Below, one piece after another: positions 1-64,000 of a stretch of DNA of 64,000 nt. The notes beneath the pieces are model-generated. The model made no database searches. It was not told the origin of the DNA and saw only the letters and a list, made by a program, of their open reading frames with translations. The position numbers and the translations under genes are program-made. Numbering within the stretch: the first letter of the stretch is position 1; the number at the start of each line of letters is the position of its first letter. Where the stretch lies: the NCBI RefSeq assembly GCF_002277955.1, contig NZ_CP018477.1, positions 1,426,001 to 1,490,000 of the forward strand, written 5' to 3'. This DNA comes from Thermogutta terrifontis. GTDB lineage: Bacteria > Planctomycetota > Planctomycetia > Pirellulales > Thermoguttaceae.

Positions 1-1
1 T

Positions 2-202
2 TTTCCTGAACCGCCGCAGATTCAACTTGTAGTGCCCAGTGAATTTCACGAGCGGAAAATCAACGCCATCCGCTGCTTTGCCAGTCAGGAGCAAATCGAG
101 GTGCTTGTCGAAACCCAGCGCCGTATCGGCCCTATTGAATATATTCGCCAGGTTGTCTTTAATTTGTATTCTCCAGAAAAATATTCACAGATCTTTGAAT
201 AA
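2..202 (+). CDS. C-terminal end of a probable PIG-L family deacetylase (cut by window edge)
   Basis: Reading from base 2 there is an open frame of 66 codons ending in TAA at 200-202; its start lies before the window. The visible tail contains the run HERKINAIRCFASQ, which resembles the lysine and S-Q signature near the C-terminus of PIG-L/LmbE-type N-acetylglucosaminyl deacetylases. It is followed by a short helical tail. The neighbour on the opposite strand is a nucleotide-sugar dehydrogenase, so a role in glycan or surface sugar metabolism would fit, but only the tail is visible. The family call is tentative; the existence of a real coding end is more secure because a strong hairpin follows between the two convergent genes. 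Confidence 0.5.
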   Translation, partial: FPEPPQIQLVVPSEFHERKINAIRCFASQEQIEVLVETQRRIGPIEYIRQVVFNLYSPEKYSQIFE

Positions 203-252
203 TGAAGAGATAGTTCCCCACTGACAGAAGTCAGTCGGTCTGCTCTGTAACC

Positions 253-283
253 AAAAGCCCCCTTGGGTGATAACCAAGGGGGC
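253..283 (-). terminator. Rho-independent terminator between convergent genes
   Basis: A 10-bp stem (GCCCCCTTGG paired with CCAAGGGGGC) with a 7-base loop. Read on the minus strand it is followed by TTTT, so it best serves the dehydrogenase gene ending at 318. It may also stop the gene ending at 202. Confidence 0.75.
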
Positions 284-317
284 CGAATATAGCGCTTCAA
301 GAAGGTTCCCATCCAAG

Positions 318-1640
318 TTACGCCTTGCGGATTTTTTCGCGTCCGCATTTGACGTTTTTCGTCGCGTTCCGGGTATCGACGATTAAAGGAGCATGCTGAA
401 CGATAAAGTCGTAGTCGTAGACCGAATGGTCCGTAGCAATCAGTACGCAATCCTGGGAGGCCAGAAACTCCGCCGTCAGTTCAGAACTGGTCATTTCCGG
501 TACGCGGAAGTGCCGCATCTTAGGTAATTTAGGAATATACGGATCGTTGTAGGTCACAATCGCACCGCCGTCCAGCAGCATTTCCATGAGCGCGAAGGAC
601 GGGCTTTCCCGGGGATCATCCACATCTTTTTTGTAGGCCATGCCCAGGATGCACACCTTGCTTCCTTTCAGCGGCTTCCCGTGTTCATTCAGCGCTTTAA
701 TGACCTGGTGGATGACATACTCGGGCATGGAAGTATTGATCTCGCCGGCCAGTTCGATGAAACGGGTTGTCATGCCGTGCCGCCGTGCCAGCCAACTGAG
801 GTAGAAGGGATCGATTGGAATGCAATGTCCACCAAGACCCGGACCAGGATAAAATGCCTGAAAGCCGAACGGCTTTGTTTTGGCTGCCTCAATCACTTCC
901 CAAATATCAATTCCCAGTCGCTGGAAAAGGACTTTTAATTCATTGACCATCGCAATATTCACCGCCCGATAGGTGTTCTCCAGGATTTTGCAGGCTTCCG
1001 CTACTTCGGCGGAGGATACCGGAATCACCTGTACCACGGCGTGACTGTAGAGGGCGGTTGCCAGTTGCGTGCTCTTCGGTTCAATTCCACCGACCACTTT
1101 GGGAATCCGCTCGGCTGAATAGTTGGGATTGCCGGGGTCTTCACGCTCGGGGCTGAAAGCCAGATAAAAGTCCTGGCCTACTTTCAACCCGGTGGCTTCG
1201 AGAACTGGTAACATCACCTGCCGTGTTGTTCCCGGATAGGTGGTGCTTTCGAGAACCACGAGCTGATCTCGCCGCAACACCTTGGCGATGGCCTCGGTTG
1301 TGCCCTCGATGTACTGAAGATCAGGGTCCCGGCTCTCATTGAGCGGGGTGGGCACACAGATGAGAATGGCGTCCGGCTCGTTAAGCCGCGACATATCGGC
1401 GGTCGCTTCAAATCGCCCCGTGTTGATCCATTCCTGGATCCATTGGGACGGTATATGCCCGATGTAACTTTGACCGGCGTTCAGCTTCTGGACCTTTGCC
1501 TCATCAATATCAAACCCAATTGCCGAAAACCCCGCCCGAATGAACGCGCGAAGCAAAGGCAATCCCACATACCCCAGGCCGATAACGCCGACTTTGGCCT
1601 TTTTGTCGTTAATTCTCTGCAGGACCTCTTCGTACGTCAT
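318..1640 (-). CDS. UDP-N-acetylglucosamine/mannosamine-type nucleotide-sugar 6-dehydrogenase
   Basis: A 440-residue enzyme of the UDP-glucose/GDP-mannose dehydrogenase family, which oxidises C6 of a nucleotide sugar in two NAD-dependent steps to the uronic acid. The NAD-binding Rossmann motif GLGYVG is at residues 21-26. A conserved E-S-T-T-Y-P-G segment follows near 131. The K-x3-N pair (about 218/222) lies in the central helix, and the catalytic cysteine is Cys273 in GLGGHCIPIDPF. The HCIPIDP form and the length are those of the WbpA/WecC branch (UDP-HexNAc dehydrogenases) and not of UDP-glucose dehydrogenase. The product would feed cell-surface or exopolysaccharide synthesis in the cytoplasm. 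It is convergent with the partial PIG-L-like gene. The exact substrate cannot be told from sequence. Confidence 0.92.
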   Translation of the reverse strand: MTYEEVLQRINDKKAKVGVIGLGYVGLPLLRAFIRAGFSAIGFDIDEAKVQKLNAGQSYIGHIPSQWIQEWINTGRFEATADMSRLNEPDAILICVPTPLNESRDPDLQYIEGTTEAIAKVLRRDQLVVLESTTYPGTTRQVMLPVLEATGLKVGQDFYLAFSPEREDPGNPNYSAERIPKVVGGIEPKSTQLATALYSHAVVQVIPVSSAEVAEACKILENTYRAVNIAMVNELKVLFQRLGIDIWEVIEAAKTKPFGFQAFYPGPGLGGHCIPIDPFYLSWLARRHGMTTRFIELAGEINTSMPEYVIHQVIKALNEHGKPLKGSKVCILGMAYKKDVDDPRESPSFALMEMLLDGGAIVTYNDPYIPKLPKMRHFRVPEMTSSELTAEFLASQDCVLIATDHSVYDYDFIVQHAPLIVDTRNATKNVKCGREKIRKA

Positions 1641-1890
1641 AACCGTGTGTCTCCTTGTGTGTCTAACTGAAAGCCCGTTGAGCTACCGAAATTTGGCGTG
1701 AGGCACCGCCAGGGTCATTGGCTGTAATCCCGCGAACGGGGGGTGCGCTGGCCAGGAAAAGCTTCCTGATAAGCTAATGTAGCATATTCCCTCGGCGGCG
1801 TACTGCGATGGTTAAGCCGAACTTCCTCACGCGAACCTGGGGACGCTGGTCACAAACGCATCGATGGATCCCGGCTACGCGTTTTTTTTA

Positions 1891-4344
1891 TCACGGAGGG
1901 GCGGGAACAACTCCATCCACGACGACTGTGCGGACGCTCCGGCCGTCGTTTTTGCCGCGGGAGATAAGGATTTTTCCTTTTGTGCGCAGATCGCCCGACT
2001 GCAAGGACTGCGCCTCGTCTTTGGGAAGAAGCAGCGTGGCCGTTTCGCCGGGCCAGTTCAGAACGAGCACATACCCGCCTTCTTGCGGCTTCCATGTGAC
2101 CTGGGCTGACCGGTCGTTGCCCATGCGGTGGGGATGATAAAGAGCCAGGAATTCAATCTGTGATGATTTTTCCGGAGTTTCGGCCGTCAGATGCCATTCC
2201 CTCACCGTGATCCTGGGCCGGGGATTGGGATCATATTCGTTCGTTTGTGTGAAGCTCAGCCTTTCCGGCGTCAGGAATTGGACGGGGCATTCCACCTGAC
2301 CCACTCGGGCAACAACGCGGTTGCCATCGACCTCCATTTTCTCCGGGCTGTGGAGCCAGTACTGATATTGCACCGGACGCGTGGCGACCAACCGATCGTA
2401 AATGACGATCCATTCCGGCTTGAGAAAGATGATCGTGCGGGTGAATCTTCTCAGGAGAGGTTGTCCCTTGCCCTGGGGATCGCCGGGGTCTCGGTAGCAG
2501 GGGCCTGCCTCGCCTTCCACAACGTCGATCTCCGGGGACGTGTAAAAGGCCGTAATTTGCCCACGTGTCTCGGCCGAGTGGGGAACCTGGCCAATCCCAT
2601 CGACCGTAATGCTGTTCACCGATCGCGTGCTCCACATCCAGCGAACGTGGTGAGCGCTCCCGTAGAGATCTCGCCGTCCGCTGGAGACAAAAAGGCGCGC
2701 ATTGTACGCCGTGAGAAGGAAAGAGTTGTTGGCGTCGTAACCGTGCGATTGGGTGCCGAAGGGACTCGATTTGAAGAGGATCTGGATGTTGTCGCGGGCA
2801 TCGAGGAGGGTTGTATTCAGGGCGGCCTGGCCCGTTCCGCGAAATACCCGCGAAGTCGGCAGGTCATCCGGCGGTTGGGAGACAACTTTTGGAAGTGTTC
2901 CGCGGACGAATTCCCAGAATTCCCTGGGTTGCGGCGGTCCACCCATGCTTTCCACATACCACATCCAGTGCGGATTACGGGCCTGAACAGCGAAAATGGA
3001 CATGAGCGGCACGTTACTGCGGGCCTCGCGGGTGCAGGCCAAATCGCCGAAACCGCCCGTCACGGCGTGGGGAGGCATTAAATACAACGCGTAGTAGCCC
3101 GCCTTTGAAAAATACGGCTTTTGGAAGGCGTTGATTCTGAACGTGGCGCGCATGATGTCGGCCCACCAGGTAAAACGTTCCATGTAACTCGCCCAGTAGC
3201 TGGATCCTTCGTGCCATCCGCCATCGTCGTCGCACCAGACCGGGTAGGTGTTGAAAAACACGTTGAGGGCGAACCACGTCCAGTCATCCGCCTCGGGGAT
3301 TTCGCCGTGAAAAGTGATCCCAACTTCGCCGAGAAAATGCCACGCCCGATTTGCATGACTGTTATACGGTCGCCAGAAATGCCGCGGACACAACGTGCGG
3401 TACATTTCCGTTCCCCGAATCCGCATGACTTCTCGGCATTTCTGACGCTCTTCTTCGGTCAGGAGGTCATAAACAAACGTATAGGTGCGTGAGAAATAGT
3501 AGGCGTAGGGCATTCCCGCTTCGTCGTTGTAGCGAAAACCAGTCGAGCCCACGGGGTCCCATTTCGCACAGTCCAGGAGGATCCTTTTGGCAAGCTCTCC
3601 GTAGGGCCTGTGGCCGCCTACCCGATAAACAAACCCCAAAAGAGCCGATGTACCGAGGGCTCGAATGGTGTATTCTCGGTTTCCCCACCAGATTTTCGCC
3701 CATTCATCGCTCTTTGTTTCGATATTGGGTGGATACTTGGGTGGTTCCTCGGTGGGCGGGGGATTGCGGAGGGCATTTTCGCACCGTGCGACCAGCCGCT
3801 CCCAGAGATCTTTCAACTCGCCTTTCGCGGCTGCCCGTAGTCGGGGAAGGTCCTCCGGTCGAATGAATAGACGCGGATGATCGGCCGGGATCCTCGCCAG
3901 CAATTCATCCCGGGATGGCATCGGCATGGACACAGCGTGTGGAGGGATGGTGAATTGCCGCACACGGCTCCAATGGGTTACGACTGCCTGGTTACGCCCA
4001 CGGTACCGCCAGAAATACCGGCCTGCCCCAAAGGTTTTTGGCGGACAATGGACATTCCAGATGATTCCGCGGGCCTCGTAGACCATGTCGCGAAAATCGG
4101 AGTCCCGCGCGACTTGGATTTCCCAATCTTGGATATTGTTTTGCGGACGCCAGCTGAATGCCGGTGGATCCGTGGCGGAAATCGACTGATCCTCCGGGCG
4201 GTAACCCCACTCTCCCGGCTGGGCCGGTGATTCATCAAGTGCCAGACGACTTTCTTGACCTGAAGCCCGTACTCCAGTCCATAGCACAGATGAAAGGGCA
4301 AAGAGCAAGCTGAAAGCCGTATGAAGTCCGATCGACCGGTTCAT
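1891..4344 (-). CDS. Exported heparinase II/III-like polysaccharide lyase with N-terminal DUF4962-type region
   Basis: An 817-residue protein. The first about 30 residues form a signal peptide (short basic start, hydrophobic core, then a small-residue cleavage region near VRASGQ). The N-terminal part carries the EWGYRPEDQ motif and a fibronectin-like segment typical of the DUF4962 region found before heparinase-like folds. An alpha/alpha toroid follows, with YNSHANRAWHF near residue 330. The C-terminal beta-sandwich has QSHGYDANNSFLLTAYN, matching the heparinase II/III signature S-H-x-x-x-x-x-S-F. The family eliminates uronic-acid polysaccharides such as heparin-like chains or alginate in the periplasm. 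It lies downstream of hemE on the same strand, with 178 bases between them. The polysaccharide cannot be named; the family call is firm. Confidence 0.85.
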   Translation of the reverse strand: MNRSIGLHTAFSLLFALSSVLWTGVRASGQESRLALDESPAQPGEWGYRPEDQSISATDPPAFSWRPQNNIQDWEIQVARDSDFRDMVYEARGIIWNVHCPPKTFGAGRYFWRYRGRNQAVVTHWSRVRQFTIPPHAVSMPMPSRDELLARIPADHPRLFIRPEDLPRLRAAAKGELKDLWERLVARCENALRNPPPTEEPPKYPPNIETKSDEWAKIWWGNREYTIRALGTSALLGFVYRVGGHRPYGELAKRILLDCAKWDPVGSTGFRYNDEAGMPYAYYFSRTYTFVYDLLTEEERQKCREVMRIRGTEMYRTLCPRHFWRPYNSHANRAWHFLGEVGITFHGEIPEADDWTWFALNVFFNTYPVWCDDDGGWHEGSSYWASYMERFTWWADIMRATFRINAFQKPYFSKAGYYALYLMPPHAVTGGFGDLACTREARSNVPLMSIFAVQARNPHWMWYVESMGGPPQPREFWEFVRGTLPKVVSQPPDDLPTSRVFRGTGQAALNTTLLDARDNIQILFKSSPFGTQSHGYDANNSFLLTAYNARLFVSSGRRDLYGSAHHVRWMWSTRSVNSITVDGIGQVPHSAETRGQITAFYTSPEIDVVEGEAGPCYRDPGDPQGKGQPLLRRFTRTIIFLKPEWIVIYDRLVATRPVQYQYWLHSPEKMEVDGNRVVARVGQVECPVQFLTPERLSFTQTNEYDPNPRPRITVREWHLTAETPEKSSQIEFLALYHPHRMGNDRSAQVTWKPQEGGYVLVLNWPGETATLLLPKDEAQSLQSGDLRTKGKILISRGKNDGRSVRTVVVDGVVPAPP

Positions 4345-4522
4345 GGAAGGGCCTCCCCGATTAACACCGATTGGGCGATTCTAAACAGTGGAGAGCGTGT
4401 AACTGGGACCACTGAAACAACGCGGGCAGCCCTATTGTGGTATGCGATCCTTCGAGCCGCAAGTCACCAGGGGGTGCCTGTTGGGGCCTTTGCCAGGTGG
4501 GAGGGAATTCCGATTCCGCAGC

Positions 4523-5581
4523 TCAAGGCATTTGCTGAGGGTCCCAAGTATGGACAAAGTCGACCAGGGCCAGCACATTGTCGACGGGCGTCGATGGGAG
4601 GACTCCATGCCCGAGATTGAAAATATGTCCCGGACGCCCGCGAGTTCTCTCCAGAATGCGGCGGGCTTCTTCGAGAACGAACTCCCGCGAAGCACAAAGA
4701 ACCGCGGGGTCCAGATTTCCCTGGATCGCGTGGTCTTCGCCAATGGCTGCCCACGCGTCGGCGAGGTCCACCCGCCAGTCCACGCCGACGACCTGTCCAC
4801 CCACTTCAGCCTGAAGGGGAATCAGGGCCGGATTTCCGGTCAGGAAGTAAATGACGGGAACATTCCGAGGTAATTGGCTTACCACGGCTTGGGTGTACGG
4901 CAGCACGAACTGCCGGTAGTGGTCCGGAGCCAGACATCCTGCCCAGCTATCGAAGAGTTGGATGGCCTGCACTCCTGCGTCGATTTGGGCGTTCAGATAC
5001 CGTGCCACGGACGCCACCAGACGTTCCATGAGTTCCCGCCAGGCCTGAGGGTAGGCAAACACAAAGCGTTTTGTGCGTTCGAAGGAGCGGGACGTACGGC
5101 CCTCAATGGCGTAAGCGGCGAGTGTGAAAGGGGCACCTGCAAAGCCGATCAACGGAATTTCCGCTGGAAGATTGGCTCTGGCCAGGCGGACTGCCCGGAA
5201 CACATAGTCCAGCGCGCCGAGATCTTTCTCTTGTATTTCGCGGACGGATTCCACATCGTCAGGGAGTCGCAACGGATTGCGAATGACCGGCCCTTCGTCG
5301 GGACCAAAACGAAGGTCGAACCCCATCGGCTCCAGAATCGGTAAAAGATCAGCAAACAGGATCGCCGCATCCACACCAAGCCGGGCCACCGCATTCACCG
5401 TGATTTCCGCAGCCAACTCCGGAGATCGACACAGCTCAAGAAAGGAAACTTTCTCACGAAGTTGGCGGTACTCTGGCAAATAGCGGCCGGCCTGCCTCAT
5501 CAACCAGATGGGGACGCGCTCGACGGGCTGGCGGCGGGCCGCCTTCATGAAATTACTCTCTTCCCACGGAAATGCTGCCAT
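4523..5581 (-). CDS. hemE: Uroporphyrinogen decarboxylase
   Basis: A 352-residue cytoplasmic enzyme that decarboxylates the four acetate groups of uroporphyrinogen III to give coproporphyrinogen III in haem synthesis. The signature LMRQAGRYLPEYR starts at residue 27, with the substrate-binding arginine at 29. The catalytic aspartate is in ILFADLLP (about residue 78), and the conserved C-terminal NLGHGVLPSTPVDN supplies the active-site histidine. Length is normal for HemE. The start at 5581 gives the usual spacing to the signature. Haem supply fits the nine-haem NrfHA pair about 8 kb away, though no co-regulation is visible. The heparinase-like gene follows on the same strand without an obvious functional link. 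Confidence 0.96.
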   Translation of the reverse strand: MAAFPWEESNFMKAARRQPVERVPIWLMRQAGRYLPEYRQLREKVSFLELCRSPELAAEITVNAVARLGVDAAILFADLLPILEPMGFDLRFGPDEGPVIRNPLRLPDDVESVREIQEKDLGALDYVFRAVRLARANLPAEIPLIGFAGAPFTLAAYAIEGRTSRSFERTKRFVFAYPQAWRELMERLVASVARYLNAQIDAGVQAIQLFDSWAGCLAPDHYRQFVLPYTQAVVSQLPRNVPVIYFLTGNPALIPLQAEVGGQVVGVDWRVDLADAWAAIGEDHAIQGNLDPAVLCASREFVLEEARRILERTRGRPGHIFNLGHGVLPSTPVDNVLALVDFVHTWDPQQMP

Positions 5582-5730
5582 ACCCCTCGTTCTCGTTACA
5601 GCTTGCTGTGTGGTTAACGGTTCCCTCGTGAAATCGCATTCATCGTAACCGGCTGTGATGAGATTTTCTACCTTGCCTGAGCTTTCCCAATCACGGAAGA
5701 AAGTGGTCTGATGATAGCCGAGCTGTTAAC

Positions 5731-5772
5731 AAAAAAGAATCGCCCGAAGACTTGGGCGTCCTCGGGCGATTC
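5731..5772 (-). terminator. Strong rho-independent terminator of the cysteine-rich protein gene
   Basis: On the minus strand an 11-bp stem (GAATCGCCCGA with TCGGGCGATTC) encloses a 14-base loop and is followed by six T residues. It lies about 50 bases after the stop of the gene ending at 5821. Confidence 0.88.
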
Positions 5773-5820
5773 GTGACTCACGTGGTGACGGTCACTTGCA
5801 ACAGGACCGGCCTAATTGAT

Positions 5821-6564
5821 TCAGGCGTTCGGAGCCTGGGGCAGCGGGGCCGGAGCGGTCGGCTTCTCGGCTTTCTTGGGAGCAGGCTGTTCAGCCGGAG
5901 CGGCCTCAACGCCGCAGCCACACTCACTCACCACGCAGGCGCGTTTCTCGCAGCCAAGCAGATTGCGGAGGAAGTTGAGGACCGGCCGTTCGCAGCGAGG
6001 CTGGCAGCCGGGTTCGCAGGCCGCCTCGCAAGCGGGCTCGCAGGCCTTCTCGCAAGCCGGCTTCTCGCAGGCGACCTCGCACTCACGGCAGTGGAGCCGG
6101 TGATGGAGACGGCACAGGGGGCCGCACACCGGTTCCTTGCAGGCCGGCTCGCAAGCCTTCTCGCAAGCCGGTTCGCAGGCCTGGGCTTGCTCGCAGGCAT
6201 TGCAGTCGGGTTGGCCGCAGGTTGGGCAGGCCGGGCCAAACACCCTGCGGACGAGGTTTCGCACAGGCTGCGGACGGCAGGTGACGCACTCCGGAGCGCA
6301 GGCCGGTTCAGGCACGGCGCACTTGGCCGGTTCACATGCCTCGCAGGCCGTTACGTGCCGGTGGGACGCAAACAGATCCCGCAAGCCGGCAAACAGATCA
6401 CAACGTTTCGCCCGTTCACAGGGCTCACATGCCGGGGCTGGCTGGGCACAAGCCTGACAGCCCTCGTCGAGGCTGACCATGCGGCCGAACATGTCGGCTC
6501 CCCAGCTTCGGCCGCACAGCATCGCGCTGATCACAAGCGCTCCCAGTAGCAGTGTCTTTCTCAT
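5821..6564 (-). CDS. Exported cysteine/proline-rich repeat protein, candidate cell-wall component
   Basis: A 247-residue protein beginning with a clear signal peptide (basic start, hydrophobic core, cleavage near SWGAD). I count about 35 cysteines, most in the pattern C-x2-C or C-x3-C. The centre is built from short repeats such as CEPACEKACEPAC, with alternating Glu, Pro, Ala and Lys. Near the C-terminus are CEKRACVVSECGCG and a Pro/Ala/Lys-rich tail. I do not recognise a named domain. Planctomycete walls are known to be proteinaceous and rich in cysteine and proline, so a disulphide-linked envelope role is a reasonable inference. A polyserine-type structural or metal-binding role is also possible. 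It has its own terminator and a GAGGAG site 11 bases before the start, so it seems to be a single-gene unit. Confidence 0.75.
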   Translation of the reverse strand: MRKTLLLGALVISAMLCGRSWGADMFGRMVSLDEGCQACAQPAPACEPCERAKRCDLFAGLRDLFASHRHVTACEACEPAKCAVPEPACAPECVTCRPQPVRNLVRRVFGPACPTCGQPDCNACEQAQACEPACEKACEPACKEPVCGPLCRLHHRLHCRECEVACEKPACEKACEPACEAACEPGCQPRCERPVLNFLRNLLGCEKRACVVSECGCGVEAAPAEQPAPKKAEKPTAPAPLPQAPNA

Positions 6565-7131
6565 TGAACGTGCACTCCTCTACACGACCTGAGAGAGCGT
6601 GGCCTTCCAACCTGTCGGCCCCAACCCGAGCACCGCACACGGCCGCTGCGCGACGCGCTCAATCTCGGTCAGTGGGTTCTCCCATGGGTTAGAACCGACT
6701 GGGTGGATTAGGGTCGCAGCGCGGGAAGGATCGCACGCGTCCCTCAAAACCCAACTGATTCGCGTCAGGTCCGTCGAACCCTTCCGTGGTTCGATTGTTC
6801 CCCGTCGGTTGCCTGACACGCCTCCTTCTGGCTGCTTCATAACCTCGCGTTGGCGAGGTTCAGTTCTCGTAATCGGCATTCGAGTTGAGCACCCTTGAGC
6901 GTACGCAAGTGTATTTCTGAGAATGGGTTACTATTCAGAAAAGGGGGCTTTTGTCTGTTGCGGGAAATAGAAAGGCGGGGCAACATTTAACGGCAAAATA
7001 CGGCTCCAATCGGCCGTTAAACTTTTCCTATGTTTTCTGCCCGCGTTGAGCAGCAGATCCGCTCACGCCGCCATCATGAGACAACGCGGCCTCTCTTGAA
7101 TTGCCCTGGCCCCGCCCGCACAATAGCCCTC
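6565..7131. other. Gene-free divergent intergenic region
   Basis: About 570 bases between the cysteine-rich gene and the cupin gene. No open frame here looks protein-like. A perfect 8-bp stem with a four-base loop (AACCTCGC-GTTG-GCGAGGTT) lies at 6841-6860; it has no T-run. The region presumably holds both promoters, possibly with a long leader for the cysteine-rich gene. Confidence 0.5.
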
Positions 7132-7512
7132 ATGAGTGACAAACGCTATCGACTGGCCGACTTCAACCAAATACCCGGCGTGGCTTGCCCTTGCGGCACG
7201 GCTTTCCGGGCTTTCGCCGACGTGCCGGAGTTCCCCGGGACGATTCACCGGACCGAAATCCACACCGCGGCTCGGCCGCACTTCCATCGAAAGTTGACGG
7301 AAACCTACTACATTTTGGAGGCGGATCCGGGTGCTTTTCTGGAATTGGATGGCGACGTCATACCCGTTCACCCTGGACTTTGTGTGATTATCCCTCCCGG
7401 TGTTGTTCATCGCGCGGTGGGGCGGATGGTGATCCTCAACATCGTGGTTCCTAAATTTGACCCCAGCGACGAAGTCCTGGTGGACGAGTCAAAAGACCTT
7501 CACTCGGAATAG
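7132..7512 (+). CDS. Small single-domain cupin
   Basis: A 126-residue cytoplasmic protein when started at ATG 7132; the upstream in-frame extension to 7030 is arginine-rich and not cupin-like, so it was left out. Cupin motif 1 is HFHRKLTETYYIL (two histidines and a glutamate as metal ligands). Motif 2 is PGLCVIIPPGVVHRA with the last histidine ligand. Proteins of this type bind a divalent metal and act as sugar isomerases, dioxygenases or small-molecule sensors. The sequence does not say which. The gene stands alone, with 179 bases to the next gene. Confidence 0.82.
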   Translation: MSDKRYRLADFNQIPGVACPCGTAFRAFADVPEFPGTIHRTEIHTAARPHFHRKLTETYYILEADPGAFLELDGDVIPVHPGLCVIIPPGVVHRAVGRMVILNIVVPKFDPSDEVLVDESKDLHSE

Positions 7513-7691
7513 CATTTCTGACAATCAGGCTGTAAATACATGCAACGTTCACCAGAAGCCGCGTAGACACCGAGAAAAGCGAGGGAAGACTTGATCAGCG
7601 ATCGGATAGGCTTTCCAACATTCCCTCGTCAACCACATGGGAACAAGCAACCTTGAGAGCGCTTCCCAGCGGAAGGGGACGGAGGGACACG

Positions 7692-9380
7692 ATGACAGGT
7701 ATTCGGCCGCGCCTTGTTCGGAATGCTCAGGGGTCTGTGTTACTGGTCGCCGTGGTTGTTTTGGTTCTGTCTGGGGTGAATGCCGATCAATGCACCCAGG
7801 CAGGCGACTGGCCGCAGCTCGGGGGTTCATCGACCCGCAATAACGTTTCCCCGGCCGCGGGTTTGCCGGTGAGTTGGTCGTTGGGTGAGGTTGATCGTGC
7901 CACGGTACGGTGGATTGGCGGCACAACCGCCCGGAATATCCGCTGGGTCACACCGCTGGGAACGGAATCGTACGGCAGCCCTGTGGTTGCGGGGAACAAG
8001 ATATTTTGTGGAACGAACAACGGCCAGGGATATGTGCCGCGGTATCCACCGAAGGTGGATTTGGGATGTCTCCTTTGCCTGAGCAGAGACACGGGAGCCT
8101 TTCTTTGGCAGTATTCAGCCCCGGTGCTTTCTGACTCCGGGATGAACTGGCCCGAGCAGGGGTTGTGCTCCACGCCTCTCGTTGAGGGGGACCGGCTCTG
8201 GGTGGTCACGAACCGGGGCTGTGTGGTCTGCCTCGACACGGAGGGTTTTTATGACGGCGAGAACGACGGCCCCTTCACACGGGAGGAATCCACGGACCTC
8301 CGTGAGGCGGACGTCGTGTGGGAGTTCAACATGATCGAAAGATTGGGAGTTCATCCCCGGTATATGACATCGTCCTCACCCACCGCTTGGGGCGATCTGC
8401 TTTTTGTTGTTACATCGCACGGCACGGGAGAAAAAGGCGAGATTGCTCGGCCGGATGCACCCAGTTTTCTCGCATTAGACAAGAAGACGGGGGAAATAGT
8501 CTGGGCCGACAACTCGCCCGGCGATCGCATCCTGGAAGGGCAGTGGTCCAGTCCCGCCTGTGGAGTCCTGGGGGGTGTGCCGCAGGTGATCTTTGGAGGA
8601 GGCGACGGCTGGGTGTATTCATTTCTGGCAGAACGCACGACGAACGGGAAGCCCACACTCCTATGGAAATTCGACGCCAATCCAAAGAAAACGCGTTTTG
8701 AGGAAGGGGGACTGGGCGATCGGAATTACCTGGTGGCTGCTCCCGTCATCGCGGGCGGCAAAGTGTACGTGGTGACCGGTCAAGATCCTCAATGGGGTGA
8801 AGGCCCCGGCGATCTCTGGTGTATTGACCCTACCAAACGGGGAGATATCAGTGCCGAGTTGGTTGTTGATTCGGCCGGAAATCCGGTACCACCGCGGCGA
8901 ACGTTCGCCGTAGACGAAAGCCGCGGCGAACGGGTGGTCACCAACCCTAACTCGGGTGTCATCTGGCATTATCGCGGCCAGGACCTCAACGGTAATGGAA
9001 AACTGGATTTTGAAGAAACATTACACCGGACGCTGGGAATGCCTGCGGTGGCGGGGGGGATTCTCGTGGTGGGCGACGGCTCCGGAATCGTCCACTGCTT
9101 GGATGCGGAAACAGGGCAACTCCTGTGGACCCACGACATGATGGCCTCGGTCTGGGGATCACCATTAATCGCCGACGGGAAGGTTTATCTGGGGGATGAG
9201 GACGGTGATGTGGCGGTTTTTGAGCTGGCTCGTGAAATGAAGCTGCTGGCCGAGAATCCCATGGCAAGTTCCGTGTATACTACCCCCATTGCGGTGGACG
9301 GCGTGCTTTACATCGTCACCCGGCGCCACTGTGTCGCAATCGGTTCACATTCTGCGAATTCAACGGCCAATACGCCGTGA
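7692..9380 (+). CDS. Exported PQQ-type beta-propeller protein
   Basis: A 562-residue protein from ATG 7692, which has GGAGGG just upstream; the earlier in-frame start adds 13 residues without a ribosome site. A signal peptide (GSVLLVAVVVLVLSG) is followed by the typical DWPQLGGSSTRNN opening of planctomycete PQQ-like proteins. At least six blades repeat the pattern of a W-x-T or G-S-P-V-V turn, then K-I-F/V-Y, then L-C-L-D-x-x-T-G. Examples are SFLALDKKTGEIVWA and HCLDAETGQLLWTHD. The blades resemble PQQ-binding and BamB-like propellers; the catalytic residues of PQQ alcohol dehydrogenases are not evident. It probably acts as a binding or scaffold propeller in the periplasm. The beta-helix gene follows 55 bases later and may be co-transcribed. 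Confidence 0.85.
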   Translation: MTGIRPRLVRNAQGSVLLVAVVVLVLSGVNADQCTQAGDWPQLGGSSTRNNVSPAAGLPVSWSLGEVDRATVRWIGGTTARNIRWVTPLGTESYGSPVVAGNKIFCGTNNGQGYVPRYPPKVDLGCLLCLSRDTGAFLWQYSAPVLSDSGMNWPEQGLCSTPLVEGDRLWVVTNRGCVVCLDTEGFYDGENDGPFTREESTDLREADVVWEFNMIERLGVHPRYMTSSSPTAWGDLLFVVTSHGTGEKGEIARPDAPSFLALDKKTGEIVWADNSPGDRILEGQWSSPACGVLGGVPQVIFGGGDGWVYSFLAERTTNGKPTLLWKFDANPKKTRFEEGGLGDRNYLVAAPVIAGGKVYVVTGQDPQWGEGPGDLWCIDPTKRGDISAELVVDSAGNPVPPRRTFAVDESRGERVVTNPNSGVIWHYRGQDLNGNGKLDFEETLHRTLGMPAVAGGILVVGDGSGIVHCLDAETGQLLWTHDMMASVWGSPLIADGKVYLGDEDGDVAVFELAREMKLLAENPMASSVYTTPIAVDGVLYIVTRRHCVAIGSHSANSTANTP

Positions 9381-9435
9381 CAATGAGAGCGAAAACTGGC
9401 AAGAGGTGAGAAAATTCGCGGGAGGTGCGGCGACG

Positions 9436-10701
9436 ATGCAACCGACAAATAAACGCACAGCGTGGGTTTGCACGCTCGTGGCAATTGGCGTGCTCGGCGG
9501 GCTGGGGGTGGAGAGAGTTCCGGCACGCGACTGGTATGTGGCCGTGGATGGCCGCCCGCAAAATTCGGGAACTCGCGAATCGCCGTGGGATCTGGAGTCG
9601 GCACTCGGCGGCCGGCAAAAGATTGAGCCGGGCGACACGCTCTGGATATCGGGTGGTACCTACCGCTTTCCCGATCGTTCGCTCAACAGTCCGGGATTCA
9701 CCGTTCGGTTGACTGGTGAACCGAATAGACCGATTCACGTCCGTGCGGTGCGGGGGGAACGCGTCACGATCGACGGCGGCTTAAGCGTGGTTAGCCCCAG
9801 CGATTATGTGTGGATTTGGGATCTGGAAATCCTGGTCTCGGAAAACTTCACGATGAGCCGGGAACTGGATGAACCGGGTTCGCATCCGCAAAGCTACGGC
9901 CGACCATGGGGTGGGCTTAATATTCATGCGGGAAAAGGCTGCAAGTATATCAACCTCGTCATTCATGACAATGCCCAGGGAGTCAGTTTCTGGCGCGGAG
10001 CCACCGATAGCGAGTTGCACGGCTGCATCATCTTCGACAACGGATGGAAAGCGCCGGATCGGGGTCATGGGCACGCAATTTACACCCAGAATGAAAACGG
10101 CGTCAAAATCATTTCCGATTGCATCATGACCGGCGGGTTTGGATACACGATGCATGCTTACGGTTCGGAGCGGGCGTTCGTGGACCACTACCTGGTGCAG
10201 GGAAATATCGCCTACAATGGCGGGACCTTCCTCATCGGTGGCGGTCGGCCCAGCCGCGATATTCGAGTACTGGAGAATTTCTTTTACAACGTCAATCTGC
10301 AGCTGGGCTATTCTGCCCCATTTAACGAAGATTGTGAGGTTCGCAATAATATCCTCGTTAACGGCAGCCTGGCAATCAATCGTTTTCGCCAAGTCATTCA
10401 GGAAGGCAATCTCATCATTCCACCTGGGGCACCGCGACCCAACGAACCAGCCCGCGTCGTCCTTCGCCGAAATCGGTATGATCCCACACGGGCCCACGTC
10501 CTCGTGTTCAACTGGAAGAAAAACCCCACCGTGGATGTATCACTGGACGGTTTTGCAACCCCAGGAATGATCTATCGTTTTATGGAACCGCGAGATGTGT
10601 ATGGGCGTCCCGTTTTGGAAGGCCGGTACACAGGTCAACCGGTACAGGTACCGATGCAGGGAGAATTCGGCGTCTGGGTGGTCTTTGTACAACAACCCTG
10701 A
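9436..10701 (+). CDS. Exported right-handed parallel beta-helix protein
   Basis: A 421-residue protein from ATG 9436, preceded by GGAGGTG at 9421. The signal peptide has the hydrophobic core LVAIGVLGGLGV. Mature residues begin with RDWYVAVDGRPQNSGT, the usual opening of planctomycete beta-helix proteins of the polysaccharide lyase or DUF1565 kind. It continues through many short coils rich in N, G, I and D, for example GKGCKYINLVIHDNAQGV and SDCIMTGGFGY. This architecture is shared by pectate-lyase-like enzymes and surface adhesins. No catalytic set can be assigned with confidence. It follows the propeller gene closely and may form an operon with it. Confidence 0.82.
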   Translation: MQPTNKRTAWVCTLVAIGVLGGLGVERVPARDWYVAVDGRPQNSGTRESPWDLESALGGRQKIEPGDTLWISGGTYRFPDRSLNSPGFTVRLTGEPNRPIHVRAVRGERVTIDGGLSVVSPSDYVWIWDLEILVSENFTMSRELDEPGSHPQSYGRPWGGLNIHAGKGCKYINLVIHDNAQGVSFWRGATDSELHGCIIFDNGWKAPDRGHGHAIYTQNENGVKIISDCIMTGGFGYTMHAYGSERAFVDHYLVQGNIAYNGGTFLIGGGRPSRDIRVLENFFYNVNLQLGYSAPFNEDCEVRNNILVNGSLAINRFRQVIQEGNLIIPPGAPRPNEPARVVLRRNRYDPTRAHVLVFNWKKNPTVDVSLDGFATPGMIYRFMEPRDVYGRPVLEGRYTGQPVQVPMQGEFGVWVVFVQQP

Positions 10702-10753
10702 GTTGTGGCGGTTGCACACTGGAGCAACAGTTCCGCGATGGCACCCCTGACCG

Positions 10754-11431
10754 TTATTCCAGCTGTGCCAGCTCTTCGAGTTTTTTCATATTGATGATTT
10801 CCAATTCGTTGCGGGAGAGGTGTTTGATCGCTCCCACCAACTCCAGCCGACGGAGGACCCGGGAAAAGGTTTCACTTGTGAGGTCAAGCTGGGCAGCGAG
10901 GTGCCGTTTGAGCGTCGGTAACCGAACTTTCTGATGATCGCGGTGTGATTTTTCGAGGAGCAGCCTCGCAACCCGGCCTGCCGCGTCGCGGAGTGTCAGG
11001 TCTTCCACGAGATCCACCAGGCGCCTCACCCAAAGGCAAAGGCTGAGAAGTAATTGCCGGCAGAGTTCGTGGTCTTCCGCGATCAGCTTTTGCAGGGGTT
11101 CGAGTGGAAGAAGTACGCAGGTGGTGGGCGATACAGCTTCAGCACAGGCAGGACACGGAAAATTGCCGATGGCGGCCACCTCCGCAAACGTTTCTCCAGG
11201 GCCAACCAGGTGTAACACCCGCTCTCGCCCCTGGGGTGTGCGCTTGAAGATCCGCACCAGGCCGGTGCCCACCACGTACATCCCTGGGCAAAGCTCGTTC
11301 TGCCGAAAGATGGTTTGTCCGCTGCGAAATTTCACTACACGGGAAATGGCAAACAGCCGTCGAAAGGCCGTTTCGTTGACATCCGCGAAAAACGGGCAAT
11401 TTTCCAGAATCTCTACCGCTGAAGGTGACAT
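10754..11431 (-). CDS. Crp/Fnr-family transcriptional regulator, probably controlling the Hcp/Nrf genes
   Basis: A 225-residue regulator from ATG 11431, with AAGG four bases upstream. The longer start at 11500 would put the FNR-type box inside the coding region and has no ribosome site, so it was rejected. The N-terminal cyclic-nucleotide-type barrel contains RSGQTIFRQ and GETFAEVAA. A dimer helix follows, then a winged helix with recognition helix LTSETFSRVLRRL. The E-x2-S-R pattern there equals the FNR residues that read TTGAT. The N-terminal four-cysteine cluster of FNR is missing. Instead there is a local cluster FPCPACAEAVSPTTC in the sensor domain. Divergent from hcp with the box between them, so it is likely a DNR-like nitric oxide or redox regulator. 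Confidence 0.88.
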   Translation of the reverse strand: MSPSAVEILENCPFFADVNETAFRRLFAISRVVKFRSGQTIFRQNELCPGMYVVGTGLVRIFKRTPQGRERVLHLVGPGETFAEVAAIGNFPCPACAEAVSPTTCVLLPLEPLQKLIAEDHELCRQLLLSLCLWVRRLVDLVEDLTLRDAAGRVARLLLEKSHRDHQKVRLPTLKRHLAAQLDLTSETFSRVLRRLELVGAIKHLSRNELEIINMKKLEELAQLE

Positions 11432-11486
11432 GATGCCTTGCCGGGCTAGGTGGCTGGTTGAACTCTCAAATAATTTTTGGCCGGAC

Positions 11487-11528
11487 TTGATCTGCGTCAA
11501 AATCTCAAAACATCCTGGCCCGTATTAT
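11487..11528 (+). promoter_or_regulatory. FNR/DNR-type operator and class II promoter of hcp
   Basis: TTGATCTGCGTCAA at 11487-11500 is one base from the FNR consensus TTGAT-N4-ATCAA. A -10 element TATTAT lies at 11523-11528. The centre of the box (11493.5) is 41.5 bases before the start site predicted from that -10 (about 11535), the class II FNR geometry. The hcp ribosome site AAGGAGGAG follows at about 11612. Confidence 0.72.
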
Positions 11529-11627
11529 AGCGTTGGATGGCCAATCAACGGGATTGGCCTGCGAATGAAAAAGCGAGCGCAAAGGAAGTTTCTGAGCTTT
11601 TGGACGCTGCATAAGGAGGAGTTGTCT

Positions 11628-12977
11628 ATGTTCTGCAACCAATGTGAACAGACCTCGAATTGCACCGGATGTGTTATCAGCCCGGGTGTTTGTGGCAAGA
11701 ACGAGGATGTGCAATCCCTTCAGGAAACACTCCTTTATGGTGTGAAAGGGATGGCTGCGTACGCCCATCATGCCCGGCGATTGGGCATGGTCGACGAAGA
11801 GGTGGACGCCTTCATCGAGAATGCCCTCTTTGCCACGATGACCAACGTAAACTTCGATTTAGACAGCCTGTTTGAGCTGGTTCTCGAATGTGGCCGCCAC
11901 AATCTCCGCGTTATGGAGATGCTCGACGAGGGCCACGTTCGTCGCTACGGTCAGCCCAGTCCCACGACAGTCAAAGAGGGAACGCAGGCGGGACCAGGCA
12001 TCCTCGTGACGGGACATGACCTCCGCGATTTGGAAGAGCTTCTCAAGCAGTGCGAGGGCACTCCCATTAAGGTGTACACGCACGGGGAAATGCTCCCCGC
12101 CCACATGTATCCCAAACTTCGTGAACATCCCAATCTGGCCGGGCATTATGGGGGCGCCTGGCAGAAGCAACGTCGAGAATTCGAGGAATTCTCTGGGCCT
12201 ATTGTCGCCACCACCAATTGCATCCTTATCCCGAAAGACAGTTACAAGGACCGGGTGTTCACCACTCGGGTGACAGCCGTTCCTGGCGGTACCCGCCTGA
12301 AAGACGGCGATTTTTCCCCGGTGATCAAAAAAGCCCTGGAATGCCCGCCCTTGCCGGAGAATATCCACCGTGAAAGCACCGTTGGGTTCCATCACAGCGT
12401 GATCCTGTCGCTGGCCGACCAGATCGTCCAGGCCGTCAAGGAAGGCAAAGTCCGTCACTTCTTCGTCATCGGTGGTTGCGACGGCGCGGAAATCGGGCGG
12501 AACTACTTCAGCGATTACGCGCGGGCGACACCGCCCGATTCCTTCATCCTGACGTTGGGGTGTGGGAAGTACCGGATTCGAGATTATGATTACGGCACCC
12601 TGCTTGGTTTGCCCAGGCTTCTGGATATGGGCCAGTGCAACAACGCCTATGGGGCCATCAAGGTCGCTTTGGGACTGGCAGAGGCCCTGGGATGCTCTGT
12701 CAACGATCTGCCGCTCACTCTGGTGGTATCGTGGTTCGAACAGAAAGCTGTCGCGGTGCTGCTGACACTTCTGTACCTGGGGGTAAAGGGGATTACCATC
12801 GGTCCCAAACCGCCAGCTTTCATCACACCAAACGTGTTTAAGATCCTCCAGGAGAAATACGACCTGCGGCTGATCGGGCAGACGGCGGAAGACGATCTGC
12901 GGCGCGTCCTGGCGGTACGGGGCTCTGACGCCGCAGACACCCCCTCGGTCTCGCCCAAGGCCAACATCGCTGGCTGA
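11628..12977 (+). CDS. hcp: Hybrid cluster protein (hydroxylamine reductase), short class III form
   Basis: A 449-residue iron-sulfur protein from ATG 11628, which has AAGGAGGAG upstream; the in-frame extension back to 11121 overlaps the regulator and is not Hcp-like. The N-terminal cluster ligands are Cys3, Cys6, Cys15 and Cys22 in CNQCEQTSNCTGC and GVCGK. Hybrid-cluster ligands are all present: the histidine in TGHDLRD, glutamate in THGEMLP, cysteines in TTNCILIP, IGGCDGAE, TLGCGKY and MGQCNNAY, and E/K in SWFEQKAV. It is about 100 residues shorter than the E. coli protein, as in class III forms, which lack one helical bundle. Hcp handles nitric oxide or hydroxylamine arising during nitrite reduction. 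It lies upstream of nrfHA. Confidence 0.95.
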   Translation: MFCNQCEQTSNCTGCVISPGVCGKNEDVQSLQETLLYGVKGMAAYAHHARRLGMVDEEVDAFIENALFATMTNVNFDLDSLFELVLECGRHNLRVMEMLDEGHVRRYGQPSPTTVKEGTQAGPGILVTGHDLRDLEELLKQCEGTPIKVYTHGEMLPAHMYPKLREHPNLAGHYGGAWQKQRREFEEFSGPIVATTNCILIPKDSYKDRVFTTRVTAVPGGTRLKDGDFSPVIKKALECPPLPENIHRESTVGFHHSVILSLADQIVQAVKEGKVRHFFVIGGCDGAEIGRNYFSDYARATPPDSFILTLGCGKYRIRDYDYGTLLGLPRLLDMGQCNNAYGAIKVALGLAEALGCSVNDLPLTLVVSWFEQKAVAVLLTLLYLGVKGITIGPKPPAFITPNVFKILQEKYDLRLIGQTAEDDLRRVLAVRGSDAADTPSVSPKANIAG

Positions 12978-13014
12978 TCACTGCCCGTGAATGAAGAGTG
13001 GACGGCCATGTGGA

Positions 13015-13061
13015 ACGCAAAGGCGGTAGGGAACCTGCAAGTTCCCTACCGCGTCTTGCGT
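13015..13061 (+). terminator. Large hairpin after hcp
   Basis: A perfect 12-bp stem (13023-13034 with 13041-13052) with a six-base loop CTGCAA, extended by a second paired block ACGCAA/TTGCGT. There is no T-run, so it may be a factor-assisted terminator or a transcript-stabilising structure between hcp and nrfH. Confidence 0.55.
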
Positions 13062-13160
13062 GTCGATTGATTCCCTGATGATTCGGGTGTCGTACATTAG
13101 GAAAGTTTTTGAAAGGTGTTGCAACCAAGCGACCGATTCGGGGATTTGCGAAACCATTCT

Positions 13161-13201
13161 TGCAAGTACCTTGCACGTGATGGAGTTATCCGTGTTATAA
13201 T
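13161..13201 (+). promoter_or_regulatory. Probable nrfHA promoter with overlapping small palindrome
   Basis: A perfect -10 TATAAT at 13196-13201 is preceded by TTGCAC at 13171-13176 with a long 19-base spacer. The -35 overlaps a palindrome TGCAAG-TAC-CTTGCA at 13161-13175, a possible operator. No good FNR-type box is present. A second TATAAT at 13239-13244 lies very close to the start codon. Confidence 0.5.
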
Positions 13202-13261
13202 TTGGCGAATGCAGTTCTGAGATGTTATTTTAGCTATGTATAATTCATCTACTCGGTAAAG

Positions 13262-13918
13262 ATGAAAGACTCATCTGACATGGGCCCCGGTATGCTTAAA
13301 GCCGGCACACAAAAGCGGCTGTGGGATTTTCTATCACTTGGTTGGCTTCCCACTTCCGTGCGTTTGCTCGTGTTTGGAAGTTGGGGGATCTGCCTGGGGT
13401 TGGCCGCGCTGGTGGCCCATATTTCGCGTGCTCCCTCCTATTTGAGCGATGATCCCGAGGTGTGCGTCAACTGTCATGTGATGCGTCCTGAATACGTGAG
13501 CTGGCGTCACAGCAGTCACGCGGAGGTGGCCCACTGTAATGATTGCCATGTTCCTCAGGATTCATTTTGGCGGCACTGGTTGTTCAAGGCGCGAGATGGT
13601 CTCTGGCATGCCACCGTGTTCACCATGCGCTGGGAGCCACAGGTGATCAAGTTGTCCAAGAGAGCAGAGCCGGTTGTGGAGCAGAACTGTCGGCGCTGTC
13701 ATGAAGCGCTGATCAGTTTCACGTCGCTTCGCGAGCATGCCCCGGGTGATCTCCGCTGCTGGGATTGTCACACAGAGGTGCCCCACGGTTCAGTACGGGG
13801 TCTGGCGACCACACCCGGTTACCTTGATCCCAGCCTGCCGCCGGTGGGGCCCAACACAGTGGGACCCCGAATCGGCGGGCGCGAGCCCCGGGCTTCTGGC
13901 GAGGGCGCCGGTCGGTAA
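13262..13918 (+). CDS. nrfH: Cytochrome c nitrite reductase membrane subunit NrfH
   Basis: A 218-residue membrane-anchored tetrahaem cytochrome c of the NapC/NirT family, which passes electrons from menaquinol to NrfA. One transmembrane helix spans about residues 33-53 (VRLLVFGSWGICLGLAALV). Four haem-binding CxxCH motifs follow at Cys68 (CVNCH), Cys92 (CNDCH), Cys143 (CRRCH) and Cys166 (CWDCH). The C-terminal 40 residues are proline- and glycine-rich. It is longer than the about 160 residues of the Desulfovibrio protein, mostly because of this tail and the N-terminus. There is no clear ribosome site before ATG 13262; starts at 13280 or 13292 are also possible. nrfA begins 82 bases later, forming the usual nrfHA operon. 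Confidence 0.94.
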   Translation: MKDSSDMGPGMLKAGTQKRLWDFLSLGWLPTSVRLLVFGSWGICLGLAALVAHISRAPSYLSDDPEVCVNCHVMRPEYVSWRHSSHAEVAHCNDCHVPQDSFWRHWLFKARDGLWHATVFTMRWEPQVIKLSKRAEPVVEQNCRRCHEALISFTSLREHAPGDLRCWDCHTEVPHGSVRGLATTPGYLDPSLPPVGPNTVGPRIGGREPRASGEGAGR

Positions 13919-14000
13919 TACGCCTGGGTCAATTGTCACGCTCTTTTGGGGAATGCGCACTTTGAAGATTCTTTGAAGATTTGGAAAAGAGGTGGAAACA

Positions 14001-15458
14001 ATGGATCAATCGCACAACACTTCACAGGGAAAGCAATGGGCTTGGGTAGGATGGGTGCTTTTTGGAGTCGCGTTGATCGTTACATTTGGCCTCGGGCTGT
14101 TAGCGTCCTCGATCCTCACCCGACGTCGGGAAGCCCTGCCGCCCCAACCCGTGCATCCCATTGCCAGATGGGAGTCAGACAGCAGCAAGTGGGCGGCCAA
14201 TTTCCCCCGGGAATATGACCGCTACCGTCGGATGATGGACGATACCACCCGAACGAAATACGGCGGAGCATTTCCTCGTGATTATTTGGAAGAAACACCA
14301 GCCAACGTGATTCTCTTCGCGGGGTACGCTTTTGCCAAGGACTACCGGCAGGCACGGGGCCATGTGTATGCCGTGGAGGATGTGACGCACACCAAACGGG
14401 TCAACGAAAAAACACCAGCCACCTGCTGGACCTGCAAGAGTACGGATGTCCCTCGGCTGCTGGCCCAGATGTCACCCGCCGACTTCTACAAGCAGCCTTT
14501 TGCGGCATTCAAGAGTGAGATCACCCACCCCATCGGCTGCCTGGACTGTCATGATCCCACGGACATGCGGTTGGTGATCACGAGGCCGGCACTTCGTGAA
14601 GCCCTGCAAAGACAGGGCCGTGATCCCGACAAGCTTTCGCACCAGGAAATGCGGACGATGGTGTGTGCCCAATGCCATGTGGAGTACTACTTCAAAGGCG
14701 ATGGAAAGTACCTCACATTTCCGTGGGATAAGGGCACGTCCATTGAGCAGATTGAAAGCTACTACGAGGAGGCTGATTTCAGTGATTGGACGCATGCCGT
14801 CAGTCACGCTCCCATGGTGAAAATGCAGCATCCGGATTTCGAAATATATTCCACGGGAATCCATGCCTACCGCAACGTCTCCTGTGCCGACTGTCACATG
14901 CCGTACATGAGTGAGGGAGGCGTCAAATTCACGGACCATCACGTGCAGAGTCCGCTGCTCAATATCGCGAACTCGTGCGCTGTTTGTCACCGATGGAGCG
15001 AAGAGGAAATCCGCAATCGTGTGGAAAGCATCCAGGATAAAATTCACGAAGTCCGGGGACGGGTAGAACAGGCCCTCGTGGCGGCGCATTTCGATGTGGC
15101 GGCCGCCATGCAGGCAGAGGCCACCGACGAGGAACTGCAAACTCCGCGTCAGCTCATCCGTCGAGCGCAGCTCCGATGGGATTTTGTGGCGGCCAACAAC
15201 GGCATGGGATTTCACTCACCGGCGGAGTGCCTGCGGATCCTGGCTGCGGCCCTCGATCTCGCTGGGCAAGCCCGTTCCGAAGCTAGCCGAATTCTGGCCA
15301 AACACGGTATCACCGACCCCATCATCTATCCCGATGTGAGCACCAAGGAAAAAGCCCAGGCCGTGGAGCAACTGTTCGTCAAAGGAACTCCCCCCAATCT
15401 CTTGCCAAACAAGGTAGGCGGCGACCGCGCTTCCGCTGCCCTCACAGCCGGGCCGTGA
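14001..15458 (+). CDS. nrfA: Ammonia-forming cytochrome c nitrite reductase NrfA
   Basis: A 485-residue pentahaem enzyme that reduces nitrite to ammonium with six electrons outside the cytoplasmic membrane. Start at ATG 14001, six bases after AGGTGG; a GTG at 13992 would overlap that site. An uncleaved or signal-type helix spans about residues 15-37. The catalytic haem is bound by the diagnostic CWTCK (about residue 142). Four CxxCH motifs follow: CLDCH, CAQCH, CADCH and CAVCH. The segment QCHVEYYFKG carries the calcium and active-site tyrosine region, and STGIHAYRN supplies the catalytic histidine. All key residues are present. It pairs with nrfH and lies downstream of hcp, so the locus can both make ammonium and remove reactive by-products. 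Confidence 0.96.
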   Translation: MDQSHNTSQGKQWAWVGWVLFGVALIVTFGLGLLASSILTRRREALPPQPVHPIARWESDSSKWAANFPREYDRYRRMMDDTTRTKYGGAFPRDYLEETPANVILFAGYAFAKDYRQARGHVYAVEDVTHTKRVNEKTPATCWTCKSTDVPRLLAQMSPADFYKQPFAAFKSEITHPIGCLDCHDPTDMRLVITRPALREALQRQGRDPDKLSHQEMRTMVCAQCHVEYYFKGDGKYLTFPWDKGTSIEQIESYYEEADFSDWTHAVSHAPMVKMQHPDFEIYSTGIHAYRNVSCADCHMPYMSEGGVKFTDHHVQSPLLNIANSCAVCHRWSEEEIRNRVESIQDKIHEVRGRVEQALVAAHFDVAAAMQAEATDEELQTPRQLIRRAQLRWDFVAANNGMGFHSPAECLRILAAALDLAGQARSEASRILAKHGITDPIIYPDVSTKEKAQAVEQLFVKGTPPNLLPNKVGGDRASAALTAGP

Positions 15459-15513
15459 TGCCATTAAAAACGGGTGGCAAACCGCCGATGGCCAGTCATG
15501 CCGTTTTGCGTGA

Positions 15514-16341
15514 TTAGCGCCGCCGGGTACGCCTGATTCGTCGCGGCTTTGGGCGATGCGAACAGCGGGTACGGCCTTCTTCCAGAGGGTCGCGATCTTC
15601 TTCCGCCGAGAAAACTGGGGGAGGCAACCTGGCGGCTAATGCCGTGGCATCCTCGTCGGTCAAATCCTGCCGCGCATACCCGTAACCGCGGAAGATCGGC
15701 AGACCTTTCAACCGCGCGTAGATTTCCCTCCGTGTACGCCCCTCCGGCATGTCGGGCCAGGGACCCTCTTGGTCCTGGAAATGGAAGAAGTGGTCAACGA
15801 GTGGTCGAACGTATCGCCAGTAGGCGGGATTGTCCGTTTGAAGCACAAACAGCCCGCCGGGAACCAGTGCGCGGTGGACCAACGCCAGAAAAGCCGGTGT
15901 CAGCAACCGTCGGTGCTGCTTTTCCGGATCTTTATACGGTTGGGGATGATAAACGTGAATTTCTGTGACGCTGTGGGGAGCCACGTAATTTTCCAGAAAT
16001 TCATGGCCCCCACACACGAGAAAACGCACATTGGAGAGTCCCCGCTGATTGGCACGACGGGTCGCATAGCGGATCACCACCGGCAGGATGTCCAGTCCCA
16101 CATGGTTGAATTCGGGACGCCGTAAAGCACTGGCCAGGGTGAAACGTCCATTGCCACACCCAATGTCCAAAACAAGCGGTGCCTCCCGACCGAACACCGC
16201 TGACCAATCAATGGGGCCGGGCGGGGGAAGTCTCTTGATCGCTGTTTTGACCCACTGCTCCGGAGGAAGAATTCGACCGGGAATGGGAACACCGAACTCG
16301 TATTCGACGTCGCCTTCCCGGTAGTCTTTGGCACGTTTCAT
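15514..16341 (-). CDS. trmB: tRNA (guanine-N7-)-methyltransferase TrmB
   Basis: A 275-residue cytoplasmic SAM-dependent methyltransferase that makes m7G46 in tRNA. The SAM motif VLDIGCGNGRF is at about residues 56-66. The family motif near EIHVYHPQPYKD and the following K-x2-H-R-R-L-L segment match TrmB. The usual motif there is FPDPWPKK, so this is a divergent form. Compared with typical 210-240-residue TrmB it has about 45 extra N-terminal residues and a very basic C-terminal tail (HRPKPRRIRRTRRR) that may aid RNA binding. It is convergent with nrfA and divergent from chrA. Another RNA methyltransferase of the same fold is possible but less likely. Confidence 0.88.
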   Translation of the reverse strand: MKRAKDYREGDVEYEFGVPIPGRILPPEQWVKTAIKRLPPPGPIDWSAVFGREAPLVLDIGCGNGRFTLASALRRPEFNHVGLDILPVVIRYATRRANQRGLSNVRFLVCGGHEFLENYVAPHSVTEIHVYHPQPYKDPEKQHRRLLTPAFLALVHRALVPGGLFVLQTDNPAYWRYVRPLVDHFFHFQDQEGPWPDMPEGRTRREIYARLKGLPIFRGYGYARQDLTDEDATALAARLPPPVFSAEEDRDPLEEGRTRCSHRPKPRRIRRTRRR

Positions 16342-16502
16342 AGGATTCTCATGTATTGCGGCGGGCTTGGGCGGAACATAATGGAAGGAATAATCTCACT
16401 GCCTTCGAAGAAGTTACACGGGCGGGAACGCCTCTAATATTGTACACCGGCTCCAAATCCAAAGAGGTGGTTCAGCCATTTCCCGATCGTTCAGGTGCAA
16501 AA

Positions 16503-17669
16503 ATGCTCTTATGGCAATTGGCGGAAATTCTCTGGGTGTTCGCGCAGATCGGGTTGGTGAGTTTTGGCGGCCCGGCTGCCTCGATCGCCATCATGCAGCA
16601 AGCGATCGTGCAGCGGCGTCGCTGGTTGAGTGATGAGGAATTCATGGACTACGTGGGAGCGAGCTATCTCATTCCCGGCCCCATCGCCGTGCAACTATCC
16701 CTCCATCTGGGTTACCGTAGGGCGGGGCTCCCCGGCGCGCTGGCGGCGGTCTTGGGATTCGTCGTTCCTGCAGCGATGATCACCTGGGTTTGTGCAATCG
16801 TCTATGTGCGCAACCAGGGATTGCCCGCCCTGGAGGCCTGCCTCTCGGCCGTCCGACCGGTGATTCTCGCGATTATTCTCGTCTCCATCACGCAAATTGC
16901 GCAGGGAAGATTGCGACGACCGGCCAATCTCGCGATCCTGGCCGCCGTGGTCGTGGCTTACCTGCTGGGAGCCAATCCGTTTGCGATTCTCGTGGTGGGC
17001 GCATTTTTTGGTATGCTTCTCTTTCGCTTGATTCGACCGAAAAACGAAACTTCGCCACCCGGCAACCGGCCTTCTGAGGAACGCCCTCCCCACCGTAGTT
17101 TGCCTCTTCTGGGGCTTATGACGGCCGCCAGCGCATCCGGGCCAACAGCGCAGATGTCTGCATTCCAGCTCTTTCTGGTGTTTGCCAAGATAGGAGTTTT
17201 CCTTTACGGTGGTGGCAATGTCCTGGCGGCTTACCTGGCCTCTGAGTTCGTCAAAACAGGTATCCTGTCGCATCAACAATTACTGGATGCGTTGGCCGTC
17301 GGCCAGAGCACGCCCGGTCCGATTCTCACAGTTGCCACATTTCTGGGCTACGTGCTGGGAGGTCATATTGGAGCTGTAGCGGCCACAGCGGGTATCATTA
17401 CTCCGTGCGTGATGTTGGCCTCCGTTCTCCATCCCTACGTGCGGAAAGCCCGTTCGTACCGCTGGTCGGCCGATTTTCTGGATGCCTTGATCCTGGCAGT
17501 CATCGGTTTGATCCTGGGAGTGTGCGTGGACCTGGGACGCCAGGTTTTTACGCAGCCCACCGCAATCGCGCTGGGGTTGTTCGCCCTCTGGGCGGCGGCT
17601 GTTTGGAAGATTTCGCCGGTGCTACTGGTCTTCGCGGCTGCCCTCCTGGGGTTAATTTTGGGGGCATGA
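16503..17669 (+). CDS. chrA: Chromate-transporter family protein, two-domain (long) form
   Basis: A 388-residue integral membrane protein of the CHR family, which exports chromate by proton antiport in studied members. Two homologous halves are visible, each starting with the signature F-x-x-I-G-x-x-S/L-F/Y-G-G. Half 1 has FAQIGLVSFGGPAAS, then IPGPIAVQLSLHLGYR. Half 2 has FAKIGVFLYGGGNV, then GQSTPGPILTVATFLGY. About ten hydrophobic segments are seen, with a polar linker near residues 180-210. Start chosen at ATG 16503, where the conserved N-terminal amphipathic segment begins; the in-frame extension to 16356 is not family-like. Substrate in this organism is unproven. Confidence 0.9.
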   Translation: MLLWQLAEILWVFAQIGLVSFGGPAASIAIMQQAIVQRRRWLSDEEFMDYVGASYLIPGPIAVQLSLHLGYRRAGLPGALAAVLGFVVPAAMITWVCAIVYVRNQGLPALEACLSAVRPVILAIILVSITQIAQGRLRRPANLAILAAVVVAYLLGANPFAILVVGAFFGMLLFRLIRPKNETSPPGNRPSEERPPHRSLPLLGLMTAASASGPTAQMSAFQLFLVFAKIGVFLYGGGNVLAAYLASEFVKTGILSHQQLLDALAVGQSTPGPILTVATFLGYVLGGHIGAVAATAGIITPCVMLASVLHPYVRKARSYRWSADFLDALILAVIGLILGVCVDLGRQVFTQPTAIALGLFALWAAAVWKISPVLLVFAAALLGLILGA

Positions 17670-18134
17670 AACTGAGTTTTCACCACAAGTAACCAACCGT
17701 CTTGACCGTTCCGGGAGTCGCTCTCTGGAGTCGCCTCTCTCCCTACCTAATGAACTGCTGAAGGTTTTGAAGTTCGCCCAGCGTGGGCGCGGAAGGAGCA
17801 GACGACAGATCGACGCCATTCATCACTTGCTCCGACCGGCATGTGTTTCGACATGGGTCACGTGTTGTAGGAGCGATACATGAACTGCCTTTGCCGGGAC
17901 GTGATCGGCTGGCTCTCGCTTTCGACAGGGCAACGATCAACTCTTTCCGCACCCGAGACCCGAATTTTCACTCACTACGACCCTGAAACAGGGAGAATCT
18001 AAGGCTTGGCGTTGGCTTCCCGGAAGCAAAGCCCTGTGCCATAATGGTACGCGCATGAACGAAGTAAACAGCGAAGCCATTTTGCGACTCTTTGAGACAA
18101 ATACCCGTAGGACCGAGTTGAGGAGGCGTCCACC
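17670..18134. other. Intergenic region with one degraded palindromic repeat
   Basis: About 465 bases with no protein-like frame. A degenerate copy of the GTAGGGGC...GCCCCTAC palindrome is at 17867-17891. A short AT-rich stretch before 18135 probably carries the promoter of the DUF1080 gene, which has TTGAGGAGG as its ribosome site. Confidence 0.55.
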
Positions 18135-18920
18135 ATGCAAAGGTGTACGAGTCATTTTGTGAAGCTGATCGGCACGACGAGCATCGTTCTCAGTATTGTT
18201 GCAATCTGCGGTGGAAGAGCGATTTTCGCCGAGAGTTCCGCCGAGTCGGGGGCTTCGCAAACGCCGGCAGCCGAGAAGGCCGCTTCGTCGACCCAAACCA
18301 AGGAAAAAAAGCCTTCCCGCTACGAGTGGCGTGACCTATTCGACGGTAAGACACTCACCGGTTGGAAAGTGCCCAAGTTTGGGGGTGAGGGACAGGTCAA
18401 AGTGGAAGACGGCTGCATTGTTATGGAACGCGGGGACCCTATGACCGGAATTGCCTGGGCCGGTGATTTCCCAAAAACTAATTACGAAATTGAGTACGTC
18501 GCCAAGCGAATAGACGGCATCGACTTTTTCGCCACGGTGACTTTCCCGGTGGGGGACAGTTTCTGCAGCTTCGTGACCGGCGGCTGGGGCGGCTCGGTGA
18601 TCGGTCTTTCCTCGATCAATTTCAACGATGCTTCAGATAACGAAACCACCCAGTTCATGGTCTTTAAGGACCACCAGTGGTACAAATTTCGCGTTCGGGT
18701 TACCAAGGCCAAGATTGAAGTTTGGGTGGATGAGAAAAAAGTGGTGGACTTCATCATCGGGAATAACAAGATTTCCACCCGTTACGAGGTGGACCTGTGC
18801 AAGCCGTTCGGCTTTGCCAGTTGGTGCTCGACCGGGGTGATCAAGAGTATCCGCGTGCGGGAATTGACGCCGGAAGAGGTCAAGGCCATCGAGGAAGAAG
18901 CCGAAAAGACCCGGCTTTAA
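18135..18920 (+). CDS. Exported DUF1080 (3-keto-disaccharide hydrolase-like) protein
   Basis: A 261-residue protein with a signal peptide (hydrophobic core about residues 13-30), then a lysine- and alanine-rich linker. One concanavalin-like jelly-roll domain begins with the diagnostic WRDLFDGKTLTGWKV at about residue 64. DUF1080 proteins are abundant in planctomycetes, and some characterised members cleave 3-keto-glucosides. Conserved blocks such as WAGDFPKTNYEIEY and HQWYKFRVRV are present. The C-terminus is a charged helix. The stop codon overlaps that of the convergent gene by two bases (18918-18919), leaving no room for a shared terminator. Confidence 0.88.
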   Translation: MQRCTSHFVKLIGTTSIVLSIVAICGGRAIFAESSAESGASQTPAAEKAASSTQTKEKKPSRYEWRDLFDGKTLTGWKVPKFGGEGQVKVEDGCIVMERGDPMTGIAWAGDFPKTNYEIEYVAKRIDGIDFFATVTFPVGDSFCSFVTGGWGGSVIGLSSINFNDASDNETTQFMVFKDHQWYKFRVRVTKAKIEVWVDEKKVVDFIIGNNKISTRYEVDLCKPFGFASWCSTGVIKSIRVRELTPEEVKAIEEEAEKTRL

Positions 18921-19771
18921 TGCGGTTCCTCTTTTGCCCCGCGGCGGGAAGATTGGTAATCAATCAGATTTACCCGGCGGAAAGACAGCATAGCTTGGTC
19001 CGCCTTTTCAAGCCGCGTGCGGTCTTCGGGGGCGAGTTCGCCCGATATGGTGTGAACACCTCGCAACTCCGCGCGTCGACCGGGCAACCATTCGAGAAAG
19101 TTTCGCGCAGCGGGTACGAGAACAACTTCCCGAGGAAGTAGTTTTTTGTCCCTCAGCGTCTCATTGACCGCCAGTCTGGCAAAAGGGGGCCGGGAACCGG
19201 GCACCAGCAACGTGTTGACCCGAGTGATCCAATCTGAGACCTTCCAGAACCTCTCGCAGGTGGACTGGTCGAAGCCCTGCTGCGTCCTCACCCGGTAGGT
19301 CATCCAGGAGCTGGAAAACACCCAGACGTCTGGGCCGTCCTGACGAATCTCGAAACTGGGTTGCGCGGCAAATCTGAAGCCTGGGTCCGGATGCTCCCCC
19401 GCACGTGCTCGCAGCCGATCAAGAAACAGAAGAATCGTTTCAAAACTCACCTGGGCTTGTTCCCTTCGCTGGAAATCAAGAAAGGTGATGCGTTTTCTGG
19501 CAAAATCGATGATCGTGCCTTCGGAGGGGGCATCCAGGAAGTCGTAGGCCCGGTCCGTCAGAATAATCGTCAGGCTCTGACTGATAAGCTCATCATGTCC
19601 GCGGTAAACTCGATTTTCGACGCGCAATACTTCCTGCGATGAAGGATTCTCGGCCAAAGATGGCAAACTCACGCCGCCCAACAGGGTGACGATGGCCACA
19701 GTGCCGATCCCCCACCCTAATGCTCGGAGAAATTCCAGCACGGATTGCAAACCGCCAGATTCTCTCATCAT
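18917..19771 (-). CDS. Exported protein of unknown function
   Basis: A 284-residue protein from ATG 19771, chosen because a signal peptide follows directly (WGIGTVAIVTLLGGVSLPSLAEN). The 85 residues encoded further upstream come from the repeat cluster and were excluded. The mature part alternates beta and helical segments, with charged pairs such as FARKRITFLDFQRRE. A conserved-looking WVFSSSWMTYRV lies in the middle, and the C-terminus is basic. I recognise no domain. It resembles conserved hypothetical periplasmic proteins of planctomycetes in general character only. It is tail-to-tail with the DUF1080 gene. Confidence 0.65.
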   Translation of the reverse strand: MMRESGGLQSVLEFLRALGWGIGTVAIVTLLGGVSLPSLAENPSSQEVLRVENRVYRGHDELISQSLTIILTDRAYDFLDAPSEGTIIDFARKRITFLDFQRREQAQVSFETILLFLDRLRARAGEHPDPGFRFAAQPSFEIRQDGPDVWVFSSSWMTYRVRTQQGFDQSTCERFWKVSDWITRVNTLLVPGSRPPFARLAVNETLRDKKLLPREVVLVPAARNFLEWLPGRRAELRGVHTISGELAPEDRTRLEKADQAMLSFRRVNLIDYQSSRRGAKEEPH

Positions 19772-19860
19772 CCCGGACGTCGAATTTTGTGCCTTTCCTT
19801 TCGATGACGCTCTGTCAAAACGCAAAGGATAGCGAAAAAGAGAGTTCCCACCAAGATCAT

Positions 19861-20228
19861 TGCGGCCTGACACATCTCCACTTTTGCTCTGGCGGTGGGA
19901 AAGCGGATGTCCACGCCGGTTCGCCTCAGCCCGGAGGGGCCTGCTTGTCAGGTCCGCTTTCGCACGTTCGATTATCCATTTCATCTCACCAAGCACGAGA
20001 ATCGCTCGCCGGTAGGGGCAAATCATGAATTGCCCCTACCACGATGGGGATGCCACGCGCGTAGGGACATCGGGCACGACGAGCGTGTCCCTCCGCAACA
20101 TCTCTCCGAGGGACCTGCTTGTCAGGTCCACATTCCAACGTTCGGATAATCCACTCCACCGGCCGGGCTCCAAGTCCTCGGTTCCGTTGTTAATCAACCA
20201 GTAGGGGCAGCTCATGAATTGCCCCTAC
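19861..20228. repeat. Composite cluster A of intergenic hairpin repeats
   Basis: Contains three GCTTGTC-core hairpins: 19937-19955, 20072-20090 (opposite orientation) and 20111-20129 (GGACCTG-CTTGT-CAGGTCC, perfect). It also holds two GTAGGGGC palindromes at 20011-20040 and 20201-20228. The stretch around 20101-20190 matches the reverse complement of 52990-53075, and 19865-19955 matches the reverse complement of 53143-53240. No coding frame is convincing between 19772 and 20608. Confidence 0.85.
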
Positions 20229-20608
20229 AACAGGTTGTGCTCATGGCCCCTCATACGTTTTTGCAACAGTGGGGATGACTCAGCATTGCGGCCGGTGGAT
20301 TAGCCCGAGACGAACCCTCATTCGCTATCGCGAGTGCACAGCCCCAACCCGTACAGCCTGCTTCCAAAAACTTCGCGCAAAATGATTGCAATGGAGGCAA
20401 ATGATTGCTAAAATTCCGGTCGCGTAACTGGACGAGATCCCAGACGAAAGCTTGTAGCATGAGTTGGTGCGATCTCCGGTGGATCGGGACGATCGGGGAA
20501 AATTGGCCAGAGGTGCTTCGGTGGAGGGACGAAGCGTTAATCTTTCGGCGTAAACGTTAGTGGCTGTTGTTGGGTCTGTTTTCACAACCTTTTCGAAGGA
20601 GGTCGCTC

Positions 20609-21709
20609 ATGAAACGGCTTAGACTCTCGCAGCGGACAGGCAGCGGTTTTACGCTCGTCGAACTTCTTGTCGTGATTGCCATCATCGGGATTCTCATCGC
20701 TTTGCTTCTGCCGGCAGTCCAAGCTGCCCGCGAAGCCGCCCGGCGATCACAGTGCACCAACAACATGAAGCAGGTGGGCCTGGGGTTGCAGAACTATCAC
20801 GACACCTACAAGAGTTTTCCGCCCGGCGTGGTCTGGGGACAGGGATGCATGGGTGCACCGGCAGGAGATACTTCTGCCCAGGACTATTGCCAGAACAATC
20901 AGGTTCCTCTCGCCTATCACCACACATGGAATGCCATGATCCTGCCTTTCATTGAGCAGAAGACGGTGTACGACACGATCAATTGGAAGGCTCCCGCCTG
21001 GATTGGCCCCGACCTTCAGGGAAGAAGTCCGCAGGGGGTGGTGAGTACGGCTATCCCGACGCTCCGCTGTCCCTCGGATGGCAATTTCCTGAAGCCCAAC
21101 CAGTCTAACAATATCGCCATCACCAATTACCCGGGCAGCGAGGGGTACCACTGGCACCCCAATCCTTGCTGCGTGGGCAATTGGGATCCCTGGAACGCTG
21201 TGCCGGACCCCATCACCCAGACCTGCACCATTCACGGTGTTTTCACGCAGACGCGGACGACCAACATCTCTCAAATCACGGATGGCACCAGCAACACGAT
21301 CATCTGCTGTGAAAAAGACTCGGTGGGCCACTATGGTGGGCCCATTCGCACTAGTGGATCAGGCAAGCGCCGGGCCATCAGCGACGCCATCGCCTGCAGC
21401 GCTTTTCTGGGGACGGCCGTCGGTGGTTGGGGTGCTAACGAAACCGGCCAGCACGTGCAGAATGTCGATGGGGGTTCGAAGTCGGCGTGGTCCTGGTTCC
21501 GGTGGAATCCCGGCACCTACATGCCGACGTATATCGCCGCCTGGGGCCCGAACGCCGAATGGCCGAGCCCTTCAAGCTATCACCCTGGTGGCGTGAATGC
21601 CCTCATGGTGGACGGCAGTGTTCAGTTCATTCGCGACAACATCGCCTGGGGGACGTGGTTCCGACTCAATTCGATTGCCGATGGCCTTGTGCTGCAGTCG
21701 GCATTTTAA
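20609..21709 (+). CDS. DUF1559 protein with prepilin-type N-terminus
   Basis: A 366-residue protein from ATG 20609, seven bases after AAGGAGG. The N-terminus carries the prepilin cleavage motif [15 protein letters not shown], then a hydrophobic helix and [16 protein letters not shown], the DUF1559 signature. The C-terminus has the H-x9-DG motif (HPGGVNALMVDG). Such proteins are found in large numbers in planctomycetes and are presumably processed by a prepilin peptidase and assembled or secreted through a type II or IV pilus-like system. Their exact role is unknown. A small lipoprotein gene follows 79 bases later, forming a two-gene cassette. The protein is a paralogue of the one encoded at 23770-24675. 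Confidence 0.93.
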   Translation: MKRLRLSQRTGSGFTLVELLVVIAIIGILIALLLPAVQAAREAARRSQCTNNMKQVGLGLQNYHDTYKSFPPGVVWGQGCMGAPAGDTSAQDYCQNNQVPLAYHHTWNAMILPFIEQKTVYDTINWKAPAWIGPDLQGRSPQGVVSTAIPTLRCPSDGNFLKPNQSNNIAITNYPGSEGYHWHPNPCCVGNWDPWNAVPDPITQTCTIHGVFTQTRTTNISQITDGTSNTIICCEKDSVGHYGGPIRTSGSGKRRAISDAIACSAFLGTAVGGWGANETGQHVQNVDGGSKSAWSWFRWNPGTYMPTYIAAWGPNAEWPSPSSYHPGGVNALMVDGSVQFIRDNIAWGTWFRLNSIADGLVLQSAF

Positions 21710-21788
21710 AGCGATGTCGAATCTCGTCCCAGTTGGGTGTGAGTGTGTAGTTTCCGCAACAGTGGGACTTCTGAGGAAGGAGCTGTCT

Positions 21789-22016
21789 ATGCTGAGAGTG
21801 TTTGCGCTGGTTGTCATGGCAGGGTTGGCATTGACCACCCTCGGAGGGTGCGGAGGCAAGAAGCCCGAAGCCAACCCGCAGTTCAATCCCGAGACGGCCA
21901 AGCAGCCCGAGAAAATTGCCAACCCGATGGAAGGCATCCAACCCGGCGGACCTCCCGGTGGGCCGCCGGCGGGGATGCCGGGAGGGCCTCCCGGGCCAGT
22001 CCGAACGGCTCCGTGA
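21789..22016 (+). CDS. Small lipoprotein with Pro/Gly-rich tail
   Basis: A 75-residue protein with AGGAAGGAG before ATG 21789. The hydrophobic N-terminus ends in a lipobox L-G-G-C, so the mature protein would start at that cysteine and be lipid-anchored. The rest is low-complexity, rich in proline, glycine and asparagine, ending in a P-G-G-P-P repeat. No enzymatic domain is present. Small lipoproteins of this form commonly follow DUF1559 genes in planctomycetes, and the spacing suggests co-transcription. Confidence 0.8.
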   Translation: MLRVFALVVMAGLALTTLGGCGGKKPEANPQFNPETAKQPEKIANPMEGIQPGGPPGGPPAGMPGGPPGPVRTAP

Positions 22017-22255
22017 TCTGCAAGTATTGACAGAGATTCAGCGCCAGAGCGTGTCCGATTGTCGCTGAGAGGCGCGGCATCCGTTTCGAGGTGTCGCGCC
22101 TTTATTTATGCTCTGGACGCGCTGCCACTGAGGATTCTCGCGGTGCCGGAGAAACCCGGCAAGTGGTCGCATCTTCCTTCCGCCCAGAATACAATAAATG
22201 GCAATCGTTCGTGGAACGAAGCAAGTTGGTCAAGCGGCATTTGTGGAGGACGAAC

Positions 22256-23137
22256 ATGAAAACGCAACTGACACGACGTGCGATGATGGGGACACTGGCG
22301 GGAACCGCTGTGGCGACGACCATGGGACGCTACGCACGGGCTGAGGCAGAACCTTCGGCCCCGCTGAAAGGGAACATCAATCACTCGGTATGCCGCTGGT
22401 GTTACGGGCGGGTCTCGCTGGAAGAACTGTGCGCATTCTGCAAGAAAATTGGAATCAAGTCGGTGGAGTTGCTTGGTCCGAACGATTTTGAAACCATCAA
22501 AAAGTACGGACTGACGTGCGCGATGGTCTCGTCTGGGGCGAGTATCCCCAAGGGGTTTAACAAGCTGGAAAACCACGATGAGTTGGTCGAGCGGTACGAA
22601 AAGATGATCCCCATCGTGGCAGAGGCGGGTTTTACGAACCTCATTTGCTTCTCCGGAAATCGCGAGCCGGGTCTGGATGACGAACAGGGGCTCAAAAACT
22701 GCGTCGTGGGGATCAAACGAATTCTGGGCCTTGCCGAAAAGCACAAAGTTGTTCTGGTGATGGAACTGCTCAACAGCAAGGTCAATCACAAGGATTACAT
22801 GTGCGATCACACGGCGTGGGGCGTGGAGCTGTGCAAGCGGATCGGCTCCGAAAATTTCAAACTGCTCTACGACATCTACCACATGCAGATCATGGAGGGG
22901 GATCTCATCCGCACGATCCAGGAAAACATTCAGTACATTGCCCACTTCCACACGGGAGGAAACCCGGGTCGGCATGAGATTGATGAGACGCAGGAGATTT
23001 ACTATCCGGCCGTGATGAAGGCAATTGTGGCGACAGGATACAAGGGCTTTGTTGGCCAGGAGTTTGTGCCCCGCAATCCCGAACCGGCAGCGGCACTTGC
23101 GTCCCTCGAACGCTGCGTAAGGATTTGTGATGTGTGA
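22256..23137 (+). CDS. TAT-exported sugar phosphate isomerase/epimerase-like TIM-barrel protein
   Basis: A 293-residue protein from ATG 22256 with GGAGG nine bases upstream. The N-terminus has a twin-arginine signal (LTRRAMMGTLAGTAVATTMG), so the folded protein should be exported. The mature domain is an AP-endonuclease-2-like TIM barrel of the hydroxypyruvate isomerase type. Visible metal-site residues include the glutamate in VLVMELLNS, the aspartate and histidine in LLYDIYHMQ, the histidine in IAHFHTGGNPGRHE and a final glutamate in GFVGQEFVP. These form a divalent-metal site typical of sugar isomerases and epimerases. The natural substrate is unknown. It lies between two DUF1559 cassettes and has its own terminator. 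Confidence 0.88.
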   Translation: MKTQLTRRAMMGTLAGTAVATTMGRYARAEAEPSAPLKGNINHSVCRWCYGRVSLEELCAFCKKIGIKSVELLGPNDFETIKKYGLTCAMVSSGASIPKGFNKLENHDELVERYEKMIPIVAEAGFTNLICFSGNREPGLDDEQGLKNCVVGIKRILGLAEKHKVVLVMELLNSKVNHKDYMCDHTAWGVELCKRIGSENFKLLYDIYHMQIMEGDLIRTIQENIQYIAHFHTGGNPGRHEIDETQEIYYPAVMKAIVATGYKGFVGQEFVPRNPEPAAALASLERCVRICDV

Positions 23138-23170
23138 GAAGAAACTATAGAAAAACCTACCAAAAGAATC

Positions 23171-23204
23171 GGGCACTCACGATAAATGAGTGCCCTGCTT
23201 ATTT
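23171..23204 (+). terminator. Rho-independent terminator of the isomerase-like gene
   Basis: Nine-bp stem GGGCACTCA/TGAGTGCCC with a seven-base loop, followed by TGCTTATTTT. Confidence 0.78.
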
Positions 23205-23245
23205 TGTTACTACGCCGTCATTTTGTGCTGCAAACGGTAGCCACA

Positions 23246-23698
23246 TTAAATATCCGGCTGGGGTTTTTGTGGGCCACCCGCCGAGCGGGTTTGATTTGAA
23301 GCGTGGATATTGAAATTTTCTTGGTGGTTGTTCTCTTTTGGCAAATCGACATGCGTCACATACTCAGGGGCAAGGGGCGTACCCTCGGGAAGTTCTTCCG
23401 CAGGAACGCCGTCCAGCGCGATGATCCGCACAACGTGGGGCCCCCCGACGGTTCCTCGACCGTTCTGGCGCGTGTCATATTTGCCATCCTTTATTTTCGC
23501 GAACCCGGCGGGGCCTGTGTTGCCTTTCGATTGGTCGGGTTCAAACAGAATGGAACCGGCAGGCACAGGCTTTCCGTCCAGGGTCACAGTTCCAGAGACG
23601 TGGTAAGTTTTCGGTCCACCCCCGCCAGAACCTGATAAAAGAAGCGCGGGAATGGAGAGAATGACCGAAAGCCCAAAAAGCAAACAACCTTTACCCAT
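23246..23698 (-). CDS. Small exported transthyretin/carboxypeptidase-regulatory-like protein
   Basis: A 150-residue protein from ATG 23698. A signal-type hydrophobic segment ends in LLLSGSGGGGP. It is followed by the motif YHVSGTVTLDGKPVPAGSILFEP, the opening of the small beta-sandwich proteins that planctomycetes often encode after DUF1559 genes. The remainder is beta-rich with a disordered, lysine- and proline-rich tail. Relatives normally have a cysteine at the lipobox position; here the codon is TCT (serine), one base away from TGT, so lipid anchoring may be lost. It lies 71 bases downstream of the DUF1559 gene and is probably co-transcribed with it. Confidence 0.75.
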   Translation of the reverse strand: MGKGCLLFGLSVILSIPALLLSGSGGGGPKTYHVSGTVTLDGKPVPAGSILFEPDQSKGNTGPAGFAKIKDGKYDTRQNGRGTVGGPHVVRIIALDGVPAEELPEGTPLAPEYVTHVDLPKENNHQENFNIHASNQTRSAGGPQKPQPDI

Positions 23699-23769
23699 GT
23701 GGCTTCCCCTAGCCAAGATATCTCCTTTTGTGTTACCCAGCTCAAGCTACTGACGCCAAGTCGGCGATG

Positions 23770-24675
23770 TTAGGGCATGGTAACCGCCTCATCGCCGTTG
23801 CGGCTGGCCAAAGCCATGTAGACATTCTGCTCGATATACTGAGTGACGAACCGAACGGAGCCGTCGACGAGCGCGAAATGCACTCCTCCGGGATGGAGAC
23901 TCCCGAAAGAAGTGTTGTTCCAGGTTGTGGTATTTCTGGAGTTAATGGGATACTGGACGTTCTTCGTAAAAAGTAATAACGTCCCCCGGTTATCGGTGAA
24001 ATATCCACGAGTGTACGCCCGGTAATACGGCATGTCGGGCCACGCAATCTCGCCCACGAAAAGCGTGTTTGAGGAACCGTCCCGCACCGACGCTATGTCT
24101 ACTCCAGACGGATAGAAGAAGGCACCCTGAGAGCAGTACCCGCCAAATGTTTCAGTGAGCCCATTGCATTTGTAGGCTGCGGGGGGATTCAGATAGTTAT
24201 TAGTGCCATTGGGCCCCAAAACACCAAAGTAGTGCGCTGTGTACACACGTGTGGAACTTCCCGGAGGATAAACCTCTGATGCGTACCCCGACCGTCGATC
24301 TGTCTCCTCGGTACTGCTGGGACAAAAGTAGATGGGGATCGCTGTGGCTGCCACGCGAATCTTGTCGGCGTCGAGGTAGTTGCCCTGTTTGAAATTGAAC
24401 TGGTCGAACAGAGGCTTTTGTTCAATAAATGGAAGGAGGACTACTAGCCAGGAAGCCTGATTACTGCTGAAACCGGGAGGGGGGAACCTGTTATGCGTCT
24501 GATGGTAGTTTAACAGACCAAGGGCAATTTGCTTCAGATTATTTGTGCACTGGGAACGTCGTGCGGCTTCCCGGGCTGCCTGCACGGCTGGCAGGAGGAG
24601 CGCTATCAGGATACCTATGATAGCGATGACCACCAGGAGTTCAACGAGCGTAAACGCTTTGCGATGAGACGCCAT
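23770..24675 (-). CDS. DUF1559 protein with prepilin-type N-terminus (second copy)
   Basis: A 301-residue protein starting at ATG 24675. The N-terminal prepilin motif ([16 protein letters not shown]) and the following helix and [16 protein letters not shown] signature are almost the same as in the copy at 20609. The C-terminal H-x9-DG motif reads [12 protein letters not shown]. The central beta-rich domain is shorter by about 65 residues and diverged. It forms a cassette with the small beta-sandwich protein downstream. Function beyond likely surface or secretion-system localisation is unknown. Confidence 0.93.
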
Positions 24676-25239
24676 TGTCGTTTCTCCTTCCTCTTAGCGT
24701 TTGGAAAAGGCCTACCTTACCCCATGCGAAAACCACTTTACCGCTCCCAGGGCCAAATGTCAACCAATTTGTGCACTCTGAATTAACCCTTAACCCCAGT
24801 TTTGGCTTGGAGGGGGAGACGCCCGACGCTCGACTTTTTCAGGGCAATTCGTGGATTGCCCCTACGGCTGATCCGACTGGCTATAGGTGGGCACACGGCC
24901 ACCGGCCGGGCGCCAGCCATCACCCCAAATTTTGCCCTTGCCTCACGAGCTAGGACTCCGCTAAACTTGTCCGCTCGACGAAGTCTCCGGCGGCTTATGG
25001 CAATCTGGGAAGATTTGGTAGGACCCAGTGGTTTGCACCATCATCCGACGGCACCTTCGCCTGTCACGAGAATGTTTGGGGCGTACAATAGAGTCTGAAC
25101 GCGGCAGGAGGCCATCTCCGAACGTCCAGGTCCGATGAGCACCTGGAAAAAGGGATCACGGCGAATGGAAGGTCTCGCCATACTTCTCCCACCAGGCACG
25201 GAGGTCACCGCTTGGCACACGTGGGAGCGAATCTCCACC
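24676..25239. other. Intergenic region with one palindromic repeat
   Basis: About 560 bases between divergent genes. One GTAGGGGC-type palindrome half-degenerate at its left edge lies at 24841-24865. No protein-like frame is present; the promoters of the DUF1559 gene and dnaG must be here. Confidence 0.55.
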
Positions 25240-27069
25240 ATGCCGCTCAGTCCCTATTCGGACGTCAAAGAACAAATTCGCCAGGCGATTGATATCGTCG
25301 ATCTAGTGGAGCGCTATATCCCTCTCCGCCGTCAGGGGCGGGGATTTGTGGGGCTCTGCCCGTGGCATGACGACCACCATCCCAGCCTGCAGGTCAATCC
25401 GGAACGCCAGTGCTTTCGCTGCTTCGTCTGTGACATCGGCGGAGACATTTTTAGCTTCGTCATGCGGATAGAAAACGTCGAGTTCCCCGAAGCCCTGGCC
25501 ATGCTGGCCGAGATGGCGGGAATTCCCCTTCCACGAACCGGAGGCAAACCGAGTGCAACAGACCGCAAGCAGGAGCTGTTCCGTGTCATGGCCTGGGCGG
25601 AGCAGCAGTACCATGCCTGCCTGCTTGAATCTTCCGAAGCAGCGACCGCACGCCAGTACCTTCGGGAAAGGGGCATCTCGGAAGAGAGCATCCGAAAATT
25701 CCGACTCGGATTTTCCCCACTTCAGCCGGATTGGATTCTCCGTCGGGCACGGCGGGACCAAATCGACCCCAAACTGCTGGTGACGGTCGGCATCCTTACG
25801 TCGGCACAAACTCGCGATTGGATCGATCGCTTCCGCGGTCGGGTCCTCTTTTCTATCCGCGATGTCCAGGGCAGAGCGGTGGGTTTCGGGGGGCGGGTGC
25901 TCCCCCAGATGGCTGATACGACGCCCGCCAAGTACGTGAACTCGCCAGAGACCCCGCTTTTTGCCAAAAGTCGGCTCCTTTATGGGCTTGATCTTGCGCG
26001 GGAAGCCTTCCGTCGCACCCGAACAGCGCTGGTTATGGAGGGCTACACCGACGTCATCATGGCGCATCAGCACGGCTTTTCTAACGCCGTGGCGGTGCTC
26101 GGCACGGCGCTGGCCGACTCTCATTTGCGGCTGCTCCAACGATATGTGGATCGGGTCGTGCTGGTGCTGGATGGCGACGAGGCGGGTCGGCGGCGTGCAG
26201 CGCAGGTGCTGGAGTTGTTTGTCGCCCGGCAGATCGACCTTCAGGTCCTCACGCTGCCCGACGATCTTGATCCCTGCGATTATCTGCTTCGGTATGGTGC
26301 CGCCGGTTTTCAGGAAGCCCTTGACGAGCGAACCGTTGATGCCCTGGACCATGCGTTTGCCGCTGCCACGTACGGTGTCGATCTGGAGAACGATGTGGCG
26401 GGTGTGAGTCGGGCAACCGATCAGTTGCTGAGTGTGATTGCCAAAGCGCCGGCCAGGCTGGGCGAACACTCTGCTCAGCAGCAGGCCCGGGAATGGAAGA
26501 TCCTCTCGCGACTGGCGTTGCTCACGCGTATCGATGAGGGGGTTCTCCGCCGGCGATTGGAAGAACTGCGGCGTGGGCAAACGCGACCGCGTGTTGTTCC
26601 CGCGGTTCCCTCGCGTCCGACCCTGGATGGTTGGCATCGCACTTTTCTGGAGTTTCTGGTGGCGGTTCCCGAGGGAATCCGACGATTACGGGAACATTTT
26701 TCAGTGAATGATTTGACCTCCCCATTCGCCCGGCAGATCTATCAGGCCGCCCTGGATCTGTTGGAAATGGGGCAGCCGGTTGATTTCGAACATTTGATGT
26801 TGGCGCTCGACGACGCTGCGCTGCATAATGTCCTGGTGGATGTGGAGCAGACGGCTCGGGAAAAGAAGGTTTCCGAGCAGAATCCGGATGAATTGCTAGA
26901 TGGGCTTCTGCGAAGCCATACCGCACGCATTGCTCAGTTGCAGGCTTCCCAGTTGGCCCATGCTTTGCGTAAAGGAGGACTGGCACCGGAAGAAGAGCTC
27001 GACTTGTTGAAACGGATCATGGATCAGCAGAAAAACCGCCAGAAGTGGTCCGAGCCCACGGAAGGGTGA
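25240..27069 (+). CDS. dnaG: DNA primase DnaG
   Basis: A 609-residue primase that makes RNA primers at the replication fork. Start at ATG 25240, because the conserved SDVKEQIRQAIDIVDLVERY follows directly; the in-frame 35 residues upstream are not family-like. The CHC2 zinc ribbon has Cys and His in CPWHDDHHPS and the two cysteines in CFRCFVC. The catalytic core starts with YLRERGISEESIRKFRLGF. The TOPRIM domain shows EGYTDVIMAHQ and the D-G-D-E-A-G metal motif. The C-terminal helicase-interaction domain is about 200 residues. It lies just before rpoD, the order seen in the macromolecular synthesis region of many bacteria. Confidence 0.96.
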   Translation: MPLSPYSDVKEQIRQAIDIVDLVERYIPLRRQGRGFVGLCPWHDDHHPSLQVNPERQCFRCFVCDIGGDIFSFVMRIENVEFPEALAMLAEMAGIPLPRTGGKPSATDRKQELFRVMAWAEQQYHACLLESSEAATARQYLRERGISEESIRKFRLGFSPLQPDWILRRARRDQIDPKLLVTVGILTSAQTRDWIDRFRGRVLFSIRDVQGRAVGFGGRVLPQMADTTPAKYVNSPETPLFAKSRLLYGLDLAREAFRRTRTALVMEGYTDVIMAHQHGFSNAVAVLGTALADSHLRLLQRYVDRVVLVLDGDEAGRRRAAQVLELFVARQIDLQVLTLPDDLDPCDYLLRYGAAGFQEALDERTVDALDHAFAAATYGVDLENDVAGVSRATDQLLSVIAKAPARLGEHSAQQQAREWKILSRLALLTRIDEGVLRRRLEELRRGQTRPRVVPAVPSRPTLDGWHRTFLEFLVAVPEGIRRLREHFSVNDLTSPFARQIYQAALDLLEMGQPVDFEHLMLALDDAALHNVLVDVEQTAREKKVSEQNPDELLDGLLRSHTARIAQLQASQLAHALRKGGLAPEEELDLLKRIMDQQKNRQKWSEPTEG

Positions 27070-27171
27070 GGTTTCTGGCGTCGGGAAATCGGCGATTCCC
27101 GCGCATCATTTAATCGCGGTTTCCCGTTATCTGGCTGGCTTTCGGCACGGAAGCACGAAAGGAGGCGACCC

Positions 27172-28836
27172 GTGAAACAGGCCGACAAGGAGTTGCAACG
27201 GCTTCTTGCTCAAGGACGAGCCCAGGGTTATCTGACGTACGACCAGGTCATCAGTTATCTTCCCGATCAGGAAACACGGCCGCAACGGTTGGATCGGCTC
27301 ATCACGGCCCTGGAAGAAGCGGGGATTGAGCTGGTCAACCGGCCGCCGGTGGGATCCAACGGGGAGGCCGCAAGCAAGGACGTCGCTTCTCCCGCCGAAG
27401 ATCCCCTCCTCAAAGACCCACTCCTCCGCGATTTGCTGCCTGGTCAAAAAGCCAAATGGAATAGCGATCCCATCCGGCTGTATCTCAGCCAGATGGCCAA
27501 CATTCCCTTGCTGACGCGGCAGCAGGAGATCGCCCTCGCTAAGAAAATTGAGGTCACCCGCAAGCGATTCCGGCGCACGGTGATGGGGTGCCATCTGGTA
27601 CTCAAACAGGCAGTTCAAACGCTGGAGGCGGTCCAGCGCGGGGAACTGGCGTTCGATCGCACCCTCAAGATGTCGCTCACCGATCAATTGACGAAGAGCC
27701 AGATTCTGGGCCGGATGCCGCACAACCTGCGGACTCTGCGCGGCTTGATGGCTGCCAATGAGCGGGACTTCAAGCGACTGATCAACCGGCGAACTCCTCC
27801 GGAAATCAAGGCCAAGGCACGGCGTCGCTTTTTGGCTCGTCGCGCAAGGATGCTGATCCTCGTGGAAGAACTGGGATTGCGGACGCGGCGCGTTCAGGCC
27901 ATGATGCAGCAGATGCGGGATGTTCTCAAGCGGATGGAAGAGATTCGCGCCCGACTCCGTGAGCTGAAAACACAGCCGGGGGAATTGGGAGAACGCGATC
28001 GACTGCGGCGGGAACTGTGCGATCTGATGCTAGCGACTCAGGAAAGCCCGCGGAGTTTGCGGAGCCGGTGTGAAAAGATGGAGGCCCATTTCCGGGACTA
28101 CACCGAGGCGAAACGCGAGCTTTCCAACAGTAATCTTCGGTTGGTTGTTTCTGTGGCCAAGCGATACCGGAACCGGGGGTTGAGCTTCCTGGATCTCATT
28201 CAGGAAGGCAACACGGGATTGATGAGGGCGGTGGATAAGTTCGAGTATCGGCGGGGATTCAAATTCTCCACTTATGCCACGTGGTGGATTCGGCAGGCCA
28301 TCACCCGGGCGCTGGCAGAACACTCGCGGACGATCCGTATCCCTGTTCACATCATTGATCAGATCGGTAAACTGAAAAATGTATCTCGCCGGCTGATGCA
28401 CGAACTGGGACGTGAGCCGACGCCGGAGGAGATGGCCCGGGCGGCCCAGGTGCCCGTTGACGAGGCCAACCGGCTGCTGGAAATGGGGCGTCAACCCAGC
28501 AGTTTGGATCGGCCGGTGGGAGAAGACGAGGACGGCGCGTTCAGCGAGTTGATTGCCGACCGCAACCTCGACAGACCGGAGTATGTCGCCCATCGAGAGT
28601 TGCTCAGAGAAAAAATCGAAAGCTTGCTTAAAACGCTCACCTACCGCGAACGGGAGATTATCCGCTTGCGGTACGGATTGCGGGATGGCTATGCATACAC
28701 GTTGGAGGACGTGGGACGGATCTTCAAGGTCACCCGCGAGCGCGTCCGTCAAATTGAAGCCGACGCGATGGAAAAGCTTCAACATCCCGTGCGAGCGAAA
28801 CAACTGGAAGCTTTCGCGAATGAACTGGTGGCGTAG
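27172..28836 (+). CDS. rpoD: Primary RNA polymerase sigma factor (sigma-70/SigA)
   Basis: A 554-residue sigma factor starting with GTG at 27172, preceded by AAAGGAGGCGACC. Region 1.1 is at residues about 1-60. Region 1.2 has [18 protein letters not shown] helical non-conserved insert follows. Region 2 has the core-binding and -10 melting block [31 protein letters not shown] and [13 protein letters not shown]. Regions 3 and 4 follow, ending with a helix-turn-helix [18 protein letters not shown] that reads the -35 element. All regions are intact. It sits 102 bases after dnaG and ends in a strong terminator, so dnaG and rpoD may share transcripts. Confidence 0.96.
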
Positions 28837-28864
28837 TACCGCCGCCGTTTTGAGGGCCCGAGGC

Positions 28865-28894
28865 GGGCTGTCCGTACAGGACAGCCCTTTTTTT
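28865..28894 (+). terminator. Rho-independent terminator of rpoD
   Basis: Nine-bp stem GGGCTGTCC/GGACAGCCC with a five-base loop, followed by seven T residues. Confidence 0.9.
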
Positions 28895-28916
28895 ATTCCT
28901 CTGAGGAGGTAGCTCT

Positions 28917-29651
28917 ATGACATCCCAGGCGCAAACAGTTCCGGAGATACTTCGGCGTATCCACAGCCTTTACCTGCAACTGGATGAACTGCGGGGCCGC
29001 CTGATGAAAGGCCCCCGGTTGGCGCAGGCACATCAGGAACAAATTCGTCAGGCCGAGAAGAACCTGGAACTGACCAAGAAAGCTCACACCGAAGCCCGCA
29101 TGGCCAGTCACGCCAAACAACTGGAGTACGAACAGAAGCTAGCCGACATTCAGAGGCGAAAAGGCCGACTTCTCGAATGTGATGACAACCGTGAATATCA
29201 ACTGCTGAAGGACCAAATTGCCGCTGACGAGATGGCTGCTAGCGTGCTTGCCGACGAGGCCATCGAACTGATGGCCCGAGTGGAAGAGATGGCAGTCAAG
29301 GTTCAAGAGGCGGAGGCCGCGGTGGCCGCGGCAAAGGAAACGGCGGCCAGGTGGCAGGAGGAATTTGCCCGTCAGGAACCAATTATCCGCAGCGACATGG
29401 CGGAGGTTGAAAAGGAGCTCAAGCATCTGATCACTCAGCTCGACGCAATGCTGCCCTACGAGATTAAGGACCTCTATCAGCGGACCCTGCGCAGTAAAGG
29501 GAGTGACGCCCTGGCACCACTCCGGGGTGAATTCTGCGGAGGATGCAACCAGCATGTGCCCATCAACATGCGGAGCGAACTGATCTGCGGCAAGCCGATC
29601 TGGTGCCGGTCCTGCGGCCGACTCCTGTATATCGCGGACGAGGGAAGATGA
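28917..29651 (+). CDS. Coiled-coil protein with C-terminal C4 zinc ribbon
   Basis: A 244-residue cytoplasmic protein with GAGGAGG before ATG 28917. Residues about 10-190 form long coiled-coil helices rich in Glu, Lys, Ala and Leu. The tail holds a zinc ribbon with CGGCNQHVP and CRSCGRLLY. This is the architecture of the DUF164/CdsZ family, found in many bacteria and linked to gene regulation or to Nif3-like partners in some lineages. The exact role here is unknown. It follows the rpoD terminator, and the DinG-type gene is convergent with six bases between the stops. Confidence 0.85.
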   Translation: MTSQAQTVPEILRRIHSLYLQLDELRGRLMKGPRLAQAHQEQIRQAEKNLELTKKAHTEARMASHAKQLEYEQKLADIQRRKGRLLECDDNREYQLLKDQIAADEMAASVLADEAIELMARVEEMAVKVQEAEAAVAAAKETAARWQEEFARQEPIIRSDMAEVEKELKHLITQLDAMLPYEIKDLYQRTLRSKGSDALAPLRGEFCGGCNQHVPINMRSELICGKPIWCRSCGRLLYIADEGR

Positions 29652-29657
29652 CCAGCT

Positions 29658-31676
29658 TCACGCCTCCCGTTTGGAACGAGAGTTTTCGAATAATGGTCCG
29701 GCCTCCGCGATGCTCTCTTCCACCACGCGGCATGGCGGCAGGGACCGCAGGAATATCCTGCCATAGCTTTTCTGACATACCCGAGAGTCGAGAATCACCA
29801 CGATTCCCTTATCCTGTTTGGTGCGGATGAGTCGGCCGAAGCCCTGGCGAAGTTTGATCACCGCTTCTGGAATCTGATAATCGTAGAACGGATTGCGGCC
29901 GGCCGCACGGAGGGCTTCAAGCCGGGCTTCGATGAGGGGGCGATCGGGAACCGCGAAGGGCAGTCGCGTGATGATCACGTTTTGGAGTGCTTCCCCGGGC
30001 ACGTCCACTCCCTGCCAGAAACTATCGGTTCCGAAAAGGACGGCCCGCGGCGTCACTTTAAAACGCTCCAGCATTTGTGTTCGCGGTGTGCCCTCCGCCT
30101 GGGAAAAAAGCGTGTACTTATGCTCCGAAAACCACGGCTGAAGGGCGCTGGATACCTTTCGCATCAGGTCGTAACTTGTGAAAAGCACAAACGCGCGACC
30201 CTCTGTTCGGGCAATGTACCGCTTCAGCATGGCTACCAGCGCCCGCTCGTAGGCCTGGGGGTCCACGCCGGGATCCGGCATATCACGCACGAGGATTAGT
30301 TCTGCTTGCTCGCTGTAGTTGAAGGGACTGCCCACCTGAAGAGTTTCCACATGAGTGAGGCCGACACGTGACTTAAAGTATTCAAATCCCTGGTCGGCAA
30401 CGGTCAGCGTGGCACTGGTCATGATGACCCGGGGGATAACCTGGAAAAGATGTTCTCGTAAGAGGCTTCCCACTTCGATGGGGGCGGAACCCAGCGTAAC
30501 CCGTGGTATCGCACGGTTCTCGCTGACTTCCACCCAGTACACATGATCCGGCTCGCGCTGCTTGTTCCAGTGGTCGATCGCGGTGGCGAGCGACTGAAGC
30601 CGGTCCCGCGCGGCGATGAGATCCTGCCGTTCCTCCTCGGGATGGACGTCGGCCGCCCGACGGTGGACAATCTGGGCAAGTTTTTCCAGCCCTTCGCTCA
30701 GTGTGTTACGAAAAAGATTGGGTGCTCGGACCCGACCGTTGCTCGATTTCTCCTTTTCGTACCAGTCGAGCACCTGGGCAAAAAACTCGTCGGACCGATA
30801 AAGACAGTCCAGAACTGCCTGCTGGCCCTCCGCGCTTTTATAGTGAACGAGCAGCCCCCGCTGCGTTCTCTCGTTGTACAACCGCCGCAGATTGTACGCG
30901 ATCTGAGTGTTACTGATCTCCAGCCCAAATTGTTCGGAAGCTACGCTCTCCAGCGTATGGGCCTCGTCGATGATGAGCAGGTCGTACTCCGGCAACAGAG
31001 AGGCGCCCTGCATCCTGAGCGCGAGGTCGCTGAGCAGAAGGGCGTGATTGACGATGAGAATCTGGGCCCGCTGGATTCGGCGACGCGCCGCAAAGTAGAA
31101 ACAGTTGTCATAATGGGGGCAGCGGTTGCCCAGGCAGTTGTCCTTATCGCTGGCAACTTCGTCCCAAACGGTGGCCAGCGGCCGAAACGGCAAATCAGAA
31201 AGGGAGCCGTCGGTCGTCTGAGCGACCCACGCGGCCAGGGTCTGGAGTTGCTGCCATTCTTCATCTGCAAAGAGAGTTCGGGAACGGGTGAGTGCATTTC
31301 CCAGACGGCGACGGCTGATATAGTTTGCCCGACCCTTCACCAGGACTGCCGTAAATTCATACGGCATGACGCTTCTCAGAAAAGGAATATCTTTCAGGAG
31401 CAACTGTTCCTGCAAGCTGATGGTGTGGGTGGAAATGACGGCGCGCTGGACGTCCCGCACGGGCAGCTCTCCCGCCACCGCCAGGATGGTGGGAACCAGA
31501 TAGGCGAAGCTTTTCCCCACCCCGGTTCCAGCTTCCACGACCAGATGCCGCTCCTCCACGATGGCCTTTTCCACGGCCTCCGCCATCTGGAGTTGCTGCG
31601 GGCGGTGCTCGTAGCCAGAAAGGCGGACCGCAATACGTCCCTGAGGGCCAAGAATTTCCGAAGATCGACTTGCCAT
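29658..31676 (-). CDS. dinG: DinG/XPD-type ATP-dependent DNA helicase
   Basis: A 672-residue superfamily 2 helicase. Walker A is [15 protein letters not shown] at about residue 48. Helicase motif Ia is [13 protein letters not shown], and the DEAH box is [13 protein letters not shown]-terminal motifs include [23 protein letters not shown] and [14 protein letters not shown]. The insertion where DinG and XPD carry an iron-sulfur cluster has CLGNRC and DNCF, but the usual first cysteine after the K-G-R-x-N-Y motif is replaced ([11 protein letters not shown]). Only three of the four ligands are therefore obvious, and cluster binding is uncertain. Such helicases unwind damaged or R-loop DNA. It is divergent from the DUF4190 gene. 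Confidence 0.9.
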
Positions 31677-31911
31677 AAAATCTGCCTGAAGACGATCACC
31701 ACCGCGGAATGTCTATGTGACGACAAAGGTCTCGGGTGGTGGACGTCGCTTGTTCCTTGGTTCTCTTTAGGTTATCTTAAATCGCCGTTTGTCACCAGGA
31801 TTGCTCGCGCGATCAACCCGGCGCACTTTGACGCCACCCCGTTTCATTTACGGTTTGTCCTGGAGAGAATAAACAGGCAAAAGTCAATCACGAGGTTTCA
31901 GAGAGAGCGTC

Positions 31912-32538
31912 ATGCCAATTGAGTTTCTGTGCCCACAATGCGGAAGTCACTTGCGGGTACCGTTTTCTGCGGCGGGGAAGAAGGCACAGTGCCCTCAATG
32001 TGGGGCGATCACTCCCGTGCCCGCTCGTTCCGAGGTTGGTGCTCCGCCTCGCGTTCCTCCCCAAGAACCGCGCTCGGAAGAGCCCGTCGCTCCGCCGGCC
32101 GGGGAGAATGTGAGGCCTGAGGACAACCTGGGTAAGGGGGCCTTTTCTGGGGGAGAGAATCTCGGTTCGGACCAGCAGGTCTTTCCGGAGGCTGCGCCCT
32201 CTGCAATTCCCATCACACCGGCGATGCAGAGCCCTTACCCAGGTTATCCTCCACCCGGTTACCACCCGCCATCCACGGTACCTCCACGTATGGAAGACAC
32301 GGGGATGTCCGTCGCCGCGCTTGTGCTGGGGTTGTTCGGCCTGATTGCGTGGTGTTGCCCGGTTATAGGCTTTCCCGTGGGATTGCTCGCCCTGATATTC
32401 GGGATTATCGGAGCAGGCCGGGGGGGCCGGGGAATGGCTGCAGCCGGAATCGTACTGGGTGTCATTGTCCTGGTGCTCAGCGGCATCAATGCCTTTCTGG
32501 GCATCATGTTCGAGATGGCTCAGCAGATACCGATGTGA
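31912..32538 (+). CDS. Zinc-ribbon and DUF4190 membrane protein
   Basis: A 208-residue protein. The N-terminus has two CPQCG pairs (residues about 7 and 27) forming a small zinc ribbon. A proline-rich disordered linker of about 90 residues follows. Two transmembrane helices at the C-terminus (SVAALVLGLFGLIAWCC and AAAGIVLGVIVLVLSGI) show the DUF4190 pattern, with a short G-R-G-G-R-G loop between them. The function of the family is unknown; such proteins are common in planctomycetes. Its stop codon is directly followed by the stop of the opposite gene. Confidence 0.82.
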   Translation: MPIEFLCPQCGSHLRVPFSAAGKKAQCPQCGAITPVPARSEVGAPPRVPPQEPRSEEPVAPPAGENVRPEDNLGKGAFSGGENLGSDQQVFPEAAPSAIPITPAMQSPYPGYPPPGYHPPSTVPPRMEDTGMSVAALVLGLFGLIAWCCPVIGFPVGLLALIFGIIGAGRGGRGMAAAGIVLGVIVLVLSGINAFLGIMFEMAQQIPM

Positions 32539-33807
32539 TTAATTCTGGTTGCTACTCGGTGCTCGAAGGTCCCATGCATTGAGCCACTTGGTTTTCACCG
32601 GCACCAACCCGAGTTCCAGCAATCGCTCGTGGAAATGGTACATGTGTCCGGCGCCGTAAAAGATGGCAATCCGGCGATGCCCCAGGCCGATCTGATCGCG
32701 AAGTACTTGCAGCACCTTTTCGTTGCGGCCGGAGATCAGAGTGGATCCCTGGGGACCCTCGAGGGCACGGATCTGTCCCTCCACGTCTTCCGCGAGTTGC
32801 TCGGCAAACAGCCGTTTCATTTCCAGTTGCCGGTCTTTACTGAACAGGGCTTTGAAAAAGTCCAGATCATTTCCCCCGGATTGTCTGGCCTGACTCTTCG
32901 CGAATTCGTATCCGAATGCCCGAAAGAACATTGTCCAAAAGTTTTCACCTTTTTCTTCCATGGAGCGGGTGAATTCCTCGGGTGACATGTCCGCGTGAAC
33001 AAAGTTGGGACGGTGGTAATCGATGGCGTCCAGCTGAAAGACCAGCCCGAGAAAGTCTGTCATCGACCTCTGGATCACGGACACGGGATGAGCGGAGCGG
33101 GTGCCCGGCGTGACACGCGTCCCCTCCGGGGCTACGAGTTCATAAAGGACCACGTCATACCGGCGCAACTGCTTGTTGAGCTCCTCGTAATAGCCTTGTT
33201 CCGCGATGTGTATCACGCCAACGAGGTCCACACGAAGGTCCGGCGGAAGCTTTTTTTCGGCCGCCGCATTCTGCCTCGAATTGCCGGTGACGGATTTCTC
33301 AGCGGAGTCCTCGGCACGTGGTTGATACGAGACGATTGCCGTCTGAAGAAACTGCGGTTCCCCTTTCTTTTTCTGCAAGCGGATAAATTGGGGGGGCGAT
33401 TGCTCCTTTGCCTTTGGGGTGTTGCCCGCGGAGTCCTCCGTCGTTTTGGCCTGGTCGGACTTCTCCGCGGCCGACTTTCGCTGAATCGCCTCGCTTTGAC
33501 GTTTCAATCTCTTCCGGCTGGTGGACTTTTCCTGTGCCGGGACAGGGACAGAATGCTCCTGCTCAGTACTGACGAGTACTCCATTTGCAGGATCTACCGC
33601 CGAAAAAGCGAGAATTATTTCTCCCGAGTGAGTCTGAGAAGCTAAGCCCAGTTCACCGGGCAGAGCTGCCGCTACCAGCAGGGTAACGCTTCCCAGGCCT
33701 ACAGCGAAGGCTAGCATCCGTCCGCTGTGCCTTCTTACGCTTGAATGAAGCGGAACAAAAAAACCGCTGAGCCCACGGAGAGACAGCACGGAGGTTTGAC
33801 GAGTCAT
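32539..33807 (-). CDS. TraB/Tiki-like protein with long charged linker
   Basis: A 422-residue protein. An N-terminal hydrophobic segment at about residues 31-56 suggests export or membrane anchoring. Residues about 85-190 are a charged, lysine- and glutamine-rich linker. The C-terminal domain resembles the TraB/PrgY/GumN family. It shows the two G-x2-H motifs, DLVGVIHIAEQGYY and FYGAGHMYHFHERL, which in the related Tiki proteases bind metal. A helical central insert lies between them. It may therefore be a membrane-tethered metallopeptidase, but activity is inference. The stop codons of this gene and the DUF4190 gene abut with no base between them. Confidence 0.75.
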   Translation of the reverse strand: MTRQTSVLSLRGLSGFFVPLHSSVRRHSGRMLAFAVGLGSVTLLVAAALPGELGLASQTHSGEIILAFSAVDPANGVLVSTEQEHSVPVPAQEKSTSRKRLKRQSEAIQRKSAAEKSDQAKTTEDSAGNTPKAKEQSPPQFIRLQKKKGEPQFLQTAIVSYQPRAEDSAEKSVTGNSRQNAAAEKKLPPDLRVDLVGVIHIAEQGYYEELNKQLRRYDVVLYELVAPEGTRVTPGTRSAHPVSVIQRSMTDFLGLVFQLDAIDYHRPNFVHADMSPEEFTRSMEEKGENFWTMFFRAFGYEFAKSQARQSGGNDLDFFKALFSKDRQLEMKRLFAEQLAEDVEGQIRALEGPQGSTLISGRNEKVLQVLRDQIGLGHRRIAIFYGAGHMYHFHERLLELGLVPVKTKWLNAWDLRAPSSNQN

Positions 33808-34814
33808 TGTCGCACCTGAAATAAACTCGAATCCAAGCCAGTAGAAGTCGTGTTCCCTTTTACGTTTCCTGACGCTTCTTGAGCTTTTCGGCGGAGTCCG
33901 CCACGCATTTGTTGCGAGTCACCACGTGACCCGGACATCAGCACCCTGGGGACATGTCGGCCCGCGCGTCTCCCCGCGGTTCGCTCCGCAACGGGGGATT
34001 GCAGTCCGGGTCCAATGCATTGTACCGCCGAGCGAAGAAGCCGTGTTCCCACGGGGGAGGATGGCGATCATGGGCACGTCACCACGACACATTAGAGCAT
34101 ACCGCACAAATCCTGCCGAGGAAACTGTGATCCCCTTCTTGTGGGGGGAACGCGTATCGTCGTGGCGGGACAGATGAGAGGGTAACCGATGTAGCGCGAC
34201 AGCGCCTCTTCAAAACCTCTTCAAAGGTAAGCCGATCCAGTTGGTTTCGGCTCGTTAAATCCGGAACTTTACAGAAAATTGGAACTTTCGTTGCGGCGGC
34301 GCGATCAAAAGATTGAGGGTGGGCCAGCCTGGGACGGTCAGAAAACGCGCTGCGCGCGGTTAAAACGGCGTGGAAGATGGCAATCGATTCAGCAACCAGA
34401 AGTCATCTGGCGATCGTATTCCAGGTTGCCGCTTGGCCGCTCACTCCGACTGGTTGGTTTCTTACCACCAGATCCGTCTCCGGTACCGGGGCAGGTTGCC
34501 ACTTTGATCGGTTGGACGGCTCTTCATGGCCAAGACTTGACGCCTATCCCCCCCGTAATCATGATAAAACAGCGGAGATGGATACTCTGGAGAAAGTATC
34601 TCGGAGGCGGAGAAGCGCAGTCCCTTTCAAAGCATCTATTAATCCGGCTTCTCCCGGAGGAGGGGCACGCCAAGCGGGGCCGACCTTCCGCGAGTGGGGG
34701 GACGCGACTTTTTGGGGCGGTGTTAAACACGGGGTTTGAAGTAGGGGGACGAACAGCCCTAGGCAAAGGATCTAGGAAATAACCGATCAGTATCGACTTA
34801 GGTTGAGGTCGATC
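33808..34814. other. Gene-poor intergenic region before the giant protein gene
   Basis: About 1 kb. The few open frames are arginine-rich or low in protein character, and none was accepted. A short direct repeat CCTCTTCAAAA/CCTCTTCAAAG lies near 34205-34226. The promoter of the giant gene must be here or close by. Confidence 0.5.
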
Positions 34815-37800
34815 ATGTTGACACAGCGGGTTGCTCATCATCAGAGGAAAGGTTCCATGCTCGCCAACTTGCTGGCTTCCTTGCGTCGTCCGCGAAAGAA
34901 ATCTCATCCTGCTCGGCAGCATCGACGTCTGCGGGTGGATGCGCTTGAAGAACGGACGCTTCTAAGCGTCACGCCGGTGGACATCCTCGATAAGCTTGCC
35001 AATCAATCCATCCAGCCTGTCATTCCATCTGGAAACACCAATCCGGGACAATCGTTGGCGGTGGATGCCGACGGCGATTTCGTCATTGTGTGGACCCGCT
35101 ACGATACGATCATCGATCCCAACACGGGATTGCCTGTGATCGATCCGGTCACCGGTCAGCCGAAGACCGAAGCCAACATTTATGCCCGCTATTTCACGGA
35201 CGAGGTTCAGCGGATCACTTTGCCGTCGGGTGTATTGAACGACAATGTTCCTTCACAGTATGGGCAGTTCTCGCTGATCTACGGCGGCACGACGCTGGTG
35301 CAGAAGCTGACGATCTCGGCCACGTATGAGCCGTTCGCCGCGGTGCAGCAGAATATCGTGGGAACGTTTGTGCTTCAGGCGGACGCCAATGGAGACGGGA
35401 TCATCTCCCCGACGGAGCGTGCCACCATCGTCTATGACGAAACGAACAGCATCAGTAATCTAGCAACGTCGATTCAGACCGCCCTCCAAGGCATCGGGGG
35501 ACCGCTGCAAAACGCCAAGGTGACCCCGATCAATGCGAAAGAGTTCTTGATTGAATATGGCAGCGCCGCGCTGGGGGTCAATCAGCCCAAGCTCTCTGTC
35601 GGTACCGTGAACTTTTCCAGCGGTTTTTATCCGGCCGTGCAGGTCTCCACGGTCCGGGAGCCGATTCTCATCTCGAATATTCCCGTTTCGCCGACCAATC
35701 CGCAACTGACGGCCCAGGCCCTGGAGCAGGCCTTCAATACCCGCCTCAAGGCCTACGCGATGGGGCCCATCGATTTCCCGCCGCCGGATCGCGTGCCCAG
35801 TTCAATGGAAGGTCCCTACACGGACCCGATTACGGTGGCTGCTGCTGTTCCCCAGGTGCAGGTCACAGCCGTCAATGCGACGACGTTTGACATCCGGTTT
35901 GTGGGCGATTCGAGCAAGCTCGATCATCCGGAGTTCATCATTGCATCTGTGACCGACGAGCTGGGCAACAACCTCCTGCCGTCGCCGGAGGCTTCGGTCG
36001 TCACCATCAAGCAGTCGAGTCCAGAGTTCCGGGTGAACCCCGAAGAGCCGGATGATCCGTTCACCCCCGGGCCCGATAAATACGATCAGACCAACCCGGC
36101 GGTGGCCATGGATGCCGATGGGGACTTCATCATTGTGTGGGAAAGCAAAGTTCCCGACAGCTACGCCTATGGCAGTGTCAGCGACATCTTCGCGCGTCGC
36201 TTCCGGCCGGTAGGAAATGCCGTCCTGGGTGTCTCTCAATTCGTGGTGGATATGAATGCCGACGGCACGCCGGAGACCCCGATCGACGGCGTCATTCCGC
36301 TGGTGTCGCCGCTCAACACGGTGGTTCAAACGCTGACGGTGGACAGCCTCGTCCCCGGAGCCCTGGCTGGCCGATTCCGGCTGAGCGTGGCCGGTAAGAC
36401 CACCGATGACATCGTCTTTGACAGCACGAATCTGGCCACCACGGCGGCCAACATTCAGGGCGCTTTGGTGGTGGCGGGATTCCAGGATGTCAGCGTGACC
36501 GTGGCCTCCTCCACCGATCCCTATCAGTTCCGCATCAGCTTCCGCCAGACGTTCTCCGGGCCCAACGGGTTGGCGGACGCGATCGTTCGGTACGTGGATC
36601 CGGTAGAGGGCACGCCCCTGGGTGCGCTGGCTACTGTCTCGTCCCAGCTCGTGCCAGGTCAGGATCTCTTCACATTCCGTGTGAACACAGAGACTCTGCG
36701 GGCACAGTTTGCTCCAGCCGTGGCCATGGACTTGGCGGGGAATTTCGTGATCGCCTGGGCCAACAGCGCGCAGGACTTCAGCTTTTATAACGGGATTCGG
36801 GCCCAGATTTTCAGCCGGGATGGCAACAGGATTGGAAACGAATTTCTCGTGAACACGGAGGACACGGCGGTTTACCTCAATCCGGCCGTGGGGATGTCGC
36901 GGACGGGTGAGTTTGTCATCGCGTGGGAGCGGACCACGGACGTCAACTATTTGACAGGCGCCCCGTATGTGACGACCGTTCTGGCCAAAGGTTACGATCT
37001 TACCGGCCAGGTCATTCTTCCGCAATTTGGCGTCGGGGGTGGGGGCAACCCCACGGTTGCGTTTGATTCGGCCAATCATTTCCTGGTCACCTGGAGCGCC
37101 GTCGCAGATGCGGATAGCACCGGGCAGACGAGTATTGGTGTCCGCGCGATCGTTTATGATTTGAACGGCAACGTCATTCGCGACACGTTCCGACCCAATA
37201 GTGCGTCTTTCAGTCCAGGATCCACCCCGTTATGGCCGTTAGCGCAGTTTGGAGGTGGCGGTGGACTGGATGCCGACGGGGATTTGATTGTCGCCTACGA
37301 TGGGTATGGGCCGGATGTCTCGGAAAACGCGCGCGGCGTTACTCAGGCAGTGCGGCAGCTTCTGCTGGCTCAGATCAACTCTCAGACAAACGCTGATCTC
37401 CTTAATTACTTTGATCCGCAGACGGAAACCCTGTTTTCTGCGGGGAGCCCAAGTAATGGCGATGTGGACGGCGTCATAGACGCGATTCTTGTCCGCGCGC
37501 TCAACCGCGGTGCTACGCCACAACAGGTGGGACGCTTGCGGGCGATTTTGGAGGGGGTGGCCGGTCTCCTTCGCGGCGAGGCGAACGGTGTCATGTTCAG
37601 CCGGTTCGACGCCGATCCCACGATGTCCTACGGGACGCTCTTCAGTGACAGTGTGGCCAACACGCTCCGGGATGGCCACAACACCCGATACCTGATCCTG
37701 ATGGACAACAACCTGAACTGGGAATCGTTCGTCATTCGGATCTGGCGAACAGGCATCGGCGGTTTTGAGGACGTAACGGTTAACAACATTCAGACCAACC

Positions 37801-40800
37801 AGGTGTGGGACCGGACGCTCACCCGAGATCGAATCGATCAGGTTCTGGAAGGAGCCGCCCGGACTGGGACCGCCTGGGCTGAGCCGACTTACGAAGGGCC
37901 CATCGATGTGCGAATCATCAGCCCCTTTGAAGTTGCCAATCGAATTGGAACACCCTGGGAAATTCCGGTGGCCAATCCCAATCAGTACACCATCTATGAA
38001 GTGACATTCCAGGGTGCGAGCCACGATTGGCCGTTTACCATTACGGGTGTCTACCCCGGTCGTGCGGGTGGACAAGATGTGGCACCGCCTCTCATGATTG
38101 CCCAAAGCTACGGCGATCCGGGAACGGAACAAGGCTGGGCTTCGATTGGTGTGACGCCGGAAGGTTCCTTCGTTGTCGCGTACACCCAAATGGAGCAAAA
38201 CACAGATGGAAGTTTGACCAACGCGACGATTCGCTACCGGCAATTTCGCGAAACCGTGGACACCGCTGGGCCGTTCGTCACCGACATCATTGCGCCGACT
38301 GGAACGAGTCTGTGGGGCGGCGCGAATGTCCAAGGTTCCATTTCGCAGGTTGTTATCACGTTTAACGAAGAATTACTCGGTGGGGACCCACGGACCGTCC
38401 TGGATAGTGTGCTCAACCCCGACAACTTTGTGCTCCTCCGCAACGGCGTGGAGATTCCGCGCGGCGTGGTGAAAGTCGAATTCGGTATGAACGCCGCGTC
38501 GCTGCTCAACGGTAAGCCATACGATATCGATGGAGACGGAAATCCCGATGGAGTTTATCAACTCTATGCGCTCCCCACGAACAAGTGGGAGGCTGTCCTC
38601 ACCTTGGATGGTAATGGAGCACTGGAGCCCGGCACGCCGGGACTTCCTGACGGTGACTATCAAATTGTCATTCGTGCCCCTTCCGGGGCGAACTCAGGAA
38701 TTCGAGACAAGGCGGGAAACCCCTTGAATTCCACCGGTTTTGTGCCGGCTGGTGCCAACACCACGCTCTCCTTCCACGTCACAGTACCCGCCCAGGATAC
38801 ACCGGTTCTGCCGGTCAATGCTCGGACGCAGCCGGAGAGTCCGAATGCGGTGGCGCGGGATGCGGATGGGGACTATGTGGTGGTGTGGACGCAGACGGAT
38901 GCGAGCGGCCGGAATCGGGTGTATTTCCGGCTGTTTGATCGGGACGGGACGCCGGCGGATCTGGATTTGAACGGGAACGGGGTGATTGATGTTACAGAGA
39001 TTGATAACGCGCCGGCGATGGCGGTGACGACGAGTTCGGTGTTTGCCAACGATGACCAGCAATTTGGGTCGGTGGCGATGACACCGGACGGGGACTTTGT
39101 GATCACGTGGACGAACACGCGGAATGGGAATGCCGACATTTATGCGCGGCGGTTTGGTTCCAACGGCCAACCGTTGGGGGATGCCTTCCGTGTGAACACG
39201 TTCACGTCCAACGACCAGAAGTGGTCGGATGTGGCGATGGACGCGGAGGGGAATTTTGTGGTGGTGTGGTCGAGCTGGGGCCAGGAGCCTGGTGGGTCGG
39301 CGTCGGGCTGGGGGATTTTCGCCCGTCGGTTTGATCAGCAGGGGCAGGCGCTGGATGCCACGGAATTCCAGGTGAACACGACGGTGGTGGGTGACCAGAC
39401 GTTGCCCAGCGTGTCGATGGACTATCGTGGGAATTTCGCGGTCGCGTGGCAGACGGCGGGTGGGATTGCGCTGCGGACCTTCACGGCTGGTGGGGTGGCG
39501 CAACAGGCGGCGGAGATTCCGGTGGGCACCACGGTAATCGGCCAGAAGGCCTATCCGGATGTGGCGATGGCAGGTTCGGGGCAGACAGTGGTGGTGAGCT
39601 GGATGGGTCCGGACGGGAACGGCAACGGCGTGTTTGTGGACCTGTTCCAGTGGGACGCTGTGACGCAGAGCTGGGTGGCGGTGCAGACTGGGCAGCGGGT
39701 GAACGTGAGTGTCACCGGCGAACAGGGCTATGCGTCGGTGGCGATGGCGGTGAACGGGGCATTTGTGGTGAGCTGGAGTGGGATTGGGAACCAGCCGGGG
39801 CAGGAGGATCAACTGGAATCAGGAGTCTTTTACCGGCTGTTTAATGCGGCGGGGAATCCGGTTGGTGGGGAGCGTCGGGTGAACCAGGTAGTGGCGGGTC
39901 GGCAGTGGGCGCCATCGGTGGGGGCGGATGCGGATGGGAACTTTATTGTGGTGTTCACTGGACCGAGTTCTGCCAATCCGGCATTGAGCACGGTGTATCG
40001 GTTTGACAGCCGGGTGTACCTGAACCAGGGGGATGTGTCCGGGCCGATTGTGACGAAGGTGCTGACCGGGACAGGTGGATTGGTGCTGGAGGGAGGCCGG
40101 GTGACGCCTGGTCCGCAGCAGTTGGTGGTGGTGTTCAGCGAGGACATGTCGCAACGGCTGGCGGACATTAATGGGGATGGGCTGATTGACGACCGGGATG
40201 GTCCGGGGACGGATAGCGTCCTCAATTTGCGGAACTGGAAGCTGTTCCGGAATGGTCAGGAGGTGGTGGGGGCGATTAAGGATGTGCAGTTCGGGTACAA
40301 CCCGGTGATGCGGCGGTACGAGGCGGTGCTGACTTTGGACAGCGATCCGAACACGTCGGGGAACGAGGCGTTGGTGCCTGGGGACTATCAGTTGTTGGTG
40401 ATGGACGTGATGACGGACGCTTATCCGTATTTCCGGGTGAGCGATCCGGTGACGGGGTTGCAATTGGATGGAGACCGGGATGGAGTGCCGGGCACGGGTG
40501 GAGGGCAGCTTGGATTTGTCCGGAATTTCCGTGTAGTGGGGGGCGTGCCTGGTCAGGACACGGGGGTGATCCCTGGGGTGTTGACGCAGAATGCGCGGAC
40601 GCAGCCGGAGAGTCCGAATGCGGTGGCGCGGGATGCGGACGGGGACTATGTGGTGGTGTGGACGCAGACGGATGCGAGTGGCCGGAATCGGGTGTATTTC
40701 CGGCTGTTTGATCGGGATGGGACGCCGGCGGATCTGGATTTGAACGGGAACGGGGTGATTGATGTTACGGAGGTTGATAATGCGCCGGCGATGGCGGTGA

Positions 40801-43800
40801 CGACGAGTTCGGTGTTTGCCAACGATGACCAGCAGTTTGGGTCGGTGGCGATGACACCGGACGGGGACTTTGTGATCACGTGGACGAACACGCGGAATGG
40901 GAATGCCGACATTTACGCGCGGCGGTTTGCGGCGAACGGTCAGCCACTGGGGGACGCGTTCCTGGTGAACACGATCACGACGAACGATCAGAAGTGGTCG
41001 GATGTGGCGATGGACGCAGAGGGGCGGTTTGTGGTGGTTTGGGCGAGTCTGGCTCAGGAGGCCGGTTCGACAGTGCCGAGTTGGGGCATTTTTGCCCGGC
41101 GGTATGATGAGAACGGCCAGGCGGTGGGGGCGGAATTCCAGGTGAACACGACGGTGGTGGGTGACCAGACGTTGCCCAGCGTGTCGATGGACTATCGTGG
41201 GAATTTTGCGGTGGCGTGGCAGACGGTGGTGGGGGCGTTGGACACCGACATCGCGGTGGCGATGTATAGCTGGTCGGGGGCGGTGATATTGCCAGAGACG
41301 ATTGTGAATGTGGGGCGGGCGGGTCAGCAGACGAACCCGGACATCGTCTTGGCACCGGGTGGGAGTGTATTTGCGGTGACCTGGACGGGTTTGGACACTC
41401 AGGGGACGGGGGTGTTTGCGCAGGTGTATGCGCCGGATCCGACGACGGGGGCGTGGGTGGGATTACCGGCGGACATTTTGGTGAACACGACGATCCAGGG
41501 GGACCAGCGGTTTTCTTCGCTTGCCATGGATGGGGTTGGCAATTTTGTGGTGACATGGAGTGGATACGGCACTCAGCGGGACGAGGAGGACCTGGCGGAC
41601 TCGGGAGTGTTCTATCAGCGGTTTGACAGTGCGGGGAACCGTCTGGGTGGTGAGCGTCGAGTGAACCAGGTGGTAGCAGGTCGGCAGTGGATACCGTCGG
41701 TGGCATCGGACGCGGACGGGAACTTCATTGTGGTGTTTACGGGTCCGAGTGCGACGAATCCGTCGCTGACGACGGTGTATCGGTTTGACAGCCGGAACCA
41801 TCTGACGCTGGATGACATTGCGGCGCCGATTGTGACGAAGGTGTGGACGGAGGACCGGCAGTTGATCACGGAGGGGAGCCGTGTGGTGGTGGGACCGAGC
41901 CAACTGATTGTGCAGTTGAGCGAGGAGATGTCGCGGCGGTTGTCGGATGCGAACAACAACGGGATTTACGATGCGGGAGATATTCCTGGTCCCGACAGCA
42001 TTCTCAATGTTCAGAACTGGCGCCTGTTCCGGAATGGCCAGGAGGTGGTGGGGGCGGTGAAGTCGGTGAGCTTCAGCCTGAATCCTGTGACCCGCAAATG
42101 GGAAGCGGTGCTGACGCTGGATGGAAACCCCGACAGTCCGATCAATGACCCGCTGCCTTCCGGCGATTACCAGCTTCTCGTGGGTGACTTGATGACGGAC
42201 GCTTATCCGTATTTCCGGGTCACCGATCCCGTGATCGGATTCCAACTGGATGGAGATCGCGACGGAGTTCCGGGCACGGCGGCCGGGCTCGGTTTCGTGC
42301 GGACCTTCATTGTGGGGCAGGGCAGTGGGATTGGTCCTGGAACACCCGGCACTCCCGGAGATACCGATATCAACCCCGTGGTGAACACCACGCTGGCCGG
42401 CGATCAATCCCTGCCCGCTGTGGCCATGAACGCAAACGGGGACTATGTCGTCGTGTGGGTGAGCGTTGGACAGGGTGCCGACGCGAACACGACGAATACG
42501 AACATCATCGCGCAGCGCTACAATCGTCGGGGCGAACCGCAGGGGACGGAATTCATCGTCAATACTTACGAAACAGGCAACCAGACCCAGCCTGCTGTCG
42601 CGATGGACAGCGCGGGGAACTTCATTGTGGTTTGGGCGGGACAAGGCGCGGACGATGTGGACGGCGTCTGGGCGCGGATGTTCGACCGATTCGGAAATCC
42701 GCTGGGCGATCAGTTCCGCGTCAATCAATATCGCAACAACGCCCAATACAACCCGCGTGTGGCTGTGAGTGCCTCGGGCAAGTTCGTGGTTACCTGGAGC
42801 AGCTATGGCCAGGACGGCGATAAGGACGGTGTCTATGCCCGATTGTACAACGCTTATGGCCAGGCCCTTTCCAATGAATTCCGCGTCAACACAACCACGG
42901 CGAATTATCAGCGGAATTCCGACGTGGCCATGGACGACGCCGGCAACTTTGTGGTCGCCTGGATGAGCTATGGTCAGGACGGCAGCGGTTATGCAGTGAT
43001 TGGGCGGGTGTTCAATGCCGACGGTACGGCCCGAACCGGCGAAATCCGGCTCAACCAGTACACCACCAATGACCAGATCGACCCACGGGTTGCCATGGAG
43101 CCCAACGGGAATTTCGTGGCCACCTGGGCGAGCTTCGGTCAGGACGGTAGCGGTTATGGCGTCTACGCCCGGCTGTTCAACGCCAACGGCACGGCCAGGA
43201 CCAACGAATTCCGGGTCAATCAAACGACCCTCCACTGGCAGGTGCAACCGGATGTCGCCATGGATCGCTCGGGCAACTTCACCATTGTCTGGATGACCTC
43301 CGGCCAGGACAATGACCTCCAGAACGATTGGGGAATTTATGCCCGGATGTTCACCTCTAGCGGCACAGACTTCTATCTGCCGCCGAAGGGATTCCTCGGC
43401 GAGTTCCGGGTGAATGCGGCCGTGGCGGGGAATCAGACTGATCCGGCCGTGGCGATGGATGCGGTGGGCAACTTTGTGGTGGTGTGGACCGGCCCATCCA
43501 CCGATCCGGATCCTCTAGTCGCCGCTCAAAATGGCACCGACATCTTCGCACGGCTGATCGATCCGCCGAGTGAGTTGACACTCCAGGGGACCTCCGGAAA
43601 CGATACGCTTGAATTCATTGCGGGCAGCAGCCTGGCCACGTCCACAATCAAACTGAACGGCCAGGTTATCACGCCTTCCACGTCGATAGCCCGGCTCATT
43701 TTCGAGGCCGGAGACGGCCAGGACACGGTCATTGTGACCGGAACGAACGGCCAGGAAATTGTGACCTTGTGGCCGACCGGTGGACAGTTCAAATTCCCCG

Positions 43801-44630
43801 GTGGATTCACGGTGGAAGTTCGGTCTGCTGAAAGAATCACAGTGGACGCCAAAGGTGGTACCAACGACCAGCTAACAGTGTATGACTCGGCCGGTGATGA
43901 CTCCATGACCGCGTCGCCCACCCAGGTCACGGCCACCAATTCGGCGAACGCCTACTCGCATCTGGCGAGGAATTTTGAACAGGTGACGCTCGTTTCCAGC
44001 GCCGGTGGCGAGGATACGGCGTCCCTTTACGACTCGCCGGGTGACGACATCTTCACCGGGACGCCGACCTATGGGGAAATGGCGGGGACCGGCTACAAAC
44101 TGCGGGCAGAAGGTTTCCGCTACCTCCACGGCTATGCTTTGGCCGGTGGGGCCGATACGGCGATGCTCTACGACTCGCCCGGTGATGACGAGTACGTCGG
44201 AACGCCCGACTATAACATCATGCGTAACAGTAACTTCTTCGTGCGGGCAAAGTACTTTGACTATGTCCACGCCTATGCCACGGCTGGGGGCTACGACCGG
44301 GCGACTCTCAAGGGGACCTCGGGAGCTGATAAGTTTGTGCTGGAACCCAACCTCGCGCGACTGAATTCCGGATCGTATGTCCATCGGGCGAAATTTTTCG
44401 AGGAGATCACCATCCGGGGCGGCGGTGGGCAGGACGTTGCTTATGTGGATAGAGGCACCGTTCTGCCAGGTGTCGTAGCGCGCGGAACCCCGCCCGTTCC
44501 TGTAGATGCGGCGCAGATTGCCTATCTCCAGCAGCTTTACAAGATTCAGGTCACCAATGAGGGTGGCACGGGTTCCAATAGGACGATCCGTCCGGCGGCC
44601 GACGCTGTGTTCAGCGCCTACTGGCCGTGA
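34815..44630 (+). CDS. Giant exported repeat protein with planctomycete L-E-x-R-x-L-L-S N-terminus
   Basis: A 3,271-residue protein. ATG 34815 has GAGGTC five bases upstream; ATG 34857, after AGGAAAGG, is an equally good start. The N-terminus is very basic and ends in RLRVDALEERTLLSV, the motif found at the start of many large exported planctomycete proteins. The rest is beta-rich. It has dozens of about 50-residue units of the type V-A-M-D-x-x-G-N-F-V-V-V-W, which resemble propeller blades. Three Ig-like segments start G-P-x-V-T-x-V, and EF-hand-like stretches such as DLNGNGVIDVTE suggest calcium binding. About four repeats of YDSPGDD type sit near the C-terminus. A 591-residue unit is tandemly duplicated. 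It probably acts as a surface adhesin or scaffold. A terminator follows, then the BBP7 gene. Confidence 0.88.
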   Translation: MLTQRVAHHQRKGSMLANLLASLRRPRKKSHPARQHRRLRVDALEERTLLSVTPVDILDKLANQSIQPVIPSGNTNPGQSLAVDADGDFVIVWTRYDTIIDPNTGLPVIDPVTGQPKTEANIYARYFTDEVQRITLPSGVLNDNVPSQYGQFSLIYGGTTLVQKLTISATYEPFAAVQQNIVGTFVLQADANGDGIISPTERATIVYDETNSISNLATSIQTALQGIGGPLQNAKVTPINAKEFLIEYGSAALGVNQPKLSVGTVNFSSGFYPAVQVSTVREPILISNIPVSPTNPQLTAQALEQAFNTRLKAYAMGPIDFPPPDRVPSSMEGPYTDPITVAAAVPQVQVTAVNATTFDIRFVGDSSKLDHPEFIIASVTDELGNNLLPSPEASVVTIKQSSPEFRVNPEEPDDPFTPGPDKYDQTNPAVAMDADGDFIIVWESKVPDSYAYGSVSDIFARRFRPVGNAVLGVSQFVVDMNADGTPETPIDGVIPLVSPLNTVVQTLTVDSLVPGALAGRFRLSVAGKTTDDIVFDSTNLATTAANIQGALVVAGFQDVSVTVASSTDPYQFRISFRQTFSGPNGLADAIVRYVDPVEGTPLGALATVSSQLVPGQDLFTFRVNTETLRAQFAPAVAMDLAGNFVIAWANSAQDFSFYNGIRAQIFSRDGNRIGNEFLVNTEDTAVYLNPAVGMSRTGEFVIAWERTTDVNYLTGAPYVTTVLAKGYDLTGQVILPQFGVGGGGNPTVAFDSANHFLVTWSAVADADSTGQTSIGVRAIVYDLNGNVIRDTFRPNSASFSPGSTPLWPLAQFGGGGGLDADGDLIVAYDGYGPDVSENARGVTQAVRQLLLAQINSQTNADLLNYFDPQTETLFSAGSPSNGDVDGVIDAILVRALNRGATPQQVGRLRAILEGVAGLLRGEANGVMFSRFDADPTMSYGTLFSDSVANTLRDGHNTRYLILMDNNLNWESFVIRIWRTGIGGFEDVTVNNIQTNQVWDRTLTRDRIDQVLEGAARTGTAWAEPTYEGPIDVRIISPFEVANRIGTPWEIPVANPNQYTIYEVTFQGASHDWPFTITGVYPGRAGGQDVAPPLMIAQSYGDPGTEQGWASIGVTPEGSFVVAYTQMEQNTDGSLTNATIRYRQFRETVDTAGPFVTDIIAPTGTSLWGGANVQGSISQVVITFNEELLGGDPRTVLDSVLNPDNFVLLRNGVEIPRGVVKVEFGMNAASLLNGKPYDIDGDGNPDGVYQLYALPTNKWEAVLTLDGNGALEPGTPGLPDGDYQIVIRAPSGANSGIRDKAGNPLNSTGFVPAGANTTLSFHVTVPAQDTPVLPVNARTQPESPNAVARDADGDYVVVWTQTDASGRNRVYFRLFDRDGTPADLDLNGNGVIDVTEIDNAPAMAVTTSSVFANDDQQFGSVAMTPDGDFVITWTNTRNGNADIYARRFGSNGQPLGDAFRVNTFTSNDQKWSDVAMDAEGNFVVVWSSWGQEPGGSASGWGIFARRFDQQGQALDATEFQVNTTVVGDQTLPSVSMDYRGNFAVAWQTAGGIALRTFTAGGVAQQAAEIPVGTTVIGQKAYPDVAMAGSGQTVVVSWMGPDGNGNGVFVDLFQWDAVTQSWVAVQTGQRVNVSVTGEQGYASVAMAVNGAFVVSWSGIGNQPGQEDQLESGVFYRLFNAAGNPVGGERRVNQVVAGRQWAPSVGADADGNFIVVFTGPSSANPALSTVYRFDSRVYLNQGDVSGPIVTKVLTGTGGLVLEGGRVTPGPQQLVVVFSEDMSQRLADINGDGLIDDRDGPGTDSVLNLRNWKLFRNGQEVVGAIKDVQFGYNPVMRRYEAVLTLDSDPNTSGNEALVPGDYQLLVMDVMTDAYPYFRVSDPVTGLQLDGDRDGVPGTGGGQLGFVRNFRVVGGVPGQDTGVIPGVLTQNARTQPESPNAVARDADGDYVVVWTQTDASGRNRVYFRLFDRDGTPADLDLNGNGVIDVTEVDNAPAMAVTTSSVFANDDQQFGSVAMTPDGDFVITWTNTRNGNADIYARRFAANGQPLGDAFLVNTITTNDQKWSDVAMDAEGRFVVVWASLAQEAGSTVPSWGIFARRYDENGQAVGAEFQVNTTVVGDQTLPSVSMDYRGNFAVAWQTVVGALDTDIAVAMYSWSGAVILPETIVNVGRAGQQTNPDIVLAPGGSVFAVTWTGLDTQGTGVFAQVYAPDPTTGAWVGLPADILVNTTIQGDQRFSSLAMDGVGNFVVTWSGYGTQRDEEDLADSGVFYQRFDSAGNRLGGERRVNQVVAGRQWIPSVASDADGNFIVVFTGPSATNPSLTTVYRFDSRNHLTLDDIAAPIVTKVWTEDRQLITEGSRVVVGPSQLIVQLSEEMSRRLSDANNNGIYDAGDIPGPDSILNVQNWRLFRNGQEVVGAVKSVSFSLNPVTRKWEAVLTLDGNPDSPINDPLPSGDYQLLVGDLMTDAYPYFRVTDPVIGFQLDGDRDGVPGTAAGLGFVRTFIVGQGSGIGPGTPGTPGDTDINPVVNTTLAGDQSLPAVAMNANGDYVVVWVSVGQGADANTTNTNIIAQRYNRRGEPQGTEFIVNTYETGNQTQPAVAMDSAGNFIVVWAGQGADDVDGVWARMFDRFGNPLGDQFRVNQYRNNAQYNPRVAVSASGKFVVTWSSYGQDGDKDGVYARLYNAYGQALSNEFRVNTTTANYQRNSDVAMDDAGNFVVAWMSYGQDGSGYAVIGRVFNADGTARTGEIRLNQYTTNDQIDPRVAMEPNGNFVATWASFGQDGSGYGVYARLFNANGTARTNEFRVNQTTLHWQVQPDVAMDRSGNFTIVWMTSGQDNDLQNDWGIYARMFTSSGTDFYLPPKGFLGEFRVNAAVAGNQTDPAVAMDAVGNFVVVWTGPSTDPDPLVAAQNGTDIFARLIDPPSELTLQGTSGNDTLEFIAGSSLATSTIKLNGQVITPSTSIARLIFEAGDGQDTVIVTGTNGQEIVTLWPTGGQFKFPGGFTVEVRSAERITVDAKGGTNDQLTVYDSAGDDSMTASPTQVTATNSANAYSHLARNFEQVTLVSSAGGEDTASLYDSPGDDIFTGTPTYGEMAGTGYKLRAEGFRYLHGYALAGGADTAMLYDSPGDDEYVGTPDYNIMRNSNFFVRAKYFDYVHAYATAGGYDRATLKGTSGADKFVLEPNLARLNSGSYVHRAKFFEEITIRGGGGQDVAYVDRGTVLPGVVARGTPPVPVDAAQIAYLQQLYKIQVTNEGGTGSNRTIRPAADAVFSAYWP
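38821..42320 (+). repeat. Tandem internal duplication inside the giant gene (period 1,773 bases)
   Basis: Copy 1 starts at 38821 and copy 2 at 40594, an in-frame offset of 591 codons. The first about 330 bases differ at only about ten positions by eye; similarity then falls through the middle and rises again at the Ig-like segment. The unit uses G-ending codons (GCG, GGG, GTG) far more than the flanking parts of the same gene. Confidence 0.88.
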
Positions 44631-44686
44631 TTTGAAAACGGGTTGAAAGCCCTCCTGAAAGTTCTAGACTGAAACCCTGGCTGCCT

Positions 44687-44723
44687 CCCTCACCTGTAAA
44701 AATGAGCAGGTGAGGGATTTTTT
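44687..44723 (+). terminator. Rho-independent terminator of the giant gene
   Basis: Ten-bp stem CCCTCACCTG/CAGGTGAGGG with a ten-base loop, then ATTTTTT. The remaining intergenic stretch to 45063 shows no other feature. Confidence 0.9.
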
Positions 44724-45063
44724 GTTGCCCTGCCAACGCATTCGAATATCTTTTGCTTATCTTGCTCATCTTTTCGGGGGATTTGGCAGTCTTCTAAAGT
44801 CTGCGTGAGATAAGTGAATTGGCTAAAGGATGATCGCATTGTTGCGGGGAGTATTCAAGGTCGGCAGCCATCCCGGCCGAAAGCAATGACAAGTCGGCGT
44901 TCATGGAGTCTACGGCATGTTCGTTAAGTTTTGCCATTCTTTCTCAACTCGTAAGGCTGGTTTTTCCGATATTAACGTCGCAACCCCATATTGCCGGTTC
45001 TCCAGAGCGAGAGATCCACAGGGGAGAACGGGACATTAGCAGACATTGAGGTGGACCAGGACT

Positions 45064-46353
45064 ATGCGATTCCAACACACCCGAACGCGGTTGATTGTTT
45101 GGGCTGCCTGTCTGGCAATGGCAACCCCCGCCGTAGCCCAGGTCAAGGACATGCAGTATTTCGCGCCTGCACAGATCGACACATTCGGAGGAGGCCGGCG
45201 CGCCAACGAGGGGTTCTTCATCAGCGGCGAATACCTCCGCTGGAGCATCTCCAAACCGGATGTAACGACGGTCGGTTATCCCGGCCTCACGCGGGAAGTC
45301 TTCTACGACACAGGCATTTCGCGGATTCAAAGCAACACGCTGGACACCAGTTTCATCGGTTCCAAATTCACCGATGGAAGTCGGGTGGACCTGGGATACA
45401 TTGAAGGTCATCAGGGATGGCTCTTCAGTTATTACTACCTCTCCACACTCGGGCGAACTCATGGTGTGGCCAGTGCCGATATTGTGTTCGACGATCCACC
45501 CTTCGGCCCGCCGCCAACTTTCCGCTTGCTTCAGGGGTATGTGGATGCAGCTTTGACAGATATTCAGAATCTGCCCGTCACATTCAACGCCCCCTATATC
45601 GAAGACCTTGACCCCGATGAAGGTGGCGACCCCGATACGCTGCCAGAACCTTCCTGGGGTGTCATGATGGAGAATCTCGTAAAGAACTGGAGCACGGAAC
45701 TGAATTACATTTACCGATTCCATCCCACTCGACGCGGTACAACCTGGGAGCTTTTCCTGGGGGTGCGGTACTTCGAGTTGAACGAAGATTTCAACGTCTG
45801 GGCGCCTTACTCCTATGCACCCTACGATCCGACACTGGATCAAAACGATCCGAACGGGGTAGGCTTTCCGACCGCCGTGGGAATTCTTGCCGACAGCTAC
45901 TGGTTCACCAAGGCAGAAAACCACGTGGTGGGACCGCAAATCGGTGGGCGATTCTTCCGCAGCTACAACCGCTGGACTTTCGACGTGCAAGCCCGATTCT
46001 TTGCAGGATTCAACTTCCAGAACATCAAGCAGCAGGGCGTGCTGGGCAGCCGTTTGACCCCTGGCCTGGGTGCCATCGAAGATGTGCCCCTCTTCATGCG
46101 GACGACCGGCTTCAGCCACAGCGCGACGGAAGAGGAATGGGCGCCCTGTGCCGAGTTGCGGGCCACCATCAAGTACCAGGTCACGTCCAAGATCAACCTG
46201 AGCGTGGGCTGGACGGGTCTGTGGATGGATGGCATCGCACGGGCTTCGAACATGATCCTCTATCGTGTGCCGGACATGGGAATAACCATGGAGCATAACA
46301 CGCAGGATCTGTTCATCAACGGTGTGACCGCCGGTGTGGAATTCAATCGATAA
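45064..46353 (+). CDS. BBP7-family outer-membrane beta-barrel protein
   Basis: A 429-residue protein from ATG 45064, nine bases after GAGGTGG; a TTG at 45046 would overlap that site. A signal peptide with core RLIVWAACLAMATPAVA is followed by a linker and FISGEYLRWSISKP, the BBP7 opening motif. The rest is a series of amphipathic beta strands with aromatic girdles (GWLFSYYYLS, TELNYIYRFHP, WELFLGVRYFELN), ending in GVTAGVEFNR with a near-terminal aromatic residue. This matches an outer-membrane barrel related to Legionella-type porins. BBP7 proteins are numerous in planctomycetes. Next to the giant exported protein it could help anchor or export it, but that is only context. Confidence 0.87.
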   Translation: MRFQHTRTRLIVWAACLAMATPAVAQVKDMQYFAPAQIDTFGGGRRANEGFFISGEYLRWSISKPDVTTVGYPGLTREVFYDTGISRIQSNTLDTSFIGSKFTDGSRVDLGYIEGHQGWLFSYYYLSTLGRTHGVASADIVFDDPPFGPPPTFRLLQGYVDAALTDIQNLPVTFNAPYIEDLDPDEGGDPDTLPEPSWGVMMENLVKNWSTELNYIYRFHPTRRGTTWELFLGVRYFELNEDFNVWAPYSYAPYDPTLDQNDPNGVGFPTAVGILADSYWFTKAENHVVGPQIGGRFFRSYNRWTFDVQARFFAGFNFQNIKQQGVLGSRLTPGLGAIEDVPLFMRTTGFSHSATEEEWAPCAELRATIKYQVTSKINLSVGWTGLWMDGIARASNMILYRVPDMGITMEHNTQDLFINGVTAGVEFNR

Positions 46354-46399
46354 AGGGCAATTGGCGTCAAGCGAGAACCCTCAACCCTCTGGCGGCTAA

Positions 46400-46434
46400 A
46401 CGAACGGTTCGACAAGGATGTTTGAACCGTTCGT
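46400..46434 (+). other. Hairpin after the BBP7 gene
   Basis: A perfect 11-bp stem ACGAACGGTTC/GAACCGTTCGT with a 13-base loop and no T-run. It lies 25 bases before the true terminator, so it may stabilise the 3' end of the transcript. Confidence 0.6.
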
Positions 46435-46458
46435 CTCGGGTAGCGCAAGAGGGTCCTG

Positions 46459-46493
46459 ATCGACCGGGAAGGATGCCCGGTCGATTGTTTTTT
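46459..46493 (+). terminator. Rho-independent terminator of the BBP7 gene
   Basis: Ten-bp stem ATCGACCGGG/CCCGGTCGAT with a seven-base loop, followed by TGTTTTTT. Between here and 46739 nothing else is recognisable. Confidence 0.88.
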
Positions 46494-46739
46494 CTTGATG
46501 GCTGCTAGCGTGACAAAACGAATTTGTCAAGATAAACGAGTGCTCCCAGGCGCCGTGAAATGGAGACGCAGAAAGCTCAGAAAACTCCCTTTGTTGCCTC
46601 CGCGAAGACCGCTTATAATATCCCATGACACGTTCACGAGGGACTGAATGGGAAGCCCGTGTGAACGTCATGGCGAAAGAACGATGGGATTAATAAGCCG
46701 GCACGTTCGTGTGTTGGGCATAGAAGAGGGGATAAAGCT

Positions 46740-47279
46740 GTGCTGACTGTTCGTCCTCGGGTTACGGAATTGGCATTCAGCCTTTACGGCAGGCCGCTTC
46801 ACCCCGAATTGTTTGAAATTCGCACCACTCGGCAGGTCAGTCGCGGGGGCTATGAGGTACGGCTGGCGATCACCAACACCGGCCACGTCATCACTTGGAA
46901 TTACGAAGGACTTACCTGGACGGAGGTGGCTACCTCGGCCCTCCATCCATTACCAACCAAGAGACGTTTGATGTTTCACAATATCAAAGGAGAGCACAAA
47001 GATCAGTTGGTGGGCCGGGGTGGAATTTCCTACGAATGGGAAGTGCAACTGGAACATGTCTCGCCAGAGCTTTTCTGGATGTTTCAACATGAGCTGAACC
47101 GCGAGGCTCCCCAGCAAGGGCTGTTCTTTCGGTTTGATCCAAGTGGGCGAATGCCCCTGGGTGCAATGAGCTTTCTCTACTATGAGACACGGGCAAAAAG
47201 CTTTCTGGTGCAGGCGTTTCACACTTTTCCGGATGACTACGCCCTGGTGAAAAGTCGCACGGTGATTCGATTACCCTAG
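46740..47279 (+). CDS. DUF2617-like protein
   Basis: A 179-residue protein starting with GTG at 46740, with GAGGG about nine bases upstream. The opening LAFSLYGRPLHPELFEI and the W-N-Y-E-G-L-T-W-T-E segment resemble DUF2617 proteins, which occur in planctomycetes and actinobacteria and have no known function. It is predicted to be soluble and cytoplasmic, beta-rich in the first half. No signal peptide or transmembrane segment is visible. It stands alone between the BBP7 gene and the hydrolase gene on the other strand. Confidence 0.72.
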   Translation: MLTVRPRVTELAFSLYGRPLHPELFEIRTTRQVSRGGYEVRLAITNTGHVITWNYEGLTWTEVATSALHPLPTKRRLMFHNIKGEHKDQLVGRGGISYEWEVQLEHVSPELFWMFQHELNREAPQQGLFFRFDPSGRMPLGAMSFLYYETRAKSFLVQAFHTFPDDYALVKSRTVIRLP

Positions 47280-47465
47280 TCTGAAGGCCAACAAGTCCAG
47301 CGGGGCTACTTTTCAGACCGGGGCCTGCGCAACGGCTGAGGACTGTTAACCGCGTCGTGATAGCCGGTTTTTCACGTCCACATCGGGATCTCACGAGGAT
47401 CGGCGGTTCGCTGAGACTAATCGACTCGTCGCTGAAATCGCGCGGATAAAATCCCGACAGGTTCT

Positions 47466-48290
47466 TTACTCAGTATGTACCTTTCTCAGCCATTCCCGGA
47501 TCGCTTGCGTTACCCGCTCGGGCTGTTCCATTGGCGGGAGATGGCCGGCGTCAGGGATTACCACGAACTGCGATTGCGGGATTGTCCGCGCCATTGCCTC
47601 CATTTCCTCAGGTGGCGATATTGCGTCAAATTGTCCCACCAGCACAAGAGTTGGACACGAGAGAGCAGGTAGAAGGTCCGTAGAATCCGGACGTTCAGCC
47701 ATTCCGAGTGCTGCCGCCGCCACACCCTCCGGTGGCGCCGAGAGGATCATCTGGCGGATTTTTTCGATCACTTCCGGATGATTGCGAAACGTGCTTTCGC
47801 AGCACAGGCGGGGAATCATCTCCTCCGCGATGAACCCCGGACCTTCCCGGCGAACGCGTTCGGCAACACGCCGTCGGTTCTCCTTCGCTTCGGGAGAATC
47901 GGGCCTTGCGCGCGTATCGCACAGGATGAGACCAGCCAGGCGGTCACGATACTTTCGGGCAAAGGCAAAAGCCACGTACCCACCCATCGAGAGGCCGCCC
48001 AGCACGATCTTGCCGGTCAACCCGAGGTGGTTGCAGAGGCCTGCCAGGTCATCCGCCATCGCCTCCATCGTGGCGACTCCGGGGATCACCTGGCTTTCTC
48101 CAAATCCTCGTAGATCGGGAACGATCACCCGAAACTCATCGCACAACTCTTCCCGTTGAGCTTTCCACATGGTCCGATCAAGGGGAAAGCCGTGGACCAG
48201 AAGAACAGGCAGGCCAGTCCCCGTGTCTTCGAAAGCCAGTTCAATTTCACCCGGGGTAGCTGTGGTGGTGATTTTCACACGCTGTGCCAT
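47466..48290 (-). CDS. Alpha/beta-fold hydrolase
   Basis: A 274-residue cytoplasmic enzyme started at ATG 48290; an in-frame ATG at 48332 would add 14 residues not typical of the family. Motifs in order are the oxyanion-hole H-G in LLVHGFPLDRTMW, the nucleophile serine in LGGLSMGGYVAF, the acid in LVGQFDAISPP and the catalytic histidine in DAGHLPPMEQP. It resembles esterases and 3-oxoadipate enol-lactonase-like hydrolases. The substrate cannot be inferred. glgX lies 179 bases upstream on the same strand and may be co-transcribed. Confidence 0.9.
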   Translation of the reverse strand: MAQRVKITTTATPGEIELAFEDTGTGLPVLLVHGFPLDRTMWKAQREELCDEFRVIVPDLRGFGESQVIPGVATMEAMADDLAGLCNHLGLTGKIVLGGLSMGGYVAFAFARKYRDRLAGLILCDTRARPDSPEAKENRRRVAERVRREGPGFIAEEMIPRLCCESTFRNHPEVIEKIRQMILSAPPEGVAAAALGMAERPDSTDLLPALSCPTLVLVGQFDAISPPEEMEAMARTIPQSQFVVIPDAGHLPPMEQPERVTQAIREWLRKVHTE

Positions 48291-48469
48291 GGGACATCTC
48301 GGATGCAAAATGAGTATCTTTTCTTTTTGCAAAAACGGAAAATACGCTGCCGGGTTGATCCCGGCGCGGGCAACTCGAATCGATCTATTTTATTTAGAAG
48401 CAGGCAATGGTGCGCGTGGACGCGACCTCCGCGGGACGATTTCAGCCGCCTCCACCCGACACCTACTTT

Positions 48470-50656
48470 TCAGAACACATCCGGGGCGACGTAGCACACG
48501 AGCGTTCGCCCAGGTAGCGTCAGGGACCAGTCAACAGGGGGTGGGGGACCGTCCAAATTGGGATAGATATCATTGGGCGACATGCGGCTGGTATCGATAA
48601 ACAGCCGCCAGGCAAGTCCCCGGGCTGCTGCCGGGATGACGAAGCGTGCCGGTTCCGGAGCCGCATGAAACATCATGAGAATATGATGATTAGGACGGTT
48701 AGGATCTTCTCGCTCAGGAAACGCAGCCAGGAGGCACACGAGGCTGCGACCGGCGTTGGCCCAATCCACGGGGCCACCCATCGGATTAAACCAGCTCACA
48801 TCAGGCAACCCGCCCGGCCGCACCGGAAGACCGGTCAGGAAATCCTTGCGTCGGACCGTTGGTTCCTGCTTGCGGAAGGCAATCAAGGCCTGGACAAATC
48901 GCCAGAGCTCGCGATAGCGATGGACAAGTTTCCAATTGAACCACGAAATTGAATTATCCTGACAATACGCATTGTTATTTCCCCGCTGTGTTCTGCGGCA
49001 CTCGTCACCGAAGAGCATCATCGGCACACCCTGGCTGAGAAAAAGGGTGGCCAGCATATTCTTAATCTGTCTCATCCGAATAAGGTCGATACCCTTATGC
49101 CATGTCGGGCCTTCGACTCCATAATTGTAGCTGTAATTATTGTTTTCGCCGTCGCGATTGTCTTCACCATTCGCCTCATTATGTTTGTGGTTATAACTAA
49201 CGAGGTCGTTGAGAGTGAATCCGTCGTGGGACGTAATGAAGTTAATACTGTGATACGGATATCGCCCGCCAGGCTGATAGAGATCGCTCGAACCAGCCAG
49301 CCGTGTGGCAAACGCAGGAACCATGCCGGGATCACCCCGCCAGAATCGCCGGACATCATCGCGATAGCGGCCATTCCATTCTGCCCAACGGCAGTGGTCG
49401 AACGTGTCGGGCCAGCAGAGGGTCGCGAATGTGCCAACCTGGTAGGCCCCCGCCGCATCCCAGGCTTCCGCAATGATCTTTGTGTCGGCAAGGAGAGGAT
49501 CCTCCGCAATCGCCTCGACCACGGGGGGATTGGGTACCAGATTACCCGCCCGATCCCGACTGAGGATCGACGCTAAATCGAAGCGGAAGCCATCAATGTG
49601 GTAATTATGGACCCAATATCGCAGACAGTGGAAAATCATTTCGCGAACAATTGGGTGATTGCCGTTGAGCGTATTGCCGCAGCCCGTGTAGTTCTTATAA
49701 CGGCTACCGCCGTTGTCCAGCATGTAATACACGCGATTTTCCAGTCCCTTGAAACTCAGAATGGGACCGTTTTCGTTGCCTTCGGCGGTGTGATTGAAGA
49801 CCACGTCGAGGATGACTTCGATTCCGGCCTTATGGAGTTCGCGAACCATTTCCTTAAACTCACGAACCTGGGCCCCGGGCTCTTTACTCACCGCATAGCC
49901 GCGGTGTGGGGCGAAGAACGCCAGAGGATCATAGCCCCAGTAATTCGGACGAGCGGGTTTCTGGCCGTAGATGTCCAGGATTGGAAATTCATGGACAGGC
50001 ATCAGTTCCACGGCCGTCACACCCAGTGACTTGAGATAGGGGATTTTTTCAATGACTCCCAGATACGTGCCCGGGAATTGCACGCCGCTGGTCCGCGACC
50101 GCGTGAATCCCTTGACGTGCATCTCGTAGATGATCGTTTCGGAAAGCTCGCGCCGTATAGGGCGGGTACCTTGCCAGTCAAACTCATCATCGATCACGAC
50201 GCACTTGGGAGGTCTGATGATACCGTCGGTGGGAGGCAGGAAATCCCCGGCCAGTGCTTTGGCGTAGGGGTCAATCAACCGGGCTTTCGAATCGAAGCGG
50301 TGACCGATTTCCGGTGCCCAGGGGCCGTCCGCCTGGATGTGATAAAGCTGTCCGGCCTTGAGGCCGGGCACGAATATCGTCCACACATCGCCCCATCGGT
50401 GATCGTGAGGATTCAGTGAAATGATTTCATACGGATCAGGGTCTTCGACATTCCGGTAAAGAAGGATGCGCATTCCCGTTGCCGAGCGGCTGAAAATAAC
50501 GAACTGGACGCCATCCTCGCGGAGAATGGCCCCGTACGGCAGAGTATGCGCAAGGTGCAGTGTAGTCGGTCGCGCAAGCATGGAAAAAGGCTGGGTAGGG
50601 CGTCCTACCACGACATCCACGTTACCAGTAAACCATTGTTGCAGATCTGTTGCCAT
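48470..50656 (-). CDS. glgX: Glycogen debranching enzyme (isoamylase type, GH13)
   Basis: A 728-residue cytoplasmic enzyme that cleaves alpha-1,6 branches in glycogen or limit dextrins. The N-terminal carbohydrate-binding domain has PYGAILREDGVQFVIFSRSA. The catalytic barrel shows VILDVVFNHTAEGNE, the nucleophile aspartate in IDGFRFDLASIL, the acid glutamate in TKIIAEAWDAAG and the transition-state aspartate in FITSHDGFTLNDLVSYN. The conserved GDECRRTQRGNNNAYCQDN confirms the GlgX/TreX branch. Length is normal. Start at ATG 50656. The alpha/beta hydrolase follows on the same strand. Confidence 0.95.
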   Translation of the reverse strand: MATDLQQWFTGNVDVVVGRPTQPFSMLARPTTLHLAHTLPYGAILREDGVQFVIFSRSATGMRILLYRNVEDPDPYEIISLNPHDHRWGDVWTIFVPGLKAGQLYHIQADGPWAPEIGHRFDSKARLIDPYAKALAGDFLPPTDGIIRPPKCVVIDDEFDWQGTRPIRRELSETIIYEMHVKGFTRSRTSGVQFPGTYLGVIEKIPYLKSLGVTAVELMPVHEFPILDIYGQKPARPNYWGYDPLAFFAPHRGYAVSKEPGAQVREFKEMVRELHKAGIEVILDVVFNHTAEGNENGPILSFKGLENRVYYMLDNGGSRYKNYTGCGNTLNGNHPIVREMIFHCLRYWVHNYHIDGFRFDLASILSRDRAGNLVPNPPVVEAIAEDPLLADTKIIAEAWDAAGAYQVGTFATLCWPDTFDHCRWAEWNGRYRDDVRRFWRGDPGMVPAFATRLAGSSDLYQPGGRYPYHSINFITSHDGFTLNDLVSYNHKHNEANGEDNRDGENNNYSYNYGVEGPTWHKGIDLIRMRQIKNMLATLFLSQGVPMMLFGDECRRTQRGNNNAYCQDNSISWFNWKLVHRYRELWRFVQALIAFRKQEPTVRRKDFLTGLPVRPGGLPDVSWFNPMGGPVDWANAGRSLVCLLAAFPEREDPNRPNHHILMMFHAAPEPARFVIPAAARGLAWRLFIDTSRMSPNDIYPNLDGPPPPVDWSLTLPGRTLVCYVAPDVF

Positions 50657-51706
50657 GGTCCACCCGTCATTTTAGGAAAAAAACATAGCTTACGACAAAA
50701 GTCGTGCCAACCTGCGCGTCCGACCTCCATGACCCCTTCGCTCTGTGGAAGGGCAACGAGCCGGGTCCGTGAGCCACCGCTCGCGGGAGAACGCGACCTG
50801 ATCACCGCGACTCAAAGCTTGCAAGGGAGGTCAATAACCCTCCCGCCGCGGCAGAGTCGGCCGCCATACCTGGCTCAAGGCGGGTCCGTCCTGTTATCCA
50901 CAATCGGCTGGTGGAAAAACGAAGCCGCAGCCCCTTGGAACGGCTGGTTCCAATCCGGGAATTCTGAACAGTTTGCCCCACGCGCACCGCAACCAGGAAC
51001 TTGGGAAAGACATACCGATTAAGTCGATGACGAATGGCAGGCCAGAGAAATGATGGAAGAGAATGCGTTCGTCGCGATTTTTTGGATGTTTCCAATAGAT
51101 CAAACCACAGCGGATACTCGAGCGGGTACCTCTTGAACATGGCCGCTCAACTACCGCGTGGTGCATCCGCCAGCGCCCTGGCACTGGGACGGAGAGGCGG
51201 GCCATCCGAGGCCAGTCGCACGATTTCCATTTGGCTGGAGCGGTGCCATTTACAGGCAGCGGCACGCGCTTGTCACGCTCGATGAACCGAGTTGGACGCC
51301 TCAGCCTCGACGAGCAGGCCTCACGAGCGACTTCCTCCAGGAGGATTGCGGATAGACGCGACTGTCGTGCCCGATTGAAAGCACTCCCGCCTGATGAAAC
51401 GAAACCGATGATTCAGGGTTCAAAAGCAGACGTGCCACTGGTCGCTCCTGGAAACGTTTGTGATTCTTTTGGGCTCGTTCTCGCCTTAGATAATCCCCGG
51501 CCCTTCTTTTGTGCCACTGCTTGACGTGTTCGGCTACTCCATTTTTTCCTTGCGCTTTCCTCCAAAAAGGTTCCGGCGTCGATAACTACGCCGCCCGAGA
51601 GAAGCCTTCCACGAAACCGTTATTCTAAGCCATCCTCACCTTAGCAGAAAACTGTAACATGCTACGAGCAGAGCATGTTGTAGGGGCGCTTCCTGAACCG
51701 CCCCTA
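50657..51706. other. Gene-free region with repeat remnants left of the IS element
   Basis: About 1 kb with no protein-like frame. A degraded GCTTGTC-core hairpin is near 51261-51280. A GTAGGGGC-type palindrome lies at 51680-51706; its last TA forms the left target duplication of the IS element. Confidence 0.6.
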
Positions 51707-51789
51707 GTGCCCCTTCCGGTTCGGGAGTTTCGCGTTTTTGGTAGGGGCAAGAATTGGTCTTGGAGAATTCGGGGAGTTTAGACAAAAAG

Positions 51790-51837
51790 GGTCTCCACGT
51801 CGCGTGGTTCAAAAAGACTCTCAATGACGTGGAGACC
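51790..51837 (+). promoter_or_regulatory. Leader hairpin that buries the transposase ribosome site
   Basis: A perfect 12-bp stem (51790-51801 with 51826-51837) and a 24-base loop. The only ribosome-site candidate, GGAG at 51831-51834, eight bases before ATG 51843, lies inside the right arm. Transcripts entering from outside would fold it away. Confidence 0.7.
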
Positions 51838-51842
51838 GGAAA

Positions 51843-52943
51843 ATGGACAAGGTTCATGTTCGCCCGATCACCTGCTACGAGCGACAAGAGCTCCATAGAA
51901 TGAAACGACAATTGTCTAATCATGTCAATAGCCGTCATGCGCGGATTGTGCTGCTCTCCGCCGGCGGGGTTCGCAACCGCGAAATTGCCCAGCGGGTCGA
52001 CTGCACGCCGCAGTGGGTGCGACGGATCATTCACCGCTTTAACCAAGGCGGGCTGGAGGCGATCAGTTGGCATCCGTACTACCAGGCTGGTGGCAGCCCA
52101 CGCAAATTCCTCGCCGAGGTGGTCGAGCAGATCGTCGAGGTGGCCCTTTCCTCGCCGAAGGCCTTGATCGGGATGACACAATGGTCGCTGAGCAAGTTGC
52201 GGGAGTATCTGGTGAGCCAGAAGATCGTTGCGTACATCAGCTTGGAGTGGCTGCGCACGTTGCTGAAGCGTTGTGGCATTCGCTGGCGGCGGACCAAGAC
52301 GTGGAAGGAGTCAACGGACCCGGAGTTTTGGCCTAAATACCGGCGAATTCGCCGACTTTACCAGCGTCGGCCGGCGGTGGGTCGGCGGATTTGCGTCGAT
52401 GAGTTTGGCCCCCTGAATCTCCAGCCACGCCATGGCCGTTGCCTGGCCAAAGCGGGGACCAAGCGGGTCGAGCATTTGCGAGCCACCTACCGCCGCACCA
52501 GTGGAGTTCGCCATTTCCTGGCGGCCTACGACCTGGAAACGGGCACGTTGTTGGGCCGGTTCTACAGCCGGAAAACCTGGATCGAGTTCTTGCGATTTCT
52601 CCGGTGGCTCCGGCGGCGTTACCCGCAGAGCGAAACGTTACACATCGTGATGGACAACTACAGTCCCCATCTGAAGGAAGAGGTCTGGGCATGGGCCCGG
52701 GCGAACAATGTGAAGTTTTACCTTACCCCGTCCAATGCGTCATGGCTGAATCGGATCGAGTGCCAGTTCACGGGACTGAAGAAGTTTGCCCTGGACAATA
52801 GCGACTATCGGAGTCATGAAGAACAGGAGCAAGCTATCCGGAGGTATTTGGCTTGGCGCAACGGCCGCCGTGCGATAGCCGTCGAGCCTTGGCGATCCTC
52901 CCTCCGAAGAAACGCCCCATCCACCTGCCGCGCAGCAGCCTAA
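51843..52943 (+). CDS. IS630-family transposase
   Basis: A 366-residue DDE transposase. The N-terminus has a helix-turn-helix of the type AGGVRNREIAQRVDCTPQWV, followed by an HTH_29/winged region and the DDE domain. The first catalytic aspartate is in RICVDEFGPLN, the second in LHIVMDNYSPH and the glutamate in WLNRIECQFTGL. All three are intact, so the enzyme is probably active. The C-terminal about 20 residues (after AWRNGRR) are rich in Arg, Ser and Ala and look less conserved than usual; I could not judge whether this reflects a late frameshift. It lies within an element that has good inverted repeats and a target duplication. Confidence 0.93.
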   Translation: MDKVHVRPITCYERQELHRMKRQLSNHVNSRHARIVLLSAGGVRNREIAQRVDCTPQWVRRIIHRFNQGGLEAISWHPYYQAGGSPRKFLAEVVEQIVEVALSSPKALIGMTQWSLSKLREYLVSQKIVAYISLEWLRTLLKRCGIRWRRTKTWKESTDPEFWPKYRRIRRLYQRRPAVGRRICVDEFGPLNLQPRHGRCLAKAGTKRVEHLRATYRRTSGVRHFLAAYDLETGTLLGRFYSRKTWIEFLRFLRWLRRRYPQSETLHIVMDNYSPHLKEEVWAWARANNVKFYLTPSNASWLNRIECQFTGLKKFALDNSDYRSHEEQEQAIRRYLAWRNGRRAIAVEPWRSSLRRNAPSTCRAAA

Positions 52944-52989
52944 CACGCGCGAAACTGTTCGACCGGAAAGGGCACTAGCGTTTAGCCAA

Positions 52990-53245
52990 CGATGTAACCG
53001 AGCAGTCGGAGCCTGGCCGGTGAAGTGGATTATCCAAAGGTTCAAATGTGCGCGTGACAAGCAGCTCCCTCCGAGAGATTCATCGGAGGCGCATGCTTGT
53101 CCCGCCCGCTGATGCGAAATGGAGCATCCAAGTTTAAAGGCCGACCCGGCAAGCAGGTTCCTCCGGGCCGTCGAACGGACGCGAACCAGTGGGGATGTCC
53201 GCAATCCCATTGCCAGAGGAAAAGTGGAGATGTGTCAGGACCGTT
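52990..53245. repeat. Composite cluster B of intergenic hairpin repeats (inverted relative to cluster A)
   Basis: Contains GCTTGTC-core hairpins at 53052-53068 (minus), 53088-53106 (plus) and 53143-53160 (minus). Its reverse complement matches cluster A over two stretches and shares the TGACACATCTCCACTTTT segment at its far end. No gene was found here. Confidence 0.82.
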
Positions 53246-53317
53246 GTCTACCGCATGGGCCGCTTTCGAGGAAATTATGCTTTTCGGAGTTGAATAACAT
53301 CGTATAAGATCGACGTG

Positions 53318-53455
53318 TTAAACGGCCAGGCTGGCGAGTTCTCTTTGTCGGACAACCTGCTTCGCTACGGGGCGGTAGAAGTTTGCGGCCTGGATTTTGG
53401 GAATTTCAAAGCCGCCCACGGCCTTGAATTTTTTTGAAGAATAGGTATCTTGCAT
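53318..53455 (-). CDS. Possible small ORF, 45 residues, no known family
   Basis: An open frame from ATG (53455-53453) to TAA (53320-53318). The product has a protein-like composition, with KKFKAVGGFEIPKIQA and FYRPVAKQVVRQRELASLAV as amphipathic, basic C-terminal stretches. It lies in an AT-rich stretch and is divergent from the zinc-ribbon gene at 53624. The ribosome site is weak (GAG about ten bases upstream). It could equally be the tail of a decayed gene. No domain is recognised. Confidence 0.3.
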   Translation of the reverse strand: MQDTYSSKKFKAVGGFEIPKIQAANFYRPVAKQVVRQRELASLAV

Positions 53456-53623
53456 TTTTGTAATTCTCGGTATAAGTTTATGGTGTATGGATTTGAAAAA
53501 CAGCGTGCCGGTATTCCGATAGTGCTAAACACATTGCTGTTCTTCTCGGTTAGTGCAAACATTGCGTGTTGTTCCAGTAGTGTATTGTGTTCGTTTTAGT
53601 AGTTCGAAAGGAGATGACGTATC

Positions 53624-53953
53624 ATGCCCAGAAAAGCAGAGAAGCTCGGTCGGGGACGGAAACGTTGTCCAGGGTGTGGGGCTATCAATGCAGCCCGCGC
53701 TGTGGAGTGCAAGAGTTGCGGGTATCAGTTTGTCAAGGGTGGAAAACCGCGAGCATCAGGGAAGGTTGGGGCAACCGCCACGGCTGACGATGCTGCCATC
53801 CAAGAGGTGGTCAACTTTATCCGGCAGTACGGGAGCGTGGAATCCGCGCGAAAGGTCGTGGAAGACGTGCGTCAACTGCTTGATAAGGTCGGATCGATGG
53901 AAACGATTTTCAAGTGCTTCGATCTCGTCAGCCTTATTCGAGAAAACATTTAA
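53624..53953 (+). CDS. Small basic zinc-ribbon protein
   Basis: A 109-residue cytoplasmic protein with a strong ribosome site AAAGGAGATG eight bases before ATG 53624. The N-terminus is basic (MPRKAEKLGRGRKR). It is followed by a C4 zinc ribbon, CPGCGAINAARAVECKSCG, at about residues 15-33. A lysine-, glycine- and alanine-rich linker follows, then a helical C-terminal domain of about 50 residues (EVVNFIRQYGSVESARKVV, then a second amphipathic helix). I do not recognise a named family. A nucleic-acid-binding role would fit the charge and zinc ribbon but is inference. The leader (53460-53620) is unusually AT-rich for this genome and repeats TAGTG-like words. A hairpin follows at 54050. Confidence 0.72.
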   Translation: MPRKAEKLGRGRKRCPGCGAINAARAVECKSCGYQFVKGGKPRASGKVGATATADDAAIQEVVNFIRQYGSVESARKVVEDVRQLLDKVGSMETIFKCFDLVSLIRENI

Positions 53954-54049
53954 GTACACTGCGTGCCTTATTGGCCCGTGATCGCGCCCGTTTGATGATC
54001 CGAATTTCCGGATAGCTTAGCACTCGCTCTGGGCGGCTAAGAAAAACGG

Positions 54050-54080
54050 CGTTAGGGGCAGAAAACATCTGCCCCTAACG
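54050..54080. repeat. Isolated GTTAGGGGC...GCCCCTAAC palindrome
   Basis: A 13-bp stem CGTTAGGGGCAGA with its complement apart from the centre AAACA. It is the same type as the GTAGGGGC palindromes and may also act as a 3' structure for the zinc-ribbon gene. No T-run follows. Confidence 0.72.
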
Positions 54081-54154
54081 CGTTCTAATCGGCTGTTCTT
54101 GGCATTATTTAGACCGTGTGCATGGCAGCCTCGCCATGGCTGTCCGGAAGCTTT

Positions 54155-56089
54155 CTAACGCATCGTGGTGGCCGCCCCAGTGGTCGTATCCGCTCCGAGT
54201 TTGGCCAGAATACTGCGTTTCAGTTTGAAGAGATTTTCGCCCAATCGACCATGTTCCCGACGGATCTCGGGATTGAAGCTTTCCACCACAGATTTTACAG
54301 GCTCCGATTTTGTTCCGAGATCGTTGAGGGCATTAAGTGCCAGCATCGAAAGGTACGGACCCTTCCCTTCGTAGTCGACAAAAACTTTTAAAACATCGAG
54401 CGCTCGCTGCAGCTCTTCGGGCGAACCATATCGCCCGATAGTCCAGGCCGCCACAATTTGAACGCTGGGTGCCGGGTCGTCCAATGCATGGAGGACCGGT
54501 TCGCGGGCGGCGTCGTAGGCCTTTTGACCTCGGGCAAGGATGCCGGTGACTGCCCAGTATCGCACGGCACTGTCACTGTCCTGCAGACCGTGAAGAAGTT
54601 TATCAATTTGCTCTGACTTCAGATCTGATGCCAATTCTGCCATTTCGAGAATTCGCTCTAATGGATAGTCCTTGCTTTGACCATAGCGGTAGGGCGATCC
54701 ATTGCCGGCGCGGGCGTGGATTTCATCCTCCGGGAGAAAGCCGAGATCGCGAGTCTGCAGGATATGCTCACGGAGGACCGCACGCAGTTCTTTTAACTTT
54801 CCCTGGTAGGCGGGATCCGCGGCGAGATTGTGAACTTCGTCGGGATCCGTGGCCAGGTCGTAGAGTTCCTCGGTCGCCTTGGGAACCTGCCAGAAGTAGG
54901 CCTGTTCCGGAGTGAGTTTTCCCTCATCAAATAACTGCTTCCATACTCGTGTTGTGGGGGTTTCGAACATATATTCCACATGCTGGCCCCAGGGAAGATG
55001 TGGCATGAAATTCCGAATGTAAACAAATCGCCCGTCGGTAACGCTGCGAATCAGGTCGTAGCGTTCATCCATCCGACCGCGCAAACCGAACAGATACGCG
55101 GGTGGTTCCGCAGCATAAACGCCGAGAAATGGCCGCCCCTGCATGTAGGCGGGCGGTTTGATTCCCACCAAGCTGAGAACTGTGGGGCCGAGATCGACAA
55201 ACGACACGAGCCGAGACGACCGCCCACCCGGCTTGTAGTCCGGCGGAGCCAGATGTTGAAATTTAGGAGGGATGTAAACAATAAGCGGTACCTGAAGCCC
55301 CGAATTGTAAGGACATCGTTTGCAGCGTGGCATTCCCGGCCCGTGATCCCCGTAGAAAAACACGATCGTGTCGTCCGCCAAACCTGCCTCTTCTAATTCC
55401 TTCAGTTTTTCGCCGGCCATCCGATCCATAGTGGTGATATTGTCGTAATACTGGGCCCAATCCTGTCGGACTTCGATCGTATCGGGATGATACGCGGGCA
55501 CACGCACCCTGGCAGGGTCATGAATCCATCGGTGGGGCCGTCGCCGCACCTGGCTCTCGTGAGTTACGGTGAAGTTGAAAATAGCAAAAAATGGCTGACC
55601 GGGTCGTCGATTCTTCCAGTGAGCCTTAGTTGATGACTCGTCCCACACCTGACCAGGTTTTTCAAGGTTGTAATCTTCTTTGCTGTTATTCGTGCAATAA
55701 TAACCGGCTTCTCGCAGAAATTGGGGATAGAACTTGACGCCCTCCGGAGGCGTGATCAGGCTCCGCATGTGTTCCGAGCCTGTACTGCTGGGATACATTC
55801 CCGAGATAATGGCTGTTCGGGCAGGGGCGCAGACAGGTGCCGTAGACCACGCCCGGATGTAAATCGTGCCCTTGGCCGCGAGTCGGTCCAGATTCGGGGT
55901 ATCCGCGTACGGGTCGCCATAGCAGCCGAGGTGGGGACCGATGTCCTCGCAGGTGATCCACAGGATGTTGGGCCGGGTCTGCTCAGCCGCTGCTTGGCCG
56001 ACAGCATCGGGCACCATTCCAGTTGTCCACCACAATACTCCGAGAGCGATCGCCCAGGTTTTCCAAGATCCGTACCGCCTCATGATCAA
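54155..56089 (-). CDS. Exported sulfatase with C-terminal HEAT-like repeats
   Basis: A 644-residue protein with a signal peptide (WAIALGVLWWTTGMV, cleavage near AVGQ). The sulfatase domain opens with NILWITCEDIGPHLGCYGD, including metal-binding aspartate. The formylglycine motif C-x-P-x-R reads CAPARTAIISG at about residue 87, and D-H-G in FYGDHGPGMPRCK supplies further ligands. The C-terminal about 140 residues contain HEAT-like helical repeats (LLHGLQDSDSAVRYWAVTGI and VLHALDDPAPSVQIVAAWTI), an extension seen in planctomycete sulfatases. The enzyme would remove sulfate esters from polysaccharides outside the cytoplasm, after maturation by a formylglycine-generating enzyme encoded elsewhere. 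It is convergent with the zinc-ribbon gene. Confidence 0.93.
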   Translation of the reverse strand: MIMRRYGSWKTWAIALGVLWWTTGMVPDAVGQAAAEQTRPNILWITCEDIGPHLGCYGDPYADTPNLDRLAAKGTIYIRAWSTAPVCAPARTAIISGMYPSSTGSEHMRSLITPPEGVKFYPQFLREAGYYCTNNSKEDYNLEKPGQVWDESSTKAHWKNRRPGQPFFAIFNFTVTHESQVRRRPHRWIHDPARVRVPAYHPDTIEVRQDWAQYYDNITTMDRMAGEKLKELEEAGLADDTIVFFYGDHGPGMPRCKRCPYNSGLQVPLIVYIPPKFQHLAPPDYKPGGRSSRLVSFVDLGPTVLSLVGIKPPAYMQGRPFLGVYAAEPPAYLFGLRGRMDERYDLIRSVTDGRFVYIRNFMPHLPWGQHVEYMFETPTTRVWKQLFDEGKLTPEQAYFWQVPKATEELYDLATDPDEVHNLAADPAYQGKLKELRAVLREHILQTRDLGFLPEDEIHARAGNGSPYRYGQSKDYPLERILEMAELASDLKSEQIDKLLHGLQDSDSAVRYWAVTGILARGQKAYDAAREPVLHALDDPAPSVQIVAAWTIGRYGSPEELQRALDVLKVFVDYEGKGPYLSMLALNALNDLGTKSEPVKSVVESFNPEIRREHGRLGENLFKLKRSILAKLGADTTTGAATTMR

Positions 56090-56329
56090 AACCTCCCCAA
56101 ATTCGGGCCGTTAAACAGAACCTTTACGTTGTCTCAGAATTTTCCTCGTCAAAAGAGTGTTTGAGCCGCGCGTACGTTGCTCTTAACTCGTTCGTCAGGA
56201 ACGATCACTCCTATGTATCCCGTGACCGAGTATTTTAAAACGTCGCTTCATCAGCGGTGCTGACCGGTTGCATGTTCGGCTTTTCGCTCCTTAAAGCTTT
56301 CTATAGTGTGCGTTGGGATGCGACCGATT

Positions 56330-56646
56330 GCAACTGGATGGGCGACCGGCATATCTCGACGTCTCCTCCGGCGATGAAAACGTGGAGGTCCACGCGGGTT
56401 CGCGTCAGCCCGGAGGCACCGGTTAGTCAGGTCCAGCTCTGAGCGTTGGATGCTCCGTTTCGCGTCGGCGGGCACGAGATGCGTGCCTCTCCGTGTTCGA
56501 CGGACGCCGAGGAACGTGTCCCCCCAAATGGGCCCGAATTCCATGCCGAGCAAGCGTCCCGGTTGCATCCAAACACGCGAGTGAGCGGAGGCCCGGTTTC
56601 ACCCGGGCCACACGACTGGTAAGGGCAATTCATGAACTGCCCCTAG
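56330..56646. repeat. Composite cluster C of intergenic hairpin repeats
   Basis: Holds a diverged GCTTGTC-type hairpin near 56413-56433, a GGGCACGAGATGCGTGCC hairpin at 56470-56488 and a GTAAGGGC palindrome at 56619-56645. The order of blocks matches cluster D at 62880-63232, including CCTCTCCGTGTTCGACGGACG-like and CCCGGGCCACxCxACTGG segments. The whole intergenic region 56090-56833 has no accepted gene. Confidence 0.85.
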
Positions 56647-56833
56647 AGCATATCGCGCTCGTACCAGCTCGTAAGTTTTTGCAAAAGCGGGAAAGGCTCG
56701 GGACGTGCGCACTTTCAGGTCCCGCATACTGGCCCAGCCAATGGTGGTGAGCTGAACCGGGATTTGTTATTATGGCAAGGCACGCCAATGGTTTTTTCCA
56801 GGATCGTGGTAAGAGCATAAGTGGAGAGTTTCC

Positions 56834-58501
56834 ATGATGGCATGGCTTCGGCTGCTGGGGGTATTTGGTGTACTCACTCTGGTTGAATGGACCGGTGCTT
56901 CGGCGGAACAAACTTATCAATACGACATTGTCGTCTATGGGGGTACTTCCGCGGGAGTGATGGCTGCTGTTGAAGCCCGCATGCTGGGCCGGAGCGTGGC
57001 TATTGTCTGTCCTGAGAAACATCTCGGTGGGATGTCCAGCAGCGGTCTGGGCTGGACTGACACCGGCAATAAAGCGGTGATTGGTGGGCTCGCTCGGGAG
57101 TTTTACCACCGTATTTGGAAACATTATCAAAAGCCGGAAGCCTGGAAATGGCAGAAACGGGAAGAGTACGGTAATCGGGGGCAGGGGACCCCGGCGATCG
57201 ACGGTGAACGCCGCACGATGTGGGTTTTCGAACCTCACGTCGCGGAAGCGGTTTTCGAAGATTTTATCCGCGAGTATTCAATCCCCACTTTTCGGGATGA
57301 GTGGCTGGATCGGGAAAAGGGCGTCGTCAAACAAGAGGGGCGAATTCGCACCATCCGGATGCTGAGCGGAAAGGTTTTCACTGCAAAAGTATTCATCGAC
57401 GCCACTTACGAGGGAGACCTCATGGCCGCGGCTGGATGTCGGTATCGCGTGGGGCGGGAGTCCCAGAGCGAATATGGTGAGAAATGGGCCGGGGTGCAAA
57501 TCGGCGTTCTCCATCATCGTCATCATTTTGGCGTCCTGAAGAAACCCATCAGTGCCTACTGGATTCCGGGCGATCCCAGCAGCGGTGTTCTCCCGCGGAT
57601 CAGCACTGAGCCACCGGGTGAATATGGTCAGGGTGATCATCGGGTTCAGGCGTATTGTTTTCGATTGTGCTTGACAGACGTGCCAGAAAATCGTGTGCCT
57701 TTTCCCAAGCCGGAGGGGTACGACCCCAAGCAATACGAGCTTTTGGTGCGGATTTTTGAGGCCGGTTGGCGGGAGACTTTTGAAAAATTTGATCCCATTC
57801 CCAATCGGAAGACGGATACCAACAATCATGGTCCGATGAGCACGGATAACATCGGCTACAACTACGATTATCCCGAGGCGAGCTACGAACGCCGCCGGGA
57901 AATCATCAAGGAACATGAAACATATCAAAAAGGGTGGTTTTATTTCATCGCCAATGATCCCCGGGTTCCGGAGGATGTCCAGAAAGAGATGCGCCGGTGG
58001 GGGCTTGCCAAGGACGAATTCGTGGACAACGGCCACTGGCCCTACCAGCTCTACATTCGTGAAGCCCGACGGATGGTGGGCACCTACGTGATGACCGAAC
58101 ACGACTTGCTGGGCAAGAAAGAGACGCCCGAGTCTGTAGGGATGGGTTCATACACGATTGATAGTCACAATGTTCAGCGTTACATCACACCGGAAGGTTA
58201 TGTGCAGAACGAAGGCGACATCGGTGTGCCGACACCCCGCCCCTATGCCATCGCCTACGGATCACTGGTACCCAGGCGGGAAGATTGCCAGAATCTGCTG
58301 GTTCCCGTGTGTGTTTCGGCAACCCATGTGGCGTACGGTTCCATTCGCATGGAACCAGTGTTCATGATACTGGGCCAGTCTGCCGCGGCGGCAGCCGATC
58401 TCGCTATTTCCCTGCAGGTCGCCGTGCAGGATGTCCCGTACGAGCAACTCCGCGAGCGGTTGCTGAGCGAGGGACAGGTCTTGGAGTACACTAAAAAATG
58501 A
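56834..58501 (+). CDS. Exported FAD-dependent oxidoreductase
   Basis: A 555-residue protein with a signal peptide (LRLLGVFGVLTLVEWTGASA). The FAD-binding Rossmann segment YDIVVYGGTSAGVMAAVEARMLGRSV is directly followed by CPEKHLGGMSSSGLGWTD, the signature of the FAD_oxidored (PF12831-like) family frequent in planctomycetes and often encoded beside glycoside hydrolases. A C-terminal FAD-contact block, GSIRMEPVFMILGQSAAAAADLA, is present. The redox reaction is unknown; oxidation of a sugar or sugar acid in the periplasm is plausible from context. The GH127 gene follows after 119 bases on the same strand. Confidence 0.9.
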   Translation: MMAWLRLLGVFGVLTLVEWTGASAEQTYQYDIVVYGGTSAGVMAAVEARMLGRSVAIVCPEKHLGGMSSSGLGWTDTGNKAVIGGLAREFYHRIWKHYQKPEAWKWQKREEYGNRGQGTPAIDGERRTMWVFEPHVAEAVFEDFIREYSIPTFRDEWLDREKGVVKQEGRIRTIRMLSGKVFTAKVFIDATYEGDLMAAAGCRYRVGRESQSEYGEKWAGVQIGVLHHRHHFGVLKKPISAYWIPGDPSSGVLPRISTEPPGEYGQGDHRVQAYCFRLCLTDVPENRVPFPKPEGYDPKQYELLVRIFEAGWRETFEKFDPIPNRKTDTNNHGPMSTDNIGYNYDYPEASYERRREIIKEHETYQKGWFYFIANDPRVPEDVQKEMRRWGLAKDEFVDNGHWPYQLYIREARRMVGTYVMTEHDLLGKKETPESVGMGSYTIDSHNVQRYITPEGYVQNEGDIGVPTPRPYAIAYGSLVPRREDCQNLLVPVCVSATHVAYGSIRMEPVFMILGQSAAAAADLAISLQVAVQDVPYEQLRERLLSEGQVLEYTKK

Positions 58502-58620
58502 AGTGGCCGTGGCGATGACAAAGCGCAGGGATGAGTCGCCGAGGGGCGGCTCTGCCTTACAACGGTGCCACTGCGCGAAAGAACAAAGAACCTCTCTGCG
58601 ATGAAAAAGGAGGTTTTGCG

Positions 58621-61044
58621 ATGCGGCAAGTGATTTTGGGAATGGTTACCTGCGGACTCATCCTGGGGGCGTTGGGAACGCTCAGGGCCGCTCGGGCTGC
58701 GGAATCCGTGAGTCCGCGCCGATTGACGATCGTCCCTTTCACGGCCGTCCATGTGGAGGACGAATTCTGGGCACCCCGAATCCGGACCAATCGGGAACGA
58801 TCCATCCCACACAATTTGAAATGGTGTGAGGAGACAGGGCGGATTTCTAATTTCGCCAAGGCTGCCGGACTCATGGAGGGAAAATTTGAGGGCATCTATT
58901 TCAATGACTCGGACGTTTATAAGGTCCTGGAGGGGGCTTCCTATGCCCTGGCCCAGCAACCGGATCCGCAGTTGGAAAAAGAGGTGGACCGGATCATCGG
59001 GCTGATCGCAGCGGCCCAACGGCCGGATGGCTACCTCAATACTTATTACACGCTGACCGGCCTTGACAAACGATGGACCAATCTGCCGGTTATGCACGAG
59101 CTGTACTGTGCGGGTCATCTATTTGAGGCTGCTGTCGCCCATTATCGCGCCACCGGAAAGCGAACGTTTCTGGACGTGGCGATCAAGCTGGCAGACCACA
59201 TTGACAGCATTTTTGGTCCGGGAAAGAAGTACGGTGTTCCCGGCCATGAGGAAATCGAGCTGGCACTTGTCAAACTCTATGAGGTGACCGGCGAAAAGCG
59301 ATATTTAGACCTGGCGAAATTTTTCATCGACGAACGTGGGAATACCACGCATCGGCAATCCTACGGCCCATATTGTCAGGATCATCTGCCTGTTCGGCAG
59401 CAGAGCGAGATTGTTGGGCACGCCGTTCGCGCGATGTACCTTTACTCGGGGGTGGCGGACGTCGCTGCATACACCGGGGATCCCGAACTTATGGCGGCAA
59501 TGGACCGCATTTGGAAGGACGTCACTCTCCGCAAGATGTACATTACCGGAGGAATTGGGGCACGTCATGAGGGCGAAGCGTTCGGCGAGGCCTATGAACT
59601 GCCCAATGAGTCCGCTTATTGCGAGACCTGTGCCGCTATCGGGCTTGTATTGTGGGCGTATCGACTGGGGCTGATGCACGGCGACGCTCAATATGCTGAC
59701 GTTTTGGAGAGAACGCTGTACAACGGTGTGCTCTCCGGGGTGGCGCTGGATGGCGAACATTTCTTCTATGTCAATCCGCTGGCATCGGCTGGCGACCATC
59801 ACCGGCAGCCGTTCTTCGGTTGTGCTTGCTGTCCCACCAATGTGGTTCGCCTCATTCCCTCGGTGCCGGGCTATGTCTATGCGGTTCGGCCTGCCCAGGG
59901 TGATCACCCCGCAGAATTATTCGTCAACTTGTACATTGGCGGCGAGGCAAAAATTGACCTGGGACTCCCGCAACCGGTCAACATTCGGCAGAAAACGCGC
60001 TACCCCTGGGACGGCCGCGTTGAACTAACAATCTCCCCGCCATCGGAGGCGGAATGGACGCTTCGGTTGCGGATTCCCTCCTGGTGCCGAGAAGCCACGG
60101 TGGCGGTCAATGATGAGCCAGCAGCCCCGGTAGTCTTGAGCCAGCTCGACCGGGGTTATTATCTGGTTCGCAGGAAGTGGAAGGACGGCGATAAGATCAC
60201 GCTCAATTTGGCGATGCCGGTCGAACGCATCGAGGCCCATCCTAAAGTGCTGGCCGATCGAGGACGCGTGGCGGTTCAGCGAGGACCGATCGTCTACTGC
60301 TTGGAAGCTGTGGACAACGGCTTCGATGTCCGGTCGGCAGTACTGGCCAGGGATCCGCAGTTTGAGATCGAATTTCGCCCGGACCTTCTGGGCGGAATTG
60401 TGGTGATCAAAGGCACCGCAGCGGATGGTCGCCGACTGACCTTCGTGCCCTATCACCTGTGGGATCACCGCGATCCAGGCCCCATGGTGGTGTGGGTACG
60501 GCAGGCGGGCAAACCTCGTCATCCCGACCCCAACGACCCGAGTTGGGAAGGCCGGTTGTACCGGCCGCTGGATCCAGCCAGTCTGACCGGAGACGAGACG
60601 CTGACCGCCACCGAGGCCGCTCGGCCTTCCGCTTCCCATTGCTGGAGAAATGATTCGGTGGAGGCCCTCAACGATGGGATTGAACCCAAAGATTCCAACG
60701 ATCATTCAATCCCGCGGTTTACCTGGTGGGATCACCGGGGGACCCAGGAGTGGGTCCAGTATGATTGGGATAAGCCGGTAGCTGTGAAAGGCGTACGGGT
60801 GTACTGGTTTGACGATGAACCCCGTGGCGGACACTGCCGCCTGCCCGCCAGTTGGCGAATCCTCTACCGAAAGGGCGAGACTTGGGTCCCGGTGAATGTT
60901 CCAGGGTCTCTTCCGGTGGTCAAAAACGGCTGGAGTGAGGTTCAATTTGAACCGGTGGAGACGACCGGCCTGCGGCTGGAGGTCCAATTGCAGCCCACCT
61001 GGTCTGGTGGGATTCTCGAATGGCAGGTCATCGAGGCGCGGTGA
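58621..61044 (+). CDS. Exported GH127 beta-L-arabinofuranosidase-like enzyme with C-terminal F5/8-like domain
   Basis: An 807-residue protein from ATG 58621, eight bases after AGGAGG. A signal peptide (LGMVTCGLILGALGTLRA) precedes an alpha/alpha toroid of the DUF1680/GH127 family. The zinc and active-site residues are visible as the E-T-C in SAYCETCAAIG and the C-C pair in FFGCACCPTN, matching the Glu and three cysteines of the Bifidobacterium enzyme. The C-terminal 150 residues (from about TATEAARPSASHCW) form an F5/8 type C-like beta-sandwich, probably carbohydrate-binding. Members release beta-L-arabinofuranose or related sugars from plant glycans. The linkage cannot be fixed by sequence. 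It is probably co-transcribed with the FAD oxidoreductase. Confidence 0.92.
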   Translation: MRQVILGMVTCGLILGALGTLRAARAAESVSPRRLTIVPFTAVHVEDEFWAPRIRTNRERSIPHNLKWCEETGRISNFAKAAGLMEGKFEGIYFNDSDVYKVLEGASYALAQQPDPQLEKEVDRIIGLIAAAQRPDGYLNTYYTLTGLDKRWTNLPVMHELYCAGHLFEAAVAHYRATGKRTFLDVAIKLADHIDSIFGPGKKYGVPGHEEIELALVKLYEVTGEKRYLDLAKFFIDERGNTTHRQSYGPYCQDHLPVRQQSEIVGHAVRAMYLYSGVADVAAYTGDPELMAAMDRIWKDVTLRKMYITGGIGARHEGEAFGEAYELPNESAYCETCAAIGLVLWAYRLGLMHGDAQYADVLERTLYNGVLSGVALDGEHFFYVNPLASAGDHHRQPFFGCACCPTNVVRLIPSVPGYVYAVRPAQGDHPAELFVNLYIGGEAKIDLGLPQPVNIRQKTRYPWDGRVELTISPPSEAEWTLRLRIPSWCREATVAVNDEPAAPVVLSQLDRGYYLVRRKWKDGDKITLNLAMPVERIEAHPKVLADRGRVAVQRGPIVYCLEAVDNGFDVRSAVLARDPQFEIEFRPDLLGGIVVIKGTAADGRRLTFVPYHLWDHRDPGPMVVWVRQAGKPRHPDPNDPSWEGRLYRPLDPASLTGDETLTATEAARPSASHCWRNDSVEALNDGIEPKDSNDHSIPRFTWWDHRGTQEWVQYDWDKPVAVKGVRVYWFDDEPRGGHCRLPASWRILYRKGETWVPVNVPGSLPVVKNGWSEVQFEPVETTGLRLEVQLQPTWSGGILEWQVIEAR

Positions 61045-61116
61045 ATTGACCTGATGCCGTCGCCCGCAAAGACGGAGCGGTCCGACAGCCACCCGGAAAG
61101 ATTGGTTCGGTAATGA

Positions 61117-62817
61117 CTAATTGCTTTCCGGTGTGGCCTCGGACGCCGGTCGCAGCTTGCCCGACATCAAGTCGTACATCAAACCGAGAAGAGTGTCTGC
61201 GGGAATGATGTACGTCTCCGTCCGGCCCGCCCGTGCGATGTTGATACCGATAACCCGGCCGTCGATATCGACCACAGGGCCGCCGCAGAACTGAGGCGGG
61301 ACCACGCCGTCATGCTGGATAACGCGGGGAAAACCGTCCGCTCGGCGGCTCAGGCCGACGTCAGAGCGGTTTTGCATCTCCCGCCGCCGCTGGCTTGGCG
61401 TGTCCAACGGCTTGAGGGTGACGGTGATCTCCAGCGTTTGCTCGCCGCGTCGTAGTTTGAGCTTCACGGTGTCGCCAGGACGATGGCGACGAATCGCCTC
61501 GATGACGTCCGTCGTTTTGGGGGTGGGTGTGCCGTCCACTTCCAGCACGATATCGCCTTCTTCAATTCCTGCCGCGGCAGCCGCCGACTGTTCCATCACT
61601 CGCGTGATCCGAGGGCCTCCCTCGGTGTCTTCCAGTGTGACGCCCAGGATCCCGGGTTGAGGTGGAATCCGCCGCGCGGGAGCTCCCACGATCCCGAGGG
61701 CCAGTGGAACGTCCTGGCGGAAACCAACGGAGATCATCCAGTAGCCCGGCTGGCAATCCACGGAGGGGGCCCACGGGATGGCGGGCAAATGGCGAGCGTC
61801 TACTTTGAGCATGGCCAGGTCGTGCTCTTCGTGAATCCCCACAATTTCAGCGGGGAGTTCTCGATCGTCGGAGAGCTTACAGGTAATGGGGGGTTTCAGT
61901 TCGCTGGCTTTCGTGAGGATCCACCCATCGGGGCCTACCACAGTCCCCAAGACTGTGTCACGACCATTGCACCGTACCATCACGACACACGCCCGGACCT
62001 CCGGCGAAATGACACCCGCCACAACGCGTTTGACTTCTTCGCTGTCCCGCCCGGGGATGACATCCTGCCACACTTCTCCCTTAGCCAGGCGGTCCCAGTT
62101 GGACCGGAAGACATCTACCGGAACGTGATAATTCATCGTGGTGGGACCGGCAATTCTGCTGTGAATACCCACCACCTTGCCCGTTAAATCCACCAGGGGC
62201 CCACCCGAATCGCCACCTACCAGGGGACAATCCGTACGAATAAAGGTGTCTCGATTGCGAAGGACTCGGCCGAGTCGGGCGACGGGCGGCCTCCCCGAAA
62301 TGTAACCCAATGGATGGCCCAGCGCTGCCACCCACGCTCCTTCGGGCAGTTCTCTGCTCACCCCCATTTCAGCGTGGGGCCACGGACCGGCCTCCGTAAT
62401 TTTGATCAGTCCCGCGTCAGCATCCTGGTATCGCCCAAGGGTTTCTCCCTTGACACGCTTTCCATCAGCAAAAATGAGTTCACAGCTCTGATGTGGTTCG
62501 CCAACCACATGCCCGGCGGTGAGGGCATATCCGTCCTCGGTCACGATCACCCCACTCCCCTGGGTGTTGCCGATCCGAACCGCGACGATGCACGGTTTGA
62601 GCTTTTCAATCAATTCCGCCACTTGCCTTTGCAGGTCCCGCAACTGGCCGACATCTTTGGGGGCCTCGGCCACCGGCACGGCAGATTCAGCCCGAACAAA
62701 AACGGCGACCTGCACCGGTGGAGATACAGTCATCGCACACAGTGCGATTGCAAGCCACACCCGTGGGAGTATGCTCGAATAGCGGCGGAGGAGAACGAAA
62801 AGTTGAGATCCCGTCAT
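61117..62817 (-). CDS. Exported tandem trypsin-like protein: active-type domain, then degenerate domain with embedded PDZ
   Basis: A 566-residue protein with an N-terminal signal or anchor segment (LAIALCAMTVSPPVQVAVFV). Domain 1 has a full trypsin-like triad: histidine in ALTAGHVVGE, aspartate in DADAGLIKI and serine in VGGDSGGPLVDL. Domain 2 starts at ACVVMVRCNGRD. Its histidine position reads WILTKASELK, the aspartate is kept (HDLAMLKVDA), and the serine is replaced in PPQFCGGPVVDIDG. A PDZ domain (GILGVTLEDTEGGPRITRVM onward) sits between the barrel halves of domain 2. Related HtrA-type proteases act in envelope protein quality control; the second domain is probably non-catalytic. Confidence 0.88.
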   Translation of the reverse strand: MTGSQLFVLLRRYSSILPRVWLAIALCAMTVSPPVQVAVFVRAESAVPVAEAPKDVGQLRDLQRQVAELIEKLKPCIVAVRIGNTQGSGVIVTEDGYALTAGHVVGEPHQSCELIFADGKRVKGETLGRYQDADAGLIKITEAGPWPHAEMGVSRELPEGAWVAALGHPLGYISGRPPVARLGRVLRNRDTFIRTDCPLVGGDSGGPLVDLTGKVVGIHSRIAGPTTMNYHVPVDVFRSNWDRLAKGEVWQDVIPGRDSEEVKRVVAGVISPEVRACVVMVRCNGRDTVLGTVVGPDGWILTKASELKPPITCKLSDDRELPAEIVGIHEEHDLAMLKVDARHLPAIPWAPSVDCQPGYWMISVGFRQDVPLALGIVGAPARRIPPQPGILGVTLEDTEGGPRITRVMEQSAAAAAGIEEGDIVLEVDGTPTPKTTDVIEAIRRHRPGDTVKLKLRRGEQTLEITVTLKPLDTPSQRRREMQNRSDVGLSRRADGFPRVIQHDGVVPPQFCGGPVVDIDGRVIGINIARAGRTETYIIPADTLLGLMYDLMSGKLRPASEATPESN

Positions 62818-62879
62818 AACACTGTCACTCCTGTCCCGATGAATGGACGCCTTCCAAGCCCTACTTTTCCCCTATTGTT

Positions 62880-63232
62880 GGCAGGCCATTGTCCCGAAGC
62901 AACACGGAAACCACCTGGCCCATCCCACCGGTGGAAACGCGAACATCCACAGGAATTCGCTTGGAAGCGAGATTCGATCCGGAGGGACGTGCTTGTCACG
63001 CCCGCTTTCCAACGCTGGATCACGCATTGTCTTTCGCCGGGCACGACAAGCGTGCCCCTCCGTGTTCGACGGACGGCGCGCAAGGCGTCTCTCCAGCCCT
63101 CGAAGGCGTCGCTTAAATAGCCCCGGGACCCACGCCGAGCGTCCCGGATGCATCCAAATCATGCGAGAGCCTGGTGGACCCAGTTTACCCGGGCCACGCC
63201 ACTGGTAGGGGCAATCCATGAATGGCCCTTAA
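62880..63232. repeat. Composite cluster D of intergenic hairpin repeats
   Basis: Holds GCTTGTC-core hairpins at 62984-63003 and, in opposite orientation, 63039-63057 (GGGCACG-ACAAG-CGTGCCC, perfect). A GTAGGGGC-type palindrome is at 63205-63231. Block order matches cluster C. The whole intergenic region 62818-63353 has no accepted gene. Confidence 0.86.
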
Positions 63233-63353
63233 ACACATTGTGCTTGTGGCGTGGCGTTAGATTTTGATAAACGTGGGAATGAGTCAGGGAAACTGCAGTC
63301 CATGAGGCGATCGTGGGGAGCCTTTGGGCCAAAGAATCGAGAGTGCGCCTGGG

Positions 63354-64000
63354 TTATGGCTGGCCTTTGACAAGCCGTATTGACGGCCGTTTTGGTGGCT
63401 CCATGCCCTCTCCCAGGTAAAACCCCGGATGAGCCGGTTGATTGTAACCCACGTTTTGCCAGGCAACGGCAAGCCGATAGACAGGATCGTGCATGAGCGT
63501 CACAAACCGATACTTGGTGGGTTCGGGGGTTGTGAAGAGATATAAAGCGCGACCGTCCCGCGTTCGCCACAGAATTTCCTCCCGCCAATCGCCAAGGATA
63601 TCTGCACAGAGACAGGGATTGGCCTTTGTCCCATTGTTGGAGGCGCATCCATATTGAGACGCGTCGAGAAGCGTCACCGTGCTTTCGGTTTCAGGGACCC
63701 ACTTTTCAATGCGGGTGCCGCTGAGGAGTTCTCGGAGCAGATCGCCATCCCACCACACACCCATGTTGCACGATCGCGGAGCGCGCTGCGCGATGCTTTC
63801 GCCACGACAGTTGTACAATCCCTGGAGTCCCTGACCGATGGCCCAGCATTCCAAACCACGGTAGCGCGGGTCGATGTCCAGTGCCAGCCCGCGGGCTACA
63901 TCAGGCGAAGCCAATCCCCACAAGATCTTGCCCGTCGCAGCGTGGCGCAGATTCGCACCATAGGGGTGGGAGGGGCGTTCGTGGATTTCGAAGACCTCGA
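63354..64000 (-). CDS. Rhamnogalacturonan lyase-like protein (PL11), N-terminus beyond window
   Basis: About 215 C-terminal residues are visible and the frame runs off the window end. The diagnostic PL11 C-terminal blocks are present: HPYGANLRHAATGKILWG, RGLALDIDPRYRGLECWA, LGDWREEILWRTRDGRAL, TLMHDPVYRLAVAWQNVGYNQP and GFYLGEGM. These match the propeller-fold lyases that cut the rhamnogalacturonan I backbone by beta-elimination at the galacturonate side. Close to the GH127 and sulfatase genes, it supports a pectin-degrading locus. Start and signal peptide cannot be seen. Confidence 0.9.
   Translation of the reverse strand, partial: EVFEIHERPSHPYGANLRHAATGKILWGLASPDVARGLALDIDPRYRGLECWAIGQGLQGLYNCRGESIAQRAPRSCNMGVWWDGDLLRELLSGTRIEKWVPETESTVTLLDASQYGCASNNGTKANPCLCADILGDWREEILWRTRDGRALYLFTTPEPTKYRFVTLMHDPVYRLAVAWQNVGYNQPAHPGFYLGEGMEPPKRPSIRLVKGQP

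Follow-up and report, generated by a model that had tools for sequence, protein, structure and literature searches.

The window analysed here is a 64,000-nucleotide stretch of the Thermogutta terrifontis genome (G000:C1:1426001-1490000), a genome that consists of a single contig of 4,810,751 bases. At the locus lies a giant gene of 9828 bases encoding 3275 amino acids, whose parts are listed in Table 1; the first listed start is TTG, and the start position is putative. An N-terminal stretch of the protein ends in LEERTLLS, which we take to be like a planctomycete export or anchor motif. A Pfam search of the whole giant protein gave no match above cut-offs, and an NCBIfam search gave three matches, all below cut-off. 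The protein is probably a long string of modules exposed at the surface. Its gene is well over the 5 kb that defines planctomycete giant genes, which, according to the part of PMC5177795 available to us, are present in 29/29 planctomycete genomes examined; a function as a surface or matrix protein would be consistent with statements on giant genes in the same part of that paper. Opposite the giant gene (window 35802-43247) lie several long ORFs in antisense, the largest of 594 aa, which are probably a by-product of its composition. A DDE_3 transposase gene occurs about 7 kb downstream (window 51843-52943).

Table 1. Parts of the giant gene, its tandem unit and its codon patch, in window coordinates
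Feature	Position	Strand	Remarks
Giant gene	34803..44630	+	first listed start TTG
N-terminal region, propeller-type repeats	34926..38072	+	codons host-like; identity to congeners G086/G088 61-72%
Ig-like domain 0	38073..38792	+	codons host-like; precedes the module also in g5 genomes, G018 and G027
Left edge of codon patch, start of unit 1	best 38793, support 38787-38826	+	likelihood change point
Unit copy 1, 1773 bases, seven blades and Ig-like domain	38802..40574	+	G-ending codons over whole length
Recent gene-conversion tract, blades 1-2	38830..39118 (partner 40603-40891)	+	two-species site patterns
Second patch highly similar between copies	39361..39464 (partner 41131-41234)	+	95% identity; species site patterns mixed
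Unit copy 2, 1752 bases, architecture as copy 1 by homology	40575..42326	+	G-ending codons to about 41950-42130, host-like in last ~200 bases
Right edge of codon patch, within copy 2 Ig-like domain	best 41952, support 41940-42126	+	likelihood change point
Last propeller-type repeat region	42345..43727	+	codons host-like
C-terminal repeat region, DSPGDD type	43683..44630	+	codons host-like

The middle of the giant gene is written in a codon usage of its own. Four-fold degenerate sites in this patch (n=596) carry G 451, C 49, T 60 and A 36 times, or 76% G, against 476 G, 449 C, 183 T and 119 A in the flanks (n=1227), or 39% G. The third-position skew (skew3), (G3-C3)/(G3+C3), stays mostly between -0.2 and +0.1 in the flanks and runs at about +0.4 to +0.6 inside. 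Likelihood change points place the two edges with gains of 44 (left) and 55 (right) log units. Codon preferences shift toward TTG for Leu, toward G-ending codons for Lys, Glu and Gln, and toward T for Tyr, Phe and Ile (34 C and 68 T in the patch, 166 C and 115 T in the flanks), whereas Asp and Asn codons are unshifted (85 and 66 in the patch, 162 and 127 in the flanks). Such a codon-specific shift would not be expected from one plain strand mutation pressure. The shift is silent, since in the four Thermogutta copies the skews at the first and second codon positions (0.37 to 0.41 and -0.08 to 0.01, respectively) fall inside or near the values of 15 homologous modules (0.38 to 0.49 and -0.20 to -0.05). 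Two candidate causes were set aside: the standard G-quadruplex motif is absent in all three parts of the gene, and an R-loop style change from C to T does not fit a shift that is mainly from C to G and leaves Asp and Asn codons static.

The codon patch is real, and within the quarter of the genome that was sampled it is the only one of its kind. The control covered 1,264,000 bases (60 stretches of 20 kb plus the window), with 800 ORFs and 1800 segments of 390 codons outside the giant gene. Skew3 over these segments has a mean of -0.004, a standard deviation of 0.120 and a maximum of 0.38, while the sliding analysis of the giant gene rises to 0.58, which speaks against the uniform codon usage that the first-pass annotation had named as its refutation. 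Within-gene skew spans 0.77 in the giant gene and at most 0.34 in any other of the 38 ORFs of at least 900 aa in the sample. These controls, the likelihood edges and a repeat period of 1773-1782 bases bear out the annotation's central observation, a tandem 1,773-base unit with its own codon usage. Its contrast of G-ending copies with C-ending flanks stands in part: the copies are G-ending, but the patch runs out some 200-370 bases short of the copy 2 end, and the leaning of the flanks to C is only mild, with G and C about equal in the 5' flank. Our literature search found no description of a codon patch inside a planctomycete giant gene.

The two copies of the unit are spaced 1773 bases apart at the unit start and 1770-1782 further in. 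As had been noticed at first pass, the beginnings are nearly identical and the centres diverged: the opening ~330 bases show about 95-97% identity (95% over 300 bases), with 38-40 matches in each block of 40 across 38848-39127, whereas identity falls to about 46-60% in the centre and is 46-70% over much of the non-matching remainder. Overall the copies differ by about 26%. They differ at 31% of amino acids, compared with about 5% between species, while at silent sites the difference between copies is only about 2.5-3 times that between species; the protein changed fast after the duplication, mostly outside blades 1-2. The ends of the copies contrast in codon usage. Four-fold sites in the last ~230 aligned bases of copy 2 are flank-like (G 44%, C 33%), those in the equivalent part of copy 1 are not (G 64%, C 7%), and the two end stretches nevertheless share 71% protein identity.

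Each unit is predicted to form a seven-bladed beta-propeller followed by an Ig-like domain. Seven repeats of the blade motif were counted in copy 1, and an AlphaFold2 model built from an alignment of 23 modules has a pLDDT of 88.3 and a pTM of 0.90; its residues 2-410 match known propellers with Z of 25-38. The Ig-like label for the unit end is a putative assignment from sequence and position.

A second Thermogutta genome, the metagenome bin G087, carries both copies and the patch on a contig that ends at window position 42902. It differs from the host at 556/7392 aligned bases, and its change points, left 38802 (38775-38826) and right 42120 (41940-42132), equal those of the host within error. 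When named genomes were searched with the unit, the sole match was Thermogutta sp. MAG-77, which we take as G087. Searches of the whole host genome with DNA and protein showed no second locus for the unit, all ten protein matches falling in the giant gene. Within the family, 79/119 genomes (host included) match the unit at E<=0.001, many of them covering only one or two blades. In the order, 20/396 genomes (host included) match at E<=1e-40, all from within the family, and in a sample of the phylum 28/392 (host included) reach 1e-15, the matches listed beyond the host being partial. Full-length modules were found within the family only. Five genomes of other genera (G004, G005, G006, G018 and G027) have a full-length module directly behind Ig domain 0, in ordinary codons. 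Skew3 ranges from -0.44 to +0.09 in the 15 homologous modules from other genera, and none of 19 giant-gene pieces from genomes other than the two that carry the patch has a 390-codon segment above 0.21 (row L033, an unmatched antisense ORF, was excluded). Within the samples taken, the G-ending dialect is private to the units of the host and G087.

Two congeners, G086 and G088, have a gene of 2009-2010 aa that lacks both units, and its flanks group with those of the host in trees. Because the module sits at the same position in other genera, it is probably an old part of the giant gene that was lost in these two; repeated gain would be a less simple alternative. In a tree of 23 modules, the four Thermogutta copies fall together (100/100) as sister to genus g5 (91/98), with copy 1 pairing across the two species and copy 2 likewise. 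The flanks go with the module-less congeners, and the DnaG tree is without g5; the module tree alone does not contradict vertical descent.

The copies overwrote each other after the species split, in blades 1-2 only. In the recent tract of Table 1, 17 sites are concerted (alike within species, unlike between) and none orthologous; outside it, 8 are concerted and 314 orthologous (Fisher p 6e-23, for a comparison in which neighbouring sites are non-independent and the tract limits were picked from the data). The conversion postdates the split because, in the tract, the copies match within and differ between species. The second patch of high similarity is probably an older gene conversion. The first-pass annotation had proposed patchy conversion that keeps some parts uniform and lets others vary, and the concerted tract beside a separately evolving remainder agrees with that.

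Silent sites show no clear decay toward the codon usage of the host. Of 136 four-fold sites that can be compared outside the tracts, 36% differ between the copies, against 49% at saturation, and the G share at these non-tract sites is 69% (76% for the whole patch). Polarised silent changes comprise 20 losses and 5 gains of G, and a stationary simulation equals or exceeds this share in 15% of runs. For 127 non-tract sites, log-likelihoods are -320.7 for stationary evolution, -319.8 for host-like evolution since the split and -319.1 for host-like evolution since the duplication. For all 201 sites the corresponding values are -481.9, -486.8 and -485.7; here the stationary model is ahead by 4-5 units, but the conversion tract breaks the assumed tree.

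Near the right edge of the patch, the divergence between host and G087 drops, from 3-12 differences per 100 bases (41500-41999) to 0-3 per 100 (42000-42899), and it remains low as far as the G087 contig extends. Four-fold divergence along the gene runs 0.245, 0.165, 0.143 and 0.045, which contradicts equal rates, and a divergence expectation that assumes them was discarded. The drop, near 42,020 and by the codon edge, probably marks a recombination break, as would follow from recent exchange between the species; a mixed bin in G087 is a possible alternative.

We regard as the best explanation, at a probability of roughly 55%, that a block of two units recombined into the gene from an unsampled relative and that one end was afterwards homogenised by conversion. 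On the branch to the host and G087, homologous recombination would have replaced the segment that follows Ig domain 0 and reaches to the middle of a resident Ig domain. The incoming DNA would have held two tandem propeller-Ig modules in the G-ending dialect; the edges are seen where module 1 begins and within the Ig domain of module 2. The copies diverged in the middle and at the ends, while conversion re-copied blades 1-2 of one onto the other separately in each species, as the site patterns show, and the module would have been dropped entirely in the two congeners. The contrast between a host-like copy 2 end and a G-rich copy 1 end points to a tandem pair with one crossover in the second Ig domain. 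The composition of the segment is unlike that of the host, and import, though not proven, would best explain a sharp codon border running through a domain. Ig domain 0 was considered as part of the imported block (identity of 52-54% to g5 and 43-44% to the congeners) and dropped as evidence of import, because its tree holds Thermogutta together (57/95) and the two congeners are fast-changing.

The main weakness of import is the absence of a donor with the codon usage of the patch. In a sample of 40 family genomes from 34 genera, of which 36 were usable (four samples were without an ORF of 200 codons), none has matching codon usage, skew3 ranging from -0.22 to +0.12. Searches with the unit gave zero matches among viral contigs and phages, and zero among plasmids at the DNA level; the protein search of plasmids returned 34 records, in none of which a single place spans 80% of the unit, the ten listed being 28-32% identical. 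The first-pass annotation had looked to another giant gene as the source. Import survives as the best explanation, still unproven, but the host's other giant genes were rejected as its source, whole-genome DNA and protein searches having revealed no further copy. Two adjacent short genes elsewhere in the genome (G000:C1:1544739-1546615; L070 4739-6615) have a high G3 skew, 0.53 and 0.45; their codon distance to the unit, 0.263 compared with 0.306 for the genome sample, is still far, and the first of them looks by eye like a helix-turn-helix protein resembling a small terminase subunit. A 203-aa ORF on the minus strand (L202:13904-14515) reaches a skew3 of 0.74 over 120 codons and is apparently of low complexity.

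A purely vertical pair, whose silent sites moved to G in situ and stay there through a local process of mutation, repair or selection confined to this segment, is the strongest competitor, although we think it unlikely. The module at an equal position in other genera, the missing donor, a stationary model that is not rejected, and silent turnover already large relative to saturation while G stays high at the same sites would all suit it. Such descent sits badly with an edge that falls within a domain and leaves the end of copy 2 untouched, with Asp and Asn codons that did not shift, and with the lack of a second such 390-codon stretch in 1.26 Mb; on our reading of the counts, the mix of differences involving G also resembles that of the 5' flank. 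The stronger form of this idea, in which one gene segment keeps its own synonymous regime over evolutionary time by a local process, despite extensive silent turnover, as no fossil of import and with an edge that ignores the domain border, seems to us rather improbable.

We give similarly little credence to the order of events in the first-pass annotation, import of a single unit followed by duplication inside Thermogutta, to which a later substitution of host-like DNA for the copy 2 end would have to be added. The full support with which the copies cluster is in keeping with it, as are a silent age of the duplication only about 2.5 times that of the species split (from branch lengths) and the 3' part of the gene, seemingly exchanged recently between species with its break at the codon edge. 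That order needs an extra replacement step, however, and if evolution has been host-like since (model M2), about 85% of the unit's four-fold sites would have carried G when it was duplicated. Copy 1 is G-rich throughout and the codons of copy 2 become host-like within its Ig domain, so the order was probably the reverse, as would suit a tandem pair that came in together. An assembly or binning artefact might be feared from the length of the repeat and from a metagenome bin whose contig ends shortly beyond it, but we consider it highly improbable: both copies and the patch occur in two genomes that differ from each other, which also disposes of the assembly error named as a refutation at first pass, and a doubled repeat is excluded by the divergence of the copies.

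Planctomycete giant genes for surface proteins likely grow by module shuffling, and such events are rarely caught. Here a single gene in two species presents, at base resolution, a block of alien codons with sharp edges, the loss of the module in sister species and ongoing conversion at one end. Should a locally held codon regime prove true instead, it would challenge the treatment of codon usage as a property of whole genes or whole genomes.

The gene resembles the planctomycete giant genes of PMC5177795 in its length and in its repeated surface-type domains; a codon patch within a gene is not described in the part of that paper available to us. In fold, the unit is closest to the beta-propeller domain of CylK (PDB 7fh6), which aligns to residues 2-408 with Z 38.0 and rmsd 2.5 over 353 residues. 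The enzyme CylK has a further domain, and the likeness is one of fold only and does not imply an enzymatic role; a profile of the 23 modules had zero matches among PDB chains at E<=0.1, CylK included. The succession of a propeller and a domain of Ig-fold type in a surface protein has a parallel in the tandem YVTN beta-propeller and PKD of an S-layer protein (PDB 1l0q; Z 25.5, rmsd 2.6 over 268 residues), which is archaeal and, at 10% identity, again alike in fold only. The match of the copies within each species over one tract is that of concerted evolution by gene conversion between tandem repeats, with the difference that here only ~290 bases at the start of the 1.77-kb unit take part, while the remainder diverges freely.
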